Shown here: positions 1-64,000 of the stretch, one piece after another | Layout of the letters: each line of letters starts with the position of its first letter | Position numbering within the stretch: the first letter of the stretch is position 1 | DNA from: Haloglomus salinum | Lineage (GTDB): Archaea; Halobacteriota; Halobacteria; Halobacteriales; Haloarculaceae | DNA length: 64,000 nucleotides | Reading direction: 5' to 3' | Assembly (NCBI RefSeq): GCF_024298825.1 | Contig: NZ_CP101153.1 | Span: 1,364,001 to 1,428,000, forward strand | Translations under genes and position numbers: made by a program | The notes under the pieces: generated by a model | What the model was told of the DNA's origin: nothing | Database searches by the model: none | The model's input: the letters and a program-made list of their open reading frames with translations, nothing else

Positions 1-988
1 CCCGCGCCGGGAGCCCGGCGACCACAGCCCACGCCACCAGCTGGGCCACCGCCGCGACCACCATCGCCGCGACGGTGGGGAACGGCCACTCGTCGCGCGT
101 GTAGGTCGCCATGCCCCACGCCACGAACGGGAGCGCGAGCAGGGTCGCCGCCGCCACGAGCGGCGGGATAGCGTGGCCCCACAGCGCAGCGAGCGACCCG
201 AACGCGACGACGACACCGGCGACGTAGGCCACGCGGAGCCGGGCGGGTGACCACCGCGTCGGCAGGGTGTACTTTCCGACGGCAGCGTCGGCCCGCCGGT
301 CGGGCCACTGGGTCGCGAGCAAGTTGACGAACACGAGCGCCGTGAACGGCAGGACCGCGAGACAGACCGCCAGGTCGAACGTGCCGGCGAGCGCCGCCGC
401 GCCGTAGTGGGGGAGGAGTAGCCCGCCGAGGACGGCGTTGTCGAGTTCCCCGAGCCCGTTCCACGCCAGCGCCAGCGGTGGCAGCGAGTAGCCCCAGCCC
501 AGTACCGCCGCGACGACCAGCACGGCGGCCGCGACCGTCGGCAGCGCGCCGGTCGCCCAGAGCAGTCCGGCCACGAGCGCGGCCACGGCGGCCGTCACGA
601 GCGTCGCGTCGCGTGCGAGCCGCCGCGGGAGCCTGGCGGCGTGCAGCCCACCGCTCCCGCCCGAGAACGGCGTCCGGTCGGTCAGCGCGTCGGTCTCGTA
701 GTCGGCGTACTCGTTGGCGTAGTGGATGCTCGCGGCGGTCGGCAGCAGGGCGGCCAGCCCCGCGAGCGCCGCCCCGGCCGAGAGCGCCGCGCCCTGTGCG
801 ACGGCGATGGTCGCGCCCATCGCGTAGACGGCGACGACGAGCAACAGCTGGTCCGGCCGGCTCGTGGTCCAGAGCGCCCACAGCACGGTCGAGCGGTCGG
901 CGTCCCGCACGCGGCGCGGCGCGGGGTCGACAGCCGACGGGTCGAGGTCGTTGCCCTCCCCGAGCGCGCCGTCCGTCGTGTCCTCCAT
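1..988 (-). CDS. UbiA-family prenyltransferase, MenA-like (3' end outside window)
   Basis: Integral membrane aromatic prenyltransferase, most like MenA (1,4-dihydroxy-2-naphthoate prenyltransferase) of menaquinone synthesis. About 329 codons are visible from the ATG whose A is at 988; the stop lies beyond base 1. The first Asp-rich motif NEYADYETDALTD is at about residues 92-104 and is followed by FSGGSG, a MenA-like feature. A second motif, WPDRRADAAVGKYTLP, lies in the second half. Hydrophobic segments fill most of the rest. The family is seen directly; the exact quinone substrate is inferred, and other UbiA prenyl acceptors cannot be excluded. Confidence 0.8.
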   Translation of the reverse strand, partial: MEDTTDGALGEGNDLDPSAVDPAPRRVRDADRSTVLWALWTTSRPDQLLLVVAVYAMGATIAVAQGAALSAGAALAGLAALLPTAASIHYANEYADYETDALTDRTPFSGGSGGLHAARLPRRLARDATLVTAAVAALVAGLLWATGALPTVAAAVLVVAAVLGWGYSLPPLALAWNGLGELDNAVLGGLLLPHYGAAALAGTFDLAVCLAVLPFTALVFVNLLATQWPDRRADAAVGKYTLPTRWSPARLRVAYVAGVVVAFGSLAALWGHAIPPLVAAATLLALPFVAWGMATYTRDEWPFPTVAAMVVAAVAQLVAWAVVAGLPAR

Positions 989-1073
989 CACCCGGACCTG
1001 GGGCTGCGTGGCCGTCAACCTGTCCGTGGTCGGCAGCGCCGGCACCCGACCGTGGGGGAGTCGACGGCCTCTC

Positions 1074-1787
1074 CTACGCGACGAGCCGCCACTCGGGCGA
1101 CCCGGCGCTGCCCCGGCCCGTCGTCTCTACGACGCCCCGACGCTCCAGTTCCGCGAGCACCTCGCCCAGCCGGTCGCCCTGGATGACCTCGAAGTGGACG
1201 CGGTCGATGTCGTGGTAGTCGTAGAACAGGTGGTAGAGTTCGTCCTCGGAGAAGCGCTCGCCCTCGGCCACCTCCATCAGCCGCGGCACGAGGTCGCACA
1301 TGTCCTCGACGAAGTTCCACGGGTAGACCATCCACGCGAACTCGTCGGGGTGCGAGGCCACGAAGTCCAGCTCGGCCTCGCTGCCGGGCAGCAGCTGCAG
1401 CGTCCCCGTCCGCACCTGTGCGGGCGGCTGGCCGAGGCTCTCGAGGTGGTCGACGGTGTGCTGGAACGTCTGCCCGGTGTCGGCGATGTCGTCGACCACG
1501 AGCAGGTCCTTGTCCGCCACGGCGCCGTCGGCCAGCGGGTACTTGACCGAGGGGCCCTCGCCCGTCTCACCGGTTCCGACGTAGTGCTCGACCTTGATGC
1601 TGATGAGGTCGTCCACGTCGAGGTAGTCACAGACGATGCGAGCGGGCACGAGGCCGCCGCGCGCGATGGCCACGACGGCATCCGGGTCGTAGTCGCCACG
1701 TACCTCGTGGGCCAGGTCCCGCGCGAGGCCGTCGACGTAGTCCCAGGTGAGGAGTCGGCAGGGGAACTCGTCCGGCAGGTCGCTCAT
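1074..1787 (-). CDS. Phosphoribosyltransferase (COG2236-like)
   Basis: A 237-residue type I phosphoribosyltransferase, likely acting in purine or related base salvage in the cytoplasm. The PRPP-binding motif VVDDIADTGQT is at residues 97-107, after the hydrophobic strand DLL, and the N-terminal VVAIARGGLVPARI strand-loop is typical of the fold. The start is taken as the ATG at 1787 (MSDLPDEF), because a longer frame to 1859 would run past a TATA-like CTTTTAG read on the minus strand at 1816-1822. It resembles archaeal proteins annotated as predicted or hypoxanthine/xanthine phosphoribosyltransferases; the base specificity cannot be read from sequence. Confidence 0.85.
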   Translation of the reverse strand: MSDLPDEFPCRLLTWDYVDGLARDLAHEVRGDYDPDAVVAIARGGLVPARIVCDYLDVDDLISIKVEHYVGTGETGEGPSVKYPLADGAVADKDLLVVDDIADTGQTFQHTVDHLESLGQPPAQVRTGTLQLLPGSEAELDFVASHPDEFAWMVYPWNFVEDMCDLVPRLMEVAEGERFSEDELYHLFYDYHDIDRVHFEVIQGDRLGEVLAELERRGVVETTGRGSAGSPEWRLVA

Positions 1788-1954
1788 GTGTTGAGTCGTG
1801 GTTGGGGAGGGCTCGCTAAAAGTGTAGGCGGCTTGGAATATCATAGTTATGCCCGTCATTTGTTAGTTATTTTCTCAACTCAGACACAATATCGGAACTT
1901 GGAGATGGAACCCACATCTTCGTGTACAGAGTGCGCTCCGGAGACAGGGACGGC

Positions 1955-2066
1955 CACGAAGCCCTCGCGCAATCGAACAACCACAGCAACGACCGGGACA
2001 CTCACGAAGCCCTCGCGCAATCGAACAACCACAGCAACGACCGGGACACTCACGAAGCCCTCGCGC
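1955..2066 (+). repeat. 48-base tandem repeat, about 2.3 copies
   Basis: The block starting CACGAAGCCCTCGCGC recurs at 1955, 2003 and 2051 with an exact 48-base period. The first two units are nearly identical and the third breaks off after 16 bases, where hairpin A begins. Each unit contains the inner part of the element's terminal inverted repeat. The period is a multiple of three, so frames stay open across it, but no coding function is apparent. There is no spacer diversity, so this is not a CRISPR array. Confidence 0.85.
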
Positions 2067-2166
2067 GCTCCGGGTCCCTGACTCGCTGCGCTCCTCGGGT
2101 TCGCTTCGCTCACCCTGCGGTGCTTGCGTCGTCAGGTGACCCGGAGCCCGCTCGCCCTTCGAGTCC
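2054..2166 (+). repeat. Structured repeat, copy A
   Basis: Member of a five-copy hairpin family in this window. The ends GAAGCCCTCG and CGCCCTTCGAGTCC enclose a perfect 10-base stem (2067-2076 with 2138-2147) extended by CCTGAC/GTCAGG. The conserved loop motifs CTCGCTGCGCTCCTC and CTGCGGTGCTTGCGTCGTC lie inside. A minus-strand remnant with the same ends but no hairpin insert lies at about 2564-2589, so the hairpin looks like an optional module. Confidence 0.7.
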
Positions 2167-2612
2167 GCCAGGGATTGAACGTGGCACGGAGCGGGGCCCT
2201 GCCCTTCCCCAGGTCGCGCGGGCCTCGCTGCTCGCGGGGGCGCGGAGCGCCCCGCACCGCTCGGCCACGCGCTCCCGGCCCGTGGACCATCGGGCGCGCA
2301 TCGCCGTCAGTCGGACGGGCACGCGCTGGCGGCCGTGCCCAGAGGGCCGGCCGCCTCTATACGTGCGAGGGCTGAGCATCGCAGCGAGCGGCGCGAGCGA
2401 GAAGCGCAAGCGGTTGGGGAGGTGTGAGGCACAGGCAGCCCGACTGACGAACAGCGGGCCTGGTGTCCTCGCGAGCGGAGCGAGCGAGGGGGTTCGAGAC
2501 GGCAGAGCCGTCTCGTCGTGCCGAAAGTCGAAGATTTTCGGGCAGCTCGAGGGAGCAAGCTCCCTCGGTGGACTCGAAGGGCGAGGGCTTCGTGGCCGTC
2601 TCCATCGTCGTC

Positions 2613-2648
2613 GCAGTCACCCGAGCAGTCACCCGAGCAGTCACCAGA
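2613..2648 (+). repeat. 12-base tandem repeat, three copies
   Basis: GCAGTCACCCGA occurs at 2613 and 2625, with a third copy at 2637 carrying CCAGA instead of CCCGA. It lies between the 652-base element and the hemB promoter. No function is apparent. Confidence 0.8.
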
Positions 2649-2677
2649 ACAGCCATCACCGTACCACAGCCGACACG

Positions 2678-2685
2678 ACTTAACC
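2678..2685 (+). promoter_or_regulatory. Putative hemB TATA box
   Basis: ACTTAACC lies about 30 bases before the hemB ATG, in a locally AT-richer stretch of a very GC-rich gap. The spacing fits a leaderless haloarchaeal transcript. This is inference from position and composition only. Confidence 0.4.
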
Positions 2686-2710
2686 GCCCACCCCCAACAC
2701 CCGACCAAAC

Positions 2711-3709
2711 ATGAGCGGCCACGACGCACCAACGAGCGGCCTCGGCCCCCGCCGACTCAGAGCCGACGGCGTCCGGGACCTCGTCAGCGAAACCGACGTG
2801 CAGGCCAGCGACCTCGTCGCGCCCGTCTTCGTCGACGCGACGACCGACGAACGCCGACCCATCCCGTCGATGCCGGGGCACGAGCGCGTCCCGGTCGAGG
2901 AGGCGGTCCCACGCGTCCGCGAGGTCATGGAGACCGGCGTCGAGGCGGTCATCGTCTTCGGCATCCCGGAGTCGAAGGACCCCCAGGGCTCGCGCGCCGA
3001 CGCCGACGACGGTGTCGTCCAGCGGGCCACCCGCGCGATAACGGCCGAGACCGACGCGTACGTCATCGCAGACCTCTGTCTCTGCGAGTACACCGACCAC
3101 GGCCACTGCGGCCTCCTCGAAGACGACGCCGCCGAGGACCCGCGCCTGACGGTCCGCAACGACGCCACCCTCGAACGCTACCGCTCGATTGCGGTCTCAC
3201 AGGCCGCGGCCGGCGCGGACATGATCGCGCCCTCCGGGATGATGGACGGGCAGGTGGCCGCCATCCGCGCGGCGCTGGACGAGGCCGGCCACGACGACGT
3301 CCCCATCATGGCGTACGCCGCGAAGTACGCCTCCGCGTTCTACGGGCCGTTCCGCGACGCCGCGGACGGCGCACCCGCCTTCGGCGACCGCCGACACTAC
3401 CAGATGGACCCCGCGAACTCGCGGGAGGCGCGACGCGAGGTCGCACGTGACGCCGCCGAGGGCGCGGACGTGCTGATGGTCAAACCCGCGCTCCCCTACC
3501 TCGATGTGGTGAGCGAAGTCCGCCGAGAGTTCGACCACCCCGTCGCCGCCTACAACGTCAGCGGCGAGTACGCGATGCTCCATGCCGCCGCCGAGCGAGG
3601 CTGGCTCGACCTCGAAGCGGCCGCCTACGAGTCCCTGCTCTCCATCAAACGGGCCGGCGCGGACCTCGTCATCACCTACTTCGCCGAGGACATCGCGGAC
3701 CGACTCTGA
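2711..3709 (+). CDS. hemB: Delta-aminolevulinic acid dehydratase (porphobilinogen synthase)
   Basis: Condenses two 5-aminolevulinate molecules to porphobilinogen, the second step of haem and corrin synthesis after HemL, which lies about 5.6 kb downstream. The protein is 332 residues, normal for the family. Both Schiff-base lysines sit in recognisable contexts (AAKYASAFYGPF and VKPALPYLDV). The metal-region motif DLCLCEYTDHGHCG is intact, suggesting a zinc-type enzyme. The start follows a TATA-like sequence at leaderless spacing. The gene has its own promoter and no partner in the same operon. Confidence 0.97.
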   Translation: MSGHDAPTSGLGPRRLRADGVRDLVSETDVQASDLVAPVFVDATTDERRPIPSMPGHERVPVEEAVPRVREVMETGVEAVIVFGIPESKDPQGSRADADDGVVQRATRAITAETDAYVIADLCLCEYTDHGHCGLLEDDAAEDPRLTVRNDATLERYRSIAVSQAAAGADMIAPSGMMDGQVAAIRAALDEAGHDDVPIMAYAAKYASAFYGPFRDAADGAPAFGDRRHYQMDPANSREARREVARDAAEGADVLMVKPALPYLDVVSEVRREFDHPVAAYNVSGEYAMLHAAAERGWLDLEAAAYESLLSIKRAGADLVITYFAEDIADRL

Positions 3710-3949
3710 GCCCAGCGGCCCAGCCGGTTGACGAACGGGGCTTTCCGGCAGCATTTTCCGACCGAACGGAGCGCGCACGCCAGAAAACGCGCCCGAACGC
3801 GCACACCGACACTCGACGAACGGTCAGAATCTCGGCAACGATTGACCAGATATTCCGACGAATGGCCGCATTATACACCTAATATCCTGCCCAAGATTCG
3901 ACGTTCGTCCCCTCACACGCCTGACTACAGGCACATCATCAAGCCAAAC

Positions 3950-3958
3950 CTTATGTAG
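3950..3958 (+). promoter_or_regulatory. Putative amt1 promoter (TATA block shared with amt2)
   Basis: CTTATGTAG, preceded by AAAC, lies 45 bases before the leader ORF ATG. The amt2 unit has AAACGTTTATGTAGG at the same distance from its own leader ORF. A perfect hairpin, CACTGG-CAT-CCAGTG (3967-3981), covers the predicted transcription start. The spacing and shared block suggest co-regulated promoters, probably nitrogen-responsive, which is inference. Confidence 0.5.
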
Positions 3959-3995
3959 TGGAGGACCACTGGCATCCAGTGCGCAGAGATACACG

Positions 3996-4058
3996 ATGAC
4001 GTGGAAATACTTCGGAAACGCTGACGAATCGGAAGCAAAGTTCGAGGTGAGTGCGTGA
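3996..4058 (+). CDS. Small leader ORF upstream of amt1 (20 aa)
   Basis: Encodes MTWKYFGNADESEAKFEVSA, and its TGA overlaps the amt1 ATG (TGATG). An equivalent 21-codon ORF precedes amt2 with the same overlap, and the two peptides end alike (FEVSA and LEVDSA). Position and coupling suggest a translated leader that delivers ribosomes to amt1 or acts in regulation. No protein family is recognised, and expression is unproven. Confidence 0.45.
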   Translation: MTWKYFGNADESEAKFEVSA

Positions 4059-5476
4059 TGATCGAACCGATACTGCTCCAGGGAGACGTGACCGCCATCG
4101 CGAACAGCATCAACGCGGTGTGGGTGCTGATGGTGTGTTTCCTGATATTCTTCATGCAGCCCGGGTTCGCGCTGCTGGAGGCCGGGCAGGTACGCGCCAA
4201 GAACGCCGGCAACGTCGTGATGAAGAACATGACCGACTGGTCGATGGGCGTGCTGGTCTTCTTCCTCGTGGGAGCGGGGGTCTCCGCGATGGCGGGGATG
4301 CTCGGCTCGCCGGGCGTCGAGTTCTCCATCTCCGGCGCGTTCTCGCACATCAACGACCCGACGGCGTGGATCGGCTGGCTGTTCGGCGCGGTGTTCGCGA
4401 TGACCGCCGCCACCATCGTCTCCGGGGCCATCGCCGAGCGGATGAAGTTCTCGGCGTACGTCGTGTACGCCTTCGTGCTCGTCGCGGTCCTCTACCCGGT
4501 CATCTCCGGGTCGACCTGGGGTGGGACGGGCCTGCTCTCCTCGACCGGCTTCCTCGGGGAGGCGCTCGGCGTCGGCTACAAGGACTTCGCCGGCGCGACC
4601 GTCGTCCACGCGATGGGCGGCATCGCCGGGCTCACCGCCGCGTACATGGTCGGCCCGCGCAAGGGCCGCTTCGACGAGAACGGTGACGCACAGCCCATCC
4701 CCGGGCACAGCGTCCTGTTCGCCGTCATCGGGACGCTCATCCTGGCCTTCGGCTGGTACGCGTTCAACGTCGGCACCCAGGCGACCGTCCTGACGACGGA
4801 CGGCACGTTCAACGGCGCCGCGCTGGGCCGTGTCGCGCTGAACACCACCCTCGCGATGGGCGCGGGCATGGTGTTCTCAACCATCACCACCGCCGTCTGG
4901 GAGGGCAAGCCGGACCCACTGTTCGGCGCCAACGGCCTCCTGGCCGGCCTGGTCGCCATCACCGGCGCGTGTGCCCACGTCACCTGGTGGGGAGCCCTGG
5001 TCATCGGCATCGTCGGCGGCATCCAGACGCCCATCGTCTACCGCTGGGTCGTCGACTCGCTGAAGATCGACGACGTCTGTGGCGTCTTCGCGGTCCACGG
5101 CTCGGCCGGCTTCATCGGGACCATCATGATCCCGTTCTTCGACGTGGCCGGCTTCTCGGTCAACCAGCTGATCATGCAGGTCGCCGGCTCCGCGTTCATC
5201 GGGACGTTCACCGTCCTCGGCACGATGGTGACGCTGCTGGTGGTCGACGCGGTCATCGGGCTGCGCGTCTCCGAGGAGGAGGAGGTCACCGGGCTCGACC
5301 CCTCCGAGCACGGCATGCACGCCTACCCCGAGTTCACGGACGACTCCGGCCCCGAGCGCGCGGTCGCCGACGGGGGGAGCGTGCCCGGCGCCACTGACGA
5401 GATCCGTACCGATGGCGGTGTCGCGAGCGACGATGCTCCCACCCCCGCCATCACGGAGGTGACCGACGATGAGTGA
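4058..5476 (+). CDS. amt1: Ammonium transporter 1
   Basis: A 472-residue Amt/Rh channel for ammonium uptake through the cytoplasmic membrane, with about 11 membrane segments. The twin pore histidines sit in TVVHAMGG and VHGSAGF, and the family signature around DFAGATVVH is intact. The cytoplasmic tail contains [15 protein letters not shown] and then about 60 acidic residues. The next gene, glnK1, encodes the PII protein that normally binds and closes this channel; the genes overlap by 8 bases (5469-5476). The start is the ATG overlapping the leader ORF stop, which adds no GTG-initiated residue. Confidence 0.95.
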
Positions 5477-5834
5477 CGCGCCCAACGACGGCGGCGTGAA
5501 ACTGGTGACGGCGTTCATCCGCCCGGACATGCTGGGCGAGGTGAAGGCCGCGCTCGTGGACGTGGGCGCTCCCTCCATCACCGTCACGAACGTCTCCGGC
5601 CGCGGCAGCCAGCCCGCGAAGAAGGGCCAGTGGCGCGGCGAGGAGTATACCGTCGACCTGCACTCGAAGGTGAAGGTCGAGTGCTACGTCGCGGACGTCC
5701 CCGCCGACGAGGTCGCCGAGGCCATCGTCGAGGCCGCGGGGACCGGCGAGCCCGGCGACGGCAAGGTGTTCGTCTCGCCGGTCGAGGAGGCGTACCAGAT
5801 CCGGACCGGGGTGACCGGACAGGACGCGGTGTAG
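5469..5834 (+). CDS. glnK: PII nitrogen regulatory protein GlnK
   Basis: A 121-residue PII protein that senses 2-oxoglutarate and adenylates and gates the ammonium channel. The T-loop segment reads [18 protein letters not shown] and keeps the tyrosine equivalent to the bacterial uridylylation site (GEEY). The C-terminal PII signature [15 protein letters not shown] is intact. The gene begins inside the end of amt1, so translation is probably coupled. The sequence is very close to the PII domain fused to amt2 at 8221-8568. Confidence 0.95.
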
Positions 5835-5837
5835 GCC

Positions 5838-6317
5838 GTGGCCAACACCGACTCCGCCGACGGGGGGTCGGAGGAGCCGGACGAGACGGGGAACGAGGAA
5901 CCGGCCGTGGACGCGACCCGGAGCGGTCCGCACGACCGCGCCACGGTCACCGCGGCCGACGCCGCGACCGCCGACCGGCTGGCCGCGCTCGAAGGGTCGG
6001 GCGCCGTCGACGGCTACGTCCCACTCGTCGACTACGACGCACTCGGGCTCCGGACGGCACTCCTCCGGATCGACGCCCACCACGGGAACGCCCGCACCAT
6101 CGCGGACGACCTCCGCGACGGCCCCGGCGTAGCGGTCTACCTGGCCAGCGGGCGGTTCGACGTGCTGGCCGTCTGCCGGTTCCCGTCTGCCGCCGCGTTC
6201 GAGCGAACCGCGACCCGGCTGGCGAGTGACCCCCGGGTCCGTGCCCACCGCATCGCGGTCGCACGGCACGCCGTCGTCGAGGACGGGCCGCTCACCGCGC
6301 TGCACGACGGCGACTGA
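5838..6317 (+). CDS. Lrp/AsnC-like effector-domain protein without an obvious DNA-binding domain
   Basis: A 159-residue protein starting at a GTG three bases after the glnK stop, so third gene of the amt1 operon. The first 50 or so residues are acidic and low in complexity. The rest resembles the C-terminal RAM (ligand-binding) half of Lrp/AsnC regulators: a segment around LAALEGSGAVDGYVPLVDYD, then LRTALLRID and YLASGRFDVLAVCRF. The canonical N-terminal helix-turn-helix is not evident. It may be a ligand sensor or a partner for another Lrp protein in nitrogen control; both roles are inferred from context. Confidence 0.7.
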   Translation: MANTDSADGGSEEPDETGNEEPAVDATRSGPHDRATVTAADAATADRLAALEGSGAVDGYVPLVDYDALGLRTALLRIDAHHGNARTIADDLRDGPGVAVYLASGRFDVLAVCRFPSAAAFERTATRLASDPRVRAHRIAVARHAVVEDGPLTALHDGD

Positions 6318-6763
6318 CACCACACCGTCTACGCCGCACTTCCTTCTCCTCACGGCGACACGCCGGAGTGTCACCCGCGCACGGTCGACGGTAGCTCCGC
6401 TGTATCTCCGCTCCATGTTCCATCCCGCCCCCTACAGCCGCACGTATCACTGCCTCCATGCCCCGGCCCTACAGCCACCGCCCCCGCACCGCGACACGGG
6501 CACCGGCACGGCCCACCTCGCGACGAGGCGGTGGACGAGTGTCGTGCGCGCGGACCGAAACCCGTCCGAACGGCCAGTTCCGTGCCGGACGTTCGTCCAG
6601 AGAAGCACCGACGAGCGTCCGAGAGGTGGACGGATTACGACCTTATATCGATATTATTCTACCCCAAATCGGACAGTCGTCTATGCATACGCATGGAAAT
6701 GGACATTCACAACTCAAACGTTTATGTAGGAGTATCTGCTGACGGGATGACGTGAGAGACACC
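6318..6763 (+). other. Intergenic region before amt2, 446 bases
   Basis: No credible gene. It becomes AT-rich after about 6640, with TATA-like stretches at 6649-6661 (CTTATATCGATATT) and 6720-6729 (GTTTATGTAGG). The second stands at the same spacing from the leader ORF as in amt1 and is taken as the amt2 promoter. Confidence 0.6.
6720..6729 (+). promoter_or_regulatory. Putative amt2 promoter
   Basis: GTTTATGTAG preceded by AAAC, 43 bases before the leader ORF ATG. It matches the amt1 promoter block in sequence and spacing. The CACTGG hairpin seen at amt1 is absent here. Confidence 0.5.
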
Positions 6764-6829
6764 ATGAACGTTTCAGAATGCGAGTTCGAAATAGACAGTC
6801 GTTCGGAACTAGAGGTGGATAGCGCGTGA
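6764..6829 (+). CDS. Small leader ORF upstream of amt2 (21 aa)
   Basis: Its 21 codons read [11 protein letters not shown] then [10 protein letters not shown], and its TGA overlaps the amt2 ATG exactly as at amt1. Length, acidity and C-terminal residues resemble the amt1 leader peptide, while most other residues differ. A conserved coupled leader is the simplest reading; translation is not demonstrated. Confidence 0.45.
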
Positions 6830-8571
6830 TGGACGTACTGCTCCAGTCCGGCACGGAGCTGAGTACGCTGGTCGAGGGGGTCAACCTGCTGTGGGTGCTG
6901 ACGGTGACCTTCCTCATCTTCTTCATGCACGCCGGCTTCGCGATGCTGGAGGCCGGGCAGGTCCGCTCGAAGAACGTCGCCAACCAGCTGACGAAGAACA
7001 TGCTCACCTGGAGCATCGGCGTCATCGCGTTCTTCCTCGTCGGCGCGGGCGTCGCGAGCGTGACGGGCCAGTTGACCGGGCCGAACGCGCTCGTCCCGGG
7101 TGACCTCGTCGCGACCTGGAGCGCCGGGTCGGCGGGCTGGGTGAGCTGGCTGTTCGGCGCCGTCTTCGCGATGACCGCCGCCACCATCGTCTCCGGGGCG
7201 GTGGCTGGTCGCGCGAAGCTCCGCGCGTACGTCACGTACACGATACTGCTGGCCGCGGTCATCTACCCGGTCGTCGTCGGGTTCACCTGGGCGGGCCAGG
7301 GACTCCTCACCTCCGACGGCCTCATCGGGCTGGGCTTCCAGGACTTCGCGGGCGGTGTCATCGTCCACGGCATGGGCGGCGTCGCCGGCCTCACCGCGGC
7401 CTGGATCATCGGCCCGCGCATCGACCGCTACAACAGCGACGGTTCCGTGAACGTCATCCCCGGCCACTCGCTGACGTTCGCGGTGCTGGGGACGCTCATC
7501 CTCGCGTTCGGCTGGTACGGCTTCAACGTCGGCACCGCCGCGTCGGTGTTCGACGCGACGGCCGCCGCCGACCAGGGCATCCTCTCGCTGGGCGCGTTCG
7601 ACTACGTCGGCCGCGTCGCGCTGACCACGACGCTGGGCATGGCGGCGGGCGCCATCGGCGCCGGCGCGATGGCCTGGTACAAGACCGGCAAGGTCGACAC
7701 GCTGTACGTCGCCAACGGGATGCTCGCCGGCCTCGTCGGCATCACCTCCATCACGGACGGCATCCTCTGGGTGGGCGCGCTCGCGGTCGGTCTCATCGCC
7801 GGTGCGCAGCTACCCATCGTCTTCGGCTTCGTCGAGAAGCGGCTCAAGATCGACGACGTCTGTGCGGTCTTCCCGGTCCACGGGAGCGCGGGGCTGCTCG
7901 GCGCGCTGCTGTTCCCGTTCGTCGCGACCGACACCTGGGCGAGTGGCTTCGACGCCGCGTTCTTCGTCGACGCGCTCGTCGGACAGGTCGTGCTCGTCGT
8001 GGTCATCACGGCCTGGACGGTCGCGGCAACCGCTGCAGTCTTCGGCGCGCTGAAGGCCATCGGCCAGGCCCGTGTCTCCCGCGAGCACGAACTGGAGGGG
8101 CTCGACGTCTCCGAGCACGGCGTCGACACCTACCCCGAGTTCGGCCGCCCCGAGGCCGCCACCGACGGCGGCTACGTCCAGGACGACCGCGGCATCATCC
8201 GCCCGGACGGCGGCGTCGCCAACGACGGCGGCATCAAACTGGTGACGGCGTACATCCGCCCGGACGTGCTGGGCGAGGTGAAAGGCGCCCTCGTCGAGGT
8301 CGGCGCTCCCTCAATCACCGTCACGAACGTCTCCGGCCGCGGCAGCCAGCCCGCGAAGAAGGGCCAGTGGCGCGGCGAGGAGTACACCGTCGACCTCCAC
8401 CAGAAAGTGAAGGTCGAGTGTGTCGTGGCGGACGTGCCCGCCGAGGAGGTCGCCGAGGCCATCGTCGAGGCCGCCAAGACCGGCGAGCCCGGCGACGGCA
8501 AGGTGTTCATCCTCCCGGTCGAGGGAGCACACCAGATCCGGACGGGCAAGACCGGCCGCGAGGCCGTCTAA
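6829..8571 (+). CDS. amt2: Ammonium transporter 2 with C-terminal fused GlnK domain
   Basis: A 580-residue fusion. Residues 1 to about 440 form an Amt channel with the twin histidines in GVIVHGMGG and VHGSAGL, ending in the cytoplasmic tail [15 protein letters not shown]. From residue 465 (NDGGIKLV) to the C-terminus is a complete PII protein with the T-loop [13 protein letters not shown] and the C-terminal [10 protein letters not shown] signature. The fusion point equals the amt1 tail (DGGVA) joined directly to the GlnK1 N-terminus (NDGG), as if the intervening stop and start had been deleted. No frameshift is needed. The regulator is therefore tethered 1:1 to the channel. A GTG at 6826 could add one residue. 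Confidence 0.93.
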
Positions 8572-9283
8572 CCCCGACCGCGACGCCGACTCGAACCGCG
8601 CCGGCGCTCCGGCGTACTGACGCTGTTTTCCGTTGATTTTCATTTGGCTGGCACAGTTTCCGATATTCACTCATTACTCGCAGAATTATCGAATTAGAGG
8701 CCACGATAGCTAGTTGCGGCAGAACGACCAGAGCCTCCTACTTCGAGCGCAGTCGCTCGTCGTGAATGGTGGATAGCGGCCAGCGGGAGCAGCCCGCCAG
8801 CCGACTGCAGGAACGGGACCGACCGGGTGGAGCGGTCGGCCAGGCCGGGGTCGCGAACGAAGGAACAGCCACACGACGCACGACGCGTGGCACCAGCCGT
8901 GGTTCGCCCGGCGTCGAACCGGATGCCGATACGACACCGCCTTGGAGGTTGTTGTCCTGTCTTGCTTGCCTTGTTGTTCTCTCGTGCTTCGCATCCATCC
9001 CTATGCGGTGGTTGCATATAATACCCCGGATTAGAGGCAATAGACACACTTCTCAGAGATATCTGTGAATGTTCGTCAGATAATAATCTGCCTAGGTTCC
9101 AGATTGTAATCCAGGGCCTTCGAGCGGTGGCTCGGCCGCCGTGAAGCGGCTACGTCCCGGTTCGAGGGGGACCCGGAGCCGTGTGCGTCGCGGTGTCGGG
9201 AGGGGTACGCTGTCCTCGGCGGCGTGGCCCGGCGCCGGGCGCGGTGAGCAAGCTACTTTCGCCCCCCGGCAGTAGACCGACGT
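8572..9283 (+). other. Intergenic region, 712 bases, no gene recognised
   Basis: A T-rich tract (about 8627-8650) just after amt2 may serve as its terminator. The middle is GC-rich without a convincing frame. An AT-rich patch at about 9013-9110 contains TATAATACC and other TATA-like words, but it lies 170 bases or more before hemL. No tRNA could be folded from the GGTTCGAGG at about 9160. Confidence 0.6.
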
Positions 9284-10624
9284 ATGAATCGCGAGCGCTC
9301 TCGGGACCTCTACGACCGTGCGCTGTCCGTGCTGCCGGGCGGCGTGAACAGCTCGGTGCGGGCCGCGCCCCAGCCCTATCCCACCTTCGTCGAGCGGGGC
9401 GACGGCGGCCACGTCGTCGACGCCGACGGCAACCGGCTGGTCGACTGGGTGATGGGCCTGGGCCCGATGCTGCTGGGCCACGACATGCCCGAACCGGTGC
9501 AGGCGGCCGTGCAGTCCCACGCCAGCGAGGGCCCGATGTACGGGATGCCGACCGAAATCGAGGTGGAGCACGCGGAGTTCGTCTGCCGGCACGTCCCCTC
9601 GGTGGAGATGCTCCGCTTCGTCAACAGCGGGACCGAGGCCACGGTGTCGGCCGTGCGCCTCGCGCGTGGAATCACCGGACGCAACAAGATCGTCGTGATG
9701 CAGGGCGGCTACCACGGCGCCCAGGAATCCACGCTTGTCGAGGGAGACGCCGACCACCCCCGGCCGTCCACGAACGGCATCCCACAGTCGTTCGCACAGC
9801 ATACGCTCCCGGTCCCGTTCAACGACGCCGAGGCGATGGCCGAGGTGTTCGAGGAACACGGCGACGACATCGCGGGCGTCCTCATCGAGCCGGTGCAGGC
9901 GAACATGGGCATCGTCACGCCCGAGGAGGGCTACCACGAGGCCGTCGCGGACCTCTGTGAGGGCCACGGGGCGCTGCTCATCTGGGACGAGGTCATCACG
10001 GGCTTCCGGGTCGGTGGGCTCCAGTGCGCCCAGGGCAAGTACGGAATCGACCCCGACATCACGACGTTCGGGAAGATAATCGGCGGGGGCTACCCCGTCG
10101 GCGCCATCGGCGGCAAGACCGAGTACATCGAGCAGTTCACGCCCTCGGGCGACGTGTTCCAGGCCGGGACCTTCTCCGGGCACCCCGTGACGATGGCCGC
10201 GGGGCTGGAGACGCTCCGCTACTGCGCCGAGAACGACGTGTACGACCACGTGAACGGTCTCGGCCGGGAGCTCCGCGAGGGACTCACCGACATCGTCGCG
10301 GACCAGGCACCCGCGTACACGGTGACGGGACTGGACTCCATGTTCAAGGTCATCTTCACGCGCGCGGACGGCCCGTCACAGAGCGACTGCTGTGCGAACG
10401 GCTGCCGGCAGGACCCCTCGTGCGAGCGCTACGACTCGTGTCCGAAGCGCGGTACGGACACGGACGCTGCCGCGACGGACCGCTACGCCCGCGTCTTCCG
10501 CCCGCGGATGCTGGACGAGGGCGTGCTCGTCTCCCAGAACCAGTACGAGACCAACTTCGTCTCCCACGGCCACACCGAGGACGATGTCGAGCGGACGCTG
10601 GAGGCGTACAAGGAGTGCCTCTGA
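9284..10624 (+). CDS. hemL: Glutamate-1-semialdehyde 2,1-aminomutase
   Basis: PLP enzyme making 5-aminolevulinate from glutamate-1-semialdehyde, the step before HemB. It has 446 residues, slightly longer than usual. The PLP lysine is K264 in [10 protein letters not shown], and WDEVITGFR supplies the cofactor-binding Asp. Near residues 365-385 is a cysteine cluster ([19 protein letters not shown]) that is absent from the bacterial enzymes I know and lies where the small C-terminal domain folds. The start follows an AT-poor leader, with ATG as the first good in-frame start. Confidence 0.96.
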
Positions 10625-10631
10625 CGGGGCG

Positions 10632-10889
10632 ATGCCACCGTCCGACGAGGAGTGGAACGACCCGCCACTGCCCGACGAGGAGCCCGACACTCCGGTGACG
10701 TGGCCGACCCACGGGCACACGACCGCCGCGTGGGCCGGCTGGTTGGCGCTGGGCTACGCATTCGTGGTCGGTGGGCGGGCACTGCTTGCGGGCGTCGTTC
10801 CGCTCGGGGCGCTCCCGGTTGCGGCCGTCGGGGGCGGGCTGCTGGTCGGCGTCCGGCTGACCGGAGGTGACCCGCGGGTGTGGCGGTAG
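10632..10889 (+). CDS. Small membrane protein (85 aa)
   Basis: Starts seven bases after hemL in the same direction, so probably co-transcribed. The N-terminal third is acidic and proline-rich (DEEWNDPPLPDEEPDTP). Two hydrophobic segments follow (about residues 33-50 and 52-75). No family is recognised. The strong acidic bias upstream of the membrane segments is typical of real haloarchaeal proteins. Confidence 0.6.
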   Translation: MPPSDEEWNDPPLPDEEPDTPVTWPTHGHTTAAWAGWLALGYAFVVGGRALLAGVVPLGALPVAAVGGGLLVGVRLTGGDPRVWR

Positions 10890-10919
10890 GCGGGGGACAC
10901 GTCGACAGTGGGAGGGCTC

Positions 10920-11189
10920 TCACCGGCGGTCGTCGTCCCGGCACCGCCGGTCGTTCCCGTCACGCCACCCACCCACCGCGGCGAGTAGGGCGACCAGCAC
11001 CACCAGCACCACCAGGACGACGACCGTGACGACGCCAATCTGGACGCCCAGGCGGTACGGACCGTCGTACGGCAGCATCCGACCGATAGCCGAGGCGACG
11101 GAGATGGAGACGAACAGCACGAGGAATCGCGGAACGAGACCGAGCGAGCGATACTGCTCGTCGAAGCGGCGGTACCACTCGGGGACCAT
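10920..11189 (-). CDS. Small membrane protein (89 aa), unknown function
   Basis: Two hydrophobic segments (about residues 18-38, and 48-70, the latter rich in valine and leucine) and a charged C-terminal tail ending in arginines and aspartates. It is convergent with the preceding small gene, with 30 bases between them. No family is recognised. Confidence 0.55.
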   Translation of the reverse strand: MVPEWYRRFDEQYRSLGLVPRFLVLFVSISVASAIGRMLPYDGPYRLGVQIGVVTVVVLVVLVVLVALLAAVGGWRDGNDRRCRDDDRR

Positions 11190-11230
11190 ACGGTCCGGTC
11201 GACGCCGCGATGCAAAAGGGTTCGCCGGTC

Positions 11231-11488
11231 TCAGGCCGCGCCGCTGCCGTACGTCTCCTCGAGGTACTCGACGATGTCGTCGGACTCGGGCATCCCCTCG
11301 ACGCCGTGTTCCTCGTCGACGAGAACGGGGACGCCGGTCTGCCCGGACACCTCCTTCACCTCGGTCCGCTCGCCGTGCGAGCGGGGGACCTCGTGGGACT
11401 CGTACTCGAGTCCGAGCTCGTCCAGCTTGTCGACGACCTTCGCGCAGTAGGGACAGCCCGCCAGTTCGTACAGTTCGAGATTCGCCAT
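11231..11488 (-). CDS. Glutaredoxin-like protein
   Basis: An 85-residue thioredoxin-fold protein with the active site CPYC at residues 12-15 and the cis-proline in TGVPVLVDEEHG. It is likely a cytoplasmic dithiol oxidoreductase. Haloarchaea use gamma-glutamylcysteine rather than glutathione, so the thiol partner is probably that (established for the group, not visible here). It stands alone, 76 bases from the nirK stop in the same direction. Confidence 0.9.
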   Translation of the reverse strand: MANLELYELAGCPYCAKVVDKLDELGLEYESHEVPRSHGERTEVKEVSGQTGVPVLVDEEHGVEGMPESDDIVEYLEETYGSGAA

Positions 11489-11564
11489 CGACCAGGCGTA
11501 GGTACGCCGCGATTAAATGCGCGACGGTGGTGTGCGCAGGAGCGCGGGGACCGCGAACCCGGTC

Positions 11565-12653
11565 CTACTCGGCGGGGTCGAAGACCTCGGGGTTCTCGGG
11601 CCCCTCGACGGTGACGACCGCGAGCGCGCCCTTGCGCGCGACCCGCGAGAGCGCGTGGTCGACCAGCTTGTAGCCGCCAGGCACCGGCGAGTGCATCGTC
11701 ACGATGGCGGTACTCCCGGGCAGGACCGGCGTCGTCTGGACGTAGCGCTGGGGCTCGGAGGCGATGGACCCCTGGCTCCAGACCTCGTCCCACACCGAGC
11801 CGATGGCGTGGAACGAGCTGAACTGGTTGGGGCCGCCGACGCCGTAGAAGATGCGGACCGTCTCGTCCGTCTTCACGTTCATCTCGTCGTACTTTCCGGG
11901 CGTGATGGCGTACTTCTCGCCGTTGATGAGCGAGTAGGTCGGGTTCTCGTCGGCCATCTTCGCGAAGTCGAACTGGTGGTGGCCCTCCTGGCCGGTGTCA
12001 CCGTTCGTGTACACCTCGTGCTGGCCGAGGTAGAACTCGTGGTCGACCTCGGGCAGCCCCTCCTCGGGCTCGACGAGGATGATGCCGAACATCCCGCTGG
12101 AGATGTGGTAGTCGACGTTCGCCACCGCACAGTGGTAGATGAACGCGCCCGGGTAGGTCACCTTGAACGTGAGGGTCGTCTCCTCGCCCGGCCCGACCGT
12201 CGTCGCCTCGGCGCCGCCGCCGGGCCCACGGCACGCGTGGAAGTCCACGTTGTGTGCCATCGTGCTCGAGGTCTTGTTCCGGAAGGTGAGGTCGACGGTG
12301 TCGCCGACCCGGGCCCGGATGAACGGGCCCGGAATCTGTCGATTGAACGTCATGTACGTGAACGTGACGCCGGGCTCGATCTCGGCGACGACCTCCTCGG
12401 TCTCCAGTGTCACCGGGACCGTCGCGGGTTCGTCGCGCGTGATGGGCGGCGGGAGGTCCCTCGGGTCGGCGGCGACGCGGTCGACGTCGACCGCCTTCGC
12501 CGGTTCGAGGTCCGCCGGTTCGTCGCTCTGCCCGCCGGTGTTCGGGTCGATGGCCTGGAGGCCAGGGCCGCTGGAACAGCCGGCCAGCGCCGCGGCGCCG
12601 CCGACGCCCATCCCCTGCAGCATCCGTCGTCGTGTGGTGTTCGGGGTCCTCAT
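11565..12653 (-). CDS. nirK: Copper-containing nitrite reductase
   Basis: Reduces nitrite to nitric oxide outside the membrane in denitrification. It is a 362-residue two-cupredoxin protein. The N-terminus has a twin-arginine signal with lipobox: RRR at 8-10 and Cys26 in ALAGCSSG, so it is probably a Tat-exported lipoprotein. Copper ligands are recognisable in MAHNVDFHA, in YHCAVANVDYHISSGMFG (Cys, His and Met of type 1 copper) and in SSFHAIGSVWD. The divergent halocyanin gene, 106 bases away, is the obvious electron donor. The shared gap carries palindromes that may be a regulator site. Confidence 0.95.
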   Translation of the reverse strand: MRTPNTTRRRMLQGMGVGGAAALAGCSSGPGLQAIDPNTGGQSDEPADLEPAKAVDVDRVAADPRDLPPPITRDEPATVPVTLETEEVVAEIEPGVTFTYMTFNRQIPGPFIRARVGDTVDLTFRNKTSSTMAHNVDFHACRGPGGGAEATTVGPGEETTLTFKVTYPGAFIYHCAVANVDYHISSGMFGIILVEPEEGLPEVDHEFYLGQHEVYTNGDTGQEGHHQFDFAKMADENPTYSLINGEKYAITPGKYDEMNVKTDETVRIFYGVGGPNQFSSFHAIGSVWDEVWSQGSIASEPQRYVQTTPVLPGSTAIVTMHSPVPGGYKLVDHALSRVARKGALAVVTVEGPENPEVFDPAE

Positions 12654-12680
12654 GGTTACGACCCGAAGTAGCCACTGGGA

Positions 12681-12692
12681 CAGAATATATAC
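12681..12692 (-). promoter_or_regulatory. Putative nirK TATA box
   Basis: GTATATATTC on the minus strand, centred about 30 bases before the nirK ATG. The spacing fits a leaderless or very short-leader transcript. Confidence 0.5.
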
Positions 12693-12723
12693 ACATACAC
12701 ATTCCTATATGTCGAGAATCGTA

Positions 12724-12745
12724 GTAACGTGTTACCGACGGTAAC
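12724..12745. promoter_or_regulatory. Overlapping palindromes in the nirK/halocyanin promoter region
   Basis: Two inverted repeats overlap: GTAAC-GT-GTTAC (12724-12735) and the perfect GTTACCG-A-CGGTAAC (12731-12745). They lie downstream of a TATA-like CTATATG (about 12712) and 15-35 bases before the halocyanin ATG, so they cover its predicted transcription start. This is a typical operator layout. The regulator is unknown; an oxygen- or nitrogen-oxide-responsive factor is an inference. Confidence 0.55.
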
Positions 12746-12759
12746 TCCGAGGGAGGAGT

Positions 12760-13749
12760 ATGACCGACAGTACACCCACCGCGATGCCGCGGCGACGCTT
12801 CCTCCGGACGGCGGCGCTGGCGGGGGCCGTCGCTGCGACCGGAGTGAGTGCGGGCGCGGGCGTAGCGACCGCGGCCGAGGAGTTCGAGGCGTGGTTCGCG
12901 GACGTCGGCAACTACGACGGCGTCGCGGACTACCGCGGTCAGTCCGAGGTCCGCGTCGGCGTGGGGACGGCCGCGAACGGCGGCGCGTTCGGGTTCGGCC
13001 CGGCCGCCGTGCAGGTCGACCCCGGGACGACGCTGGTCTGGGAGTGGACCGGCGAGGGCGGCCTCCACAACGTCGCCGAGACCGAGGGTGCCTTCGAGAG
13101 CGAGCTGACCGACGAGGAGGGCCACACCTTCGAGCAGGCCGTCGAGACCGAGGGCATCCACTACTACGTCTGCGCGCCCCACGAGGCGATGGGGATGAAG
13201 GCCGCGGTCGTCGTCGGTGACCTCGGCGTGGGCTCGGCCCAGACGGTTGCCGAGGAGCCCATCTACGGCCACTGGCTCGACGGCGTGAGCAACTACGAGG
13301 GCACGGTCGACATGACCGGGCGCGAGGAGGTCCGCGTCGCCGTCGGCACCGAGGGCAACGGCGGAATGTACGCCTTCGACCCGCCGGCGATGAAGGTCGA
13401 CTCCGGGACGACCGTCGTCTGGGAGTGGACCGGTGAGGGCGAACACGACGTGGTGGACGAGGCCCTCGGCTACGCGAGCCCTCGCTACAGCGAGGCCGGC
13501 GACACCTTCAGCCGACGCTTCGAGGGCGAGGGCATCAGCAAGTACGCCTGCTCGACGCTGGGTGACATCGGGATGAAGGGCGCCATCGTGGTCGGAGACC
13601 CGCCGGCGCCGAACGAACTCCCCCCGATGGTCGAGCGCGGGGTCTGGGGCCTGCTCGGCCTCGCGGTCCTCTCGCCGCTCGCGGCCGGGGAGTACCTCCG
13701 GCGACAACGAGCGACGGGGGGACGGGACGTTCCCGCAGCCCTCCGGTAG
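12760..13749 (+). CDS. Double-domain halocyanin with C-terminal membrane anchor
   Basis: Blue copper electron carrier on the cell surface, 329 residues. A Tat signal with the motif RRRFLR lies near residue 10. Two halocyanin domains follow (about 40-155 and 165-285), then a transmembrane helix near residues 290-312 with a basic tail. Domain 1 keeps all four copper ligands (LHNV, then CAPHEAMGM). Domain 2 has the first His (EHDV), the Cys and the Met, but reads CSTLGDIGM, so Leu replaces the second His. It is divergent from nirK and probably donates electrons to it. One copper centre may be altered or lost. Confidence 0.9.
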   Translation: MTDSTPTAMPRRRFLRTAALAGAVAATGVSAGAGVATAAEEFEAWFADVGNYDGVADYRGQSEVRVGVGTAANGGAFGFGPAAVQVDPGTTLVWEWTGEGGLHNVAETEGAFESELTDEEGHTFEQAVETEGIHYYVCAPHEAMGMKAAVVVGDLGVGSAQTVAEEPIYGHWLDGVSNYEGTVDMTGREEVRVAVGTEGNGGMYAFDPPAMKVDSGTTVVWEWTGEGEHDVVDEALGYASPRYSEAGDTFSRRFEGEGISKYACSTLGDIGMKGAIVVGDPPAPNELPPMVERGVWGLLGLAVLSPLAAGEYLRRQRATGGRDVPAALR

Positions 13750-13862
13750 AGGCTACGCGTATTATCGTCATAATCACCGACATATTTGAGATATCCGAAC
13801 CACTTATTTCGACGTGAGAATTTTTAGATTTCTACCCACCGTTCGTACTGTCATCGTGGTTC

Positions 13863-13879
13863 CGCGTACGCTACGCGGC
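13863..13879. other. Perfect hairpin in the gap before the USP gene
   Basis: CCGCGTA-CGC-TACGCGG forms a 7-base stem with a 3-base loop. A second short hairpin (GCCAG-TGGAG-CTGGC) follows at about 13889. They lie between the halocyanin stop and the USP gene, after an AT-rich patch at 13757-13840 that contains likely promoter sequence. They could be a terminator or a leader structure. Confidence 0.4.
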
Positions 13880-14015
13880 CCGTTCGCCAGTGGAGCTGGC
13901 TCGCCGGACGCCCTGCGACCCGAACCGCTAAACGGGATGGGGGCATCACCGCGGATATGCAGCAAAGTTCGCGGAGCCACCGCCACGGCACGTCCAGGAC
14001 TCGTCCGGACCGGGG

Positions 14016-14459
14016 GTGGACCTGGTGACCGACCTGCTCGGAGCACCGGTGGTCCCAGTCGCCGACGACGAGGACGCCCGCATGACCGCGCGGGCGCTCG
14101 CGCCGCTCCTCGAGGGAACGGCGACAGTGTCGCTCGTCTACGTGGTCGAGAAGGCCGGCGGCGCGGCGGACAAGGCCAGCGTCGAGCAGCGTGAGCTCCA
14201 CGCCGAGAAGGCGTTCGACGCCTTCGAGCAGACGCTCGACGACGTGGCGGTCCCCGCGACGGTCGAAACCGAAATCGTGTACGACACGGATGTCGTCGAG
14301 GGCATCTTCGGCGCGGCCGCGGAGTACGACGCGACCGCGGTGGCGTTCGTTCCCCGCGGCGGGGGGACCCTGCTGAGCCTGTTGACCGGAAAGCGGACGG
14401 AACGACTCGTGACCGAGAACGACCTCCCCGTGGTGTCGCTGCCGGCCCCCGAATCATGA
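14016..14459 (+). CDS. Universal stress protein domain protein
   Basis: A 147-residue UspA-like protein starting at GTG. It keeps the alternating strands and the C-terminal segment RTERLVTENDLPVVSLP. The usual ATP-binding G-2x-G-9x-G motif is weak (VPRGGGTLLSLLTGKRTERL). It overlaps the next gene, a permease with its own USP domains, by four bases (ATGA). It is therefore probably a regulatory subunit of that transporter, which is inference from coupling and shared domain type. Confidence 0.8.
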   Translation: MDLVTDLLGAPVVPVADDEDARMTARALAPLLEGTATVSLVYVVEKAGGAADKASVEQRELHAEKAFDAFEQTLDDVAVPATVETEIVYDTDVVEGIFGAAAEYDATAVAFVPRGGGTLLSLLTGKRTERLVTENDLPVVSLPAPES

Positions 14460-16807
14460 GCGGCGACGAGGAGCTCGCGAAGGACCTCGGGCCGCTAGCG
14501 GCCCTGACCATCGGCGTCGGGACGATGATCGGCGCCGGCATCTTCGTGCTACCGGGGGAGGCGGCGGTCGCGGCGGGCCCCATCGTGGCGCTCTCGTTCG
14601 TCGTCGGTGGGGTCATCTCGCTGTTCACGGCGATGTCGGCCAGCGAACTCGGCACCGCGATGCCGAAGGCGGGCGGCAGCTACTACTACGTCAACCACGC
14701 GCTCGGGCCGCTGTTCGGCTCCATCGCCGGCTGGGGGAACTGGATGGGGCTCGCCTTCGCGTCGGCGTTCTACACGCTCGGATTCGGCGAGTACCTCACG
14801 ACGTTCGCGCCGATTCCCAGCATCACGCTCGTGGCTACGGAGTTGTTCTCCGCCTCGACGGGTGCGCTACGGCTGCCGCTCGGCCCGGTCGGGACGTTCA
14901 CCGCCGGACCGTTCACCGCGACGGTCGGTCCGATCGGGCTCTCGGCGTTCCAGATCGGCGCCCTGCTCGCCGGCCTGACGTTCATCGGTATCAACTACGT
15001 CGGCGCGAAGGAGACCGGGCGACTCCAGACCATCATCGTCCTCGTGCTCGTCGGCATCCTGACGCTGTTCAGTGTGCTGGGGGCGCTCCAGGCCGACCTC
15101 TCGACGCTCCGCCCGTTCGCCCCGAAGGGGCCCGAGGCCATCCTCCCCGGGACGGCGCTGATCTTCGTCTCCTACCTCGGCTTCGCGAAGATCACGACCG
15201 TCGCCGAGGAGATGAAGAACCCCGGACGGAACCTCCCCATCGCCGTCATCGGGAGCGTCCTCATCGTGACGGTGATGTACGCCATCATCATGGTCGTCCT
15301 GATGGGCGTCATCAACTGGGAGCTGCTGGGGCCCGAGAACACCACGACACCGGTGCTGGACGTGGCCGAGATCTCCTTCGGGGCGGTCGGGTTCGCCGGC
15401 ATCGGCATCGGGTTACTGACGTTCGCCGGGCTGCTGGCGACCGCCTCCTCGGCGAACGCCTCCATCCTCGCGTCCTCGCGCATCAACTTCGCGATGGGAC
15501 GTGACAAGCTCATCAGCGCGTGGCTCAACGAGATCCACCCCCGATTCGCCACGCCCTCCCGGTCCATCGCCGTCACCGGCGGCATCATCGTCCTGTTCAT
15601 CATCCTCGGCGACGTGAAGACGCTCGCGAAGGCCGGGAGCGTCCTCCACCTCATCGTCTACGGCCTGTTGAACCTCGCGCTCATCGTGATGCGCGAGGCC
15701 GACACGCCCGAGTACGACCCGGACTTCGAGGTCCCGCTCTACCCCATCGTCCCGATACTGGGCGCGATAACCTCGTTCGGCCTCATCGCCTTCGTCGACC
15801 TCGTCGAGGTGGCGCTGTCCGGCCTGTTCGTCGTCGGGGGTGTGGTCTGGTACTTCACCTATGCCCGCTCGCGCACCGAGAATCAGGGCATCCTTTCGCG
15901 ATACATCCTCTCGCGGGAGGAGTCGATGCCCGACGAGGTGGTCGACGCGGCTGCCGCCGTCCAGCCCGACGGCGGCGAGTACCGCGTGATGGTGGCGCTG
16001 GCCAACCCCGAGAGCGAGCACGACCTCATCTCGCTGGGCGCGGCCGTCGCCAAGCAGCGCGGCGGCACCCTCGTCGCGGTCCACAACGTCTACGTCCCGA
16101 CCCAGACCTCGCTGGAGGAGGGCCGCGAGCAGCTCGACCGGGTCGACCCCGGCGCGAAGGACCTCATCGACAGCGCCCGCGAGGACGCCGAGACGTTCGG
16201 CGTCGACGTCGAGACCCACACCGTCGTCTCGCACAAGGGGTTCGAGGAGGTGTTCGACGCCGCCACCGAGTACGATATCGACCTCGCGGTCATGGGCTGG
16301 GGCGAGACGGAGCGCTCGCGTGTCGAGATGGGCCTCGACGAGGTCACCGACTCCATCCCGTGTGACTTCCTGGTCCTGAAGGACCGCGGCTTCGACCCCG
16401 AGCGCATCCTCGTCCCGACGGCGGGTGGCCCGGACTCCGAACTGAGCGCGATGGTCGCCAAACACCTCGCGGACGAGTACGACTCCGCGGTCACGCTGTT
16501 GCACGTCGACGACGACCGCGAGGCCGGCGAGGCGTTCCTGGAGGAGTGGGCCGACAGCCACGGCCTGGCCGACGCCGACCTCCGGGTCGAAGGCGGCGAC
16601 GTGGAGGCCGCCATCGAACGCGCCGCACAGGACGCCTCGATGGTTGTCATCGGCGCGACCGAGCGGGGCCTGCTCTCACGGCTCGTCGGTGGCTCGCTCG
16701 TCATGGACGTCGTCGAGGACGTGGACTGCTCCGTGCTGCTGGCCGAGACGGCCCGCAAGCGCTCGCTCCGCGAGCGTATCTTCGGGCTCGACGAGGCGTC
16801 GGAGTAG
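14456..16807 (+). CDS. APC-family amino acid permease with two C-terminal USP domains
   Basis: A 783-residue fusion. Residues 10 to about 470 are an amino acid-polyamine-organocation transporter with about 12 membrane segments; helix 1 carries the substrate-binding GTMIGAGIFVLPG motif. Two cytoplasmic universal stress domains follow (about 500-630 and 640-770). The second ends with the nucleotide-binding motif GATERGLLSRLVGGS. Energy or stress state may control amino acid uptake through these domains, as suggested for other permease-USP fusions. The substrate cannot be told from sequence. Confidence 0.9.
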   Translation: MSGDEELAKDLGPLAALTIGVGTMIGAGIFVLPGEAAVAAGPIVALSFVVGGVISLFTAMSASELGTAMPKAGGSYYYVNHALGPLFGSIAGWGNWMGLAFASAFYTLGFGEYLTTFAPIPSITLVATELFSASTGALRLPLGPVGTFTAGPFTATVGPIGLSAFQIGALLAGLTFIGINYVGAKETGRLQTIIVLVLVGILTLFSVLGALQADLSTLRPFAPKGPEAILPGTALIFVSYLGFAKITTVAEEMKNPGRNLPIAVIGSVLIVTVMYAIIMVVLMGVINWELLGPENTTTPVLDVAEISFGAVGFAGIGIGLLTFAGLLATASSANASILASSRINFAMGRDKLISAWLNEIHPRFATPSRSIAVTGGIIVLFIILGDVKTLAKAGSVLHLIVYGLLNLALIVMREADTPEYDPDFEVPLYPIVPILGAITSFGLIAFVDLVEVALSGLFVVGGVVWYFTYARSRTENQGILSRYILSREESMPDEVVDAAAAVQPDGGEYRVMVALANPESEHDLISLGAAVAKQRGGTLVAVHNVYVPTQTSLEEGREQLDRVDPGAKDLIDSAREDAETFGVDVETHTVVSHKGFEEVFDAATEYDIDLAVMGWGETERSRVEMGLDEVTDSIPCDFLVLKDRGFDPERILVPTAGGPDSELSAMVAKHLADEYDSAVTLLHVDDDREAGEAFLEEWADSHGLADADLRVEGGDVEAAIERAAQDASMVVIGATERGLLSRLVGGSLVMDVVEDVDCSVLLAETARKRSLRERIFGLDEASE

Positions 16808-16879
16808 CCCCTCTCCCGGTCGAGCCGACGGCGGAACGGTTTCTGCAATGTTTTAACCCGGTAGGCCGAACAGCGCGCC

Positions 16880-17527
16880 ATGAGCCAGCCGAACATCCTG
16901 CTGCTCGGGCCGCCGGGCGCGGGCAAGGGTACGCAGTCCAGCAACATCGTCGAGGAGTACGGCGTCGACCACGTCACCACGGGCGACGCGCTCCGTTCGA
17001 ACAAGGGGATGGACATCTCCGACCTCGATGTCGAGTACGACACGCCGGGCGGCTTCATGGACGCCGGCGAACTCGTTCCGGACGAGGTCGTCAACGAGAT
17101 CGTCAAGACGGCGCTTCAGGAGGCCGACGGCTACGTCCTCGACGGCTACCCGCGCAACCTCGACCAGGCGAAGTACCTCGACGAGATCACCGAGCTGGAC
17201 GTCGTGGCGCTGCTGGAGGTGCCCCGGGAGGAGCTCGTCGAGCGCCTGACCGGCCGCCGAATCTGTGACGAGTGTGGTACCAACTACCACGTCGAGTTCA
17301 GCCCGCCGGAGGAGGCGGGCGTCTGCGACAAGTGTGGCGGCGAACTGATCCAGCGCGACGACGACACGGAGGAGACGGTGCGCGAGCGGCTCAACGTGTT
17401 CGACGAGAACACCCAGCCCGTCATCGACCACTACGACATCCGCGACGAACTCGTCCGCATCGACGGCGAGGGCGCCCCCGACGAGGTCTGGGAGGAGCTC
17501 CACGCCGCCATCGAGGACGAGGTCTGA
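16880..17527 (+). CDS. adk: Adenylate kinase, zinc-lid type
   Basis: Interconverts ATP + AMP and two ADP. It has 215 residues with the P-loop GPPGAGKGT at 10-18. The LID domain carries a four-cysteine zinc site, CDECGTNYH then CDKCGG. In many haloarchaea adk sits near secY and a DUF106/EMC3 gene; here the EMC3-like gene is 8.7 kb away (26261), separated by other genes and a TnpB element. Confidence 0.97.
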
Positions 17528-17605
17528 GGCGACGGCGGCGGTCCGGTACCGTTCTCCGGGCGGTCGGCGACGAGGCTTTACCTGCCCGGGTGTCGTAGCG
17601 CCGGT

Positions 17606-18007
17606 ATGGACATCGACGAGGTGGAGCTGACCATCCCGGAGCCGGTCATCGAGCTACTTCCGGGCGACGGCGAGAACGCCGCGCGCGACATGGAGCGGGC
17701 GGTGGCGGGCTTCGAGCGCCACGTCAACGCCACCATCGAGACCGCCGACGACGCGGCCGAGGTGGCCGCCGAGGTGCTGGACGTGGTCGAGCATCTCGAA
17801 GCACGCATCGAGACCTACGACGATTTCGTCCCGGAGCTGCGCGCGTGGGGCCAGTCGCCGGCCTACGCCATCGCCTGGCGGGACCTCTACGCCGCCCTGG
17901 TCCGACAGCTCACCACCCACGAGGGGCTGGCCGACCGCCTCGAACGCGAGGGGAACCGCCGACTCGTCGACGACGGCATCCGGCTGAAGGACCTGAAGAA
18001 GGACTAG
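17606..18007 (+). CDS. Conserved haloarchaeal protein, unknown function (133 aa)
   Basis: A helical acidic protein with no membrane segment and a heptad-like central region (DAAEVAAEVLDVVEHLEARIE). The C-terminus is basic (KDLKKD). It lies 78 bases downstream of adk in the same direction. No catalytic motif is seen. Confidence 0.65.
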   Translation: MDIDEVELTIPEPVIELLPGDGENAARDMERAVAGFERHVNATIETADDAAEVAAEVLDVVEHLEARIETYDDFVPELRAWGQSPAYAIAWRDLYAALVRQLTTHEGLADRLEREGNRRLVDDGIRLKDLKKD

Positions 18008-18157
18008 CGAGCGCAGCCGTCACGGGATTTCTCACGTGAGTTCCACCTGGAGCGTCCGGAGAACGAACCCGGTTCCGTCGACGTTCGGGAGCGGGTCCAC
18101 AACCATCGAACGACGACCGGAGAAAGACCGATACGTCCGCCGGTCGCACTGTCGGGT

Positions 18158-18697
18158 ATGAGCCGGTCGGACGAACTGGAGTACGACTCCGAGGTCGACA
18201 TCGACGGCCTCCTGTCGGAGGACCGAGAGCCCGACCGGAGCGACCGGGGCGACCCGGCCGAGCGGTCGTCCGACCACGAGACGGCGTCGAGCGGCGGTCT
18301 GCGGTCGCGGCTCCCGTCGTGGCCCTCGTTCTCCCGCCCCTCGCTCCCGCTGCCGCGGTTCACGATACGGGGGCTGGGGCTGTCGCTCGTCGTCTCCATC
18401 GTCGCCTTCGTGGCGGCGAGTCTCGTCGTCCCACTCGGGGGCATCGCGGGCCTCGTCGGCATCTTCGTCGCGGCCTTCGGACTGGGCCTGGTGGGGCACG
18501 GCCACTACCTCGAACTCGCGGTCGCGGGGGCGGGGACGGCGGCGGCCGGCACGCTGCTCAGTCAGCTGTTCATCGCCGCGGTGGCGGACCTGACGGTGCC
18601 GCTGGCGGCCGTCGGCGGGACGGCCGGGTTGCTGGCCGCGGTACTGGGCTGTTACTTCGGTCGGGACCTGCGCGCCGGGCTGACGCGGGGGGTCTGA
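18158..18697 (+). CDS. Membrane protein, unknown function (179 aa)
   Basis: The N-terminal 60 residues are hydrophilic and acidic with a proline/serine-rich end. Four hydrophobic segments follow between about residues 68 and 168, rich in Gly, Ala and Val. It converges with the HTH gene at 18733. The family is not recognised. Confidence 0.65.
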   Translation: MSRSDELEYDSEVDIDGLLSEDREPDRSDRGDPAERSSDHETASSGGLRSRLPSWPSFSRPSLPLPRFTIRGLGLSLVVSIVAFVAASLVVPLGGIAGLVGIFVAAFGLGLVGHGHYLELAVAGAGTAAAGTLLSQLFIAAVADLTVPLAAVGGTAGLLAAVLGCYFGRDLRAGLTRGV

Positions 18698-18732
18698 GCG
18701 GCGCTGCCGCGCCGAGGTGACCCGTCGGGGAG

Positions 18733-19446
18733 TCAGCCCCCGGCCACCTGCCAGCCGCCCTCCGTGCGTTCGATGACCCCGTGGTCGGCGAGGAGCCGGA
18801 GCGCCTCGTCGACAGCCTCGGGGGAGGCATCGACCTGCCGGGCGATGCGCTCCGCCGACGATGCACCGTCGGCGACCGCCGCAGCCACCTCGGCGTAGAA
18901 CCGGCCGTCCATCCCGCCGAGGTCGTCGAACCGCTCGCTGAGGTCGTCCATCACGTCGGTGAGCCGGCCCTGCACCCACCGCTGGGCCATCGAGAGTTCG
19001 TTCTCCAGTGCCTCCAGCCGCCCCAGTTCGCCAGCCAGCGACGCGAGGCCACCGTCCGGCCCCTCCTCGCCGTCGGCGTCACCCTCACCGTCCCCCGCGG
19101 CCGCGTCGGGGTCGAGACCCATATCCAGCGAGAGGTAGCGACAGCGCGACATATCGAACCCGCGGCTGGCGGGGTAGGCCGACTTCGTCCCGAAGCCGTA
19201 CGGGGAGACCGACACCTCAAGCCGGAGGTTCCGGGCGATGGAGAAGTACTTGCGCCGCTGACTGTCGACACGCGACTCGACGAGACCCGCCTCCTCCAGT
19301 TTGCGGAGATGGTCGATGACGGCCTTCGGGCTCACGCCGAGATACTCGGATATTTCGGTGACGTAGCAGGGCTTGCGCGCCAGGAGCCGGAGGATACGCC
19401 GCCGGTTCTCGTTCCCGAGCAGGTCGAGCAGCGCCGCCGAGTCCAT
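18733..19446 (-). CDS. ArsR-like winged-helix transcriptional regulator
   Basis: A 237-residue regulator. The N-terminal winged helix (about residues 3-75) contains LLGNENRRRILRLLARKPCYVTE and a recognition helix SPKAVIDHLRKLEEAGL. A second HTH-like segment lies at the C-terminus (SAERIARQVDASPEAVDEALRLLADHGVIE). An acidic Gly-rich linker and a helical region separate them. It sits 42 bases downstream of the secreted coiled-coil gene, same strand, so they probably form one operon. Confidence 0.85.
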   Translation of the reverse strand: MDSAALLDLLGNENRRRILRLLARKPCYVTEISEYLGVSPKAVIDHLRKLEEAGLVESRVDSQRRKYFSIARNLRLEVSVSPYGFGTKSAYPASRGFDMSRCRYLSLDMGLDPDAAAGDGEGDADGEEGPDGGLASLAGELGRLEALENELSMAQRWVQGRLTDVMDDLSERFDDLGGMDGRFYAEVAAAVADGASSAERIARQVDASPEAVDEALRLLADHGVIERTEGGWQVAGG

Positions 19447-19488
19447 TACCCGGGAGGAGGTCGCCGAGAGGAAAAAGCGTGTCTACCG

Positions 19489-20469
19489 TTACGCGTCACC
19501 GGGACCGCCCGCGCTACTGCCACCACCGGGGCCCTCGGAGCCCTCGTCGGTCGAATCGCCACCCGAACTGTCCCCGGGGCCACCGGTGGAGTCGGAACCG
19601 TCGGAATCGCCCGTGGAGTCGTCGTCGGTACCCGTCTCGTCGCCGTCACTCCCGCTCGTGCTGGCGTCGTCGTCGCTACCGGAGTCGCCCGACGGGCCGC
19701 CACCCGCGTTCGCACCGGCGTCGTCGTTCCCACGCTCGTCCGGCGGCCCGCGCTCGCCGCCGGTCACGTTCCCGTCCTCCTCGGCACCGCTCGGACCGCG
19801 CTCCTCGGGCGGACCGGCATCACCGCCCGGACCGCGTTTCCCGGGAGGGCCCCGGTCACCACTCCGGCCGGGAGCGTCGGGCATGCCGGCCAGCCCGCGG
19901 GCCATCTCGGCGACCTCGGGGCCAGTCAGCTCGCTGGCTTCCGTCCGGAGCCGCTCCAGCCGGGTCTCGTTGACGCCGACCCGCTCGGCGACCGACTCGG
20001 TCTGGTTGACGTTCTGTTCCAGCTGGCCGGCCCGGGTCGCGAGCCGCGCGGCCCGGACCCGCTCGCCGACCGTCAGGTTGCGCTCGGCGAGCAGCTCCGC
20101 CCGCTCCGCGCGGAGCTGGGCCACGCGCTCGCTCAGCTCGGTCGTCCGCTGGCGGACCACGGCGGCCCGTTCCTGCCCGTCGGTTCGGTTGACCGCAGCC
20201 GTGAACATCCCGTGTTGCACCTCGCCCTCGGCCTCCGCAGCACTGGCCTGGGCGAAGGAGGCGACCGTCAGGCCGAAGGAGGCGTTCCCGTCGGCCTCGC
20301 TCTGGTTCGCGGTGGTCGTGCTCGTCTCGTTCCTGTCGGCCGCCGTCGGCGTCGGCGTTGCCTCCTGCGTGGCGACCGCAGGAAGAGCCCCGCTGGCGCC
20401 GGCGACCGCACCGGTCCCGACAGCAGCGAGGACCACGGCGACCGCGATCAGAATCGAGGCTCGTCTCAT
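19489..20469 (-). CDS. Secreted coiled-coil protein with Gly/Ser/Asp-rich tail
   Basis: A 326-residue exported protein. A signal peptide covers about residues 1-28 (ILIAVAVVLAAVGTGAVAG). A Thr-rich segment, a helical coiled-coil part (about 100-195, VAQLRAERAELLAERNL) and a roughly 120-residue disordered tail of Gly, Pro, Ser and Asp follow. Such proteins are common in haloarchaea next to an HTH regulator, as here. The ATG at 20469 is preferred over an in-frame GTG three codons upstream, because it places the basic MRRAS directly before the hydrophobic core. Confidence 0.75.
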   Translation of the reverse strand: MRRASILIAVAVVLAAVGTGAVAGASGALPAVATQEATPTPTAADRNETSTTTANQSEADGNASFGLTVASFAQASAAEAEGEVQHGMFTAAVNRTDGQERAAVVRQRTTELSERVAQLRAERAELLAERNLTVGERVRAARLATRAGQLEQNVNQTESVAERVGVNETRLERLRTEASELTGPEVAEMARGLAGMPDAPGRSGDRGPPGKRGPGGDAGPPEERGPSGAEEDGNVTGGERGPPDERGNDDAGANAGGGPSGDSGSDDDASTSGSDGDETGTDDDSTGDSDGSDSTGGPGDSSGGDSTDEGSEGPGGGSSAGGPGDA

Positions 20470-20593
20470 CACCACCACCTATCGGCTACACCGGCTAAAA
20501 CCCGGCCAGTCGTTCGAACGGTTCACGGGCGGGCGGCCGCGTGAACGGAATGAACGAGGCGTAAAACGAGACGTTTAGCAGGCCCCAGACCGT

Positions 20594-21235
20594 TCATGTG
20601 GCCGTTTCAGCACCCATCCGCTCGAACGCGAGCGCGGCGAGTCCGACCGCGAGGACCGACGTGCAGACCGACGCGACGGCCAGTCCGACACCAGGGTCGT
20701 ACCGCAGCGGGGGATGCAGCCCGAACCCGTAGTCGACGAGGTCGTTCACGAGTGCACACCCGAGCGCGAACGCGAGCGCGCCGCGCGTCGTGCGCGCCGC
20801 GTGCGGGAGCAGGTACGCGGCTGCGGCGAACGCCAGGTGGCTCCCGATGACGCCGAAGTAGGCGAACGGGTCCGGGAAGTAGGCCCCGAAGCCGAGATTG
20901 AGGGCGACGAGCGTCCAGAGCCCCGTCTCGACGAGCCAGACGAACGCCAGCGTGTGCAGGTACGCGAGTGGGCGGTTGAACGGGGCGTCCTCGAGCGGGC
21001 GCCCCAGCGCCGGCAGGAGGGTGGCGAAGGCCAGCGACCCCAGGAACGTGGCCGCGGGCGAGTCCGCGAACAGGGGCCACAGGAACGTCGACACCCCCGC
21101 CAGCCCGCGGTCGACGTACCAGCGCAGCCCGATGACGCCGATGGCGAGCGTCCCGAAGACGAGCCAGACCAGCGTCGGCGCCGCCTCCAGGTACTCGCGG
21201 GCGTACCGCCGCGGGATGGGGTTGAACCGGCGCAC
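20594..21235 (-). CDS. DUF1405-family membrane protein
   Basis: A polytopic membrane protein of about 213 residues with six or so hydrophobic segments. The middle (SPAATFLGSLAFATLLPALG, then HTLAFVWLVETGLWTL) and the later GVIGSHLAFAAAAYLLP and NDLVDYGFGLHPPL match the DUF1405 pattern. The function of the family is unknown to me. The start is uncertain: the frame is open far upstream through repeat B, but the sequence only looks protein-like from about residue MRRFNPIPRRYAREY, so the GTG at 21235 is proposed. Confidence 0.65.
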   Translation of the reverse strand: MRRFNPIPRRYAREYLEAAPTLVWLVFGTLAIGVIGLRWYVDRGLAGVSTFLWPLFADSPAATFLGSLAFATLLPALGRPLEDAPFNRPLAYLHTLAFVWLVETGLWTLVALNLGFGAYFPDPFAYFGVIGSHLAFAAAAYLLPHAARTTRGALAFALGCALVNDLVDYGFGLHPPLRYDPGVGLAVASVCTSVLAVGLAALAFERMGAETAT

Positions 21236-21346
21236 GACTGCCGCGTGGAGGCCAGCGGGCAAAGGCGTGCCGGGGACGGGTTCGTGGCTGTAGGGGACGT
21301 AGTTGAAGGGAGATTCAGAATGACGATACGTGAATCGAACCGATTT

Positions 21347-21474
21347 GGAAGCCCCTGACCGCTCGACCGGCCGGGCCTCGCTGCGCTCCTCACGTCGCTC
21401 CCTTCGGTCGCTCGTTGCGGTGCTTGCGTCGGCCGGGCCGGGTCGAGGCGGCCAGCCCCTTCCATTCCCACCCG
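21347..21474 (+). repeat. Structured repeat, copy B
   Basis: 128 bases. The ends are GGAAGCCCC and CCCCTTCCATTCCCACCC. The stem CCGCTCGACCGGCC pairs with GGCCGGGTCGAGGCGG with two bulges. The loop motifs CTCGCTGCGCTCCTC and TTGCGGTGCTTGCGTCG are shared with the other copies. It lies upstream of DUF1405 and faces copy C. Confidence 0.75.
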
Positions 21475-21542
21475 AGATTGTCCGTTCCACGGGGCGCACA
21501 CACCGAGCTAGCATGGTGTGGACGCGACCTCGGACAGCCACA

Positions 21543-21664
21543 GGGCGGGACTGAAAGGGGCCGCGGGCTCGGCGGGGCCCGGACGACGCAAGCACCGCAG
21601 GCCGACCGCAGGGAGGCCGAGGAGCGCAGCGAGGCCCGGCCCCCCGAGCCCGCGGGGGCTTTCA
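21543..21664 (-). repeat. Structured repeat, copy C
   Basis: 122 bases, read on the minus strand. The ends are GAAAGCCCCC and GGCCCCTTTCAGTCCCGCCC. It has a perfect 12-base stem, CCGCGGGCTCGG with CCGAGCCCGCGG, entirely different in sequence from the stem of B but equally complementary. The loop motifs CTCGCTGCGCTCCTC and CTGCGGTGCTTGCGTCGTC are conserved. Confidence 0.75.
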
Positions 21665-21794
21665 ACAGCTCCCTGTCTCAACAGCTCCCTATCGGTGCTG
21701 TCAGCAGCAAACTCACCAAGCCAATCCAGTACCTACGCACCACCAACCTACCACGGAACGCAAGAGGGTTGACGCACGGCCCGCGAGAAGGGGT

Positions 21795-23660
21795 ATGACC
21801 GACCATTTCGAGGTCCACGCGCGGGACGGGGCGGCCCGCATCGGCGAGGTCCGCCTCCCGACCCCGCTCCGGACGCCGGGGCTCGTCGGGGACCGGCTCC
21901 GCGACGCCGGGAGCGAGTGGGCCGCCGCCCGCGCGACGCCCGACGGGGACCCGGACGCGCTGACGGTGCTCCCGCACCGCGCACTGCCGCCAGGAACGCC
22001 CGACAGCGTCCGGGAGACGTTCGGCGGCGCCGGGAACGCCGCGACCGGCGACAGCCCGGACCCGGAGGACGGCGTGGCCGCCGGCGAGGACGCCCCGGAC
22101 GCCGGCGACCTCGAGTTCCCGACCGCCGTCGTCGTCGGCACCGACACCGCCGTAGACCACGGGGCCGACGCGTACGTCCTCTCCGGCGGCCCGTCACTCG
22201 TGGGGCACGCCGCGGCGTTCGTCGATGCCATCACGAGCGTCCGGCGGGCGGTTCCGGACGACAGCGCCCTGTACCTGGCGGGAGCCGCCACACCCGCGAA
22301 CGTCGCCGCGCTCGTCTACGCCGGCGTGGACCTCGTGGACGCCGACCGCGCGTACGTCCGCGGGACGGAGGGGTTCTACCAGACGACCGACGGGGAGTAC
22401 TTCCTCGAGGACCTCGAGGAGCTGCCCTGCGCGTGCCCCGCCTGCGCGGGCGGGCGCGAGGCGTTCGACCGCGAGGCGTGTGCCGAGCACAACGTCAACG
22501 CCCTCGAGACGGCGCTGTCGACCGTCCGGACCCGCATCCGGGACGGCCGCCTGCGCGACTACCTCGAGGGGCAGGGTCGCCACGAGTCGTTCCCGACCTC
22601 GGTGCTGCGGCGACTGGACCAGGAGTACGCCTACGTCGAGGAGCGCGCCCCGCTGTTCCGGCGGGAGTCGATGCTCTCGGCGACCGACGACACGCTCCGG
22701 CGACCCGAGATACAGCGGTTCGCCGACCGCGTGACGAGCCGCTACGTCCCGCGGTTCGACGACCTGCCGCTGCTGCTGGTGCCCTGTTCGGCGACGAAAC
22801 CGTACAGCGAGTCACAGAGCCACGCACAGTTCCACCGCGCCATCGACTACCGGGCGCACACGGTGTCGATGACCTCGCCCATCGGCGTCGTGCCGCAGGA
22901 GTTAGAGACCACCTACCCGGCCCAGCACTACGATTCGGTGGTGACGGGCCGCTGGACCGAGACCGAGTACGAGTTCGTCGCCACGGTCCTCGCGCGCTAT
23001 CTCGACCGGGCCGACTACCCGCGCGTCGTCGCACACCTGCCCGACGATTATCGGCCTATCGTCGAGCGTGCGGTCGACCGGCTGGACGACGCGCCGCCGG
23101 TCGAGTTCACCGTCGCCGACCACCCGACGACCGACGACTCGCTGGCGAACCTCGCGGGCGCGCTGGAGGGCGCGGACCGCTTCAGCAAGCGCGAACGCGA
23201 GCACCGCACCGTCCGCGCGCTCGCGGACTACGTCTTCGGCGAGGGCGCGGGCGAGGCGTTCTTCCGCGAACTGCGGACGGGGAGTCGCTACCCCAAACTC
23301 CGCGCGATGGACGCCGGCATCGAGGCCCGTCCCGGCGACGATACGGACGACGACGGGGCCGTCCACGTCGCCACGATGGTCCCCAACTACGGCACCCTCT
23401 CGCTCACGCTCGCGGGCGCGCGCCGCTGGGCCAGCAGCGACGTGCCGACCAAGCGCGTGGAGATCGACGCGTTCGTCCCGCAGGGAAGCGTTCTCGCGCC
23501 CGGCGTGGTGGACGCCGACGACTCCATCCGCGTGGGCGACGAGGTGGTCGTCGAGGGGCCGACGGCGTTCGCGGTCGGGCGTGCGCAGGCCCACGGCCGC
23601 GCGATGGTCGATTCGACGCGCGGCGTCGTGGTGCAGGTCCGGCACTCACAGGAGAAGTAG
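21795..23660 (+). CDS. arcS: Archaeosine synthase (ArcS/TgtA2)
   Basis: Converts the nitrile of preQ0 at position 15 of archaeal tRNA to the amidine archaeosine (or adds lysine, with a radical-SAM partner finishing the job). It is a 621-residue TGT-like protein. The ArcS-specific motif PCSATKPYSESQSH is present, as are the zinc-site cysteines CACPACAGG and a C-terminal PUA RNA-binding domain (about 545-615). The TGT enzyme that installs preQ0 is encoded at 58237-59754. No queuosine-pathway genes lie beside it. Confidence 0.93.
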   Translation: MTDHFEVHARDGAARIGEVRLPTPLRTPGLVGDRLRDAGSEWAAARATPDGDPDALTVLPHRALPPGTPDSVRETFGGAGNAATGDSPDPEDGVAAGEDAPDAGDLEFPTAVVVGTDTAVDHGADAYVLSGGPSLVGHAAAFVDAITSVRRAVPDDSALYLAGAATPANVAALVYAGVDLVDADRAYVRGTEGFYQTTDGEYFLEDLEELPCACPACAGGREAFDREACAEHNVNALETALSTVRTRIRDGRLRDYLEGQGRHESFPTSVLRRLDQEYAYVEERAPLFRRESMLSATDDTLRRPEIQRFADRVTSRYVPRFDDLPLLLVPCSATKPYSESQSHAQFHRAIDYRAHTVSMTSPIGVVPQELETTYPAQHYDSVVTGRWTETEYEFVATVLARYLDRADYPRVVAHLPDDYRPIVERAVDRLDDAPPVEFTVADHPTTDDSLANLAGALEGADRFSKREREHRTVRALADYVFGEGAGEAFFRELRTGSRYPKLRAMDAGIEARPGDDTDDDGAVHVATMVPNYGTLSLTLAGARRWASSDVPTKRVEIDAFVPQGSVLAPGVVDADDSIRVGDEVVVEGPTAFAVGRAQAHGRAMVDSTRGVVVQVRHSQEK

Positions 23661-23733
23661 CCGACCACGGCTGGACCCATCGGACGCGGGTCACCGCATC
23701 GCTCATCATCCCGCCGCCCGACGTCCCGAACCG

Positions 23734-24132
23734 ATGACCGACCTCACGCCCGAGGACCTCTCCGAGGGCACCGTCGTCACGCACGAGCGGACGTTCACGC
23801 CCGGGGAGGTCCGCACGTTCACGACGGTCTCCGGCGACGAGGGAGACCACCACGTCGAGACCGACGAGGAAGGGCGCCTCCTCGTGCAGGGACTGCTCAC
23901 GGCCACACTCCCGACGAAGGTGGGTGGTGACCTCAACGTGCTGGCCTCGCGGATGGAGTTCGAGTTCCGCCGCCCCGTCTACACCGGCCAGCATATCGCC
24001 TGCGAGGTGACGTTCGTCGACGTGGACCACGGGGACCGGGTCGAGGTCACCGCGGAGTTCGAGGCCGTCCGCACCGACGACGACACGACCGTCATGGCCG
24101 GACTGTTCGAGGGCATCATCCGTCGCGGATAA
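23734..24132 (+). CDS. MaoC-like/hotdog-fold protein
   Basis: A 132-residue hotdog-fold protein with the pattern THERTFTPGEVRTFTTVSGDEGDHH, then a buried helix QGLLTATLPTKVGGDLN and the strands typical of MaoC-like hydratases. The hydratase Asp-His pair is only partly matched (DHH), so hydratase versus thioesterase-like function is open. It lies 73 bases after arcS, same strand, and may be co-transcribed. The substrate is unknown. Confidence 0.75.
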   Translation: MTDLTPEDLSEGTVVTHERTFTPGEVRTFTTVSGDEGDHHVETDEEGRLLVQGLLTATLPTKVGGDLNVLASRMEFEFRRPVYTGQHIACEVTFVDVDHGDRVEVTAEFEAVRTDDDTTVMAGLFEGIIRRG

Positions 24133-24340
24133 CGCATATTCGCCGCTTATACAGCGACTAGAATTCGAAACTGTCGATTATCTCTCGAATAACCGATTTT
24201 CAGGTATCACTCGTGCTCCTCGGCAACGGTCTCGCGGCACTGTCCCGTGGTGGTATCCGACATATCGGCGGCGGAATCGGCGAGCAAATCTCTTCCGGTC
24301 GGTACGAGCGGGCGGAATCTCGGCGGCCGCCGGCGTGCAC

Positions 24341-24550
24341 TCAGTCGTCGTCGGTCCGGTCGGCATCCGAGTCCAGGTCCGTCCCGGTGTCCGGCTCGGA
24401 CGCCGGAATCCGCTGTGGACCGAGTCGCCCGTGTTCCTCGAGCGCGATCGCGTACTGGATCGCGTTCCGGATGTGGTATCTCGCCGCAGGGTCCTCGACG
24501 GTCTCCAGTAATCGGTACAGCTCGGCCGTGTCAAGCTGGCTCGTGTCCAT
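24341..24550 (-). CDS. Small acidic protein (69 aa), unknown function
   Basis: An N-terminal helical part (ELYRLLETVEDPAARYHIRN) and a disordered Asp-rich tail. Codon bias and acidity fit a genuine haloarchaeal gene. It stands alone between the hotdog gene and the TnpB element. No family assignment is made. Confidence 0.55.
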   Translation of the reverse strand: MDTSQLDTAELYRLLETVEDPAARYHIRNAIQYAIALEEHGRLGPQRIPASEPDTGTDLDSDADRTDDD

Positions 24551-24611
24551 CTGTCAGCGTCCACCCCCCACACCGTGTGGAATACTTCCGTGGGTTGCGT
24601 ACCCAGCCATT

Positions 24612-24760
24612 TGACATCCTCCTCCGCCTGAAGGCGGAGGAATCCCGACCGCGGTTGGGATATTAGGGTTTGCAGTCTACCACTTGTTCCTGCGGTTGGA
24701 ATCCGCTGGACAAGTCGTGAAGGTAGACTCCGGGCTGTGCCAACCAGCCGGTACTCCTAT
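24612..24760 (-). ncRNA. Candidate omega-RNA (TnpB guide RNA) at the right end
   Basis: In characterised TnpB systems the guide RNA is made from the 3' end of tnpB and the right end of the element, and its last bases read into flanking DNA as the guide. Here that places it on the minus strand from the tnpB tail to just beyond the hairpin at 24620-24641. The location is inferred; only the hairpin is directly visible. Confidence 0.4.
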
Positions 24761-25985
24761 CCTCGTCCAAACTGGCCGAAGACTCGGAGTTACTTTCGTC
24801 GTTGATGTTGAGACGGATGTTCTCCGCCCCATTCAGGTCCGCGTTGAACGCCGCATCACACGCCTCACAAACGTACAAGCCACGTTCAACACGCTGACTC
24901 TCGTCTTCTCTACCGCACACACAACACCTCTTGCTCGTGTCGCGCTCCGAAACTTCTACGACCTCGATGCCCTCGACCGTGGCTTTGTACGTGAGAATCG
25001 AGGTGAAGCGGTCAAACGCCCACCCGTGCAGGTCAAGGTTCCCGTGACGACCCCAGTTCTTCGTCTCTCCGTTCTCGTCCTCACGGACACCAGCGAGTTC
25101 ACCGACGTTAATGCGGCCAACTCCACGCTCGATACACCTCTCTACGATGTGTTTGGCGAGGCTGTGGAAGAAGTGGGTGCGGCGCTCCGACCACTTGTGG
25201 TGCAATCGGGTGGCCCGTTCGCCACCAGGATCGTCGCACTTGGCGATTTCTTTGGGGAAGTAGTAGCCGTCCTGTTTCAAGCGGTTTCCGGGGTACAGGT
25301 CGGCTTCCTCGGTGCTGTACGCGACCGCCGCGAAGTTACAGATGCCGAGGTCGATTCCAGCCGTCTCGTCACCCGGCGCGTTGGGCGTCTCGATCTCGTC
25401 TTTGCAGACGAGGTGCAGTTCCCATCGCTCTTTCTGCTTGTCGTAGACGGCGCGAACTTGTTGCAGGTTCTCGACGGTGACGCCTGGCCGGGTTTCGTAT
25501 TCGACAAGGATGTATTCCCATGCTTTCGGGTGTTCCTTGTGATTCGCGCCTTTCGAGAGGCGGACACGATTGTTCTTGGTGTCGTGTTTGATGCCGTTCT
25601 GTTTCCACGTTACCGTGCTACGCGGGTGTTCTTCGTGGACTCGGCGGCCTACTGAGTCGTAGTAGTTTTTCTTGCGGTAGCCGGGCGGATTCGCTCGACC
25701 GTCTGCCTTCCTCTTTCCGTACCACGAGTTGAAGGCTTCAGCGAGTTCCTCCAGAACGCGCTGACTGGACTGCGAGTGCAATCCCTTGTACTTGTTGTGG
25801 GTCTTCAACTCGTCTTTGAGGTCGCCGTGGTCAGGAATCTCGCCCGTGTCTTCCCACTGTTGTCGAGAGTGGTAGTTGGCGACGTTCCAGAGCTTGCTGG
25901 CCGACCACCCGTGCCGGTCGAGCGGTTCCTCTACCTGTGAGTGGTTGCGGATGTTCGCTCGGTGGGTGCGGTGGATTTCCAGCAT
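24663..25985 (-). CDS. tnpB: TnpB RNA-guided nuclease (OrfB transposon protein)
   Basis: A 440-residue TnpB with an apparently complete RuvC site: D212 in AGIDLG, E296 in NVGELAG and D383 in NADLNGA. The zinc ribbon cysteines CCVC (354-357) and CEAC (373-376) are intact. An N-terminal helix-turn-helix-like domain precedes. A TATA sequence on the minus strand at about 26001-26012 gives leaderless spacing to the ATG. No internal stop or frameshift is seen, so it should be an active nuclease. TnpB cuts at donor sites and promotes retention of the element (known for the family). Confidence 0.92.
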   Translation of the reverse strand: MLEIHRTHRANIRNHSQVEEPLDRHGWSASKLWNVANYHSRQQWEDTGEIPDHGDLKDELKTHNKYKGLHSQSSQRVLEELAEAFNSWYGKRKADGRANPPGYRKKNYYDSVGRRVHEEHPRSTVTWKQNGIKHDTKNNRVRLSKGANHKEHPKAWEYILVEYETRPGVTVENLQQVRAVYDKQKERWELHLVCKDEIETPNAPGDETAGIDLGICNFAAVAYSTEEADLYPGNRLKQDGYYFPKEIAKCDDPGGERATRLHHKWSERRTHFFHSLAKHIVERCIERGVGRINVGELAGVREDENGETKNWGRHGNLDLHGWAFDRFTSILTYKATVEGIEVVEVSERDTSKRCCVCGREDESQRVERGLYVCEACDAAFNADLNGAENIRLNINDESNSESSASLDEDRSTGWLAQPGVYLHDLSSGFQPQEQVVDCKP

Positions 25986-26260
25986 TCTGAACGCCTGTAT
26001 AAGCTTTTATACGGCCTTTTCTTGTGAAGATTCGGGTTGGGACGTGGAATATCCAGGTTTGCTATCGACGGTGGATTGTGGAGGGGTTGTCGGATTCATC
26101 CCGCGCCTAAAGGCGCGGGTATTCTCCTTGTGGTTTATAATTCGTGTGGTGATTTCACACATGAGTATTCCTCCGGCCAGCGCGGTTCGAGCGAGCGGAC
26201 CTCGTGAGCGCGCTCTGGACAGTGAAAGGTTGATTAGCGGGCGACGGCTACGAGCGAGCA

Positions 26261-27202
26261 ATGGCACGGACCGCAGAACGAGTGGAGTCCCTCATCGACG
26301 AGGACCCGGAGATGCGCGACGCGCTCCAGACGGTCCTCGACCGGGCCGAGGGCGGCCGGGTGACGTGGGAGGCCGTGAGCGACGACCTCACGACCGGACA
26401 GTGGAGCCGGCTCATCCAGGAGCGCGTCCTCGAGAAGACGGGTGACGGGGGCTGCGAGGTCAACGACCCCGGCGACGTGGCGGCCGTCGTCGGCGGCGCG
26501 AGCGCGGCGAGCGTCACGGACGGCGGGACGACCACGAGCGCGTCGAGCGCGTCGAGTGCGTCGTCGGACGTGGACATCGACGACGAGGACTCCTCGTGGT
26601 CGGTGTACGACAAGATGGCCGCGGTCGGCGCGCTGGGCCTGTTCGCGGGCTACTCGCTCCCGAACGTCCGGAACACCATCGCGAGCGTCCTCGACATCGG
26701 ACTGGGGCCGCTGGAGGCCGCGCTCCCGTTCTACGCCGTCATCCTCGTTCTCTCGCTGTTCACGGGGCTGTACTCGACCATCCTCCAGGACAACCTGATG
26801 GACACCTCGAAGATGGCCAAGTACCAGGAGCGACTGCAGGAGATCCAGGAGCGCGAGAAGGAGGCCCGCGAGCGCGACGACGAGGAGGAACTCGACCGCA
26901 TCCAGGAGGAGAAGATGGAGGCCATGGGCGACAACCTCGGCATGTTCAAGGAGCAGTTCCGCCCGATGGTCTGGATCATGCTGTTCACCATCCCCGTCTT
27001 CCTGTGGATGTACTGGATGATCCTCGAGCATCCCGGCGAGCTGGGCACGATGGTCATCCCGCTGGTCGGCGAGCGCGAGTGGACCGCGGGCGTCGCCGGT
27101 CCCATCCAGGTGTGGATCGTCTGGTACTTCCTCTGCTCGATGGGGTTCACCCAGGTCATCCGCAAGACGTTCAACATCCAGACGACGCCGGACACGAGCT
27201 AG
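26261..27202 (+). CDS. EMC3/TMCO1-type (DUF106) membrane protein, Oxa1 superfamily
   Basis: A 313-residue membrane insertase homologue. Three membrane segments (about 115-135, 145-170 and 235-260) flank a long charged coiled coil (about 190-225, EIQEREKEARERDDEEELDR), the layout of archaeal DUF106 proteins. It probably helps insert proteins at the Sec translocon. The first 70 residues form a separate small domain (ESLIDEDPEMRDALQTVL, RVTWEAVSDDL, ERVLEK) that recurs at the N-terminus of the STT3-like protein at 37797. The TnpB element lies directly upstream. Confidence 0.88.
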   Translation: MARTAERVESLIDEDPEMRDALQTVLDRAEGGRVTWEAVSDDLTTGQWSRLIQERVLEKTGDGGCEVNDPGDVAAVVGGASAASVTDGGTTTSASSASSASSDVDIDDEDSSWSVYDKMAAVGALGLFAGYSLPNVRNTIASVLDIGLGPLEAALPFYAVILVLSLFTGLYSTILQDNLMDTSKMAKYQERLQEIQEREKEARERDDEEELDRIQEEKMEAMGDNLGMFKEQFRPMVWIMLFTIPVFLWMYWMILEHPGELGTMVIPLVGEREWTAGVAGPIQVWIVWYFLCSMGFTQVIRKTFNIQTTPDTS

Positions 27203-27250
27203 ACGGACTCCCGCGGCGTCTCGTTCCCGGTTCCGTTGCTCCCGACCGCC

Positions 27251-27985
27251 TCAGAACCAGCCGCCGCCACCGCGCCGTCTCCGTCGCCGGCGGCGCACGC
27301 GCTCGCGGCGCTCGTCGACGAGCGCGAAGTACGCACCGACGACGAGCAGCGTGACCGCGACCGCCAGCCCCGCGAGCGCCTCGTCCAGCACGAACACGAA
27401 AGAGCCCATCGCGAGCGCCGCGCCCGAGAGCGTCAGGAGGACGGCCGCCTGCTCGGCTCGGCGGGGGAGCCGCCCGGGGGCGCGGCGAGTGTGGTACTCG
27501 GCCGCACCGAGGACGAGCAGGCCAGCAGCGAACGCGGCGGTACTCGTCGTCCCGGCGAGGTCGCCCGTGAACCGACCGACCGCGACGCCCCCGAGCAGCA
27601 CGAGGATGCCACCGGCAGCGGCGAGCGCGAGCGTGGCGTCGGGCGAGAGCGGGTTGACCGACTCGCCGTGGGTCGCGTGGAACAGCGCCGCCGGCACGAC
27701 GAGCACGAGCGCGACCAGCAGCCCGATGAAGGGGCGCAGCGTCGCCAGCCCGTACGCGAGAGCGAGCGCCCCGGCAACCGTCGCGGCCGCCAGCGTCGGG
27801 TCCGGGAGCAGGGTCGCGGCCGGGTCGTCGTCCACGGCCACGGCGTAGCCGACGAAAGCGTAGAGGACGAGGACGCTCACCAGCGCCGTCGAGAGCGGGT
27901 CACCGAACAGGACGCCGTACAGCGCGAACGAGAGCGACAACACCACCCCCACGAGGACGGCGGCCTCCGGCACGCGACGGCTCAT
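27251..27985 (-). CDS. Polytopic membrane protein, unknown function (244 aa)
   Basis: About eight hydrophobic segments and an arginine-rich C-terminus ending in a Gly-rich run. It starts at the ATG of MSRRVPEAAV. It converges with the EMC3-like gene, with 48 bases between stops. No conserved motif is recognised. Confidence 0.7.
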   Translation of the reverse strand: MSRRVPEAAVLVGVVLSLSFALYGVLFGDPLSTALVSVLVLYAFVGYAVAVDDDPAATLLPDPTLAAATVAGALALAYGLATLRPFIGLLVALVLVVPAALFHATHGESVNPLSPDATLALAAAGGILVLLGGVAVGRFTGDLAGTTSTAAFAAGLLVLGAAEYHTRRAPGRLPRRAEQAAVLLTLSGAALAMGSFVFVLDEALAGLAVAVTLLVVGAYFALVDERRERVRRRRRRRRGGGGWF

Positions 27986-28040
27986 ACCCGGACTGGGAGG
28001 CCCAGCCGTCAAAGGGCGTCGGTCGCGGCAGGCCGCCGGG

Positions 28041-28643
28041 CTACTCCGTGCGCAGCGCGTACTGCAGCACGCCGAGCGCCGAGCGGCCGTCACGCATCCC
28101 GCCGCCCAGTGCAGCGTCACGGAGTTCGTCGAACCGCGCGGTCGTCACCCGGATGGACTCGTTCTCGTCGAGGTCCTGCTGTCCGGTCGGTTCGCAGCCG
28201 TGCGCGACGAAGTAGTGGAAGGTCGCGTCGAGGAGGCCGTTCGACGGCTCGTGGGCGACGAGGAACTCCACGGCGGCGGCCTCGTAGCCGGTCTCCTCGG
28301 CCAGCTCCCGGCGGGCCGCCTCGACGAGCGGTTCGTCGCCCTCGACGTTGCCCGCCGGGAGGCCACGGTTCACGCGCTCGACGGACTGGCGCCACTCCTC
28401 GACGAGGACCACATCGCCGTCCTCGGTGAACGGGAGGATGACCACGGAGTCGCCGTTCTCGACGCTGTGGAACGCCGTCTCGGTGCTGTCGGGAAGCCGG
28501 ACCTCGTCGCGTCGCACCGTGAACCCGGGGCAGTCGTAGTCGGTCGTCGATTCGAGCGTCTCCCACGCCAGCGGGTCGGTCGCGCCCTCGGTGGCCTCGG
28601 TCGCCACCGGGTCCTCGGCACCGGGGTCGGCATCGTCGGTCAT
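28041..28643 (-). CDS. Nudix hydrolase
   Basis: A 200-residue Nudix protein. The box is complete: a Gly in PAGNVEGDEPLVEAA followed by RRELAEETGYE. The N-terminal 35 residues are acidic and disordered. Overall it resembles ADP-ribose pyrophosphatase-type members, with two strands before the box (TVRRDEVRLPDS, VVILPF). The substrate cannot be assigned. It is preceded by the DUF502-like gene on the same strand. Confidence 0.88.
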   Translation of the reverse strand: MTDDADPGAEDPVATEATEGATDPLAWETLESTTDYDCPGFTVRRDEVRLPDSTETAFHSVENGDSVVILPFTEDGDVVLVEEWRQSVERVNRGLPAGNVEGDEPLVEAARRELAEETGYEAAAVEFLVAHEPSNGLLDATFHYFVAHGCEPTGQQDLDENESIRVTTARFDELRDAALGGGMRDGRSALGVLQYALRTE

Positions 28644-28711
28644 ACCCGAGAGAGCGGCCGGCGTGGGGAAAAGCCCGACGGCGCGGGGAGTGGAGGGCGA
28701 GCGCGGCGGCG

Positions 28712-29044
28712 TCAGTCGGCTGTCGGATGGGGTTCGCCCTCGATATCCTCTCTCATCTCGGCGAACGCCTCCTCGCTCTCGGCGACACCGGTCGCCACGA
28801 GCAGTCGGACCGCCCGCGAGACCGACAGGTCCGTCTCGTGGAGGCGGTCGTCGGGGACGAAGATGCGGTGGCCGACGGTCGGGGGGGTGTGGAGAACGGC
28901 GACCGGGTCGAGCACGCTCGACAGCCGGCGCACGACGAACTGGACGACGAACAGGGTGACCGCGAGCGGTGCGACCAGCAGGAGACCGGTGACGACCCCG
29001 TCCCGGAGTTCCGACCCGAGGCTCGTACCCGCCTCGCGAAGCAC
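28712..29044 (-). CDS. Short DUF502-like membrane protein (110 aa)
   Basis: Begins at GTG. One strong membrane segment (DGVVTGLLLVAPLAVTLFVV) resembles the first helix of DUF502 proteins. The rest is soluble and includes RIFVPDDRLHETDLSVSRAVRLLVATG. It is about half the usual family length, so it may be a divergent short member or a truncated one. It is divergent from the 29175 gene. Confidence 0.55.
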   Translation of the reverse strand: MLREAGTSLGSELRDGVVTGLLLVAPLAVTLFVVQFVVRRLSSVLDPVAVLHTPPTVGHRIFVPDDRLHETDLSVSRAVRLLVATGVAESEEAFAEMREDIEGEPHPTAD

Positions 29045-29174
29045 GGGCGCTTGAGCTACCCACGAGTACGGGGGAGGGCGGCCGCCGCCGGGCGGCCGTC
29101 CCGAACCGTGACACGGCGGAACGGGGCTCGTGGCAGCAACAAGAACGAAGTAAGCGGGGCGCTTCGCGCCGGGC

Positions 29175-30041
29175 ATGTCCGTCCAGCAGTATCTGGAGCG
29201 CCTGTTCACCTGGGAGAGCCTGGAGAACACGACACGCGGGGTGGAGTTCGAACTGAAGAACCGGCTCATCGAGGGGGAGCTCCACGATATCGGTGGTGGG
29301 ACGCTGGACGACGAGACGGTCGACTCCGAGGACATCACGCTGGAACTGTCGAACGGGACGCTGGTCGAGGCGGCGACGGTCTCGGCCGACGAGCCCGTCC
29401 CGTTCGACCTCGCTGAGACGGTCCAGGTCATCATCGACGCCCCACGGCTCCGCAAGGGGACCCACACGCTGGGCATGGAGATGGACATCGAGGGGTTCGG
29501 GATGGTCGGGTTCGAGACGGACGACGACGTGACCGAGGCTGACCTGGTCGACGCCGACCCGGCCGACTACACGGTCGCGGAACTGGAGGACCTGGTCGCG
29601 GACCTCCGGGAGCCGGTCGAGCTGGGGCGGCTCCTCGAGCGCGAGCGCGACGGGAAGGCCCGCAAGACCGCCATCGAGGCCATCGAAGACCGCCTCGAGG
29701 TGGCCCGCGAGGAAGCCCCCGACGAGGAGAACATCGAGTACACCGCCGAGAACGCCGCCCCCGGCGGCAGTCTCGTCGAGGAACTGCTGGTCGACATCCT
29801 CGAGTCGCCCCAGCGCGTGACCGTCTACCTCACGGCCTTCCGCCAGCAGCCGACCACACCCGGAGCCATCGCCGGCCAGACGCTGTTCACCGAGGAGTCC
29901 GTCGAGGAGACGCTGGGGGACTTCGAGATGGAGGGCATCGCCGAGCGCAACGGTGACGGCGAGTACGAGGTGGTCTCCCCGGTGACGGTCATCCGCAAAC
30001 GGCAGAACCGGCTCTGGAACCTGCTGAGCCGGGGGCTCTGA
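29175..30041 (+). CDS. Conserved hypothetical protein (288 aa); a decayed relative lies at 34566-34862
   Basis: Soluble acidic protein. An N-terminal strand-rich part (about 1-120) contains EFELKNRLIEGELHDIGGG. A helical middle (about 130-185, ELGRLLERERDGKARKTAIE) and a winged-helix-like C-terminus (about 195-275, VYLTAFRQQPTTPGAIAGQ) follow. It ends in the basic peptide RKRQNRLWNLLSRGL. I do not recognise the family. The winged helix and basic tail suggest nucleic-acid or protein binding. A degenerate homologue of its last 100 codons lies 4.5 kb downstream. Confidence 0.7.
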   Translation: MSVQQYLERLFTWESLENTTRGVEFELKNRLIEGELHDIGGGTLDDETVDSEDITLELSNGTLVEAATVSADEPVPFDLAETVQVIIDAPRLRKGTHTLGMEMDIEGFGMVGFETDDDVTEADLVDADPADYTVAELEDLVADLREPVELGRLLERERDGKARKTAIEAIEDRLEVAREEAPDEENIEYTAENAAPGGSLVEELLVDILESPQRVTVYLTAFRQQPTTPGAIAGQTLFTEESVEETLGDFEMEGIAERNGDGEYEVVSPVTVIRKRQNRLWNLLSRGL

Positions 30042-30044
30042 GCT

Positions 30045-31595
30045 TCAGGAGACGGAGCCGGCCGACTCGGGGGCGTCGGACTCGTTGCTGCTGCCCCCGT
30101 CGGCGAGGGCGGCCTCCAGTTGCTCGATTATCTCCCCCGGGTTCGCCCCCTTCTCGATGTAGCCCACCGCGCCACGCTCCTGGGCCTTCTCCACCATCCG
30201 CCCCTTCTGGAAGCCGGAGTAGATGACCACGTCCGCGTCCGGCGCGACATCGCGGATCTCCGGGAGCGCCTCCAGGCCGTCCATCCGCGGCATCGACAGG
30301 TCGAGCAGGACCACGTCCGGCCGCGTCTCCGCGGCGACCTCGATGCCCTCCTCGCCGGTGCCGGCCTCGCCGACCACCTCGTACCGGCCGGTCTTCTCCA
30401 GCACCGTCCGGACGAGCGACCGGAGCCCCTCCACGTCGTCGACGAGGATGACCGAACAGGGCTCGGAGTCCGCGTCCGACCCCGACGCGAGCTCCGACTC
30501 GGTCGCCGCCTCCGGGCTCGATTCGGCCACCCGAGCCGGCTCAGCCACCACGCCCGGGGGAACGATGACGTGGAACGACGACCCCTCGCCGGGCTCGGTC
30601 TCGACCTCGATGCGACCGCCGAGGTCGTCGACGATACCCTGACAGAGCGCGAGACCCACACCGGACCCGTCGACCTCCCGGCCGGCGCTGCCCCGCTCGA
30701 ACAGGTCGAAGAGGGTGTCGACCTCGTCCGGGTCGATGCCGACGCCGTTGTCCGCGACGGTTATCCGGACGGAGTCGCCGTCCGCTCCTGCCTGCTCGGC
30801 GGAGACACGGACGCGGCGTGGGGGGTCGTCCTGGTACTTCAGTGCGTTCGAGACGAGGTTCTCGAACAGGCGGGCGAGCCGGGGACGCTGCCCCCGAATC
30901 GTCGGGAGCGACCCGACGTCTACCGACGCCGGCTCGTCCCAGCGGGCCGGGAGTGCGTCGACCACCTCGTCGAGGACGTCGTTCAGGTCGACCGCCTCGC
31001 GCTCCGGCCGTTCGGTTTCGTCGAGGCCGACCCGGGCGTACGTCAGGAGGTCCTCGAGGAGAGTCTCGGCCCGGTCGACGGCGCCGTGGGCCCCTTGCAG
31101 GTGGTCGAGAGCCTCCTCGTCGAGTTCGTCCTCGACTGCGGGCCGCAGCAGTTCCAGGTACCCCCGGATGACGCCCAGCGGCTGTTGCAGGTCGTGCGAG
31201 ACGCCGGAGACGAACTGCTGGAGGTCGTCCGAGTGGCCGGAGAGCCGGTCGACGGGGACCGCGAGAAGCAGGCTCTCATGGCCGGGGGTGTCGCCGAGCG
31301 CAACCGCCACCTCGACCGGGTCGCCATCGACGGGCGTCGCCCGGACGCGCTGGAACGACGCCGTATCGTCGCCGGTGGACGCAGCCTCGGGGCCCGCCGG
31401 TCGTTCGGCGGCGTCCGTGACGGGGTCGGGCAGCCCCGCGGGGAACAGCCTGGCCAGCGGTGTCCCCTGCAGGTCGTCACCGAGCAGGTCCCTCGCGGCG
31501 GCGTTGGCGGCGGTGACCTGCCCGTCCGCGGCGACGAGCGCGGCGGCCGGGAGCGACTCGAGTGGGACCGTCGGCGTCTCGTCGGAACGGGTCAC
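30045..31595 (-). CDS. Histidine kinase with C-terminal receiver domain
   Basis: A 516-residue cytoplasmic hybrid kinase. A PAS-like sensor (about 10-115) is followed by a dimerisation/phosphoacceptor helix with His134 in VSHDLQQPLG. The ATPase domain has an N-box (LVSNALKY), G1 (ADNGVGID) and G2 (GSGVGLAL). A receiver domain at about 385-500 has acidic residues (LVDDVEG), the phosphoacceptor Asp (LLDLSMP) and Lys (YIEKGA). Its ATG overlaps the CopC-CopD stop by four bases, so it is the last gene of a four-gene operon and probably receives the signals sensed upstream. No output DNA-binding domain is present. Confidence 0.92.
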   Translation of the reverse strand: MTRSDETPTVPLESLPAAALVAADGQVTAANAAARDLLGDDLQGTPLARLFPAGLPDPVTDAAERPAGPEAASTGDDTASFQRVRATPVDGDPVEVAVALGDTPGHESLLLAVPVDRLSGHSDDLQQFVSGVSHDLQQPLGVIRGYLELLRPAVEDELDEEALDHLQGAHGAVDRAETLLEDLLTYARVGLDETERPEREAVDLNDVLDEVVDALPARWDEPASVDVGSLPTIRGQRPRLARLFENLVSNALKYQDDPPRRVRVSAEQAGADGDSVRITVADNGVGIDPDEVDTLFDLFERGSAGREVDGSGVGLALCQGIVDDLGGRIEVETEPGEGSSFHVIVPPGVVAEPARVAESSPEAATESELASGSDADSEPCSVILVDDVEGLRSLVRTVLEKTGRYEVVGEAGTGEEGIEVAAETRPDVVLLDLSMPRMDGLEALPEIRDVAPDADVVIYSGFQKGRMVEKAQERGAVGYIEKGANPGEIIEQLEAALADGGSSNESDAPESAGSVS

Positions 31596-33262
31596 GGCTC
31601 CGTCACCTCCGGGGCAGGGTCCAGCCGGACCGTCCAGTCGGCGCTCGCGGCGCCGTGTGGCCCGTCGAGGCTAGCTTCGAGTTCCCACTCCCCGGGGCGG
31701 TCGAGGACATCGTCCGGGAGCCGCCACGCGCCGCCATCCCGGACCAGCGCGACCGAGTGGGGCGCCACCGACCCCGGCGGGTCGACAACCACCTCGGGTG
31801 TCGGCAGCGAGATGCCGGGGAGCGAGCGGCTGTCGACGCGCAACCGGACGGGCGCGTCAGCGTCGGGACGGGGCGGGTCGGGCGTCACCAGCGTGAACCG
31901 GTACTCGCCGCGCTCGACCTGCTGCCAGCGGCCCCGGTCGAGGTCGGCGTCGGCCACGTCGTGGGCGGGCCGCGGGTGGGCCGCGAGATGCGCCGCCAGC
32001 AGGAGCATCGCCGCGAGTGCCAGCGCCTCCATCGGGACCGACCGCCGGAGTCGGTCACCCCGGCCCGACGGCAGCACGCGGTAGCGGTGGTACACGGCGA
32101 AGGCCAGCGGGACGACGATGAGCCCCGCCTTCAGCAGGATGAGCCCGCCGTACCGGGTCGTCAGCAGGTCGCTCCACCGGAGCAGGTGCGCGTCGGCGTA
32201 GACGACACCGGTGACAGCCAGTGCGACGACGGCCCCGAGGCCCCACGGCGAGAACCGACGGGCCGCGGCCAGCGCGTCCGTCCGTGAGGCCCGGAGCGCC
32301 GTCAGGCTGACACCGACCAGCCCGCCGAGCCAGACCGCCGCCGCGGACGTGTGAACGAGTCCGACGAGCATGACCCAGGCCCCCTCGATACCCATCGCGC
32401 TCGCGCCCGCAAGCCCGTGGCTGGCGAACGAATCCGCCAGCAGGCCGCCGAGCGCCAGCGCCCCCGCACCGGCGAAGGCGCCGCCGTGGAAGTCACCCCC
32501 GAGTCCGGGGCGGCGTCGGGCCCAGGGTCGCCAGCGAGCGACGACCGAAGCAGCGAGCGCGGCGACGAAGAGCCCGACACCAGCCACCCGGACGGCGCCG
32601 CCAGTCGTGCCGACGGCGGTTCCGAGGTCGCCGTGGCGATAGGCGAGCGCCGCGACCACGCCCAGCCCGCCGGCGACGGCGAGACCGGCCGTTCCGACCA
32701 CGGCGGAGCGCCAGGCCCGGGGGACCGTCGGCTCGACGACGGTGCCGACGAACGCCAGCCCCACGGTCACCAGCGCACCGACGAGCAGCGCCCAGCCCGC
32801 CAGCGTCTCCGCGAACAGCGCCACGGCACCGCCCGGAACCGTATCCCACGAGGGCGCCGCGCCGTCCGAAGCGCCGGCGTCGTCGCCGGCAGCACCGGCG
32901 CCACCATCCGACCCGACGGTGAACGCGAGCGTCCCGGTCGCGGGGTGGCCGTCCGTGCTCGTCACGCGCCACCGCAACTCGTACGCCCCGGGCGACAGCG
33001 ACGCGGTCGTCACCCGGACCGTCCGGGCGTCGCCGGTGGTCTCGACCGACTCGACGAGGTCGGGTCCCTCACCGCCGGTCACCGTGACCTCGAGCGTCGC
33101 GGCGTCGATGGACTCGCCGAACTCCAGCATGACGACGCTGGCCCCCTCGGGGAGTGACTCGCCCGGTGCCGGGTCGCTGGAGGCGAGGAACGGGTGTGCG
33201 GCGACAGGAGTCGCGAGGAGGGCCAGCACCAGCCCCGCCAGCACCACCGTCGCGACTCTCAC
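31592..33262 (-). CDS. CopC-CopD fusion, copper resistance/uptake membrane protein
   Basis: A 556-residue fusion. A signal peptide (1-22) is cleaved before His23, giving the CopC-type N-terminus HPFLASSDPAPGESL. The CopC domain covers about 23-120, then a Gly/Ala/Asp linker. A CopD domain with about eight membrane helices follows (150-420, including SFASHGLAGASAMGIEGAWV, HTSAAAVWLGGL and YADAHLL), then a C-terminal extracytoplasmic beta-rich domain (about 440-550). It likely binds copper outside and moves it across the membrane. It is translationally coupled to the genes on both sides by four-base overlaps. Confidence 0.9.
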   Translation of the reverse strand: MRVATVVLAGLVLALLATPVAAHPFLASSDPAPGESLPEGASVVMLEFGESIDAATLEVTVTGGEGPDLVESVETTGDARTVRVTTASLSPGAYELRWRVTSTDGHPATGTLAFTVGSDGGAGAAGDDAGASDGAAPSWDTVPGGAVALFAETLAGWALLVGALVTVGLAFVGTVVEPTVPRAWRSAVVGTAGLAVAGGLGVVAALAYRHGDLGTAVGTTGGAVRVAGVGLFVAALAASVVARWRPWARRRPGLGGDFHGGAFAGAGALALGGLLADSFASHGLAGASAMGIEGAWVMLVGLVHTSAAAVWLGGLVGVSLTALRASRTDALAAARRFSPWGLGAVVALAVTGVVYADAHLLRWSDLLTTRYGGLILLKAGLIVVPLAFAVYHRYRVLPSGRGDRLRRSVPMEALALAAMLLLAAHLAAHPRPAHDVADADLDRGRWQQVERGEYRFTLVTPDPPRPDADAPVRLRVDSRSLPGISLPTPEVVVDPPGSVAPHSVALVRDGGAWRLPDDVLDRPGEWELEASLDGPHGAASADWTVRLDPAPEVTEP

Positions 33263-33882
33263 GACGACCCCCCATCGTCGGTGATATCGGAGAGGTCGGC
33301 GGCGTCCGGTCGGTGTATCTCACCCGCCTCGAAGGCCAGTTCCGAGCCCTCCTCGCCGAGTATCTCCGTGATGAGGTGTTTACTGTCGTCGAGGGTCTCG
33401 TCGACGAGTTCGAGCGCCAGTTCGCGGTCGCCCTGGTCGAGCGCGAGCTTCGCCTGCGAGAGGTTCTGGACGACGCTGTCGTTGATGTCCAGCGCCCGCT
33501 CCCGGCGCTCGCGCATGTCGTCGAACAGCGCGGACCCGCGCCAGATGAGTTTGAACCGGTTCCGCAACGAGAGATACCACACCGCCACGCCCCCCGCGAA
33601 CACGTTGACCACGACGAGCCGGGGGTCGCCGAACACGACGCGCGCGGCCGAGCCGAGCGTGAGGTCCGTCCCGGTCACGGGGAGGAGCGCGTGCATCGTG
33701 TGCATCCCGTGGCCGGCCGCACAGGTGGCGAAGATGAGCGCGGTCGCCATCCCGAGATGGTTGGTGGCCCACTGACGACCCTCCAGCAGCCCGCGCAACA
33801 GCGTGGCCGCGATGCCGACGTAGCTCATCCACATGAGCGTCGTCGCCACCACGCCGACGACCCACAGGTCGACCCCGAACAT
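33259..33882 (-). CDS. Membrane sensor-like protein with kinase-type dimerisation helix, no ATPase domain (copy 2)
   Basis: 207 residues. About four membrane segments span the first 115 residues. A helical segment follows that resembles the phosphoacceptor helix of NarL-partner (HisKA_3-type) kinases: ALDINDSVVQNLSQAKLALD. The position of the acceptor His is Asn (IND), and no ATPase domain follows. It overlaps copCD by four bases and lies one base from its paralogue upstream. It may be a dimerising signal-transducer subunit rather than a kinase. Similarity to histidine kinases is limited to this helix. Confidence 0.7.
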   Translation of the reverse strand: MFGVDLWVVGVVATTLMWMSYVGIAATLLRGLLEGRQWATNHLGMATALIFATCAAGHGMHTMHALLPVTGTDLTLGSAARVVFGDPRLVVVNVFAGGVAVWYLSLRNRFKLIWRGSALFDDMRERRERALDINDSVVQNLSQAKLALDQGDRELALELVDETLDDSKHLITEILGEEGSELAFEAGEIHRPDAADLSDITDDGGSS

Positions 33883-33883
33883 C

Positions 33884-34465
33884 TCAGTCGTCCTCCCGGC
33901 GGAGCGTTCCCTTGGTCCCCTCCTCGTCGATGAGCTCGGTTATCATCGTCTTGGCCTCCTCGAGGGTCTCCTCCAGTGCCTCCTCCCCGAGTTCGTCCTG
34001 TTCGGCCTCCAGCGCGAGTTTGGTCCGCGAGAGCCCCTGGACGATGTTGTCGTGCACCGCCAGCGCCTGCCGGTTCCGGCTCCGGAGGTCCTCGAACAGC
34101 GAGGCTCCCCGCGCGAGCGTCGGATACCGCCGGCGCATCGTCCAGTACCAGAGGCCCGCGAACGCCGTCAGGAGATCCAGCACCACCATGTGCGCCCAGT
34201 TGTACTCGACGTGCGAGGCCAGCCCCGGCAGCCCGCCCACGCCCAGCACCGGTGCCAGCAGCTGCACCGTCCGGACGCCGTGGCTCCCCGCACAGGTGAG
34301 GAAGATGAGCATCGTCGCGACACCGAGCGGGTTCCCCGACCACTGCCCGGTTCGCGTCAGGTCGAGTACCAGCCGGATCGCGATCGCGGCGAACGACACC
34401 GTGATGACGGCACTCGCGACGAGGCCGGCCTGCCAGAGGTCAGGAAGCACGGCAGCCACCCCCAC
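33884..34465 (-). CDS. Membrane sensor-like protein with kinase-type dimerisation helix, no ATPase domain (copy 1)
   Basis: 193 residues, paralogue of the next gene. It has four membrane segments and then ALAVHDNIVQGLSRTKLALE, where the acceptor His (VHD) is kept. The C-terminus ends soon after in acidic residues, again without an ATPase domain. It is the first gene of the operon that continues with copy 2, CopC-CopD and the kinase-receiver hybrid. Conserved histidines in the membrane part (CAGSHGVRTV, matching CAAGHGMHTM in copy 2) could bind a metal or haem. Confidence 0.7.
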   Translation of the reverse strand: MGVAAVLPDLWQAGLVASAVITVSFAAIAIRLVLDLTRTGQWSGNPLGVATMLIFLTCAGSHGVRTVQLLAPVLGVGGLPGLASHVEYNWAHMVVLDLLTAFAGLWYWTMRRRYPTLARGASLFEDLRSRNRQALAVHDNIVQGLSRTKLALEAEQDELGEEALEETLEEAKTMITELIDEEGTKGTLRREDD

Positions 34466-34565
34466 TCCAGTCCACCGCGGATACCCTGGGCTCTGTCACC
34501 GGATAACGCCCACAGCGCATTGCCGACAGGTACTCGCGGAGAATGATAAACTCACGGGTATTGAC
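34466..34565. other. Upstream region of the copper/sensor operon
   Basis: About 100 bases that should hold the promoter of the minus-strand operon. No strong TATA box is evident. AT content rises from about 34540 onward toward the pseudogene. Confidence 0.4.
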
Positions 34566-34862
34566 GGTTATCGAAGGTGAAGGTTGGGCGAGGGCAGCGG
34601 TCGTCTCGCGGAGGGACTCCGGGCGGGTGTCTTCGAGTCAGCACAGTGTGCTGATGTCTCCTCACGGTGTTCCGCCGGCAGCCGACCACGCCGGAAGCAA
34701 TTGCGAGTCAGATGCTGGTTACCGAGGGGTGGTCTGGGGGTTCGAGATGGGAGAGTCGCCGAGTGCGACGAAGAGGAGCGACGGTGTGAGGGAGTCTCGC
34801 CGGTGACGGTGAGTCGGAAGCGGCAAAATCGGGTGTGGAATATTCTGAGTCGGGGGCTTTGA
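34566..34862 (+). pseudogene. Decayed C-terminal remnant of a paralogue of the 29175-30041 gene
   Basis: Aligns with the last 100 codons or so of that gene across its length, with frameshifts and stops. Recognisable blocks are TTCGAGTCAGCACAG, CAGCCGACCACGCC, GGTTCGAGATGG and a final in-frame stretch. That final stretch encodes SPVTVSRKRQNRVWNILSRGL, 18 of 21 identical to the intact gene, ending at an equivalent TGA. Most differences in it are synonymous, so the two copies diverged as working genes before this one decayed. No N-terminal part is found upstream. Confidence 0.75.
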
Positions 34863-35006
34863 GTAAATGGTGCAGTTCTCTTGAGGGGCCATATAGCTTC
34901 AGTACGAGATTTGATGAGAGTGATATTGATTGCAAAATCAACCAAGATATAAGAGATATGGCGCGCTATGTCCAGAATCGTGCTAGTTTTGAACGTATTA
35001 ATTGCC
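34863..35006. other. AT-rich strip at the left edge of the low-GC island
   Basis: Abrupt change from GC-rich sequence to roughly balanced or AT-rich composition directly after the pseudogene stop. No gene or repeat is recognised. Confidence 0.5.
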
Positions 35007-36860
35007 TTATGAGCCCGTATCCTTTTCAGGGCTAGGACCAATAAAGAATGTTTGCCGTTCGCCATCTAGTATAAAGGAGACGACAAAGAAGTCGCCTTTT
35101 TCAACTTCTACAGGATTCCCATTTTTATCTTGGAACTTAAACCTGATTACACCCTCAGAATCAGAACTGTCACCATCATTATCGTTCGGAACAGTCAATC
35201 CCATAGAACCGAAATCGTTTGTCAGTTCATATGGATTGTCGCTCGCTCCGACGACTGTGACCTGCCCGAAGTTTCCTTGTGCACTGGCGCTTTGTCTGTC
35301 GGGTTTATAGAATACGTAACGGAATTCGTCTATTTCAACATCATTCCCCGACACACTCTCAAATTTCACGTCAACTGCGCATACGGTCTTCCCACACTCG
35401 TTAGCTTTCTTGGCATTTTTTATCTTCGCAGACGTTACCTTCAGCGTATTTGGATTATTTAGCAACGGCTTTGTCTGACTAATTCGCGATGGGTTGATTA
35501 CTTCCATAGAAACATCCGCATCCTCGGCCCCTCCACTTCCAAATGAACCATCGAACTTCGCCTCGACATCTACGCCGACGGGATTGGAGCTAGTAGATCC
35601 GGGAGCGACGTAGATTAATCTAATCTTCCCGTCGGGCCCCACGGGGATGTTGTCGTTCGGCTGGCCAGTGATATCGACACCCTCATGCATCAGTTTCTGT
35701 CCGGAAGGACCTCCGACAAGTCGAACGTCGACCTCGGCGTCCCCACCCGGGTTGTTGTACTTGTTACGGACCTGAAAGACGATTTCCTGTCGCCCGTTGA
35801 GCGAGACATCGGTACCGTCACCTTTCAGGTCGGTAATGTACTCGGAATCCGGTGTGGTAATTCCAGACCCAACGCCAACCTTGGCCATCTTGAGGTTGTA
35901 GGTGACCGGGTTCCCGTTCTGGTTGTCCTCTTGGAAGGTCAGCGTGAGTTCGTGAGGTGTGACCGTGTCGTCGTAGCTGCAGCTCGTGATGAAACGATCA
36001 TTGGTCGGATCGGCTCCCGAAATCACATTCGGGCCAGAGCCATCACACACGTCGCCGGCCTCTGGTCCGGCCTGTCCATCGTCCGTATCGTCGATCTCCT
36101 CGGAAAGTAGCTCTTGCACCCAGACCTCCTCTGGGAGGTCCGTCGGAATAGTTACTTTCACCGGGCCGCCGTCATCTTCCACCGTGATTGTCTCGGTCGC
36201 AGCACTCACCGATGTCACGTCAACTGAGGCCGCATCCGACTGTGACGTGGACTTATCTCCATCTAATGCAGTAAAGTAGATTTGACGACCGTTAACGATA
36301 TCTTGGTCGCTTTGGACGATATCCACCCCATCAGAGAACCTATGATAGAGAACAGAGTTTTGATAGACTGTCTCCGGGGCGTTCTCGTAGTAGTTGTAAC
36401 TCGGATTATAGATCAGTTGTTTCGAAGGTGCATTGACAGGGTCGCCAGTCCAAAAATCGCTTACTTCCTCGTCAGTCGCTTCCGCATTCTCTATTGTTAG
36501 TTGGTCGCTCCCCTCTGTTCGTATCGTTCCGGCCCCTTCGCCTGGATTCAACAGTAACAGTCTGGTTGGATAATCGACTCCCAAATCAATCGACTCCGAC
36601 TGCGAGGCACCGACAGCAGCCGACCGCTGGATGGCCCCCCGGATGTCACTCATACTCTGCTGTGCTTGCTCATTGTGACTCGCCTCCAACTCCTCGTTGC
36701 TCTGTGGAACAAGCACGACCTGTGCCGCAGCTAACGCTGCGATGATGAAGGCAAAAATCAACACAGCACCGATGACCTGAGACTGTGCCCTCCCGCCCCG
36801 AGCAAATCCGCGCGGCTTGGCGAGAAGCCGCCCGATTGTTACTTCGTACCAACCCCCCAT
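35007..36860 (-). CDS. Type IV pilin-like surface protein
   Basis: About 617 residues from the ATG of MGGWYEVT. Near residue 25 is a pilin/archaellin-type N-terminus: GGRAQSQVIGAVLIFAFIIA, a hydrophobic helix that in haloarchaeal pilins follows a PibD cleavage site. The segment after it (SHNEQAQQSMSDIRGAIQRS) is typical of large haloarchaeal pilin-like proteins. The rest is strand-rich with many Asn, Thr and Asp, four cysteines (DVCDGSG, TSCSYDD, NECGKTVCAVD) and repeated immunoglobulin-like patterns. Codon use is markedly less GC-rich than in flanking genes, pointing to transfer or a hypervariable surface locus. A longer start at 36902 is possible. Confidence 0.75.
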   Translation of the reverse strand: MGGWYEVTIGRLLAKPRGFARGGRAQSQVIGAVLIFAFIIAALAAAQVVLVPQSNEELEASHNEQAQQSMSDIRGAIQRSAAVGASQSESIDLGVDYPTRLLLLNPGEGAGTIRTEGSDQLTIENAEATDEEVSDFWTGDPVNAPSKQLIYNPSYNYYENAPETVYQNSVLYHRFSDGVDIVQSDQDIVNGRQIYFTALDGDKSTSQSDAASVDVTSVSAATETITVEDDGGPVKVTIPTDLPEEVWVQELLSEEIDDTDDGQAGPEAGDVCDGSGPNVISGADPTNDRFITSCSYDDTVTPHELTLTFQEDNQNGNPVTYNLKMAKVGVGSGITTPDSEYITDLKGDGTDVSLNGRQEIVFQVRNKYNNPGGDAEVDVRLVGGPSGQKLMHEGVDITGQPNDNIPVGPDGKIRLIYVAPGSTSSNPVGVDVEAKFDGSFGSGGAEDADVSMEVINPSRISQTKPLLNNPNTLKVTSAKIKNAKKANECGKTVCAVDVKFESVSGNDVEIDEFRYVFYKPDRQSASAQGNFGQVTVVGASDNPYELTNDFGSMGLTVPNDNDGDSSDSEGVIRFKFQDKNGNPVEVEKGDFFVVSFILDGERQTFFIGPSPEKDTGS

Positions 36861-36973
36861 ACCATACTGTCGCGAGGTAAGGAAACGTAAATGTTCGGCC
36901 AAGGAAGGTGTCTGCGAAACCTGCCCGGTGAAACGCCTCAGAAGGCTCTAACACATGACGAAAGGTGAAGAAG

Positions 36974-37046
36974 TGGGCCGGCCCGGATTTGAACCGAGGT
37001 ACCGAGGACCCGATCCTCGAAGGATACCAAGCTACCCCACCGGCCC
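36974..37046 (-). tRNA. tRNA-Pro (anticodon CGG)
   Basis: A 73-base cloverleaf without intron. The acceptor GGGCCGG pairs with CCGGCCC, with discriminator A at 36974. The anticodon stem CGAGG/CCTCG encloses the loop ATCGGGT (anticodon at 37010-37012), and the T-arm is CTCGG-TTCAAAT-CCGGG. The D-arm GGGTAGCTTGGTATCCT has the irregular pairing seen in archaeal tRNA-Pro. Its 3' end faces the low-GC pilin island, the orientation used when elements integrate into tRNA genes. Confidence 0.93.
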
Positions 37047-37100
37047 GCAGTCGAGTCAAGACACCTGCCGGGTAAAACCGTTGCGGACCCCAGTCGCCGG

Positions 37101-37688
37101 TCAGTACGTCCGGTAGCCGCCGGTATCGAGCCAGTTGTGGGCCACCGTCACGGTCTGGTCGGCGTGGAGGCGTTCGGGTCCCACGCTGACGCGGGCGTCG
37201 GCACGCTCGGCCAGCAGGTCGGCCTCGGCGTCGGTGAAGTCGCGGTGGTCGGACAGCACGAACGTCGGGTCCTCGGGGACGGACTCCTCGGGCAGCGGCG
37301 TGCCGGCCTCGTGGCACTGGACGAGCGGGCCATCGAGGCGGTCCAGTGTCGCGGCGAGGTCGAACCGGCCGACGTGGACGCCCGGGGAGGGCTCGGCCTC
37401 CTGGTGGCCGATGGCACCGTCGCGCGCGTCGAGCGCGTCGCGGAGGCGCGCCGCGGTCGAGCGCTCGTCCGGACGCAGGTTCCGGACGGTGGCGCCGTCG
37501 ACCCGGACGGTGAACTCGTCGCGGACGACGAGGTGGGCGGCGGCGTCCTCGCGGACGCCGTGGGAAGTGAGCAGGGCGCTGGTGACGAAGCGGGCGAGGA
37601 GGTCCAGCCGGCCGGCGCCGGGCAGATCGTCGAGCGAGACGGGACCCTCGAGCGGCACCTCGTGGGCGAGGCAGACGAAATCGCGCAT
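37101..37688 (-). CDS. trmY: tRNA (pseudouridine(54)-N1)-methyltransferase TrmY
   Basis: 195-residue SPOUT-class methyltransferase that forms N1-methylpseudouridine at position 54 of archaeal tRNA using S-adenosylmethionine. The full length matches the family from MRDFVCLAHEVPLEG to the C-terminal HADQTVTVAHNWLDTGG. The SPOUT knot region includes FVLSDHRDFTDAEADLL. It stands between tRNA-Pro and the divergent STT3-like gene. Confidence 0.93.
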   Translation of the reverse strand: MRDFVCLAHEVPLEGPVSLDDLPGAGRLDLLARFVTSALLTSHGVREDAAAHLVVRDEFTVRVDGATVRNLRPDERSTAARLRDALDARDGAIGHQEAEPSPGVHVGRFDLAATLDRLDGPLVQCHEAGTPLPEESVPEDPTFVLSDHRDFTDAEADLLAERADARVSVGPERLHADQTVTVAHNWLDTGGYRTY

Positions 37689-37796
37689 ACCCGAGCGACA
37701 CCGTGGAGCCACTAAGCCGGTTCGCCACGGACGGCCCCCACACGCCAGCCCCACGGTAGCGGTGGGTTTATTCGCGCCGACGGTCGAACGCCGTCC

Positions 37797-40286
37797 ATGA
37801 CTGACGCGCGCGAGGTCCGGGCGCTGCTCGACGACCGCCCGAACCTCGAACCCGCGCTCGAGTCGCTGCTGGAGACCGACGCCAGCCACGAGACCTGGAC
37901 CTTCGACGATGCCGGGGTGGACTCCGGGAGCTTCGGCGCGCTCGTCGACGAAGGCGTCGTGGAGAAGGTGGACGGGGAGTACCGGCTGGCGGACCCCGAT
38001 GCGGTCGAGCGGGCGCTCGCCGGCGAGGTCGAAAGCGGCGACGAATCGAACACGGCAGCCTCGCTCTCGCTACCGGAGCTCGACATCGACCCACGAGTGG
38101 CTGCGGCGCTCACGGGCGCGCTGGCGCTGGTGTTCGTCTTCCGGGTCCTGGCGTTCGATGCGATATTCCGCAGCGGCCGAGTCGTGCTCTCGAGCAACGA
38201 CCCGTACTTCTACCTCTACTGGACGGAGGAGCTGAGCCGCCAGTCGAACGGGGTACTGGACCTCAGCGCGCTGACGGCGGGCTCGTTCGGGCTCCTGAAG
38301 AGCGAACCCCTTCTCGTGGCAGTCCTCTGGGTCGCCACCGAATTGACGGGGGGCATCGAGCAGGCTCCCCTCGTGCTCGCGTGGTACCCCGTCGTGGCCG
38401 GAGTGGTGACGGGCGTCTTCACCTACCTGTTCGCGACGGGCCTCACCGACGACGAACGCGTGGGCATCGCGTCGGTGGTGATGCTCGCGGTGCTCCCCGT
38501 GCTGGCGTTCCGTTCGGGAATCGGGTTCGCGGACCACCACGCCTTCGACTACGTCTGGCTCGCGATGACGGCCGCCGCTGCGGTCCGGCTGGCACGGACG
38601 CCGGCAACTCGGAGTTCGGTGCAGAGTCAGCGGACCCTCGGCTGGGCGCTGGTGATGGGAGTCGGCATCGCCGGACAGGTGCTCGCCTGGGAAGCGGGGC
38701 CACTCCTGCTGTTCCCACTAGCCCTGTACGCGCCGCTCGCGGCGCTCGTCGCGCTCGAACGTGGTGACTCGACCGCGCTGGCGCTGGCACCCGTCGCCGC
38801 CGGCACCGCCGCCGCGGGGCTGCTGACGGCGGCGATTCATCTGTCGCTGGGCTGGCAGACGGACGTGGTCGCGTTCTCACCACTGCTGCTCGCTGGCGGC
38901 GTCGCCGGCGTCGCCGGCATCGGTGAGGCGGTTCGGCGGGCACCGACACTTCCGGTCTCGGAGGTGCGCGCCCTGGCGGCCCTCGAAGCAGCCGGGGTCG
39001 TCACCGGACTGAGCCTGCTCGTGGTCGTCCTCCCAGCGTACGGAGATCGGCTGTTCACCCAGCTCGGGCGTATCGGGACCCGGAGCGAGATTGTGGAGGG
39101 ACAGTCGCTGTTCTCGACACAGACCTTCGGCTGGCTGTTCCTCTTCGGCCTCCTCCTCTTCCTGGCGATCCCGTACATGGCCCTGGCGCTCGTGCGTGCC
39201 GCGAGCGCCGATGATGGGGCGGAACGCAGGGGCTGGCTCCTCGGCGGGAGCTACGCCTGGCTGTTCCTCGTCCTCACGCTGTTCCAGATCCGGTTCGCCG
39301 GGGAGTTCTCCACGTTCGTCGCGACCTTCGCCGGGTTCGGGTTCGTCCATATCGCAGAGCGGGTCGACCTGGCTCGTCCTCCGGTCCCGTTCCGTGATGC
39401 CACCGCAGTCCGGAGCGACGGTGGGGGGCAGGAATCACCCATCGGTATCCCGAGCGCGAGAGGAGCGCTCTCCCTGTTGTTCCTCTTCCTCCTCGTATCC
39501 GGCCTCAGCATCGCGCAAGCCCCGGTCAAGGCCAACCAGGTCCCGATCGCCGAAGACAAGGTCGAAACCGCGCTGTGGATCGACGGCTACGCCGCGGAGA
39601 ACGATATCGAGTATCCGGAGAACTACGTCTTCTCCCCCTGGAGCCGGAACCGGATGTACAACTACTTCGTGAGCGGGGAATCGCGGTCGTACGGGTTCGC
39701 GCTCAACAACTACGAAGCCTTCCAGCGCTCGACAGAGCCCAACGCCTGGTACGAGCAGATGCGGGAGTCGAACCGAGCCGGGTTCATCGTGTTCAATCGC
39801 GCAGAGGCCTCGGACCCCACCCTCCAGACCCGCCTCACCAGAGGACTTGGCGGCCGGTACAACGGATTCAACGGCTCGGGACACTACCGGGCGCTCTACG
39901 TGACGGACCGTCACCAGGTCCACCAGGTCGTTCCTGGTGCGAACCTCACCGGGACCATCGAGAACGGGACTGGGCCAGCCGCGAACGAGACAGTCCAGCT
40001 GTACACGACGATCTCTGTCGATGGGCGTGACAGCGACGCGACGTACCTCCGTCAGGTCCGCACCGGCGACGACGGCCGGTACCAGCTCCGCGTCGCGTAC
40101 CCCGGAGAGTACGAGGTCAGCACCCAGAAGAGCAACACCACAGCGACGGTCACCGTACCGGAGGCCGCCATCGAGAACGGCGAACATGTCGACGCCGGTA
40201 CCCTCGACATCGCCGGCTCGTCAAGCACGGCGGGAGGGAACCAGACCCGCCTCCGTCGCCCGGCCTACCAGGTCAGCCCCTCGTAG
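37797..40286 (+). CDS. STT3/AglB-like membrane protein lacking the WWDYG motif
   Basis: 829 residues. A small N-terminal domain (1-80) is shared with the EMC3-like protein. About 12 membrane helices follow (95-590), then an extracytoplasmic domain with a carboxypeptidase-regulatory-like beta domain at the end (about 715-810). The first loops resemble oligosaccharyltransferases: [11 protein letters not shown] and [13 protein letters not shown]. Where AglB has WWDYG, the sequence reads [20 protein letters not shown], so the acceptor-binding motif is missing. It may be a divergent glycosyltransferase or have lost catalysis. A sugar-nucleotide dehydrogenase lies tail-to-tail with it, overlapping by 22 bases. 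Confidence 0.8.
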
Positions 40287-41566
40287 GTCAGCCCCTCGCG
40301 CCGTGCGATGACGCGCCGGCCGTCGACGACGACACGCTCTTCCATCGCGTCGAACTCCGTGTCCAGTGCCGCGAACTCGTCCCAGTCCGTGACCACCAGC
40401 GCACCGTGGGCGCCCTCGAGCGCGGCGGCCGCGCTCTCGACGTACTCGACATCGGGGTACTCGCTCGCCATCGCGTCGTTGGCGAGCGGGTCGTAGGCGA
40501 CGACCTCGGCACCGCGCTCCTGGAGCCCCTCGATGACGGGCTTCGCCCGCGACCCGCGGATGTCGTCCGTGCCGGGCTTGAACGCCAGGCCCAGCACCGC
40601 CACCCGTTCCCCGCCGACGTCGACGTGTTCGTCGAGCAGGCCGAGCATCCGCCGGGGCTGCTTCTCGTTCACCCCGACGACCGATTCCAGCAGGTCGGGG
40701 TCGTAGTCGGCCTGCCGTGCTGCGGCCATGATGGCCGCGGTGTCCTTCGGGAAGCAGGAGCCGCCCCACCCCACCCCGCTCCGGAGGAACTTCGCGCCGA
40801 TGCGCTCGTCCATGCCGATGGCGTCGGCCACGTCGTAGGAGTCGACATCGTACTCCTTGCAGATGTTCCCGAGTTCGTTGATGAGCGAGACCTTCGCCGC
40901 GAGGAAGACGTTGTTGGCGTACTTCACCATCGCGGCCTCGCGCCGGCCGGTCTCGACGACCGGCGTCTCCCACTGGGCGACGAGCGATTCGTACAGCTGT
41001 GCGAACAGGTCCAGCGCCCGCTCGTCGCCGTCGGTCCCGAGGACGATCTTGTCGGGGCTCATGAAGTCGTCGACGGCCGAGCCCTGTGCCTGGAACTCGG
41101 GGTTGACCGCGACGCCGAACTCCTCGCCCTCGGTCTTGCCCGACATCTCCTCGAGTACCGGAATCAGCTCCTCCTCGGTCATCCCGGGGATGACGGTCGA
41201 CTTCACGACGACGAGCGTGTAGTCCTCCGCGTCCGCGAGCGCCGTGCCCACGTCCTCGGCCGCCGCACGCAGCGGCCCGATATCGATGCTGCCGTCCTCG
41301 CGCGCGGGCGTCTGGATGGTCAGGAAGACGACATCCGACTCGGGGACGCTGTCGTGCGTGGTACTCGCGCGGAGCGAGTTGCCCGCATACGCCGTCAACA
41401 GCGGGTCCAGCCCCGGCTCGTGGATGGGCGACTCGCCGGCGTTCAGCTGCTCGACGATGTCCTCGTCGATGTCGATGGCGGTCACGTCGTGGCCCAGGTC
41501 CGCGAGACAGGCCGCGAGCGTCGTGCCCACGTAGCCACTCCCCACGACCGAGACGTCGAGACTCAT
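40265..41566 (-). CDS. UDP-glucose/GDP-mannose-family 6-dehydrogenase (AglM-like)
   Basis: Oxidises a nucleotide sugar to its uronic acid, feeding surface glycan synthesis; in Haloferax the equivalent AglM serves N-glycosylation. 433 residues, full length. The N-terminal Rossmann motif is [19 protein letters not shown], and the catalytic Cys is in [30 protein letters not shown] and [13 protein letters not shown] are the family signatures. The C-terminus reads GLTYEGLTW because of a 15-base direct duplication at the overlap with the STT3-like gene. The specific sugar is not determinable. Confidence 0.92.
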
Positions 41567-41693
41567 TGCCCGTGCGTGGGTCACGGCCGGGTTTAGGGGT
41601 TCGGGTAGCCGGACGTAGGTGGTCTCCGGGATGGCGGACGCTGTTCGTACCGCTGTCATCCCGGGACGGACGCGCTCGCTTGGACACGGACTC

Positions 41694-41848
41694 GGGTGGG
41701 AATGAAAGGGGCCGCCGGCTGCGGGAAGCACGGCGACGCAAGCACTGGACTGTATGCCCGGAACGCTGGCCGAGCGAAGCGAGGCCAGCGCACGCCCGGA
41801 ACAGGAAGCGCGCAGCGAGCCGCGCGACCGCAGCCGGCGGGGGCTTTC
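41694..41848 (-). repeat. Structured repeat, copy E
   Basis: 155 bases, minus orientation. The ends are GAAAGCCCC and GGCCCCTTTCATTCCCACCC. The perfect stem CGCCGGCTGCG pairs with CGCAGCCGGCG. The interior is longer than in other copies and holds additional hairpins (GCTGGCCTCG with CGAGCGAAGC neighbours). The motif GTGCTTGCGTCG is kept. Confidence 0.75.
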
Positions 41849-41892
41849 TACCGCTTCTGGTCGTCTGCTGGTACGAGACACAAGCAGTTGTC

Positions 41893-42017
41893 GAAAGCCC
41901 CCGCTCGCTCGACCGTCCGGGCCTCGCTGCGGTCCTCGGTCGCTCGCGCTGCTCGCTCCCTGCGGTCCTTGCGTCGTCCGGGACGGGTCGAGCGACCGGC
42001 CTCTTTCATTCCCACCC
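41893..42017 (+). repeat. Structured repeat, copy D
   Basis: 125 bases. The ends are GAAAGCCCCC and CCTCTTTCATTCCCACCC. The stem TCGCTCGACC-GTCC pairs with GGACGGGTCGAGCGA, with one bulge. The loop motifs CTCGCTGCGGTCCTC and CTGCGGTCCTTGCGTCGTC are present with one- or two-base changes. It faces copy E through the GAAAGCCCCC ends, opposite to the B/C arrangement. Confidence 0.75.
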
Positions 42018-42165
42018 GAATCCATCCACCGAGCGAGCCGACTCGACACGAAACGACGGTGTGTGCGAACCCATCCAGAGCGAACGGGCTGGTTCCACCC
42101 GAAACAAGGGCGTCTACGTTTCCCGCGAGCCAAAGCCTGAAGCGCGCCGCCGACCCACCGCCGGT

Positions 42166-42444
42166 ATGGAGTGGAGACTGTTCGCCAACCTCGCCGAGAC
42201 CGCCGGGACGAAGCAGGTCCAGGTCGAGGCGGGCCCCGGCGACACCTTCCGTGACGCGTTCGACCAGCTGCTGGAGAAGCATCCCGAACTGGAGGACGAC
42301 ATCCTCGACGAGGACGGCGACATCCGCGACCACATCCGCGTGCTGCGCAACGACAGCAACCCGTTCGTCGTCGACGATGGCTACGACACCGTGCTGGAGG
42401 AGGGCGACGACCTGGCGCTGTTCCCGCCCGTCAGCGGCGGATAA
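42166..42444 (+). CDS. Ubiquitin-like small archaeal modifier / MoaD-family protein
   Basis: A 92-residue beta-grasp protein ending in the diglycine PVSGG needed for activation by an E1-like enzyme. It begins [14 protein letters not shown], and its length matches SAMP1-type proteins of haloarchaea. These are conjugated to protein lysines and also supply sulfur for molybdopterin. Which role applies cannot be read from sequence. It is monocistronic, preceded by structured repeat D. Confidence 0.88.
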
Positions 42445-42528
42445 GCGATGGAATAGAACTATATTCTAATTATACCAGACACTCCTGAATAATTACTCCA
42501 GTAGTTTTCAGAATCGAGATTCTGTCTA

Positions 42529-43449
42529 TTACTCCCCAGACAGGTCCGCCTCCAGCACGAAGTCCGGTTCGTCGCTGAACCCGACCCGTGCGGCGGCCAC
42601 GTCCGAGACGTGGCGGACCGTCTCAGGAATCAGCACCCGCGTCCGGTCAACCCCGAGGTCGGCCGCGTCCCGTGCGACGGCGGCGAACAGCGCGCGTGCC
42701 GCCGCTACGTCGTCCCACACCCCGACACCGTACTCGGCGAACCGCTCGGTTCCCCCGTCGGTCTCGTGTTCGTCCGTCCGCACGCGGAACGTCATCCCGC
42801 GGACGCCGTCGTCGTCGGCGACCGCGAGCACGCGCTCGTCCGCGGCCGCGTCGTGCAGGCGCTCGGGCGTCAGTTCCGCGAGCGCCCACGACTCGTCGCT
42901 GGCGAGCGTGAGCCCTGCGAGGTGGTCACGACCCTCGGAGCGCTGCCACGCGGTCCACGCCGTCGAGGGGTCCGCGACGACCCGGAGGCCGTCGGGCCCC
43001 GTCGCGTCGGCGTCGGGGTCCGGTTCGGCCCAGCGGAACTCCGTCCGCGGGTCGAAGCCGACCGCGCGGGACTGGCCCAGGCCGGCCGCGTTCCACGAGA
43101 ACACCATGTTCCGGCAGACCGTCGCGCCCTGCTCGCGCGCCCAGTCGAAGACGGCGTGGGTGAGGCGGGGACTCGCCTTCCGCCCGCGGTAGTCCGGGTT
43201 GACGCGCATCCCCTGGGCCCAGGCCTCGTGCTCGGAGAGGAGGACACCCTGGCAGATGCCCGCGATGTCGTCGCCGGCGTCGAGGACGAAGGTGCGCTGC
43301 GTGGGGCCGTCGGTCTCGACCCACTCGTCGAAGACGCGGGGGATGTAGTCGTCGCCGCGCTCGGGCCACGTCGACTCGGTGAACGCGACGACGGCCTCGC
43401 GGTCGTCGGCGCGGGCCTGCCGGACGGTCAGCTCGTCGGCGTCACTCAT
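42529..43449 (-). CDS. GNAT-family N-acetyltransferase (tandem domains)
   Basis: 306 residues with an N-terminal GNAT domain (about 8-150) in which the acetyl-CoA loop reads RVNPDYRGRKASPRL and is followed by helix THAVFDWAREQG. The C-terminal half (about 170-300) looks like a second, more degenerate GNAT fold. Substrate unknown. It starts four bases after the gatD stop, so it is co-transcribed with it. Confidence 0.85.
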   Translation of the reverse strand: MSDADELTVRQARADDREAVVAFTESTWPERGDDYIPRVFDEWVETDGPTQRTFVLDAGDDIAGICQGVLLSEHEAWAQGMRVNPDYRGRKASPRLTHAVFDWAREQGATVCRNMVFSWNAAGLGQSRAVGFDPRTEFRWAEPDPDADATGPDGLRVVADPSTAWTAWQRSEGRDHLAGLTLASDESWALAELTPERLHDAAADERVLAVADDDGVRGMTFRVRTDEHETDGGTERFAEYGVGVWDDVAAARALFAAVARDAADLGVDRTRVLIPETVRHVSDVAAARVGFSDEPDFVLEADLSGE

Positions 43450-43453
43450 CGGC

Positions 43454-44707
43454 CTACTGCCACGGCGTCGAGCGGTCCTGAATCTCGCCCGCCACGGAGC
43501 GGCGCATCGTGGCCGCCACCGACTCGTCGTCGACGTTCGCGAGCGCCCACATCAGCTTCACCTTCGCCGTCCCGGGGAGCGTGTCCTCGGCCTCGACGAC
43601 GCCCGCGTCGAGCAGGTCACGGCCGGTGTCGTAGACGCGGTCGCAGACTCGACCCTCGATGCACTGGCTGGTCATCACGACCGGCGTTCCCGAGTCGACC
43701 ATCGCCTCGAACGTCGGGATGAGGTCAGTGTGGACGTGGCCGAGGCCGGTCCCCTCGACGACGAGACCCGCCGCATCGGAGAGCCGCTCGACGCGGGAGA
43801 AGTCCATCCCGGGCGTGAACTTCACCAGTTCCACGTCCGTCTCGAGGTCCGCGCGGATGTCGAGGTCGACGCCGTCGCGCTCGGCGTACTCCCGGCGGAA
43901 GTGGACGGCCTCGGCATCGTAATCCACGTACCCCAGCGGCTCGGCGCCGACCGTCTCGAAGGCGTCGCGCCGGGAGGTGTGGTTCTTCCGGACGCGCGTC
44001 CCGCGGTGGAGCGCACAGCGGTCGTCGGACTCGGTGGCGTGCATGCAGACCAGCACCTCCGCACAGTCGGATTTCGCGGCTTCGACCGCACAGACGGCGT
44101 TCATCACGTTGTCGGAGGAGGGCCGGTCCGCGGAACGCTGGCTCCCCGTGAAGACGATGGGGACGGGCGTGTCCAGCATGAACGCCAGCGCCGACGCGGT
44201 GAACTGCATCGTGTCGGTCCCGTGCATCACGACGACGCCGTCGGCACCCGCCTCGATCTCCTCGTGGACGGCCTCGGCGAGTTCCTGCCAGATGTCGGCC
44301 GTCATATTCTCCGAGAGGATGTTGGCGACGACGCGGCCCCGGTAGTTCGCGCGGCCGGCGAGGTCCGGGACGGCGCGGAGCACGTCCTCGGCGTCGAACT
44401 GGGCGGTGACGGCCCCCGTTCGGTAGTCGACGGTGGAGGCGATGGTGCCACCGGTGGAGATGAGCGAGACGGTGGGCAGGTCGTCGTCGAACTGTATCTC
44501 GGAGGCGCCCTCGTCGGTGTCCTGTGCGCTCTCGACGTCGTAGACGCCGGACTCGAGCAGTTCGGCCTCGGCGTCCGCGCGGTCGATACCGACGTTGTAG
44601 CCGCCGTCGAGCTTGACGACGAGCCGGTCGGCGTCCGTCGACGGCATGAGGACGCCCTCGTAGGTCGTCCCGCCGCGGTCGACGCGGACGCGGTCCCCTG
44701 GGTTCAT
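43454..44707 (-). CDS. gatD: Glutamyl-tRNA(Gln) amidotransferase subunit D
   Basis: The archaeal GatDE asparaginase-type subunit that releases ammonia from glutamine or asparagine for conversion of Glu-tRNA(Gln) to Gln-tRNA(Gln). 417 residues. An N-terminal GatD domain (about 1-70) precedes the asparaginase domain. Catalytic Thr motifs are STGGTIAST and VVMHGTDTM, and a Lys lies in the context EAAKSDCAEV. gatE is not in the window. The ATG at 44707 is chosen because it gives the conserved MNPGDRVRV start. Confidence 0.95.
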   Translation of the reverse strand: MNPGDRVRVDRGGTTYEGVLMPSTDADRLVVKLDGGYNVGIDRADAEAELLESGVYDVESAQDTDEGASEIQFDDDLPTVSLISTGGTIASTVDYRTGAVTAQFDAEDVLRAVPDLAGRANYRGRVVANILSENMTADIWQELAEAVHEEIEAGADGVVVMHGTDTMQFTASALAFMLDTPVPIVFTGSQRSADRPSSDNVMNAVCAVEAAKSDCAEVLVCMHATESDDRCALHRGTRVRKNHTSRRDAFETVGAEPLGYVDYDAEAVHFRREYAERDGVDLDIRADLETDVELVKFTPGMDFSRVERLSDAAGLVVEGTGLGHVHTDLIPTFEAMVDSGTPVVMTSQCIEGRVCDRVYDTGRDLLDAGVVEAEDTLPGTAKVKLMWALANVDDESVAATMRRSVAGEIQDRSTPWQ

Positions 44708-44822
44708 ATCCACGTCTCGGCGGCCGGCGGACTTCAAACCCGTCGATGGGCGTCGACACGGGAGCGTCTGTCCGCGAGCCCACCGGGAAACGCTCTTTGC
44801 GCGGCCGTGCCTCGACCCGCTC

Positions 44823-45323
44823 ATGCAGACGGGGGACAGCAGCCGGACGGGTGGGCCCGGAGCGCACGACAGCGTCGCGTTCGTGCGGTTCCGGCTCGGC
44901 GGCTTCCCGCTGGCGCTGGAGGCCGGCCACGTCGACCGGGTGGCGCCGGCACCCGAGGGGACGCGGCTCCCGGGGGCACCCGCACCGGTGGCCGGACTGG
45001 GCTACGTCGCCGGTCGCCCGACCGTCATCGTGTCGCTGGCCGACCGCCTCGACGTCGAACCGGAGGGCGGCGAGCGCGCGGTGGTCGTGGTCCGAAGCGG
45101 GGACGGGCCATCCGTGGGCCTGCTCGCCGACGGGACGAGCGGGTTCCTGACGGCGCCGGCCGAGGCGGTGACACCGCCCGCAGAATCCGGCGACTTCTTC
45201 TTCGGGAACGCGGCCGAGAATCGGCTGTTCCGCGCCGTCGTCACGTCCGAGGAGGGGACGGCGTACGTGCTGTCGCCGGGCGGGATACGCGCCCTCGCCG
45301 GCAGTCGGGGTGAGCGGCCATGA
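44823..45323 (+). CDS. CheW-like chemotaxis coupling protein
   Basis: 166 residues with one CheW domain (about 15-155), recognisable from VAFVRFRLGGFPLALEAGHVDRV and VAGLGYVAGRPTVIVSLADRLDVE. It likely links receptors to the kinase encoded next, whose ATG overlaps its stop by four bases. It is more divergent than the CheW of haloarchaeal archaellum clusters, and no receptor or archaellum genes are in the window, so a non-flagellar pathway is possible. Confidence 0.8.
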   Translation: MQTGDSSRTGGPGAHDSVAFVRFRLGGFPLALEAGHVDRVAPAPEGTRLPGAPAPVAGLGYVAGRPTVIVSLADRLDVEPEGGERAVVVVRSGDGPSVGLLADGTSGFLTAPAEAVTPPAESGDFFFGNAAENRLFRAVVTSEEGTAYVLSPGGIRALAGSRGERP

Positions 45324-47530
45324 GCGAGACCCGGCCCACGGACGATATCCCGGACGACTTCGTCCGGGAGAACCGCCAGCACGTCCGCACACTCGTCGAG
45401 TCGCTCGTGGCGATGGAGGGGACGGCGGACCGCGAGGCGGTCGACGAGGCGTTCCGCGCGGCCCACTCGCTGAAGGCGAACTGCGAACTCGCCGGACTGG
45501 ACGACGCCGGGGCGGTCGCCCACGCCGTCGAGGACGTCCTCGCGGCGGCCCGGGCAGGGCACGCGACGGTCGACGAGGCGACGGCGGACGAGGCCGCGGC
45601 CGCAGTCGAGGCCATCGAGCGGGTCATCGACGCCATCTCCGACGAGGACGCTATCCCGGCCATCGATGTGGACGGGTGGACCACACGCCTCCGGAGTCAG
45701 CTCGGCGATAGCGAGGCCGTCGCCGCGGACACCGCGGCAGCGACACCCGACGGACAGACGGGGACGGCCCCGGACGCGGACGACGAGGCAGCCGCGGCAG
45801 GTGCCGACCCTGTCCCCGACCTCGACGACCTGGACCTCGACGAGGAGGCACAGGCGGCGCTCGAGGCCGCGGGCGATTACGACGACCTCGACGCGCTCGT
45901 GGCGGCGATGGACGACGAGGCCGAAGCGTACGCCGACCTGGAGGGTGGCGGCTCGTTCGACGCGGTTGAGGAGGCCCAGGCATCCACGGAGTTACCGGAG
46001 CCGGACCCGCAGCGTACGGCGACTCACGACGAGGACGCCGTCGGCGCAGGGGGCAGCGAGGGGGGCGACGAGAGGGGCGACGCACCGGCCGAGATGAAAC
46101 CCGACACGCCAGTCGAGTCCACGGCCGACCGGCCCGACCTGCCGGCACCCGACCCGGACCTGGCACCGTCGACGCCCGGGACGAGGGACGCGGGCAGCGG
46201 AGCGTCCGGGCCGACCGACGGAGTCACGGTTCCGGGAGTGGGGCAGGTCACGGACGCGGCGGCGACCATCGCCGAGAGTTCGCTCGACGCCGAGCAGTTC
46301 GGCATCGACGACGACGAGGCCGCCGAGGACGCGGCGGCCCCGGAACCGCTCGGGGCGGCACGGAGTCTCGCTGTCGAGGGGCGCCGGCTGGCTGCGGCGC
46401 TCGATGAGGGTGACCTCGACGGGCAGGCCGCCGACGCGCTGGCCTCGCTCCGTACCGCCGCCGACGCGCTCGGCGGCGCGGCGGCCGGCGATCTGCGCCG
46501 ACTGGACGCGCTGGCGCCGGACCTCAAGCGGGCGGTCGAGCGCGCCACACGCCACGTCGAGACGCCCGTTGAACTCGACGCCGACCTCCCACCGGTCGCG
46601 CTCGACCGGACAGTCGTCGACCGCCTCTCGGAGCCGCTGGTCCACTGCGTGCGCAACGCCATCGACCACGGCATCGAGGAGCCGCGCGAGCGTGGCGCCG
46701 CCGGGAAGCCGGAGGCCGGGACCGTCACGGTCCGGGGCCGGCGCGACGGCGAGCGGCTGGTGGTCACCGTGGAGGACGACGGGCGCGGTATCGACGCCGA
46801 GGCCGTCCGCGAGGCGGCCGTCGAGACCGGTATCGAGGGAGCAGCCGGCGTAACCGACGACGAGGCACTCGACCTGCTGTTCGAGGCCGGCCTCTCGACC
46901 GCCGACGCCAGCAGCGACCTCTCCGGGCGCGGCGTCGGGATGGACGTCGTCGGCCGGGCGATGGCCGACCTCGAGGGCGAGGTGACCGTCGACTCGACGC
47001 CCGGCGAGGGGACGACGGTTCGGCTGTCGGTCCCCGTCGGGAGTGGCGTCGAGCGGGTCCGGGTCGTCGCGGTCGGGGGCGAGACGTACGCCGTTCCCGA
47101 GTGGCCACTCGAGGAGACGGTACCGGCGAGCGAGGCACGTGTGCAGAACGGCTCGATACGGGTCGCCGCTCCCGAACTCGAGCAGGACGCGATGGGCATC
47201 GAGACGGCGTTCGGCTCGACCGTGGACTACCGGGTGGTCGACCTCGTGGTGGCGCTCGGGGTGCCGGAAGCGGCGGCTGACGGAGCCGACGAGCACGACG
47301 GGCAACGCGAACCGGCGTACCTCCTGGTCGACCCGCCGGACGGGGCCGGCGGGCGCGACCGGGACGGGCACGTGGCGCTCCGCTGTGACGGCGTCCTGAG
47401 CGAGCACGAGACGCTGGTGACGCCGCTGGCGGACGTCGACGCGAATCCGGCAGTCGACGGAGTTGTCGTCTGCGACGCCGGGCGGGTCGTGCCAGTGCTG
47501 GACCCGACGGCGTTCGTGGGCGGACGGTAG
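45320..47530 (+). CDS. CheA-type histidine kinase
   Basis: 736 residues. The N-terminal HPt domain has the phosphorylated His49 in [19 protein letters not shown] very acidic linker, largely disordered, of about 200 residues (about 130-330) follows. The ATPase domain (about 400-580) has an N-box ([18 protein letters not shown]), G1 (VEDDGRGID) and G2 ([10 protein letters not shown]). A C-terminal CheW-like domain (about 585-735) completes it. The response regulator domain CheA usually addresses (CheY, CheB) is not adjacent; a CheY-like gene lies at 60897. Confidence 0.9.
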
Positions 47531-47627
47531 TCGCCCGCCGATACCGCCTTCCAGGCGGGCGTGTGGGCACGTACCGCCCGGAGCGCGTTCCAATACCCTT
47601 TTGCCCGTTCCACGACTCGCTGCGTGC

Positions 47628-48026
47628 ATGGCAGACTTCCAGGTCGTCGTCGCGGACCCGGAGGACGGGACGACCTACCAGTTCGAGATCGACGGACAGG
47701 ACGCGAACCGGTTCCAGGGCCGGGAGATCGGCGAGGCAGTCGACGGCGGCGCCGTCGGCCTCGACGGGTACGAGGTCGAGATCACCGGCGGCTCCGACAC
47801 GGCCGGCCGCCCGATGCGTGGCGACGTGCCCGGGACGGAGCTCAAGCAGCTCCTGCTGACGGGCGGCGTCGGCTACGAGCCGCAGGTCGACGGCGAGCGC
47901 CGTCGCGTCACGGTCCGGGGTCGCGAGGTCAGCGACGAGACGCGCCAGATCAACGCCAAGATCGTCACCCGCGGCGACACCTCCATCGAGGAGCTGCTCG
48001 GCGAGGGCGACGAGGACGACGAGTAA
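47628..48026 (+). CDS. rps6e: 30S ribosomal protein S6e
   Basis: A 132-residue small-subunit protein, complete and colinear with archaeal S6e. It starts [14 protein letters not shown], with the core [17 protein letters not shown] and GVGYEP. The C-terminus is acidic rather than basic, as in haloarchaea. A TATA-like sequence (CAATACC, about 47591) lies upstream. Two small conserved genes follow closely and are probably in the same transcript. Confidence 0.97.
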
Positions 48027-48038
48027 GCCACTCGTCTG

Positions 48039-48473
48039 ATGGACCGCATCGCACACGACAACGCTTCCGTCCGGACGGTGCGCGCCACGCTGGAACGCGT
48101 CGGCCGCACGGACCGCCCCCGCATCGACCTCCCCGACAGTGACACCGACGCCTTCCCCGTCGGCGAGGTCGTCCGGGTCGCCCTCGACGGGACCACCCGC
48201 CACGCCCGCGTCCACCGCGGGATGGACGAGGGGCTCGAACTCCGCGCCGTCTACGACAACGCACGGCAGGCCAGGACCGACGACGGCGAGGACCGGCTCC
48301 CCGAGTGGGTCGCCGAGCGCGACCTCGAGTTCGGGCGCTCGGTTCTCGTCGATGTCGTCGAGGCAGGGTTCTTCTACGGCGTCCGGGCGCCGGACGAGGC
48401 CGCGGTGTACGAGGTACCCGACCGGCCGGACGACGGGCTCGCGGCCATCGCCCGCGACCTGGAGGAACCGTGA
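48039..48473 (+). CDS. Conserved haloarchaeal protein (144 aa), unknown function
   Basis: Soluble protein beginning MDRIAHDNASVRTVRATLERVG, strand-rich, with conserved-looking core GFFYGVRAPDEAAVYEVPDRPDDGL. It is 12 bases after rps6e and overlaps the next gene's GTG by four bases. It matches the kind of protein filed under haloarchaeal domains of unknown function. No catalytic motif is evident. Confidence 0.75.
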   Translation: MDRIAHDNASVRTVRATLERVGRTDRPRIDLPDSDTDAFPVGEVVRVALDGTTRHARVHRGMDEGLELRAVYDNARQARTDDGEDRLPEWVAERDLEFGRSVLVDVVEAGFFYGVRAPDEAAVYEVPDRPDDGLAAIARDLEEP

Positions 48474-48955
48474 GCGACGACCCCGACGGCACGGCGAGCG
48501 GTGACGCCGACGACGAAGCCGGCGAGGCTCGCCGGACCTTCCTCGCGGGCGACCGCCCCGACGACATCCTCATCTACCTCCGCGAGGACGGCATCGCGGA
48601 CCCCGAGCAGCTGGCCGACCTCGGCGAGCGCACCGACGATGGGGTCGTGCTCGTCCTGCCGGGCGCCGAGGGCCGGCAGGCCTTCGAGTCCGCGACCGGT
48701 CTCGACCCGATGTCCTTCGCCGGGAGCGCGATGGACACCGAGGGCCACGTCCACCGCGACGCCACCGGCGGCGACTGTCCCGAGGGCGAGGGCGACGACC
48801 ACGGTGCCCGCTTCATCTTCGCCTTCGCCGAGGCACAGAACGAGGAGGTCGGCGGCCGGTACGCCGAGGGCGACGTCATCCACGCGTACGTGGCGTGCGA
48901 CTGCGGGACGACCTACTCAGAGAAGTGGGTTGCCGAGGCGGACAGCGGGGAATAG
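48470..48955 (+). CDS. Conserved haloarchaeal protein (161 aa), DUF5807-like
   Basis: Starts at the GTG overlapping the previous stop, giving MSDDPDGTASGD. An acidic N-terminus precedes a compact domain: LAGDRPDDILIYLREDG, GVVLVLPGAEGRQAFESATGLDP and HAYVACDCGTTYSEKW near the end. The terminal Cys-x-Cys could bind a metal. Third gene of the S6e operon; function unknown. Confidence 0.75.
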   Translation: MSDDPDGTASGDADDEAGEARRTFLAGDRPDDILIYLREDGIADPEQLADLGERTDDGVVLVLPGAEGRQAFESATGLDPMSFAGSAMDTEGHVHRDATGGDCPEGEGDDHGARFIFAFAEAQNEEVGGRYAEGDVIHAYVACDCGTTYSEKWVAEADSGE

Positions 48956-49178
48956 GCCCGGCCCCCTGTTCGATAGTGCATATTCAGAAAACCCGAGTAA
49001 TTTGTTATTAGATTCAGTTGTACATAGGCAATAGCGACAGCTCGGCAGATATATCGAGAGATGCGGGCTGTGGAGATTCGGTCCCGTCCGGACGGGTATA
49101 TAGGGAAACTAGCAACGAACTACCCACGGCCGGCAGTGGTCAGAGTCGAGCGACCGCCCGTCGGCGGTCTCCGACACC
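48956..49178. other. AT-rich intergenic stretch
   Basis: Contains AT-rich blocks at 48977-49025 and 49048-49060 and a TATA-like GTATATAGGG at about 49098, which stands 80 bases before the next gene. No gene is seen. Confidence 0.5.
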
Positions 49179-49601
49179 ATGTCACGACCCGAGTCCGTAC
49201 CCCGAGACGGCGAATCGGTCCACCGCGAGTACATCCTCGACGTGCGTATCGTCACGGTCGCCGACGACGGCGCCGACGCCCCCCGCTACCGGTTCGAGGC
49301 CCCACAGCACCGGGGTGTCGAGTTCGACAGTGCCGCCGACGCAGAACTGTACGCCGACGTCTACTTCGACGTGAACGGGTTCCAGGAGGCCGGCACGGGC
49401 GAGCGCGGGGTGCCACCCGAAATCATCCAGGCCGGGCGCGACACGCTGGCCGCCTACTTCCGGACCCAGCGCTACGCCGACACCGCGTGGGTCGCCTCCT
49501 TCTTCGGCAAGGAACCGGGACAGATAGAGCGGTACCTCGAGACGGTCCGCGCCCGCGCCGAGGAGGTCCGCGAGGGGGCCGTCGAGCACGGCGTGGCGTG
49601 A
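49179..49601 (+). CDS. Conserved haloarchaeal protein (140 aa), unknown function
   Basis: Soluble, acidic. The first half looks strand-rich (HREYILDVRIVTVADDG, PRYRFEAPQHRGVEF); the second is helical (AADAELYADVYFDVNGFQE, ETVRARAEEVREGAVEHG). It is monocistronic with an AT-rich upstream region. No family is assigned. Confidence 0.65.
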   Translation: MSRPESVPRDGESVHREYILDVRIVTVADDGADAPRYRFEAPQHRGVEFDSAADAELYADVYFDVNGFQEAGTGERGVPPEIIQAGRDTLAAYFRTQRYADTAWVASFFGKEPGQIERYLETVRARAEEVREGAVEHGVA

Positions 49602-49880
49602 CGGCGAGCCACGCCGACCCCCGGACAGAATGATAACAATACACTGACATAATCGGCGAGGGAGGCGTCGGTAGTCGGTCAGCGACCAGGTATAGACCTG
49701 CGGCGAATCTGTAGGACCCATCGGCTTGTATCGCCTTTCCGTCTCTCGATTTGGTACACCGGATATCGCTGCCCGGTCTATATATCCGACCCGAGCACAC
49801 AGATGAATCGGGCCGTCCCTGTACGGGGTCGGACGGCTATTACAAGCGTTCATTATGCCGACAGGAGGGCATCCGTCCGT
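49602..49880. other. Upstream region of the PhoX-like gene
   Basis: 279 bases. Two AT-rich patches are seen: around 49630-49640, and 49775-49790 with TATATATCC. The latter is about 100 bases before the chosen start. An upstream in-frame ATG at 49803 would give a 26-residue extension before the Tat signal. No gene is seen otherwise. Confidence 0.5.
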
Positions 49881-52127
49881 ATGCCCGAGTTCACTCGGCG
49901 GAACCTGATGGCCACCTCCGTCGCGGCGGCGGTCGGCGCGAGCGTGAGCGGCGTCGCGACTGCAGACGAGGAGGAGTCCGACACCCCTGGCGCGCCCAGC
50001 GTGAAAGGCGAGTTGAAGCGGTTCTCCTCGACGGCGCTCGGCGCGGAGGTGACGGGCCCGTTCGTCTTCGACGACGGTTCGCTGCTGTACAGCCTCCAGC
50101 ACCCCAGCACGGACAACCCCGCGCCGTTCGACAAAGCGGGCATCGGCTACGTCGAGGGGTTCAACTTCGAGTTCGACGGCGACAGTAGCGAGTTCGACGA
50201 GCTGTCGACGCCCCAGACCAACGAGGAGCAGGGGAAGGTCCGTGTGAGCACCGGCGAGTACGTCCTGCTGGCGAGCCAGGGGGACACCTTCGGCAACGGC
50301 GAGGAACTCGGCGTCCCGGAGACGCCCGACGGCACGCCCATCACTGAGTTCGCCGGCTCGCGGTACAGCGAGGCCGGCTACACCCCGGACTGCAACGAAT
50401 TCATCGCCACGAACGGCGCTGGCACCGAGGGCTACCTCTTCACGAACTTCGAGGCCAGCCCCGGCAACGTCACGCGCATCCCGGTCAGCAAGGACGGCGA
50501 GTCCTGGGAGGCCGACCTCGAGAACGCGCTGAACCTCGCCAACACCGAGGCGATGCGCGAGGTCGGCGGCACCCGCATCAACTGCTACGGCGACCTCACC
50601 CCGTGGGATACGATGGTCTCCTCCGAGGAGAACTACGCCCACCCGCGGGTCGCGACGAAGGCGACCGTGAGCGACATCGACGAGGCGGGGACCGGGAAGG
50701 GACTCCGGGGCGGCCACGAGTTCTGGAACCGGCCGAATCCCAGCGAGGCCCAGAGCGCTATCGACGAGTACTACGGCGACGGCTCCTGGTACGTTCAGGC
50801 GACGTGGGCGCTCACGGGTGTCGAACTGCTCGCGTACTACCTCGGTGCCGACCCGGTCGACCAGAACGGCGAAGAGAACACGCTCGAACCCATCGGCGAG
50901 GGCTACCCCAACCCGTATCGCTACGGCTACCAGCTGGAGTTCCAGAACCCGACAGCCGAGGAGCCGACGCCGGTCAAGCACTACGCGATGGGCCGGGCGT
51001 CGTGGGAGGCCCCCGACTTCCAGCAGGACCGCAAGACCGTCTACCAGTGCTCGGACGGCGACAGCAAGGGCATCTACAAGTTCGTCGCCGACCGCCCCAT
51101 CCCGAGCTACTCGGACCCGATGGACGTGGCGGGCACGCTGTACGCCCCGAAGGTGACGACCGACGCGGCGGCCGAGAAGAACAGCCCGGCCGACGTCACC
51201 CTCGATGTCGAGTGGGTCGAACTCGGCCACGCCTCGAACGGCGAGGTCGACTCCTGGATCGCCGACTACGACGACCTCACCCAGCGGGACTACCTCGCGA
51301 CCCACAGCGACTGGGAGCAGGGCGACGAGGTCACGGCCGAGGTCCTCGAGGCGGCCGACCGCGAGGTCGTCGAGAACGGGAACCAGGACCTCGTCACCGA
51401 CCAGGAGATTCTGGACTGGGCCGAGCAGTACGAGGCGAACGGTCCGGACGGCGTGGACGAGGAGCTCCGCCGGGTCCCGTTCCTCGAGACCCGCGCCGCC
51501 GCGAAGGAGATCGGCGCCACCATCGAGTTCAACAAGGCCGAGGGCGTCGACAGCGTCCCCGGCGCCACGCCCGGCGACTACGTCTACTTCGGTATCTCCG
51601 AGTTCAACGACGACATGGCCGACGACACGGGCGACCTCCGGATGCACCGCGTCGACGGTGGCGTCGTCTATCGGGGCGAACTGGAGTCCGACTACAACAT
51701 CTCGGCCCTGGAGCCGGTCATCGTCGGCCCCGACGGCACGGACACCGCCGACGTGGCCGACGACGCGCTCATCAACGTCGACAACGTCTACGTGATGGAG
51801 GACGGCCGCGTCCTCTGCTGTGAGGACGCCGACCAGTTCGGCCGCTCCTACAAGAACGACTGCCTCTACGTCTACACGCCCGAGGAGCAGCTGAACCAGC
51901 CCGGGAACGGCAACAGCGACGGGAACAACGACAACGGTACCGGCCGAAACAGCAACAGCGGCAACGCCGGGAACGGCAGCACCAACCGGATGGCCCAGTC
52001 CGGCGCGGGGTCGGGGATGTTCGCCGACAGCGACGGCGACGGCGATGTCGACCCGAGTCGTTCACAGTTCGACTCGGCGTTCCCCAACCTGAACTGGAAC
52101 ACCTGGTCGTCACTGTTCGGGAACTGA
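49881..52127 (+). CDS. PhoX-family (DUF839) secreted phosphatase-like protein
   Basis: 748 residues. The Tat signal has RRN in MPEFTRRNLMATSVAAAVG and cleavage near residue 26. The mature protein resembles PhoX beta-propeller phosphatases, which use Fe and Ca: INCYGDLTPWDTMVSSEENY matches the conserved Cys/Glu loop, and CSDGDSKGIYKFVAD and ASWEAPDF are further matches. The C-terminal 100 residues are Asn/Gly-rich and then carry a dockerin or EF-hand-like calcium motif, FADSDGDGDVDPSRSQFD. Likely phosphate scavenging at the cell surface. Its 3' end overlaps the convergent lipoprotein gene by 18 bases. Confidence 0.85.
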   Translation: MPEFTRRNLMATSVAAAVGASVSGVATADEEESDTPGAPSVKGELKRFSSTALGAEVTGPFVFDDGSLLYSLQHPSTDNPAPFDKAGIGYVEGFNFEFDGDSSEFDELSTPQTNEEQGKVRVSTGEYVLLASQGDTFGNGEELGVPETPDGTPITEFAGSRYSEAGYTPDCNEFIATNGAGTEGYLFTNFEASPGNVTRIPVSKDGESWEADLENALNLANTEAMREVGGTRINCYGDLTPWDTMVSSEENYAHPRVATKATVSDIDEAGTGKGLRGGHEFWNRPNPSEAQSAIDEYYGDGSWYVQATWALTGVELLAYYLGADPVDQNGEENTLEPIGEGYPNPYRYGYQLEFQNPTAEEPTPVKHYAMGRASWEAPDFQQDRKTVYQCSDGDSKGIYKFVADRPIPSYSDPMDVAGTLYAPKVTTDAAAEKNSPADVTLDVEWVELGHASNGEVDSWIADYDDLTQRDYLATHSDWEQGDEVTAEVLEAADREVVENGNQDLVTDQEILDWAEQYEANGPDGVDEELRRVPFLETRAAAKEIGATIEFNKAEGVDSVPGATPGDYVYFGISEFNDDMADDTGDLRMHRVDGGVVYRGELESDYNISALEPVIVGPDGTDTADVADDALINVDNVYVMEDGRVLCCEDADQFGRSYKNDCLYVYTPEEQLNQPGNGNSDGNNDNGTGRNSNSGNAGNGSTNRMAQSGAGSGMFADSDGDGDVDPSRSQFDSAFPNLNWNTWSSLFGN

Positions 52128-53099
52128 CGGCCCCCCGCATCCCACGTGGTGGCGGCCGGCGCAGCCGCCCAGCGCTTCCGCCGGAGCCTCTCCCCGGCCG
52201 GTATCGCGGCCCTCCACGGCGGTCTCGTTTCTCGCGCGGTCGAGCCACCCCGGTGGGTCGACCGTCGTCGTCCCGACGTCCGACCAGCGGGCCGTCTCCG
52301 TCACGCCGGCCCGGCGCCCGTCGTAGGTGGTCTCGTATTCGAGCCGGTAGCGGTAGACCCGGCCGTCCGGGCCGACGAGCATCCGGACCTCGGCGTCGCG
52401 GGGGGCCGTGAGCAGGTAGGCGTCGTCGAGCGCGTCCGGTGCGACGACCGCGGTCGATTCGAGCCGGTAGCGGCGCTCGTCGCCGATGTTCAGCCGCGTC
52501 ACCTCCCAGCGGAACGTTGTGAGCAGCCCCAGCACCGCGTCGCGGCCAGTCCGGTCGGCTTCGACCTCCGCGGGAGCGGCCCCCGCGTCGGCACCGTAGG
52601 TGACGTTGTCCGCCGCGACGAGCCGGTAGAACGCCGCGTCTCCGTCGTGGTAGAGCATCGTGTCGCTGTATGGCGCGTCGACATCGTAGCGGGGCGCGGA
52701 GACGGAACTCCGGGTCAGCAGGAACGGTGTGCCGCCGCGGGCGACGGCGATATCGGTCCGGGTCGCACGGAGCGTCCCGTTCCCGTCGACGACGGTCCGG
52801 CTGTCGGCCCGCGTGAACGAGCGGCCGGAGAGCCGGTCGTGGTGGGCGCTCGCGAGCGCGAACGGGTCCGCCACGCCACCCGTCCGGAGTCCGGGGGCGA
52901 GCCGGCGCCCGTCCACGAGTCGCGGACCGCCCGGACCGCTGGTGTCGGCGGCCGCCGCCCGCTCGCCGTCGGGAATCGGTGCCGGTGTCAGCGTCGGCGT
53001 CTCGTCGGGGCCGCCACCGGTGCCGATGTTACACCCCGCCAGCACCAGCATCGCGGCCAGCGCGAGCGGGGCGGCGACCGGACGAACGCGCGTCGTCAC
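52110..53099 (-). CDS. Haloarchaeal lipoprotein, unknown function
   Basis: 329 residues. Signal peptide with lipobox: LALAAMLVLAGC places the lipid Cys near residue 23. Thr/Pro-rich linker, then a strand-rich domain with patterns such as TRADSRTVVDGNGTLRATRTD and YDVDAPYSDTMLYHDGD that recur in haloarchaeal outer-face lipoproteins (DUF7537-like). The last 25 residues, Gly- and Cys-containing, lie over the phoX stop and look like read-through extension. It follows the cupin gene with a four-base overlap. Confidence 0.75.
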   Translation of the reverse strand: MTTRVRPVAAPLALAAMLVLAGCNIGTGGGPDETPTLTPAPIPDGERAAAADTSGPGGPRLVDGRRLAPGLRTGGVADPFALASAHHDRLSGRSFTRADSRTVVDGNGTLRATRTDIAVARGGTPFLLTRSSVSAPRYDVDAPYSDTMLYHDGDAAFYRLVAADNVTYGADAGAAPAEVEADRTGRDAVLGLLTTFRWEVTRLNIGDERRYRLESTAVVAPDALDDAYLLTAPRDAEVRMLVGPDGRVYRYRLEYETTYDGRRAGVTETARWSDVGTTTVDPPGWLDRARNETAVEGRDTGRGEAPAEALGGCAGRHHVGCGGPSVPEQ

Positions 53100-53449
53100 T
53101 TGTCGTCCGGGGGCGGGGCCCAGTCCGGGTTGGGCCGCGGCGGCGCGAACGTGTCGATGCCGACGACCGGTTCCTCGCCGCGGTTCTCGGCGGCGTGGGG
53201 CTCCCCGCCCGGGATGGTGAACGAGTCACCCGGACCGACATCGTACTCCTCCCCGTCGACGAGGAACGTCAGCGTCCCGGAGACGACGTAGCCGGTCTGC
53301 TCGTGATGGTGGTCGTGTTCCGGGACCTCGGCGCCGGGGTCGATGTGGAACCGCTGGATGCTCAGCTCCTCCCCCGCCGCCAGCTGGGTCAGGTGAACCC
53401 CCGGGACGGCCTCGACCGTCTCGCGCTCCCCCTCGGCCACGTGTTCCAT
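53096..53449 (-). CDS. Single-domain cupin protein 1
   Basis: 117 residues, one cupin barrel. Metal ligands are visible in motif 1, PEHDHHHEQTGYVVSGTL, and motif 2, PGDSFTIPGGEPHAAEN. The C-terminal strand reads GEEPVVGIDTFAPPRPN. Its ATG lies 88 bases from the stop of a second cupin on the same strand, and it overlaps the lipoprotein gene. Ligand or reaction unknown; similar proteins are sugar- or small-molecule-binding or dioxygenase-like. Confidence 0.85.
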   Translation of the reverse strand: MEHVAEGERETVEAVPGVHLTQLAAGEELSIQRFHIDPGAEVPEHDHHHEQTGYVVSGTLTFLVDGEEYDVGPGDSFTIPGGEPHAAENRGEEPVVGIDTFAPPRPNPDWAPPPDDK

Positions 53450-53537
53450 ACGCGAGGGACGGCCCGCTAGGTCGTAAATCGTCGGGCGTCCGGGTAGCGA
53501 GGGGTCCGGGCGGCGAGGCTCGCACCCGAAGGCCTCC

Positions 53538-53924
53538 TCAGCCGTCCCCGGCGTCGGCCTCCCGAGAGAGACGGGAGACGGGCGGGTGGTCCGCGTCCGG
53601 CGAGTTGAAGTAGTGCGGCGGCGCGAACCGCTCGACGACGACGGTCGGCTCGTCGCCGTGGTTGGCGAGAGCGTGCGGTTCGCCACGGGGGATGACGACC
53701 GCATCTCCGGGCTCGACGACGTGTGACGCGCCGTCGACGGTGACGGTCAGTTCCCCCCGGACCACGTAGCCGCACCGCTCGTAGTGGTTCTCGCGCTCCG
53801 GCCGGACCGTCCCCGGTTCGAGGCGGAGCCGCCAGCCGCTCGTCCGCTCGCCCGGGGCCAGCAGCTGGAGCTGGTGCCCGTCGAGGTCGATCGGTTCGCG
53901 CTCGTCGGCGACGCGATGCTCCAT
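53538..53924 (-). CDS. Single-domain cupin protein 2
   Basis: 128 residues, paralogue of cupin 1, with about one third visible identity. Motif 1 is RPERENHYERCGYVVRGEL, where the first two His are replaced (one remains as NHYE). Motif 2 is PGDAVVIPRGEPHALANHG with its His kept. Metal binding may differ from cupin 1. A short relic resembling its C-terminus lies just upstream (about 53990-54060). Confidence 0.8.
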   Translation of the reverse strand: MEHRVADEREPIDLDGHQLQLLAPGERTSGWRLRLEPGTVRPERENHYERCGYVVRGELTVTVDGASHVVEPGDAVVIPRGEPHALANHGDEPTVVVERFAPPHYFNSPDADHPPVSRLSREADAGDG

Positions 53925-53989
53925 ACGGGCCGCACGGGCCGGGCCGCCCTGAAGCCTCTGGCGGCGACGCCGGACACCACCTGCCGGTG

Positions 53990-54060
53990 ACGGGCCCGTT
54001 CGGCGCGAACCGCTCGACGACGGCCGACGGCGTCCCGCGGCCGACAGCGACCCTGCCCTC
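53990..54060 (-). pseudogene. Possible relic of a third cupin C-terminus
   Basis: On the minus strand this stretch translates as AVGRGTPSAVVERFAPNGP, close to the cupin 2 end NHGDEPTVVVERFAPPHYF. A 20-base identity is shared (GGCGCGAACCGCTCGACGAC at about 53622 and 54001). No upstream cupin part remains. It overlaps the leader of the divergent DHH gene. Confidence 0.45.
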
Positions 54061-54108
54061 CGCGACCGCAACCGGCCGTTTGATACCGCTCGGGGCGCTC
54101 TGACAGGC

Positions 54109-55194
54109 ATGGACGATTATCTCATCGACGACGACCGACTCTCGCTCTCGCGGAAGTCGGTGCTGCCGGGTGAGGGCTTCTTCGTGCCCGACTCCGTGGA
54201 CGAGGCCCGCGAGGAGGCCGAGGCCCGCGAGGCCATCGCCGGCGCCTCGACGGTGGTCATCGCGGACCCGGACGCCGACGGCCTGGCCTGCGTGGCGCTG
54301 TGCCGCGAGGCGTTCGGGTCGGCCGCACTCGTGCCCACGGGGCCGCACGAAATCGCCGACTCGCTGGAGTACGTCGCGGAGTTCGCCGAGACAGACGCCC
54401 GGGTCGTGGTCTGTGACCTCTGCCCGGACGACGAACGCGACATCGAACCGCTCGGCGACGTGGCCGACGGCCACGAGGTCCGGTGGTTCGACCACCACCA
54501 GTGGCACGACGACCTCGCGGCGCTGGTCCGGGAGGCGGGCGTCGACCTCGTGGTCGGCCCCTCGGACGAGGTGTGTACCGCGGACGTGGCGCTGGAGGCG
54601 CTCGACTACGACTTCCCCGAGCGGTTCACCGACCTCGCGGAGGTGACCCGTGACCACGACCTCTGGCTCCGCGAGGACCCCCGCAGCGACGACCTCGCCG
54701 ACTACGCCTACTGGGTCGAACCCGAGGAGTACGTCGAGGTCGTCCGCGAGCACGGCGCCGACCTCCCCGAGGACGTCGAGGACTACATCGCCGAGCGCCG
54801 CGTCGAGAAGGAGGCGCTCATCGAGCAGGCCGTCGAGCGCGGGCAGATCGTCGACGTGAACGGCTGGACCGTCGGGGTGACGTACGGCCGCTGCTCGCAG
54901 AACGAGGTCGCCGAGGCGTTCCGCGAGCAGGGCGCCGACGCCTCCGTCGTGGTCAAGCCCTCCGGCTCGGCCAGCATCCGCGGCACCGACCGGTTCGAGC
55001 GCTGCCACGAGGTCGCCGCGCAGGTCAACGGCGGCGGCCACCCGAAGGCCGCCGGGTGTAAACCGGACATCTACGACGACATGCTCGATTACGCCCACCA
55101 CTGGACGACTCGGGGCGCCATCACGAAGCAGGTCATCCTCGACGGGTTCCGGGCACTGGAGCCGGAGGATGAGGCGGACGTGGAATCGGAGTAG
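54109..55194 (+). CDS. DHH/DHHA1-family phosphoesterase
   Basis: 361 residues. Conserved metal motifs are VIADPDADGLACV (motif I), VVCDLCPDD (II), WFDHHQWHDD (III, the DHH) and VTRDHDLW. The DHHA1 domain ends with GGGHPKAAG (about 308-316). Family members are RecJ-like exonucleases, nanoRNases or cyclic dinucleotide phosphodiesterases. The archaeal type without OB-fold or extra domains suggests a nuclease or nanoRNase role, but the substrate is open. The last 33 codons are duplicated at 56826-56924. Confidence 0.88.
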   Translation: MDDYLIDDDRLSLSRKSVLPGEGFFVPDSVDEAREEAEAREAIAGASTVVIADPDADGLACVALCREAFGSAALVPTGPHEIADSLEYVAEFAETDARVVVCDLCPDDERDIEPLGDVADGHEVRWFDHHQWHDDLAALVREAGVDLVVGPSDEVCTADVALEALDYDFPERFTDLAEVTRDHDLWLREDPRSDDLADYAYWVEPEEYVEVVREHGADLPEDVEDYIAERRVEKEALIEQAVERGQIVDVNGWTVGVTYGRCSQNEVAEAFREQGADASVVVKPSGSASIRGTDRFERCHEVAAQVNGGGHPKAAGCKPDIYDDMLDYAHHWTTRGAITKQVILDGFRALEPEDEADVESE

Positions 55195-55277
55195 TCGCCC
55201 CCGTCCCTAGAGCATTAACAGCCTCATTATCCGATTTTCGAGCACATTATCGAGATATTCCCGAGTTATCAGTCGAA

Positions 55278-55712
55278 TCACACGCCGTGGTCCCGGAACC
55301 GCTCCACGGTTACCTCGACCGGCAACTCGTCGAACTCCCCGTCGGCGCCGGCCAGCAGGGTCGCATCGTGCTCGTGAGCCAGCGCGACGGCGTGTGCGTC
55401 GCCGAGTGCGATTCCCCCGTGGGCCTTCACGCGACCCGCGAGGGCCCAGTCCGCACGCGCCAGCTCCAGTCCGTGGCGGGTCAGCGCGCGAACGTCCCGG
55501 TCCGCGGTGCGGAGCGACGCGTCGGTCGCTGTCCCGTCGACGCCCTCGATGCGCGCGACGAGGTAGAGCAGTTCCGAGGCGTTGACCTCCGCGAGCAGGC
55601 CGTCGGCCGCACCCGATGCGACCCGTTCGAGCACCTCGGCGACGGCCTCGTGCCCGGGTTCGTCGTAGAGGAAGGCGACCAGCGGCTCCGTGTCGAGGAC
55701 GTAGTCCACCAT
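55278..55712 (-). CDS. PIN-domain toxin (VapC-like)
   Basis: 144 residues. Acidic PIN residues are visible: Asp7 in VLDTEPLVAF, Glu in AEVNASELLYL, Asp in ALGDAHAVALA and Asp in LLAGADGEF. Members are magnesium-dependent RNases that act as toxins. The ATG overlaps the stop of the AbrB gene by one base, the arrangement of a toxin with its antitoxin first. It lies in the 1.6 kb between the DHH gene and its duplicated 3' end. Confidence 0.88.
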   Translation of the reverse strand: MVDYVLDTEPLVAFLYDEPGHEAVAEVLERVASGAADGLLAEVNASELLYLVARIEGVDGTATDASLRTADRDVRALTRHGLELARADWALAGRVKAHGGIALGDAHAVALAHEHDATLLAGADGEFDELPVEVTVERFRDHGV

Positions 55713-56014
55713 CAGTCCCCGTCACCGTGCCGGTCGACCAGTTCGTCAGCCTCGCGCTCCTCGCGCTCGCGGTCGGCTGCCCGCAGGTCCCGCGCTTCCG
55801 CGAGGACCTCACCTGGGTCGTGGTCACCGGCGTGGATGCCGTGCAGGTCCGAGAGCGTCGGCACGGGCTCGACGACGATGCGCCCCTCGTCCTCGTAGAT
55901 GAACACCTCGCCCGGCGCCTCGATGCCGAACTTCTCCCGGAGCGGCTTCGGGATGGTCGCCTGCCCCTTCCCGGAGACGTTGACGACCGTCGGTTCTGAG
56001 GTATTACTCGACAT
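55712..56014 (-). CDS. AbrB/SpoVT-type antitoxin
   Basis: 100 residues. The swapped-hairpin DNA-binding domain is at residues 10-52 (VNVSGKGQATIPKPLREKFG, EVFIYEDEGRIVVEP). The helical acidic C-terminus probably wraps the PIN toxin encoded next. It likely represses its own operon, for which an AT-rich promoter lies at about 56020-56050. Confidence 0.9.
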   Translation of the reverse strand: MSSNTSEPTVVNVSGKGQATIPKPLREKFGIEAPGEVFIYEDEGRIVVEPVPTLSDLHGIHAGDHDPGEVLAEARDLRAADREREEREADELVDRHGDGD

Positions 56015-56097
56015 CTCGTGTTGTACAATCGTGTTCGGGTGTTACTAACTCTGTCGGCGCCCGGAGGTTTATCAGGAAGAACACCGACCGGAGAGCC

Positions 56098-56790
56098 GTG
56101 TCGACGGACGACCCAGGGGTGGCTGCGGCTGTTCGAAAGCAGCTGCAGGGCTGGTCGCCGGAGGGCGACGAATCCGGGCTCAACGACTACCGGACGAGCA
56201 TCCGCGAGTACCTCGACGGGAAACTGAACTGCGGACCTGGGGTGGACCAGCACGTCGTGGCGTCACACCGGAGCGGTTCGGCGCCTGACGTGGTCGTGGG
56301 CGACCGTGTCGGTATCCTCGTCGAACCGGTCGTCTCCGAAGGCGGACAGGGGCGGCTCCGGACGCGGCTGGACCGGTTCGACGGGGAGTACGCGCTGGTG
56401 CTGACCGTCGCAGTCGAGGTCAGGGACGAGACGGCGTGGCAGGAACTGCAGGACGAGTACGCGACGGGTCACGAGGCTGCAGGGACGGTATACGGGTTCG
56501 TCGTCGCCAATCTCCGCCGTGAGTCTGGAGGAACCACATCCCACCGTCTGCATCCGAGGGAGGTAGAACCGAGCAAACTGCGGCAGTGGTTACGATGGGT
56601 CGTCCTCGGGCTATTCTTCGTCCCACTCACCTACGGCGTGACGCTGCTCCGGTTCGGGAACAACAACGGGATTCCGGGCGGAGGGTTCGTTCCATACGTC
56701 ACGATCGGCACGGAGCTCCTGGGATTCCTCGCGGTGTTCGTCGTCGGCTCGCTGCTCTGGGTGGTGTGGCAGGACGGCCACAGCAGTTGA
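56098..56790 (+). CDS. Membrane protein with soluble N-terminal domain (230 aa), unknown function
   Basis: GTG start. The N-terminal 150 residues are soluble. The stretch around SGSAPDVVVGDRVGILVEPV loosely resembles the strand-turn-strand of PD-(D/E)xK nuclease-like folds, but no catalytic Lys is evident. Two membrane segments follow (about 160-180 and 200-222) with a short cytoplasmic end. It lies between the toxin-antitoxin pair and the duplicated DHH 3' end. No family assigned. Confidence 0.6.
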   Translation: MSTDDPGVAAAVRKQLQGWSPEGDESGLNDYRTSIREYLDGKLNCGPGVDQHVVASHRSGSAPDVVVGDRVGILVEPVVSEGGQGRLRTRLDRFDGEYALVLTVAVEVRDETAWQELQDEYATGHEAAGTVYGFVVANLRRESGGTTSHRLHPREVEPSKLRQWLRWVVLGLFFVPLTYGVTLLRFGNNNGIPGGGFVPYVTIGTELLGFLAVFVVGSLLWVVWQDGHSS

Positions 56791-56825
56791 ATCGTTATCA
56801 CTCTCCCCTGACGCACGGTTCTCAG

Positions 56826-56924
56826 CACCTGTCCCACCGAACGACGCGGGGCGCAGTCACGAAGCAGGTCATCCTCGACGCGCTCCGGGCACTGGAGCAC
56901 GAAGCCGACGCAGCGGAGGAGTGA
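56826..56924 (+). pseudogene. Duplicated 3' end of the DHH phosphoesterase gene
   Basis: Encodes HLSHRTTRGAVTKQVILDALRALE and an acidic end, against HHWTTRGAITKQVILDGFRALEPE at the end of the intact gene. Both run to a stop after about 33 codons. The nucleotide match is high, including about 24 identical bases across the KQVILD codons. No upstream part of the DHH gene is present here. Confidence 0.8.
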
Positions 56925-57066
56925 GTCCGTTCACTTACTAGGCATACTGATAATATCTTCGAGTGCTAAAATATTATCCGGCTTTCAACTGAGTTAGAAT
57001 AAATATAGCAGAGATATACCGCGTTCCAGTCCGGAACGAGTGCGCGTCAGTCAGTCCGCCGGGGAG
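56925..57066. other. AT-rich gap
   Basis: 142 bases with AT-rich blocks at 56940-57020. It separates the duplicated DHH end from the convergent HTH gene. No gene or repeat is seen. Confidence 0.5.
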
Positions 57067-57564
57067 TCACCGCTTGAACAGCGACGAGACGGTGTCGGTG
57101 AAGCGGCCCTCGGAGCGTTCGTCGGACTCCTCGTGGGTGTCGGTGCCGTCGACGGCGAGGTCGGTGTCGGCGTGGAGGCTCTCCTCGAGGTACGGCTCGA
57201 ACACCTCGATGAGACCGGTCGGTTCGACGACGCCGCGGGACTGGTTGTACTCGATGACGTCGTGGTCGTCGAGCTTGGGGAGATGGGACTGGTAGAGCGC
57301 GATGTAGACCCGCTGGCGCTCGTCCGAGACGAGCTGCTGGACCGTCGTGTCGTGCTCCCACGCCGCGACCTCCTCGGCCAGGTCCCGCATCACGAACCGC
57401 TCCTCCTCCTCGTGGTCGAGCAGGTAGCGGAGCACGGCACGCCGCCGGGAGTTCTGCAGGATGTGGAACGCGTCGTCCTTCTCGATACTCGTACACGTGT
57501 GGGCGTCTGTGTCGGCCGCCTCCTGCTCGCTGGCGTCGTAGTCGGAGTCTGTCTGGACACTCAT
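57067..57564 (-). CDS. Winged-helix (DUF7344-like) regulatory protein
   Basis: 165 residues. After an acidic N-terminus with CTSIEKDDAFHILQNSRRRAVLRYLLDHEEEERFVMRDLAEEVAAWE comes a helix YIALYQSHLPKLDDHDVIEYN, the DUF7344 pattern of haloarchaeal HTH proteins. The C-terminal 40 residues are acidic and end in basic SSLFKR. Target unknown. The start at 57564 is chosen over an ATG three codons upstream. Confidence 0.8.
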   Translation of the reverse strand: MSVQTDSDYDASEQEAADTDAHTCTSIEKDDAFHILQNSRRRAVLRYLLDHEEEERFVMRDLAEEVAAWEHDTTVQQLVSDERQRVYIALYQSHLPKLDDHDVIEYNQSRGVVEPTGLIEVFEPYLEESLHADTDLAVDGTDTHEESDERSEGRFTDTVSSLFKR

Positions 57565-58236
57565 TGTGTGCATCCGAGTCCATCGGGCCAGGGGTAATAA
57601 AGAAGAATCTCGGTTCGGCCGGTTCAGGGCCGTTCACGGCTGTTGCGAACCATTTCATCGCGAAATCGGGTCCGTTTCGTTACCTATGGAAGATTCATGC
57701 TACGATGGCAGAAAAAATCACGCGTCGCAGACTCTCTCCGATATCACGACTCTTGCAGACCGTTACGCACGGGCTAAAGACCGTTTCACCGACCGTTCAT
57801 CCCCGCGCCATCTTGCGGTTTTGTCGATTCAGGCGGATATGACTGGGCCTTTATATCGAGTATGTGGTGACGGAGCGTGGGAGACCGTTCCACGCGAACG
57901 CGCCACGACTGTGGCCGAGGTATCGGTGCGCAACCGAGTGTGTCGGGGACGTACCGGCAACGTCATCTGGGTCGGGGATTCGAACCGACGAAATCTCCAA
58001 TATCGTGAGGACACAACACACGCCACGCAGGGAGCGACGGAGAACTGGACACTCGCCCGTCGGTTCCTGGTGGAATGGGGTGGAGCCGGCCGCGTGTGCG
58101 AGAGCCCACCGCAGCCGGACACGTCCCCGTTCTTCGGAGGGAGTCCGGACAGCGGCGGCGCTCGGGAGCGAGGAGACCTCGACCTCGCTCCGTCCGACAC
58201 ACAACCCTTACCGCCAGCCACCCCGCAGACGGACCA
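57565..58236. other. Divergent intergenic region, 672 bases
   Basis: No convincing gene. It contains a long AT-richer stretch (57595-57850), a strong TATA-like TTTATATCG at 57851-57859 pointing right, and a tRNA T-arm-like sequence at about 57968-57990 on the minus strand. A small RNA or long leader downstream of 57880 is possible; nothing in the sequence proves it. The structured repeat family is absent. Confidence 0.5.
57851..57859 (+). promoter_or_regulatory. TATA-like element without an adjacent gene
   Basis: TTTATATCG, a good haloarchaeal TATA match, but 378 bases before tgtA. It may start a long tgtA leader or a separate non-coding transcript. Confidence 0.4.
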
Positions 58237-59754
58237 ATGACCGACGTCTTCGAGGTCCGCCGCTGGGACGGCGCGGGCCGGCTCGGGAGTCTCGACGTGC
58301 CCCGCGCGGGCGTCACCGTCGAGACGCCGGCGCTGATGCCCGTCGTGAATCCCCATCTGCGGACGGTCTCGCCGGCCCGGATGGAGGAACTCGGCGCGCA
58401 GGTGCTCATCACGAACGGCTACATCCTCTACGGGAGCGAGGACTACCGCGAGCAGGCCCTCGACGAGGGGCTCCACTCCCTGTACGACTTCTCCGGCGCC
58501 ATCGTCACCGACTCCGGGTCGTTCCAGCTCTCGGTGTACGGCGACGAGGAGGTCGACATCGATACCGAGGAGATACTGCAGTTCCAGTACGACATCGGCT
58601 CGGACATCGGAACGCCGGTGGACATCCCGACGCCGCCGGATGCGGCCCGTGAGCGCGCCGAGCGCGAACTCGCGACGACCCAGGAGCGTCTGGAACTCGC
58701 CTCGGGACTGGACCTCGGCGAGATGCTGCTGAACGCGCCCGTCCAGGGCTCCACCTACACGGACCTCCGCGAGCGGGCGGGCGCCGACGCCCGCGCGACC
58801 GGCGCCGACGTGTTCCCGGTCGGTGCTGTGGTCCCCCTCCTCAACGACTACCGCTACGCCGAGGCCGTCGAGGTGTCGCTCGCGGCGAAGCGAGGACTGG
58901 GGCCGGCCGCGCCGGTCCACCTGTTCGGTGCGGGCCACCCGATGATGTTCGCGCTCGCGGCCGCCGCGGGCTGTGACCTGTTCGACTCGGCCGCGTACGC
59001 GCTGTACGCGCGCGACGACCGCTACCTCACCGTCCGCAGCACGGAGCACCTCGCGGACCTAGAGTACCTCCCCTGTTCGTGCCCGGTCTGCACCGAACAC
59101 GGTGCCGAGGGGCTGCAGGCGCTGGACGACATCGAGCGCGAGCGCCGACTCGCCGAGCACAACCTGCACGTCTCGTTCGCCGAGATGCGCCGGGTCCGGC
59201 AGGCCATCCGCGCCGGCGACCTGCTGGAACTGGTGGAGGCCCGGGCACGCTCGCACCCGACCGTGCTGGACGGGTATCGGGCGCTGCTGGACCACGCCGA
59301 CGAGCTGGAGCGAACGGACGACGCCAGCAAGGAGACCTTCTTCCACCTCTCGACCGAGAGCGCCCGCCGGCCGGAGGTCCGTCGCCACCACGACCGCCTG
59401 ACGGCGGTCCCCGTCGAGGGTGACGAGGTCCTCCTCTCGGAGGGCGGAACGAACGACTCCTACGACGAGACCTGGCGCGTCGTCCCGCCGTTCGGCCCGT
59501 TCCCGCGAGCCCTCTCGGAGACGTACCCCCTCACCGCGGAGGTCCCCGAGCGGACCGACCGCGCGGCGCAGGCAGCGGCCGCCCGGGGCGTGACCGCGCT
59601 CGCCGAGGCGAACCCCGATGTCGAGTTCACGCTCGCCCACTGGGAGTGGCCCGACGCGGTACTGGCGACGCTCCCGGAAGCGGTGACGGTGACGGCGCTG
59701 GGAGCGGACGAGGAAGGGGTCGAAGACGAGAACGAGGGGACAGCGACGGAATAG
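58237..59754 (+). CDS. tgtA: Archaeosine tRNA-guanine transglycosylase
   Basis: Exchanges guanine 15 of tRNA for preQ0, the step before ArcS (21795). 505 residues. The catalytic domain contains [11 protein letters not shown] (first active-site Asp) and [12 protein letters not shown]. The zinc site is [10 protein letters not shown] with a following AEHN. The C-terminus (about 345 on) carries the C1/C2 regions; a canonical PUA domain is not obvious within this gene. The start at 58237 is chosen from [12 protein letters not shown], which matches the ArcS N-terminus pattern. Confidence 0.95.
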
Positions 59755-59773
59755 TCGAGCGGAGGGCGAGCTG

Positions 59774-60211
59774 TCAGTCCAGCCCGAGCAGCCGCTTCAG
59801 CCACGCGATGAAGCCGCCCGGGGAGTCGTCTTGCTGGCTCCGCCGTCGGCCGCCACGGGTGCCACCCGACTGCCCGCCAGCATTGCGGCCCGACGCGGGG
59901 GCACTGTCCGCCGCCGCGTCGCTCCCGTTCGCCCCCGCGGTCGACGGTGTGGTGGCGGACGACGTGCTGGCGTCCGCGCCGGTGCCGTCCGAGGCACTGC
60001 TCGCGGCGCTCGCACCGGCACCGGCAGTCGCGTCACGCTGCGAGGCTGCGGGCGGACTGCTGCTCCACGGCTCCTTCTCGGGCGTGGGGTCGCGGTGCTC
60101 GACATCGTCGAACCAGTCGGCGTCGTCGTAGTCGGCCGCGGGGTCCGCCGCAGCGCGCTCGGCGGGGGCCGCGTCGCCGGCACCGAACCAGTCCGGGTGG
60201 TCGGCCGTCAT
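59774..60211 (-). CDS. Low-complexity acidic protein in the chemotaxis operon (145 aa)
   Basis: It carries two DWF motifs (DWFGAGDA, DWFDDV), a long Ala/Ser/Gly/Asp-rich disordered middle and a C-terminal amphipathic helix GGFIAWLKRLLGLD. The arrangement suggests short docking motifs joined by a flexible linker, with the helix binding a membrane or partner. It overlaps the cheC stop region by four bases, so it is the last gene of the cheY-cheC operon. No family is recognised. Confidence 0.6.
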   Translation of the reverse strand: MTADHPDWFGAGDAAPAERAAADPAADYDDADWFDDVEHRDPTPEKEPWSSSPPAASQRDATAGAGASAASSASDGTGADASTSSATTPSTAGANGSDAAADSAPASGRNAGGQSGGTRGGRRRSQQDDSPGGFIAWLKRLLGLD

Positions 60212-60900
60212 CGCTGGATGGAGCCCACCTCGAGCTGGCCGAGGATCTTCAGGAACGTCCGGTTGTCCGGCAGGACGTAGACGGAGGCGTCGATGTCGTA
60301 CGCCGGGATGTGGAGCTGACTGGCGATGTAGATACCGAGGTCGTCGCCGGCGGCGACGGTGGCCCGCAAGATCTCGGCCTCGGTGTTGGACACCGTATCG
60401 GGCGTGGCGATGTCGATACGCTCGTCGAACATGTTGGCCCAGCTGTCGACGAAGCCGCTGGACATGATGGAGCCGAGCTCCTGGATGGTGCTCCAGGCCA
60501 TCTCCTCGCCGGCCGTCTCGACCGCCTCGTCGGAATCCTCCAGCATGACCGCGGCGGCGCGGTTGGCGCTCGCGGGGTCGAACAGCACGAGGACGTAGCC
60601 GCCGGGCGCGCCCGGGAGCCGCACCCGGACGCCGACGCGGTCCTCGTCGCCGAACTGCGTATGCGCGTCGTCGGGGGTGACGTAGCCGCTCTTGACCTGC
60701 TCGGAGACGACCTCGTCGATGCCGAGCTTGTCGACGCGCTCCTCGACGCCGTCGGCGCCGACCTCGCCGAGCCGGTTCATCACCGCGAGTTTCTCTATCG
60801 GGATGGTCCAGCTCTCGCGGGCGCCCTCGCTGGGGGGCTGCACGCGGCCGCGGCTGTGGTCGCCGCCGGCCCGCTTGGCCTCCGGGTCGCGGTCGCTCAT
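60208..60900 (-). CDS. cheC: CheC-family chemotaxis protein
   Basis: 230 residues. The first 40 are disordered. A CheC domain follows, with the phosphatase-type helix VETAGEEMAWSTIQELGSIMSSGFVDSWAN. CheC proteins dephosphorylate CheY or act with CheD. The ATG overlaps the cheY stop by four bases. The CheC phosphatase motif (Glu and Asn of E-3x-N) is only approximately matched, so activity is uncertain. Confidence 0.85.
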   Translation of the reverse strand: MSDRDPEAKRAGGDHSRGRVQPPSEGARESWTIPIEKLAVMNRLGEVGADGVEERVDKLGIDEVVSEQVKSGYVTPDDAHTQFGDEDRVGVRVRLPGAPGGYVLVLFDPASANRAAAVMLEDSDEAVETAGEEMAWSTIQELGSIMSSGFVDSWANMFDERIDIATPDTVSNTEAEILRATVAAGDDLGIYIASQLHIPAYDIDASVYVLPDNRTFLKILGQLEVGSIQR

Positions 60901-61364
60901 GCGGTCGACTCGGCCTCCGTGTCCGTGTCGGACCCCGCGTCGGTGTCGGTATCCGGGTCCCCGTCGTGCCCGGAATCGTCGCCCACGCGCTCTCCTGCCG
61001 CGAGCACCTCGCTGATGGCGGTCGCCACCTCCTCGTCGGTAAACGGCTTCGTCACGTAGCCGTCCGCACCGGCCTGCCGCGCGAGTTTCATCTTCTTGTG
61101 CTGGCCCACCGAGGTACACATGATGATGCTGGCGTTGGCGTCGAGTTCCTTGATGGCAGCCGTCGCCTTCACCCCGTTGGCGGTGTCCATCACGATGTCC
61201 ATCAGCACCAGGTCCACGTCCTCGCGGTGTTCCTGGTAGCGTTTGACCGCCCACGCCCCGTCGGGGGCCTCCGCGACGACGTGGTACTCGTCGTCGCCGA
61301 GCGCACTCTTCAGACGGCTCCGCATGTAGTCGGAGTCGTCCACGATGAGGATGCCCAGCGACAT
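60897..61364 (-). CDS. cheY: CheY-like response regulator
   Basis: 155 residues. Receiver domain (about 4-120) with acidic pair VDDSDYM, phospho-acceptor Asp in LVLMDIVMD and Lys in YVTKPFTDEE. A Thr/Ser switch lies in IIMCTSVGQ. A 35-residue acidic tail follows. It is first gene of the operon with cheC and the linker protein. The CheA kinase at 45320 is the only obvious partner in the window. Confidence 0.9.
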   Translation of the reverse strand: MSLGILIVDDSDYMRSRLKSALGDDEYHVVAEAPDGAWAVKRYQEHREDVDLVLMDIVMDTANGVKATAAIKELDANASIIMCTSVGQHKKMKLARQAGADGYVTKPFTDEEVATAISEVLAAGERVGDDSGHDGDPDTDTDAGSDTDTEAESTA

Positions 61365-61456
61365 CTATACGCAGCGAACGGTGAGCGGCGGGATAAAGTT
61401 TGCACCTGTGACCGACACACGACGATGGTTAAGAGGTCCGACCCCCAACAGCCGCC

Positions 61457-61810
61457 GTGGACATCGACGAACTCGACCGGGTGCTGGCCGACGCGTTCGA
61501 CGCCGCGGCCGGCGAGCGACGCGCGGTAGCACGGATGGCCAGTGACCTGGCGGCGGCCGGCCACTACGGCGACGTGGCCGGCCACGACCTGACCCCGGAG
61601 CTGGTCGTGGCCAACCTCGAGGACGCACCGGACGAGGAACTCGCCTCGAAGTGGAACTGGTGGCTCGGATCGCTCGAGATCGCGTTCGGGCGCAGTGAGG
61701 ACCTCGAACACGGTTTCGCCGAGTTCCAGGTCCGGCAGTACGAGGGCGACGGGGAGGACGATGGGGCGACCGGCGGCGCGGAGGACGACACGACCGGCGA
61801 CGGGAACTGA
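61457..61810 (+). CDS. Conserved haloarchaeal acidic protein (117 aa)
   Basis: Starts at GTG. Helical first part (LDRVLADAFDAAAGERRAVARMASDLAAAG) with WNWWLGSLEIAFGRSEDLEHGFAEF, then a disordered Asp/Gly tail. Divergent from the cheY operon with a 92-base gap. Function unknown; the Trp-rich WNWW helix suggests a binding surface. Confidence 0.65.
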   Translation: MDIDELDRVLADAFDAAAGERRAVARMASDLAAAGHYGDVAGHDLTPELVVANLEDAPDEELASKWNWWLGSLEIAFGRSEDLEHGFAEFQVRQYEGDGEDDGATGGAEDDTTGDGN

Positions 61811-61867
61811 CCCCGACCACGACCGCGGGCCGAAGTCTGAAATGGGGGGGTGCCCTACCCCGACGTA

Positions 61868-62110
61868 ATGCCAACCTTCGAAGTCCAGTTGCCGGACGAC
61901 CTGTACGCGCGGTTCCAGCGCATCGCCGAGAGCGAGTTCATCTCGGAGGGCGAGGCCTACGAGGAGCTCATCGGGATGGGGCTCGACGCGTACAACGTCG
62001 AGGAGGACGACGGCGAGGCGGGACTCGCCGACGAGTACGCCACCGAGATGTGGGACACGGCCGAGGACCCCGCGGACATGAGCGACGAGAGCGACGAGCA
62101 CACCTTCTGA
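61868..62110 (+). CDS. Small haloarchaeal protein (80 aa), DUF7120-like
   Basis: Begins MPTFEVQLPDDLYARFQRIAESEFISEGEAYEEL, a ribbon-helix-helix-like start (strand then helix). The rest is acidic. The ATG at 61868 is preferred to an upstream GTG. It lies five bases before the next gene, and they are probably co-transcribed. Confidence 0.65.
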   Translation: MPTFEVQLPDDLYARFQRIAESEFISEGEAYEELIGMGLDAYNVEEDDGEAGLADEYATEMWDTAEDPADMSDESDEHTF

Positions 62111-62114
62111 AGGG

Positions 62115-62444
62115 ATGGCCGCCCCCAGCCACGACGGGCGGGGCGGCCGCCCGACCATCGACGACGGCGAGCGACGCGTCCACCTCGTCCCCGCGACGGG
62201 CGACTGGCCGGAACGCGTTCGCCGGGACCTCGCGACGACCGACTGGACCGCCACGCCGGTCGTGGACGTGGTCCACTACGCGCCAGCGACCTCGACCGGC
62301 CTGGAGGACGGTCGACCGCACACGGAGGTCCACCGCCACGCCGGGACGCCACCACGACCGGAGCGGTACGCGACGCCCGAGCGGGCGTGTCGGGTCGAGC
62401 GCGTGACGCGGCCACTGGCCGAACGGTTCGGACTCGACAGTTAG
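62115..62444 (+). CDS. Conserved hypothetical protein (109 aa)
   Basis: Soluble and rich in His, Arg, Thr and Asp. It has VHLVPATGDWPERVRRDLATTDWT and a His/Pro-rich later half. Second gene of the pair starting at 61868. No recognisable domain. Confidence 0.55.
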   Translation: MAAPSHDGRGGRPTIDDGERRVHLVPATGDWPERVRRDLATTDWTATPVVDVVHYAPATSTGLEDGRPHTEVHRHAGTPPRPERYATPERACRVERVTRPLAERFGLDS

Positions 62445-62586
62445 CTCCGATACACCCCGAGAGAATGGATTATTTCCCATATATTATACCAATACAGGCA
62501 TAATTAGAAATATTTCCAGAAAGTCCCAATGATAATTTCGAGTGGGGCAAAACATTTGCTTGAGCCGGTAGCAGTACCACCTGGCC
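62445..62586. other. AT-rich upstream region of the Spo0M gene
   Basis: 142 bases containing several TATA-like words (62470-62515) and GGCATAATTAG. They precede the Spo0M start by about 75-115 bases. No gene is seen. Confidence 0.5.
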
Positions 62587-63312
62587 ATGAAGAAGGTCCT
62601 CGCGACAGTCGGAATCGGTAACGCCACCGTCGACACCGTCCTCGCCTCGGAGACGGTCCAGCCGGGGGAGACGGTCGACGCGGAAATCAGAGTCGAGGGC
62701 GGCAACGCCGAACAGGAGGTCCGCCATATCGACCTGGAGTTCGAGACGTACTACCACACCGAGGACGGTCGTCGGGAGGGGACCGTCGACACCGCACGGC
62801 TCACCGACGGGTTCATCATCGAACCCGACGAGTCCCGGGCCATCGAGACGCAGGTGGAGATTCCCTGGGGGACGCCGCTGACGATGGGTGGCGTGGACGT
62901 GTGGCTGGAGACCGAACTCGACGTGACCGGCATCGATCCCGAAGACAAGGACTACCTCGACGTCCGTCCCACGGACCGCCAGCAGGCCGTCTTCGACGCC
63001 GCGGAGTCGCTCGGTCTCTCGCTGCGGACCGCGAAGAACGAGGAGGTTCCGGGCTGGGGCAGCAACCGATTCGTCCAGGAGTTCGAATTCAAGACGAGCG
63101 GCGGCCCCTTCCGCGGCGACCTCGACGAGATCGAACTCATCTTCGACCCCGGCCCGGACCGGCTCACGGTCGCCGTCGAGGTCGACCGCCGGGGCGGCCT
63201 GCTGTCGGAGATGACCGACACGGACGAGCGCAAGGACTCGCTCGTCGTGGAGACGGCCGACGCCGGTGCCGTCGAGCGCGACCTCCGCGAGATCATCGAG
63301 CGGAACGTCTGA
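62587..63312 (+). CDS. Spo0M/arrestin-like protein
   Basis: 241 residues of the SpoOM family, whose N-terminal half is an arrestin-like beta-sandwich: MKKVLATVGIGNATVDTVLA, VRHIDLEFETYYHTE, VEIPWGTPLTMGGVDVWLETELDV. The C-terminal domain (about 130-235) is the SpoOM-specific part (TDRQQAVFDAAESLGL, FEFKT, PGPDRLTVAVEVDRRGG). In Bacillus Spo0M affects sporulation and motility; the archaeal role is unknown. Confidence 0.88.
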   Translation: MKKVLATVGIGNATVDTVLASETVQPGETVDAEIRVEGGNAEQEVRHIDLEFETYYHTEDGRREGTVDTARLTDGFIIEPDESRAIETQVEIPWGTPLTMGGVDVWLETELDVTGIDPEDKDYLDVRPTDRQQAVFDAAESLGLSLRTAKNEEVPGWGSNRFVQEFEFKTSGGPFRGDLDEIELIFDPGPDRLTVAVEVDRRGGLLSEMTDTDERKDSLVVETADAGAVERDLREIIERNV

Positions 63313-63313
63313 G

Positions 63314-64000
63314 TCAGCGGTCGCCGGTCGCCTCGCGGAGAACAGCCTCGTCGAACCCCTCGACGGAGCCGTCCTCGGCGGCGTACCGGTAGAGTGCGGC
63401 CTTCGTGACGCCCTGGAGGGCAGCACCGAACAGGAAGCCGACCGCCGCGAGCGCGACACCGACGAGCAACAGCGGGCCGGCCCCGGTGGGGTCCGGGACC
63501 AGCAGTGCCACCGCGACGACGGCGATGCCCGGCAGGACGAGCAGGAGACTCACCGCCTCGGTGGTGAAATCGGCGCCGAACGCCTCCCCCCAGATATCAC
63601 GCACGGTGCGTCCGCTCTCGCGGAACATCTCGACCGGACCGGCGTCCTCGAAGACGACCACCGGGACGACGAAGTAGGTGAGGGCGCCCCAGGCCAGTCC
63701 GAGCAGCGCCGCCACGATGTCGCCGAGCAGGTCGCTGGAGGACTCGATGGCCCGGAGGACGAGCCCGACGACGGCGCTCGCCAGGGCCCAGACGACGAGC
63801 GCGCCGGCGTGGCCCGCCGCGGCCCGGAGCGATTCGACCACCGTCGGGTCCGCCCCACGGAACGACTCGCGGGCGGCGTACACCAGTGCGGCGTTGCCGA
63901 AGGCGGCCAGCAGGCTCGTGCCGAAGTAGACCGCGAACAGCACCCCGACGGCGACGAGGGGGGAGCCGATATCGCCGACCAGGAGCGTGCTCCCGAGGAC
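63314..64000 (-). CDS. DUF6159-family membrane protein (5' end outside window)
   Basis: About 229 codons are visible; the N-terminus lies beyond base 64000. Six or so membrane segments, Ala/Leu/Val-rich, with soluble stretches FVVPVVVFEDAGPVEMFRESGRTVRDIWGEAFG and GVTKAALYRYAAEDGSVEGFDEAVLREA. The pattern matches DUF6159. Convergent with Spo0M (stops 1 base apart). Function unknown. Confidence 0.8.
   Translation of the reverse strand, partial: VLGSTLLVGDIGSPLVAVGVLFAVYFGTSLLAAFGNAALVYAARESFRGADPTVVESLRAAAGHAGALVVWALASAVVGLVLRAIESSSDLLGDIVAALLGLAWGALTYFVVPVVVFEDAGPVEMFRESGRTVRDIWGEAFGADFTTEAVSLLLVLPGIAVVAVALLVPDPTGAGPLLLVGVALAAVGFLFGAALQGVTKAALYRYAAEDGSVEGFDEAVLREATGDR

Follow-up and report, generated by a model that had tools for sequence, protein, structure and literature searches.

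A gene of Haloglomus salinum joins an ammonium channel and a PII (GlnK) protein in one polypeptide, an arrangement widespread among haloarchaea

The stretch of the Haloglomus salinum genome analysed here (64,000 nucleotides, hereafter the window) carries two ammonium channel genes close together on the forward strand. The second, amt2, begins with the ATG at 6829, directly preceded by an in-frame GTG at 6826, and remains open with no internal stop to the TAA at 8569-8571, giving a protein of 580 amino acids (6829-8571, +). When this protein was compared with Pfam, a match to Ammonium_transp (PF00909) covered residues 21-435 (E 6e-92, 309 bits against a curated cut-off of 23, profile positions 1-399 of 399), and a match to P-II (PF00543) covered residues 470-574 (E 2e-23, 83 bits against a curated cut-off of 25, positions 2-102 of 102). 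A free-standing glnK-amtB pair has two separate frames, and here we found one, with no stop. The gene is a genuine fusion of a complete Amt channel and a complete PII/GlnK protein in one polypeptide, and the initial annotation was correct in reading amt2 as continuing in frame into a full PII. The annotation placed the start of the PII at residue 465, which is the end of the linker; the fold proper begins at residue 469, corresponding to Met1 of E. coli GlnK.

The boundaries of the parts could be set by comparison. The Amt channel domain, including its C-terminal region (CTR), comprises residues 1-438 (6829-8142, +), based on alignment to E. coli AmtB, on the columns invariant in 54 fusions, and on a fold match to 2nuu and 2ns1, which are AmtB-GlnK complex entries. 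It is followed by a Gly/Asp-rich linker, residues 439-468 (8143-8232, +), whose length varies from 23 to 55 residues over the 54 fusions, and then by the PII (GlnK) domain, residues 469-580 (8233-8568, +), which ends in a free C-terminus and has 4OZJ, 4OZL and 4OZN as its best PDB matches. By alignment, the T-loop occupies residues 505-523 (8341-8397, +), and contains R515, equivalent to the pore-plugging R47 of GlnK, and Y519, equivalent to Y51.

The ordinary amt1-glnK pair previously noted beside the fusion was found just upstream. Its first gene, amt1 (4055-5476, +; likely starting at an ATG just past the listed GTG), encodes a separate ammonium channel of haloarchaeal Amt clade A, and glnK1 (5469-5834, +), whose start overlaps the amt1 stop, encodes a free PII; over the PII domain, it shares 86% identity with the fused protein. 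The interval between glnK1 and amt2 contains a gene for a 159-residue protein (5838-6317) that weakly resembles the Lrp/AsnC ligand-binding domain (Pfam, E 4e-5, just under the cut-off) and matches NCBIfam TranRegLrp_Halo at 3e-12, below that model's cut-off; no DNA-binding match was found in Pfam at its N-terminus. The stop of a 21-codon open frame at 6764-6829 shares bases with the amt2 start (TGATG). Relatives frequently have a short frame that ends where amt begins (a frequency taken without a chance control), often with the same TGATG overlap, and the sequence of these frames is weakly conserved.

To place the fusion among relatives, we used the fused protein as a query and took the 80 best named haloarchaeal loci. 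A single-frame Amt-PII fusion was present in 73 of them, including five close relatives (L034-L038), of which one is Haloglomus halophilum, whose fused protein is 97% identical. The conservation in related genomes that the initial annotation proposed to look for is therefore seen, and with the same frame in 73 independent named loci and no point in its favor, we regard it as practically inconceivable that a sequencing or assembly error removed a stop and a start between amt2 and glnK. The remaining 7 loci, six from Haloferax and one from Halogeometricum, have amt2 and glnK2 as separate genes that share a reading frame and are parted by a single stop codon. Production of a free GlnK from an internal start was also considered and rejected: the linker of the amt2-PII gene contains no ATG, GTG or TTG start, no start codon is conserved across the linkers of relatives, and both the GTG at V472 and the ATG frequent in relatives at 471 (K-M-V) fall inside the first PII strand. 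In one genome (G123, at L130:2867-3690), the fused gene seems to be frameshifted, with the Amt frame entering the start of the PII and the remaining PII lying in another frame.

To evaluate the spread of the fusion over the class, we took one genome for each genus, a census of 79 genomes from 78 genera, and scored a fusion when the PII lay in a frame of at least 550 residues. Amt and PII matches within one frame were checked for the doubtful long frames (G012, G029, G121 and G222), and for the other genomes frame length and the full-length matches listed were used. By this measure, 50 of the 79 genomes carry an Amt-PII fusion. In 42 of these 50, no PII other than the fused one passed the family cut-off, and a further genome (G222) has two PIIs, both of them fused; in total, no free PII was found in 43 of the 50 fusion-bearing genomes. 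The earlier idea that the channel might be controlled without free GlnK does not hold for H. salinum, which keeps GlnK1 and a third PII, but it fits these 43 genomes. Four of the 79 genomes (G001, G042, G043 and G047) had no PII match at all. In a draw of 196 genomes of the phylum, no fusion was found among the PII frames listed from outside the class, the longest of which, at 343 residues, is too short for an Amt-PII protein.

The initial annotation attributed the junction to a local deletion joining the amt tail DGGVA to a GlnK start, NDGG. A recent deletion in H. salinum is ruled out by the class-wide spread of the fusion, which indicates that the fusion is old, and the motifs themselves are general haloarchaeal features: unfused Amt tails end in motifs of the TDGG...RTDGG type, and free GlnKs often begin PNDGG. 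Because such similar motifs stand at unfused Amt tails and free GlnK starts, an indel joining an amt-glnK pair may nevertheless have been the route to fusion in some lineage. In the Amt tree, haloarchaeal sequences form two clades, one Amt1-like, mostly with free GlnK and with three fusions, and one Amt2-like, in which fused and unfused proteins are interleaved. Parsimony requires at least 17 changes between the fused and split states, 10 of them forced by well-supported branches, on a quick tree that does not distinguish gains from losses of the fusion. A single clade of Amt2-like fusions, and with it one origin for the main haloarchaeal fused set, was rejected (AU p = 0.0001) in a test constraining 42 of the 43 Amt2-like fused rows, the long-branched L140 copy having been left out beforehand. 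Some split pairs, at least that of L120, look like fissions of a fused gene, judging from a PII that directly follows the amt stop in the same frame and begins with a stretch that carries the linker motif (IRTDGG...EDEPNDGEIK). Since lineages appear to have split the fusion, the tether is probably not indispensable.

This interleaving, together with the single stop separating Amt2 and GlnK2 of Haloferax in one frame, would be expected if the fusion were neutral and had arisen by accident from the tight packing of amt-glnK pairs, working just as a separate pair does and toggling between the fused and split states without consequence. We consider this unlikely, given that 50 of 79 census genomes carry the fusion, usually as their only PII, that the PII frames listed from the rest of the phylum are all too short to include an Amt, and that no internal start is conserved.

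Sequence conservation within the fused protein was then compared part by part. Mean identity to the window protein was 74% for the membrane part, 82% for the CTR, 55% for the linker, 79% for the PII and 96% for the T-loop, and the conservation of PII and CTR but not of the linker suggests selection on both domains. Relative to F107/F215, W148, D160 and H168/H318 of E. coli AmtB, the channel residues are kept by alignment as F113/F232, W154, D172 and H180/H351, and the twin-His, Phe gate, Trp and Asp positions are invariant in the 54 fusions; AmtB S219 is replaced by T236. In the E. coli AmtB-GlnK complex, the CTR of AmtB contacts GlnK, and alignment indicates that this region is kept in the fusion. 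The ligand and plug residues of PII (Q39, R47, Y51, K58, K90 and R103) are likewise retained as Q507, R515, Y519, K526, K558 and R571, most of them invariant in the 54 fusions, whereas E. coli R101 corresponds to Q569, which is itself invariant among haloarchaeal fusions. Of the five positions compared for ATP and 2-oxoglutarate binding (Q39, K58, K90, R101 and R103), all but R101 are kept, as are R47 and Y51 in the T-loop. In an AlphaFold model of the monomer (pTM 0.68), a PII fold lies behind a disordered linker, with pLDDT below 50 over residues 425-462 and low confidence in the T-loop as well. Among the best PDB matches of the fused PII (4OZJ, 4OZL and 4OZN; E 1e-59), the ATP-bound 4OZN is named by Foldseek as Haloferax mediterranei GlnK2 (TM 0.86 by target), and the closest solved structures for the channel part were of AmtB type, the AmtB-GlnK complex among them. 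The PII is joined to the channel through its N-terminus, and the carboxylate at its C-terminus is left free. For archaeal GlnK to bind 2-oxoglutarate, it is important that the C-terminus be free, and an N-terminal tag seems less consequential (PMC8395244).

The best reading of these results, and probably the right one, is that the fusion is a self-regulated ammonium channel in which a tethered PII trimer would plug its own Amt trimer until 2-oxoglutarate and ATP release the T-loops, as the initial annotation suggested in proposing that the tethered PII acts on its own channel. This is favored by the completeness of both domains, far above the family cut-offs, by the retention of the channel, CTR, ligand and plug residues, by the 73 named loci with no stop, and by a PII whose C-terminus is free and whose closest solved relative (4OZN) binds ATP. 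We also count in its favor that, following ammonium shock, GlnK of H. mediterranei associates with membrane AmtB1 (PMC3831643). Against gating in cis are the replacement of E. coli R101 by Q569 and an AlphaFold model that is monomeric and silent on cis docking. By analogy with the GlnK-AmtB family, from which we infer docking of the trimers in cis, ligand switching and channel closure, Amt2 would carry its own GlnK on its cytoplasmic C-terminus through a flexible linker of ∼30 residues, and a set of three such chains would assemble into an Amt trimer with a trimer of PII beneath. With ADP bound and nitrogen plentiful, the three T-loops, each with its R515, would enter the three pores and close the channel, and binding of Mg-ATP and 2-oxoglutarate would withdraw them and open it. 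The tether would hold the plug near the pore at any level of free GlnK, in which case gating would be set by metabolites and not by PII abundance.

A membrane-held signalling hub, more than a plug, is a possible but doubtful alternative role for the fused PII: the flux of ammonium through Amt2 would set the state of the PII, which would then activate soluble targets such as glutamine synthetase. With no free PII found in 43 of the 50 fusion-bearing census genomes, other PII tasks would fall to the tethered copy, and PIIs resembling single-span membrane-anchored proteins also occur. Activation of H. mediterranei glutamine synthetase by GlnK in vitro is cited in PMC3831643, and structures of GS-GlnK1 from Methanosarcina mazei exist (PMC10651883). 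However, the conserved T-loop, R515 and the Amt CTR are what would be expected for channel blocking. Extended to the class, we tentatively raise the idea that in most haloarchaeal genera PII may not be diffusible, its sole copy residing in an ammonium channel, so that PII signalling as a whole, the control of glutamine synthetase included, would take place at the membrane and be coupled to ammonium entry. The fused PII could also act on other partners, or form mixed trimers with GlnK1.

The T-loop of the fused PII had been singled out as nearly identical to that of GlnK1. The match is real but not special to this pair, since in a set of 53 haloarchaeal fusions the mean identity over residues 505-523 is 96%, and we attribute it to class-wide conservation of the T-loop together with homogenisation of PIIs within genomes. 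In 20 genomes with both Amt types, PII-PII identity within a genome was 0.857, compared with 0.774 for such pairs between genomes, and the within-genome value was reached in none of 20,000 permutations in a test that ignores kinship among the genomes in the set. It also exceeded the values of 0.766 and 0.796 for PIIs of one type taken from different genomes. No such homogenisation was seen for the Amt domains of these genomes (0.532 versus 0.528). In the PII tree, which is built on 112 columns and has few of its deep forks resolved, the free PII of Haloglomus clusters with the fused one. This pattern suggests that gene conversion or domain replacement keeps the PIIs of one cell interchangeable, and it is consistent with a report that AmtB1 of H. 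mediterranei may bind both GlnK1 and GlnK2 (PMC3831643).

Compared with the GlnK-AmtB pair or complex of E. coli (2NUU/2NS1), Archaeoglobus fulgidus and H. mediterranei, the fusion shares both domains, the CTR, the T-loop arginine and the ligand residues, and a 3:3 geometry is expected. Its two parts display nearly all the testable features of their families, and it departs from textbook GlnK-AmtB in being a single chain from which the PII cannot diffuse, and which holds the only PII found in many species. The closest solved relative of its PII domain, H. mediterranei GlnK2 (4OZJ, 4OZL, 4OZN), is in contrast a free protein. In Haloferax, Amt2 and GlnK2 are separate, and the relatives of this GlnK2 are encoded immediately behind amt2, in its frame and with one stop codon between. 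Amt-PII fusions also occur in bacteria, on clostridial and enterococcal plasmids, again with the Amt before the PII in a single CDS or frame (Ruminococcus albus 7, WP_013483901.1; Monoglobus pectinilyticus, WP_320691151.1; Enterococcus raffinosus). They are 31-35% identical to the window protein and stand apart from the haloarchaeal Amts in the tree, and so probably had a separate origin. In the sensor Amt 6EU6 and the Shewanella denitrificans Sd-Amt1 receptor 8QJ3, an Amt carries an added C-terminal signalling part; the part added in haloarchaea is the channel's own regulator, PII, and not a kinase or cyclase output. Public annotation names the fusions plainly 'ammonium transporter', and specialists browsing domain architectures may already be aware of them; our search of the openly accessible literature, with subscription papers outside it, found no paper describing a haloarchaeal Amt-PII fusion. 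Few signalling proteins are as widespread as PII, which is usually presented as a soluble hub that moves from one target to another. An archaeal class that ties PII to one channel, in many species as the sole copy found, provides a natural experiment on PII confined to the membrane, and the fused protein fixes at 1:1 a stoichiometry that complicates structural and kinetic work on Amt and GlnK.

Three PII genes were found in the H. salinum genome: glnK1, the fused gene and a third elsewhere on the chromosome, outside the window (L139:3015-3650; G000:C1:2850535-2850849, - strand). The third PII begins with a hydrophobic N-terminal segment, MEPVVAVLLVTCLVLGVGAALLGRR (hydropathy 2.86), after which come a linker and the PII domain, and from its sequence looks like a single-span membrane-anchored PII. 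A protein with a hydrophobic segment and a PII domain is also encoded just upstream of the Amt-PII fusion of Halovenus carboxidivorans (L096:2956-3555, L148:2449-3048); its linker is similar to the one in the fusion, and its PII shares 94% identity with the fused one.

Follow-up and report, generated by a model that had tools for sequence, protein, structure and literature searches.

Two adjacent membrane proteins encoded in the genome of Haloglomus salinum, here called A and B, carry an N-terminal part that resembles the copper domain of ethylene receptors in sequence, and this resemblance is what is new here. The two proteins continue into helices of the histidine kinase type, and their genes stand in a single operon-like cassette with those of a CopC-CopD copper protein and a hybrid kinase. 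We give a probability of roughly 45% to the reading that A and B are the membrane-bound sensors of a two-component system for copper divided between several proteins, and that they dock on the kinase of the cluster. A more specific form of this reading, which we hold to be more doubtful, is that A and B represent an archaeal ethylene-receptor copper domain uncoupled from its kinase, in which the tandem sensors would control a soluble hybrid kinase as a split heterodimeric copper system within a four-gene cassette.

The four-gene cassette

The window, a stretch of 64,000 nucleotides, belongs to a haloarchaeal genome of 4.19 Mb. Within it four genes follow one another on the minus strand, bracketed by two copies of a repeat. 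The features, numbered by position in the window, are as follows.

33884-34465, minus strand: gene A, 193 aa; three hydrophobic helices that include CAGSHG, followed by a hairpin of two helices bearing a HisKA_3-like H-box (His138)
34277-34294, minus strand: codons for CAGSHG in A (Cys58, His62), matching ETR1 Cys65/His69 in register
33259-33882, minus strand: gene B, 207 aa; paralogous to A, with CAAGHGMHTMH in membrane helix 2 and Asn134 at the acceptor position
33706-33723, minus strand: codons for CAAGHG in B (Cys54, His58), matching ETR1 Cys65/His69 in register
31592-33262, minus strand: CopC-CopD fusion, 556 aa; AHP behind a signal-like N-terminus, DGH at residues 104-106
30045-31595, minus strand: hybrid kinase, 516 aa; weak PAS, HisKA with SHD at residue 133, HATPase, and a receiver at the C-terminus with DLSM at residue 432
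29175-30041, plus strand: convergent neighbour of 288 aa; its N-terminus is like HMG-CoA_red_N, and residues 208-268 weakly match the winged-helix family HVO_A0261_N
about 29780-30042, plus strand: repeat copy 1, the 3' end of the convergent neighbour; left border of the cassette
34610-34863, plus strand: decayed second copy of the 3' end of the convergent neighbour; right border of the cassette

The original prediction placed A and B as tandem reading frames ahead of CopC-CopD and a kinase with a receiver, and this arrangement is borne out by both the Pfam domains and the compact joints. A and B are separated by a 1-nt gap, while B overlaps copCD by 4 nt and copCD overlaps the kinase gene by 4 nt. 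The order and the joints are identical in Haloglomus halophilum. An alternative start of A, a GTG at position 34450, would shorten the protein to 188 aa and is the start common to H. halophilum. Comparison of the two species gave dN/dS values of 0.25 for A, 0.14 for B, 0.24 for CopCD and 0.40 for the hybrid kinase (one simple pairwise estimate per gene, on few changes), against 3.1 for a long antisense ORF that covers A and B. The four genes of the cassette look like real genes under purifying selection and the antisense ORF does not.

The third gene encodes a fusion in which Pfam recognises CopC (E 2.3e-19, 70.6 bits, cut-off 23.3) and CopD (E 4.3e-17, 62.8 bits, cut-off 32.1), with no YtkA match found. 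Together AHP and DGH make up what we take to be the copper-brace pattern of CopC. YcnJ, a fused CopC-CopD homologue of Bacillus subtilis, is described as working in copper import, with growth under copper limitation requiring its Cu2+-binding CopC domain and a histidine of CopD (PMC13344008). Both proteins carry CopC and then CopD on one chain, with brace-like AHP and DGH. Unlike YcnJ, the cassette protein has no YtkA match and is clustered with putative membrane sensors and a kinase instead of YcnK and YcnI.

The hybrid kinase exceeds the Pfam cut-offs for HisKA (6.8e-15), HATPase (6.7e-27) and the receiver (3.3e-24). Its own dimerisation domain is of the HisKA subfamily (PF00512), which is distinct from the subfamily that the HisKA_3-like helices of A and B resemble. 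No DNA-binding output domain was found in the kinase or elsewhere in the cassette, and a second receiver protein is absent among the cassette genes.

Membrane domain and kinase-type helices of A and B

A and B had been predicted to be paralogues, and they are 39-41% identical (39% over 189 aligned residues, E 1e-46 in a single comparison). Their orthologues in H. halophilum ZY41 are 98% (B) and 94% (A) identical. The membrane histidines singled out from the sequence are real features of the second hydrophobic helix, where a Cys-x-x-x-His-Gly motif reads CAGSHG at residues 58-63 of A and CAAGHG at residues 54-59 of B, and CAASHG in the A orthologue of H. halophilum. The motif of B is extended by M-H-x-M-H, so that His or Met occupies positions 58, 60, 61, 63 and 64.

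AlphaFold models of the two proteins show three helices and a two-helix hairpin at low confidence (mean pLDDT 51 for A and 47 for B). The helices of the A model at 3-38, 46-70 and 90-113 fit, at this low confidence, an N-terminus with three membrane helices; a hydropathy scan gave four peaks of 19 residues. No solved structure matched A or B by sequence and a fold search returned nothing at E<=0.001. Models of this quality were too poor to carry an argument from fold, which was dropped.

The likeness to ethylene receptors emerges from profile searches. ETR1_N (PF25487) is the best Pfam match of B (E 0.025) and of the H. halophilum orthologues B' (0.025) and A' (0.0066), and it is the second-best match of A (0.051), after HisKA_3 at 0.0075. 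The hmmscan scores of the four proteins, 14.3-17.1 bits, do not reach the curated cut-off of 27 bits, and the alignments lie within positions 3-70 of the 97 in the model. When the genome itself was searched with ETR1_N, B ranked first (E 0.0265, 16.7 bits) and A second (0.086, 15.1 bits), followed by an unrelated frame at 0.32. Among other haloarchaeal genomes, unrelated frames scored 18-20 bits in 4 of 292, above the scores of A and B; these weak matches were judged to be chance. The same judgement was made of the A1 matches to apparent membrane subunits of succinate dehydrogenase.

A profile of ethylene-binding domains (EBD) was built from nine bacterial domains from plasmids together with ETR1. 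Nine of the 17 matched plasmid records were used, six from Azospirillum, one from Acaryochloris and one from Novosphingobium having been dropped before building. Against the whole A/B profile it gave a score of 29.9 across 125 columns, at a single-comparison E of 0.00056 and a probability of 30%. Against the membrane part it scored 26.7, where local column shuffles had a mean of 12.9 (sd 3.1) and none of 200 scored as high. Control scores were 11.0 for the reversed profile, 13.6 for DUF7471, 11.1 for SdhC-like proteins and 10.7 for CopCD. With single proteins the comparison was weaker, the score being reached by 1 of 150 shuffles for A and 2 of 150 for B. B was outscored by four unrelated membrane ORFs when one-sequence profiles were compared, a null that ranked B alone, A having failed the hydropathy filter, which asked for 2 or more helices.

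In the HMM alignment helices 1 and 2 are ungapped, and the motif Cys and His of both proteins coincide with Cys65 and His69 of ETR1. Where ETR1 has Asp25, A has Ser and B has Thr, and Pro36 is replaced by Ala. From the seven ethylene-binding residues, which we take to be D25, Y32, I35, P36, I62, C65 and H69, B keeps four (Y32, I35, C65 and H69) and A three (I35, C65 and H69), with Phe replacing Y32. Seven residues are described as required for ethylene binding (PMC6682694, PMC11819568). The copper site of ETR1 is given as Asp25, Cys65 and His69 (PMC12643061); for AzoEtr1, a bacterial receptor, the equivalent Asp and Cys are described as having been mutated as predicted non-binders (PMC11819568). 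With Asp25 replaced, the full copper triad is incomplete in A and B.

A and B share several traits with ethylene receptors. Plant ETR1 and bacterial receptors such as Azospirillum AzoEtr1 (PMC11819568) have an N-terminal three-helix membrane domain, which low-confidence models suggest for A and B as well; in both groups the second helix carries Cys-x-x-x-His at corresponding positions, and kinase-type helices lie behind the membrane part. Unlike ethylene receptors, A and B have an archaeal host, form a tandem pair, score below the family cut-off, carry no GAF, PAS, ATPase or receiver domain on the same protein and show the replacements at Asp25 and Pro36. We regard the likeness of their membrane part to the Cu(I)/ethylene-binding domain as probable, short of proof. 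Copper binding through the Cys and His is plausible and ethylene binding unlikely; because Asp25, along with Pro36, is replaced, copper sensing without ethylene binding is predicted.

Behind the membrane part comes an H-box-like helix (RNRQALAVHDNIVQGLSRTKLALE in A, RRERALDINDSVVQNLSQAKLALD in B) and then a second helix. The H-box itself is ALAVHDNIVQGL in A, with His138, and ALDINDSVVQNL in B, with Asn134, and it is the same in both species, in agreement with the proposal of a His acceptor in one paralogue and Asn in the other. The HisKA_3 (PF07730) match of A reaches 17.2 bits, below the curated cut-off of 24, while B gave no HisKA_3 match in Pfam at E<=1. A was nevertheless the best match in a HisKA_3 search of the whole genome (E 0.0084), the next being at 0.79. 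A profile of the A and B helices combined aligned in register with one made of three E. coli kinases only (NarX, NarQ and UhpB) across 23 columns with the H-box at their centre, and its score was matched by none of 150 block-4 and none of 150 block-7 shuffles (300 controls). For the helix of A alone the score was reached by 1/150 block-4 and 4/150 block-7 shuffles, and for that of B alone by 0/150 of each. The suggestion of a HisKA_3-like helix is upheld by the shuffles and by the rank of A in its genome, and is qualified by the score below the Pfam cut-off and by the missing match in B. Like NarX, NarQ and UhpB, A and B have an H-box of the form A-x-x-x-HD-x-(I/V/L)-x-Q-x-(L/I) opening a helical hairpin; they differ from these kinases in the Asn for His of B, the sub-cut-off score and the lack of an ATPase domain. 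That lack was also anticipated, and Pfam at E<=1 finds no such domain in either protein. None of 194 sampled Halobacteria genomes had a HisKA_3 match that reached either E<=1e-6 or the cut-off.

Distribution and flanking repeats of the cassette

The four-gene order is present in two of the four Haloglomus genomes, the window species and one other species, and A, B and CopCD each occur in these same two genomes. Recurrence of the order elsewhere had been named as support for a signalling unit; it does recur in one other species, which at two of the four genomes of the genus is a weak form of recurrence. A search of Halobacteria with protein A found only its own genome (1 of 292), and CopCD was found at E<=1e-20 in 2 of 146 genomes of the family. 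The A/B profile gave matches at E<=1 in 75 of 391 genomes of the class, with a best value of 0.0087 outside its own genome and nothing convincing. At E<=0.01 it matched 2 of 196 genomes of the phylum, a set that overlaps with that of the class, these being its own genome and G571 (0.0065). The G571 match was rejected as a relative, since it spans just the helix and its frame contains PAS-like stretches. Plasmids gave no match to A or B and IMG/VR gave none to A, and B was found in genome_contigs in H. halophilum only. Beside CopD genes, no A/B relatives were found among six-frame ORFs at least 60 aa long in 20 regions of 19 genomes (best E 0.57), the regions having been chosen from the higher-scoring of the 194 genomes, out of 242, with a CopD match.

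The 3'-terminal ~260 nt of the convergent gene at 29175-30041 are repeated, in decayed form, on the far side of the four genes, and the same flanking repeat is found in H. halophilum. In G293, a Haloglomus genome without A and B, a pilin-like gene comes after the convergent gene within about 140 nt, while in the window the pilin-like gene lies beyond the right-hand repeat copy. G293 carries the empty site of the cassette. In a tree of the repeat copies, those on the left group with the corresponding end in G294 and those on the right with the end in G293, with support of 0.94-0.98 on the left-hand side and only 0.47 for the right-hand pair. We take the decayed right-hand copy as the displaced original 3' end of the convergent gene. 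On a simple view, the four genes would have come in as a group and brought along a foreign 3' end, which displaced the original; local duplication is another possible source of the repeat. A joint arrival speaks for a functional unit, short of proof.

Proposed copper signalling and alternative explanations

Because A and B have no ATPase domain, they would act through a separate downstream kinase. Their three-helix domain would share ancestry with the Cu(I)-binding domain of ethylene receptors or have converged on it, with copper held by the Cys-x-x-x-His pair in helix 2, to which B may add its MHxMH cluster. The membrane domain would feed a DHp-like hairpin of two helices, by which A and B could pair as homo- or heterodimers. 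These would dock on the soluble PAS-HisKA-HATPase-REC kinase and alter its activity by allosteric control, and the unit as a whole would tune or monitor the CopC-CopD copper protein. We infer copper as the signal, the dimerisation, the contact with the kinase and the output; for copper and for the contact between partners the gene neighbourhood is the guide. The split copper or redox signalling system of the original prediction holds in its split architecture, its kinase-like helices and its copper context, whereas a generic redox signal is less favoured than copper because the membrane part is most like the copper-binding domain of ethylene receptors.

As an alternative for A only, phosphate may be received or returned at His138. 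The kinase is of the HisKA type and the hairpin HisKA_3-like, so phosphorylation of A in trans by this kinase is not the safest reading; it is possible without being the default, and allosteric docking is as likely. RetS, a kinase-modulating protein with dimerisation helices, is described as interacting with GacS, and A and B have in common with that pair the idea of DHp helices of one protein acting on another kinase. RetS has an ATPase domain of its own, unlike A and B.

A and B might instead be copper-handling membrane proteins that deliver Cu(I) to CopC-CopD or take it over from there, their C-terminal helices holding the dimer and the kinase being a separate regulator. We regard this as unlikely, while it would agree with the membrane Cys/His (in B also Met/His) adjoining CopC-CopD, with the missing ATPase domains, with the loss of the acceptor His in B and with the 4-nt overlap of B and copCD. 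A plain dimer helix, however, would have no need of a kinase H-box pattern beyond that of shuffles, nor of the best HisKA_3 match in the genome, and the hybrid kinase lies inside the same repeat-bracketed cassette.

Less probable again is a phosphorelay from the receiver of the kinase to His138 of A, which would serve as a membrane-anchored Hpt-like hairpin with the Asn-bearing B as an inert partner. Such a relay would account for His in A and Asn in B in both species, for a C-terminal receiver without an output domain and for the two-helix hairpin that the low-confidence models place after the membrane part, but the cassette has no second receiver to carry the phosphate on and the HisKA_3 resemblance is short, at 23 columns. 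Equally improbable is a chance likeness between hydrophobic helices with Cys-x-x-x-His, A and B being lineage-specific with a fold and signal of their own, as sub-threshold scores, low-confidence models and the lack of relatives outside Haloglomus in the genomes searched might suggest, because the EBD profile score lies above 200/200 local shuffles and all control families, B and A are the first and second ETR1_N matches of their genome, and the functional residues are in register across ungapped helices 1 and 2.

Reports of the ethylene-receptor domain cover plants and algae, some further eukaryotes, and bacteria. Titles and abstract openings retrieved for the ethylene-binding domain with archaea or haloarchaea contained no archaeal ethylene receptors, and a 2019 review of archaeal kinases names other sensor domains for Archaea (PMC6944256). 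On present evidence A and B are a variant of ethylene-receptor-like sensing and two-component signalling, within the limits set by a tiny family and sub-threshold scores. If A and B are indeed copper sensor subunits that dock on the cluster kinase, an ethylene-receptor domain would be used for copper itself rather than for ethylene, and a copper-only, kinase-free form beside a copper protein would suggest a route from copper sensor to gas receptor. Sensing and catalysis would then be separable for experiments, and A and B would offer a small test case for the action of ATPase-less DHp helices on another kinase.

The repeat bracketing the cassette

Two copies of the 3' end of the convergent neighbour, gene 29175-30041 (+), bracket the four-gene cassette:

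29780-30042, 3' end of the gene itself, on one side
34610-34863, decayed duplicate of that 3' end, on the opposite side

An empty site, in which the cassette is absent, was seen in G293, a Haloglomus genome without genes A and B. These observations suggest that the 3' end was the place of integration, or of recombination through it.

The adjoining pilin-like gene

35007-36902, pilin-like gene adjoining the cassette, with weak DUF7289 and Pilin_N matches

Its G+C is low (0.52 vs 0.69 for the window), and very dissimilar predicted proteins are found at the same position: one of 576 aa in H. halophilum, another of 515 aa in G293.

CopD regions elsewhere

G000:C1:2843450-2843746 (L108), second CopD-domain match in the H. 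salinum genome, over the cut-off, shorter and outside the cassette
L079:3288-4559, gene of about 420 aa immediately ahead of CopC-CopD in another haloarchaeon
L079:7344-7703, small membrane protein of the DUF7471 kind, with similar ones in other sampled CopD regions

The gene of about 420 aa holds this position in several other haloarchaea and carries a weak DUF6923 repeat (one example checked), whereas in Haloglomus CopC-CopD has a different partner. Close to CopC-CopD, 14 of the 20 CopD regions sampled from other haloarchaea encode such DUF7471-type membrane proteins of small size (one example checked by Pfam). An HH-x-x-EH pattern is present in these proteins, which may be copper-related.

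Follow-up and report, generated by a model that had tools for sequence, protein, structure and literature searches.

Variable hairpins of constant shape as probable ends of non-autonomous mobile DNA elements in haloarchaea

The locus studied here raises the question of what is conserved, and why, in a set of repeats whose stem sequences vary while each copy continues to pair with itself. A preliminary description of the window, the 64,000-nucleotide stretch of the Haloglomus salinum genome that was analysed, had reported five such copies (A–E) and taken their compensatory changes as the sign of a conserved structure, in either RNA or single-stranded DNA. We propose that A–E are probably hairpin-shaped ends belonging to a large haloarchaeal family of non-autonomous mobile DNA elements.

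A shared fold with variable stems

A covariance model, R1, was built from 22 complete copies of the H. salinum genome aligned by sequence alone, without fitting to a structure model; A, D and E are not among the seeds, whereas an exact duplicate of C and a near-duplicate of B are. On the window R1 gave exactly five matches (E-values 3e-27 to 1e-13), which are the five copies originally described, their coordinates having been right to within 1–4 bases. The features of the window are:

1955..2066, + strand: tandem array outside end A, 2.3 copies of a 48-bp unit
2053..2170, + strand: copy A, left end of a composite element; type III hairpin end, foot CGAAG/CTTCG, tail AGTCCGCCA; R1 72.8 bits, E 1.4e-14
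2171..2487, no strand: A-element core, with motif CCCTGCCCTTCCCCAGGTCGCGCGGG at 2197 and about 80% similarity to the core beside 823240
2567..2593, − strand: second-end remnant of the A element, type III, tail TGGACTCGAAGGGCGAGGGCTTCG; recognized by sequence, no R1 match
21280..21750, no strand: composite element BC of about 471 bp, its ends uncertain by 10–20 bp; B and C on either side of the 69-bp core, with an outer flank beyond each
21347..21473, + strand: copy B, type II hairpin end, foot GGAAG/CTTCC, tail ATTCCCACCC; R1 120.2 bits
21474..21542, no strand: B–C core, 69 bp, homologous to six other short cores
21543..21663, − strand: copy C, type I hairpin end, foot GAAAG/CTTTC, tail AGTCCCGCCC; R1 108.9 bits
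41694..41848, − strand: copy E, hairpin end in which the apical hairpin is long, tail GGGTGGGAATGAAAGGGG; R1 68.8 bits
41849..41892, no strand: E–D spacer, 44 bp
41893..42017, + strand: copy D, hairpin end, foot GAAAG/CTTTC, tail ATTCCCACCC; R1 128.5 bits

An end is about 120 bp long and, from GAAAG to the tail, comprises a foot, an opposed CCC/CCC loop, a long variable stem, an internal loop, a small paired motif, an apical hairpin of variable length and the tail itself. The foot consists of five covarying pairs (GAAAG/CTTTC, GGAAG/CTTCC or CGAAG/CTTCG), and the CCC/CCC loop above it is invariant in the 22 seeds. The conserved internal loop lies around CTCGCTGCG and CTTRCKTCG, while the small paired motif is GCTCC/GGTGC or GGTCC/GGTCC, with T opposite T at its middle in most copies. 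The tail is AGTCCCGCCC, ATTCCCACCC or AGTCCGCCA, and foot and tail together set three end types (I–III). The shared ends and loop motifs noted at the outset are indeed present, A differing by a third version of the ends, CGAAGCCCTCG..CTCGCCCTTCGAGTCCGCCA. The view that stems differ completely between copies was slightly overstated, as a CTCGACC arm is common to B and D, but the stems do vary with pairing kept. Similarly, the proposal that structure is conserved rather than primary sequence is correct for the stems; the CCC/CCC loop, the internal loop and the tail, however, are kept in sequence beside the shape.

Two small perfect palindromes (for example GTTCGAGAGAGC..GCTCTCTCGTGATCCCGAAAATCGAAGATTTTCG) make up a nested mini-element of about 60 bp, which is found inside hairpin loops of the main element at loci L193, L197, L207, L208, L235 and L254, at 1320908–1321082 of the H. 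salinum genome (G000), at ED in G001 and at about 2488–2566 of the window.

The self-pairing claimed for each copy is borne out by DNA folding, which beats dinucleotide shuffles for all five (z of −3.25 for A, −2.12 for B, −2.57 for C, −2.27 for D and −5.21 for E), the values for B, C and D being modest. The decisive evidence for structure, above these single-copy scores, is covariation across copies. The RNAalifold consensus of the seed alignment contains 30 pairs, 17 of which show two-sided change. When 88 copies of the H. salinum genome were considered, two-sided change extended to 23 of the 30 pairs (449 such cells) and the covariation score was 0.433, shuffles giving 0.139 ± 0.007 and slid partners 0.083 at most, while 85 copies from other haloarchaea, at loci picked by a 20-base tail motif only, scored 0.359 against 0.110 ± 0.006 in shuffles, both alignments leaning towards R1 because they were fitted to the model.

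The preliminary description had named a covariance-model search and a covariation test as the way forward, and had allowed that the family might be confined to this genome, lack covariation or arise by chance under shuffling. Covariation proved strong, none of 500 shuffles reaching the score, and further copies occur in many haloarchaea. In the H. salinum genome (chromosome 4.19 Mb) BLAST with ED gave 77 matches and R1 found 101 copies at some 70 places. Copies are present in 44 of 59 relatives, several genomes holding at least 59. Of the genomes drawn from the phylum, 22 of the 24 that belong to the order were positive, compared with 0 of the 124 from outside it, and all of the matches listed from a tail-motif scan of 84,980 species genomes (at least 80 loci) were haloarchaeal. 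Related sequence also occurs on plasmids of many haloarchaeal genera. A phage collection searched with two elements gave no match, and three viral contigs carrying the tail motif were set aside as they did not match the covariance model.

Composite elements and their fate in sister species

What the preliminary description lacked is that the copies are for the most part paired ends of composite insertions, which are absent, inverted or mosaic in sister species. Two-copy clusters in the H. salinum genome are arranged with tails facing ('+−') in 28 cases, compared with three '−+' and one '++'; 37 single copies stay outside element assignment. Spacings in the '+−' clusters are 69–71 bp (n=7), 265–275 bp (n=12), 304–327 bp (n=7), 292 bp and 460 bp. 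The short cores are mutually homologous and the long ones have conserved motifs of their own; cores of 15–27 bp occur in other haloarchaea, and in one genus (G124, G037) many closely similar copies carry the hairpin fused to a further module. Within one element the outer flanks at either end agree at 7.6 of 14 bases, compared with 5.6 of 14 between different elements (p 0.0005), so the elements have outer inverted repeats, albeit imperfect ones; a search with the outer-end pattern gave few matches. In contrast, the stems of the two ends are no more alike within an element (48%) than between elements (50%), which suggests that each end folds on itself. A fold of the whole element, which at 430–470 nt gives one long foldback, was rejected on the same ground, the two ends having no common stem sequence; local hairpins are the better model. 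A typical element would thus consist of two ends of about 120 bp, with 3' tails (AGTCCCRCCC or ATTCCCACCC) pointing towards each other over an intervening core of some 15 to 330 bp, and imperfect outer inverted repeats would form its outer bounds.

All 70 clusters are intergenic, on gene calls made with a simple script, and the orientation of the neighbouring genes is near background. No conserved gene lies inside the elements, and the search for an autonomous version returned an 838-bp core (L197) that holds only small membrane-like ORFs.

In the remnant second end of the A element the hairpin is replaced by other small palindromes. Outside end A, each 48-bp unit of the tandem array contains the first 14–16 bases of the hairpin end. 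Similar arrays lie outside elements at 2022057, 2053584 and 2969606 of the H. salinum genome; their units (about 48–57 bp) start with the first 14–16 bases of the adjoining hairpin end and continue with a locus-specific stretch.

Among the sister species, G001, G002 and G003 all lack BC at the corresponding position, where 26–35 bp of unalignable filler lie between conserved flanks, and a 94% copy of BC is found elsewhere in G002. The element at 500118 is likewise absent in G001 and G002, with filler in its place. No target duplication is visible at these two empty sites, at which the filler blurs the borders and leaves no sharp ends. As the empty sites hold unalignable filler, the absence of BC and of the element at 500118 could conceivably reflect deletion in the sister species. 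Other elements are shared with these species: ED and the element at 1161065 with both G001 and G002, and the A element, at the same place, with G002. The many elements shared between species may be old, a point that weighs against the mobile reading, as do the blurred borders.

Shared elements are not static. At ED in G001 the segment between the two tails, with both hairpin ends and the 44-bp spacer, is inverted while the flanks are unchanged, the borders of the inversion being the tail of E (GGGTGGGAATGAAAGGGG) and the tail of D. At 1161065 the right halves in G000 and G002 are nearly identical and the left hairpins differ; at other shared sites too the insides of the elements differ between orthologues. 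We read these mosaics as conversion or replacement by other copies. Two further sites were observed. In the 645100 region of G002 (L160), compared with 707964 in G000, a type II hairpin is cleanly missing in one species, with GGAAGCCCCTGGCCG joined to CTTCCATTCCCACCC, and at G003:C22:125977-127647 (L169) the ED site contains more than 1 kb of extra, apparently coding DNA adjoining a single hairpin end.

It could be argued that such patchy replacement between orthologues, together with two-sided changes that have very few intermediates and with the varied small palindromes common at the same loci, reflects mutational self-correction, in which the copies are inert remnants whose pairing is restored without selection, by template switching or by hairpin repair as the DNA replicates. 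The opposed CCC/CCC, however, is a fixed mismatch that stays uncorrected, the internal loop and tail are conserved, and the spread of the copies is left unexplained, so that we regard this account as quite unlikely. Self-correction may nevertheless act together with the mobility that we favour, and the compensatory changes may stem in part from hairpin-templated DNA correction and not from selection alone.

Probable DNA hairpins and a protein that may move them

RNA helices usually pass through G.U pairs. The paired cells of the H. salinum genome comprise 2295 Watson-Crick, 40 A.C/C.A and only 17 G.T/T.G combinations, and in other genomes 43 G.T/T.G cells were found compared with 56 A.C/C.A; the wobble excess expected of RNA is seen on neither strand. 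Pairing is thus nearly all Watson-Crick, which favours a DNA hairpin over RNA. It should be emphasized, however, that the scarcity of G.T, which is moderate evidence for pairing in DNA, could reflect high G+C too. The original reading of the compensatory changes stands in that structure is kept while the stem letters vary, and its choice between RNA and single-stranded DNA is sharpened towards DNA.

The alternative is that the hairpins are transcribed and function either as small RNAs or as cis-regulatory ones, covariation then recording RNA folding. The strength of the covariation, the conserved internal loop and the stability of the RNA folds are in keeping with this proposal, and a transcribed PATE has been reported in Halorubrum (PMC10544981). 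Set against it, in addition to the near lack of G.U on both strands, are the arrangement of the copies as inverted pairs, their absence at some orthologous sites and a gene-orientation context near background. Rfam 15, moreover, had no match in the window at the gathering score, and with the threshold relaxed to an E-value of 10 one whole element gave only a chance-level match (E 4.4). A structured RNA is thus an unlikely explanation. A directional terminator or cis-regulator was rejected in view of the same gene-orientation context.

If the family is mobile DNA, what moves it? Haloarchaea are rich in IS200/IS605 elements (PMC3119063), and it could be argued that the repeats derive from these, as REP/BIME with a Y1 RAYT or as PATE, with ends processed on single-stranded DNA by a Y1 transposase. 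Consistent with such an origin are the hairpins near the ends, the lack of a visible target duplication and the head-to-head dimers, which also occur in REPs (PMC3733652). Copy number, however, does not follow Y1 transposase genes in the 59 genomes (Fisher p 0.38 and 0.59, rho −0.004), and some complete or near-complete genomes that are rich in copies have no Y1 gene at all (for example G005, G026, G037 and G058). In the H. salinum genome no TnpA or TnpB gene has a copy within 3 kb, the nearest TnpB being 3.0 kb and the nearest TnpA 13 kb away, which is within chance. The ends, in addition, are mutually inverted with inverted outer flanks, unlike IS605 or PATE ends. A Y1 transposase was therefore rejected as the mover, and derivation from IS200/IS605 appears very unlikely. 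The window does contain an apparently intact IS605-type TnpB-like gene (24663–25985, − strand, 440 aa), 3 kb from BC, with no hairpin end bordering it. All-against-all comparison of the ORFs beside copies revealed only ordinary families, with no recurring mobile-element, transposase or integrase family; that neither a mover gene nor an autonomous version was found counts against the mobile-element explanation.

In the mobile-element explanation each end would fold on itself as DNA, either as a single strand or as a cruciform. The combination of variable stems with fixed unpaired bases suggests that a protein supplied in trans may read shape and unpaired bases, not stem letters, and move or rearrange the element. 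More tentatively, it is possible that the ends are recognized by the folded-hairpin shape and unpaired bases with the stem free to vary, that the enzyme is distinct from Y1, and that inversions of the ED type are one of its reactions. If the explanation is correct, these elements, unnamed in the literature searched, are among the commonest intergenic features of many haloarchaeal genomes. They would provide a lead to a new recombinase, and with roughly 100 natural variants of a single folded DNA structure in each genome they would amount to a natural experiment in the reading of DNA shape by proteins. Strong covariation alone would then be no proof of RNA, and pair switching with hardly any G.T intermediates may mark DNA hairpins when structured RNAs are called.

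Relation to known repeat families

Haloquadratum walsbyi contains transposase-free mobile repeats, termed MITE, PATE and SMR, for which the genome paper describes the exchange of one repeat for another, or a change in its orientation, at the same site, as well as insertions accompanied by deletions (PMC3119063). The present elements are similarly short, non-coding and numerous, without visible target duplication, and display nesting within palindromes, same-site switches of repeat or orientation and insertions with small deletions. Outer inverted repeats are shared with SMR and MITE; indeed the elements have the MITE traits of being short and non-coding with terminal inverted repeats, in the form of alike but imperfect outer flanks, while their hairpin ends match the near-terminal palindromes of PATE and IS605-type elements. 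The nested mini-element resembles SMR-A in its habit of insertion into palindromes. SMR-A, however, is about 110 bp, highly uniform and inserted into PATE palindromes, whereas here the ends alone are about 120 bp, vary in sequence with a constant shape and belong to composite elements of several hundred bp between ordinary genes. PATE lack inverted ends and are IS605-related; in contrast, the elements described here have inverted ends with similar outer flanks, and an IS605 link was not found.

As with REP/BIME, the repeats are intergenic palindromes with about 100 copies, head-to-head dimers and stem variants, but REPs are 20–40 bp long, carry a GTAG or CGTC tag and contain GT pairs in their stems (PMC3733652), whereas the ends reported here have hardly any G.T. 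Unlike REP/RAYT systems, types I–III have no constant foot tag and no link to Y1 genes.

In integrons, the recombinase relies on shape and unpaired bases to read the folded single-stranded attC hairpin, the stem of which varies in sequence, and the reading proposed here would work in a like manner. Unlike attC sites, the copies have no gene cassettes and no integrase beside them and form composites of two inverted hairpins; by eye, the attC core boxes RYYYAAC and GTTRRRY are absent among the invariant columns.

The initial impression that no named element has these features agrees with the lack of an Rfam match and with the literature, in which none of six motif sequences was found in any paper searched, coverage being thin for subscription papers and supplements. 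While a description of the present hairpin-end repeats was not found in that literature, their behaviour fits the picture drawn from the mobile repeats of Haloquadratum.
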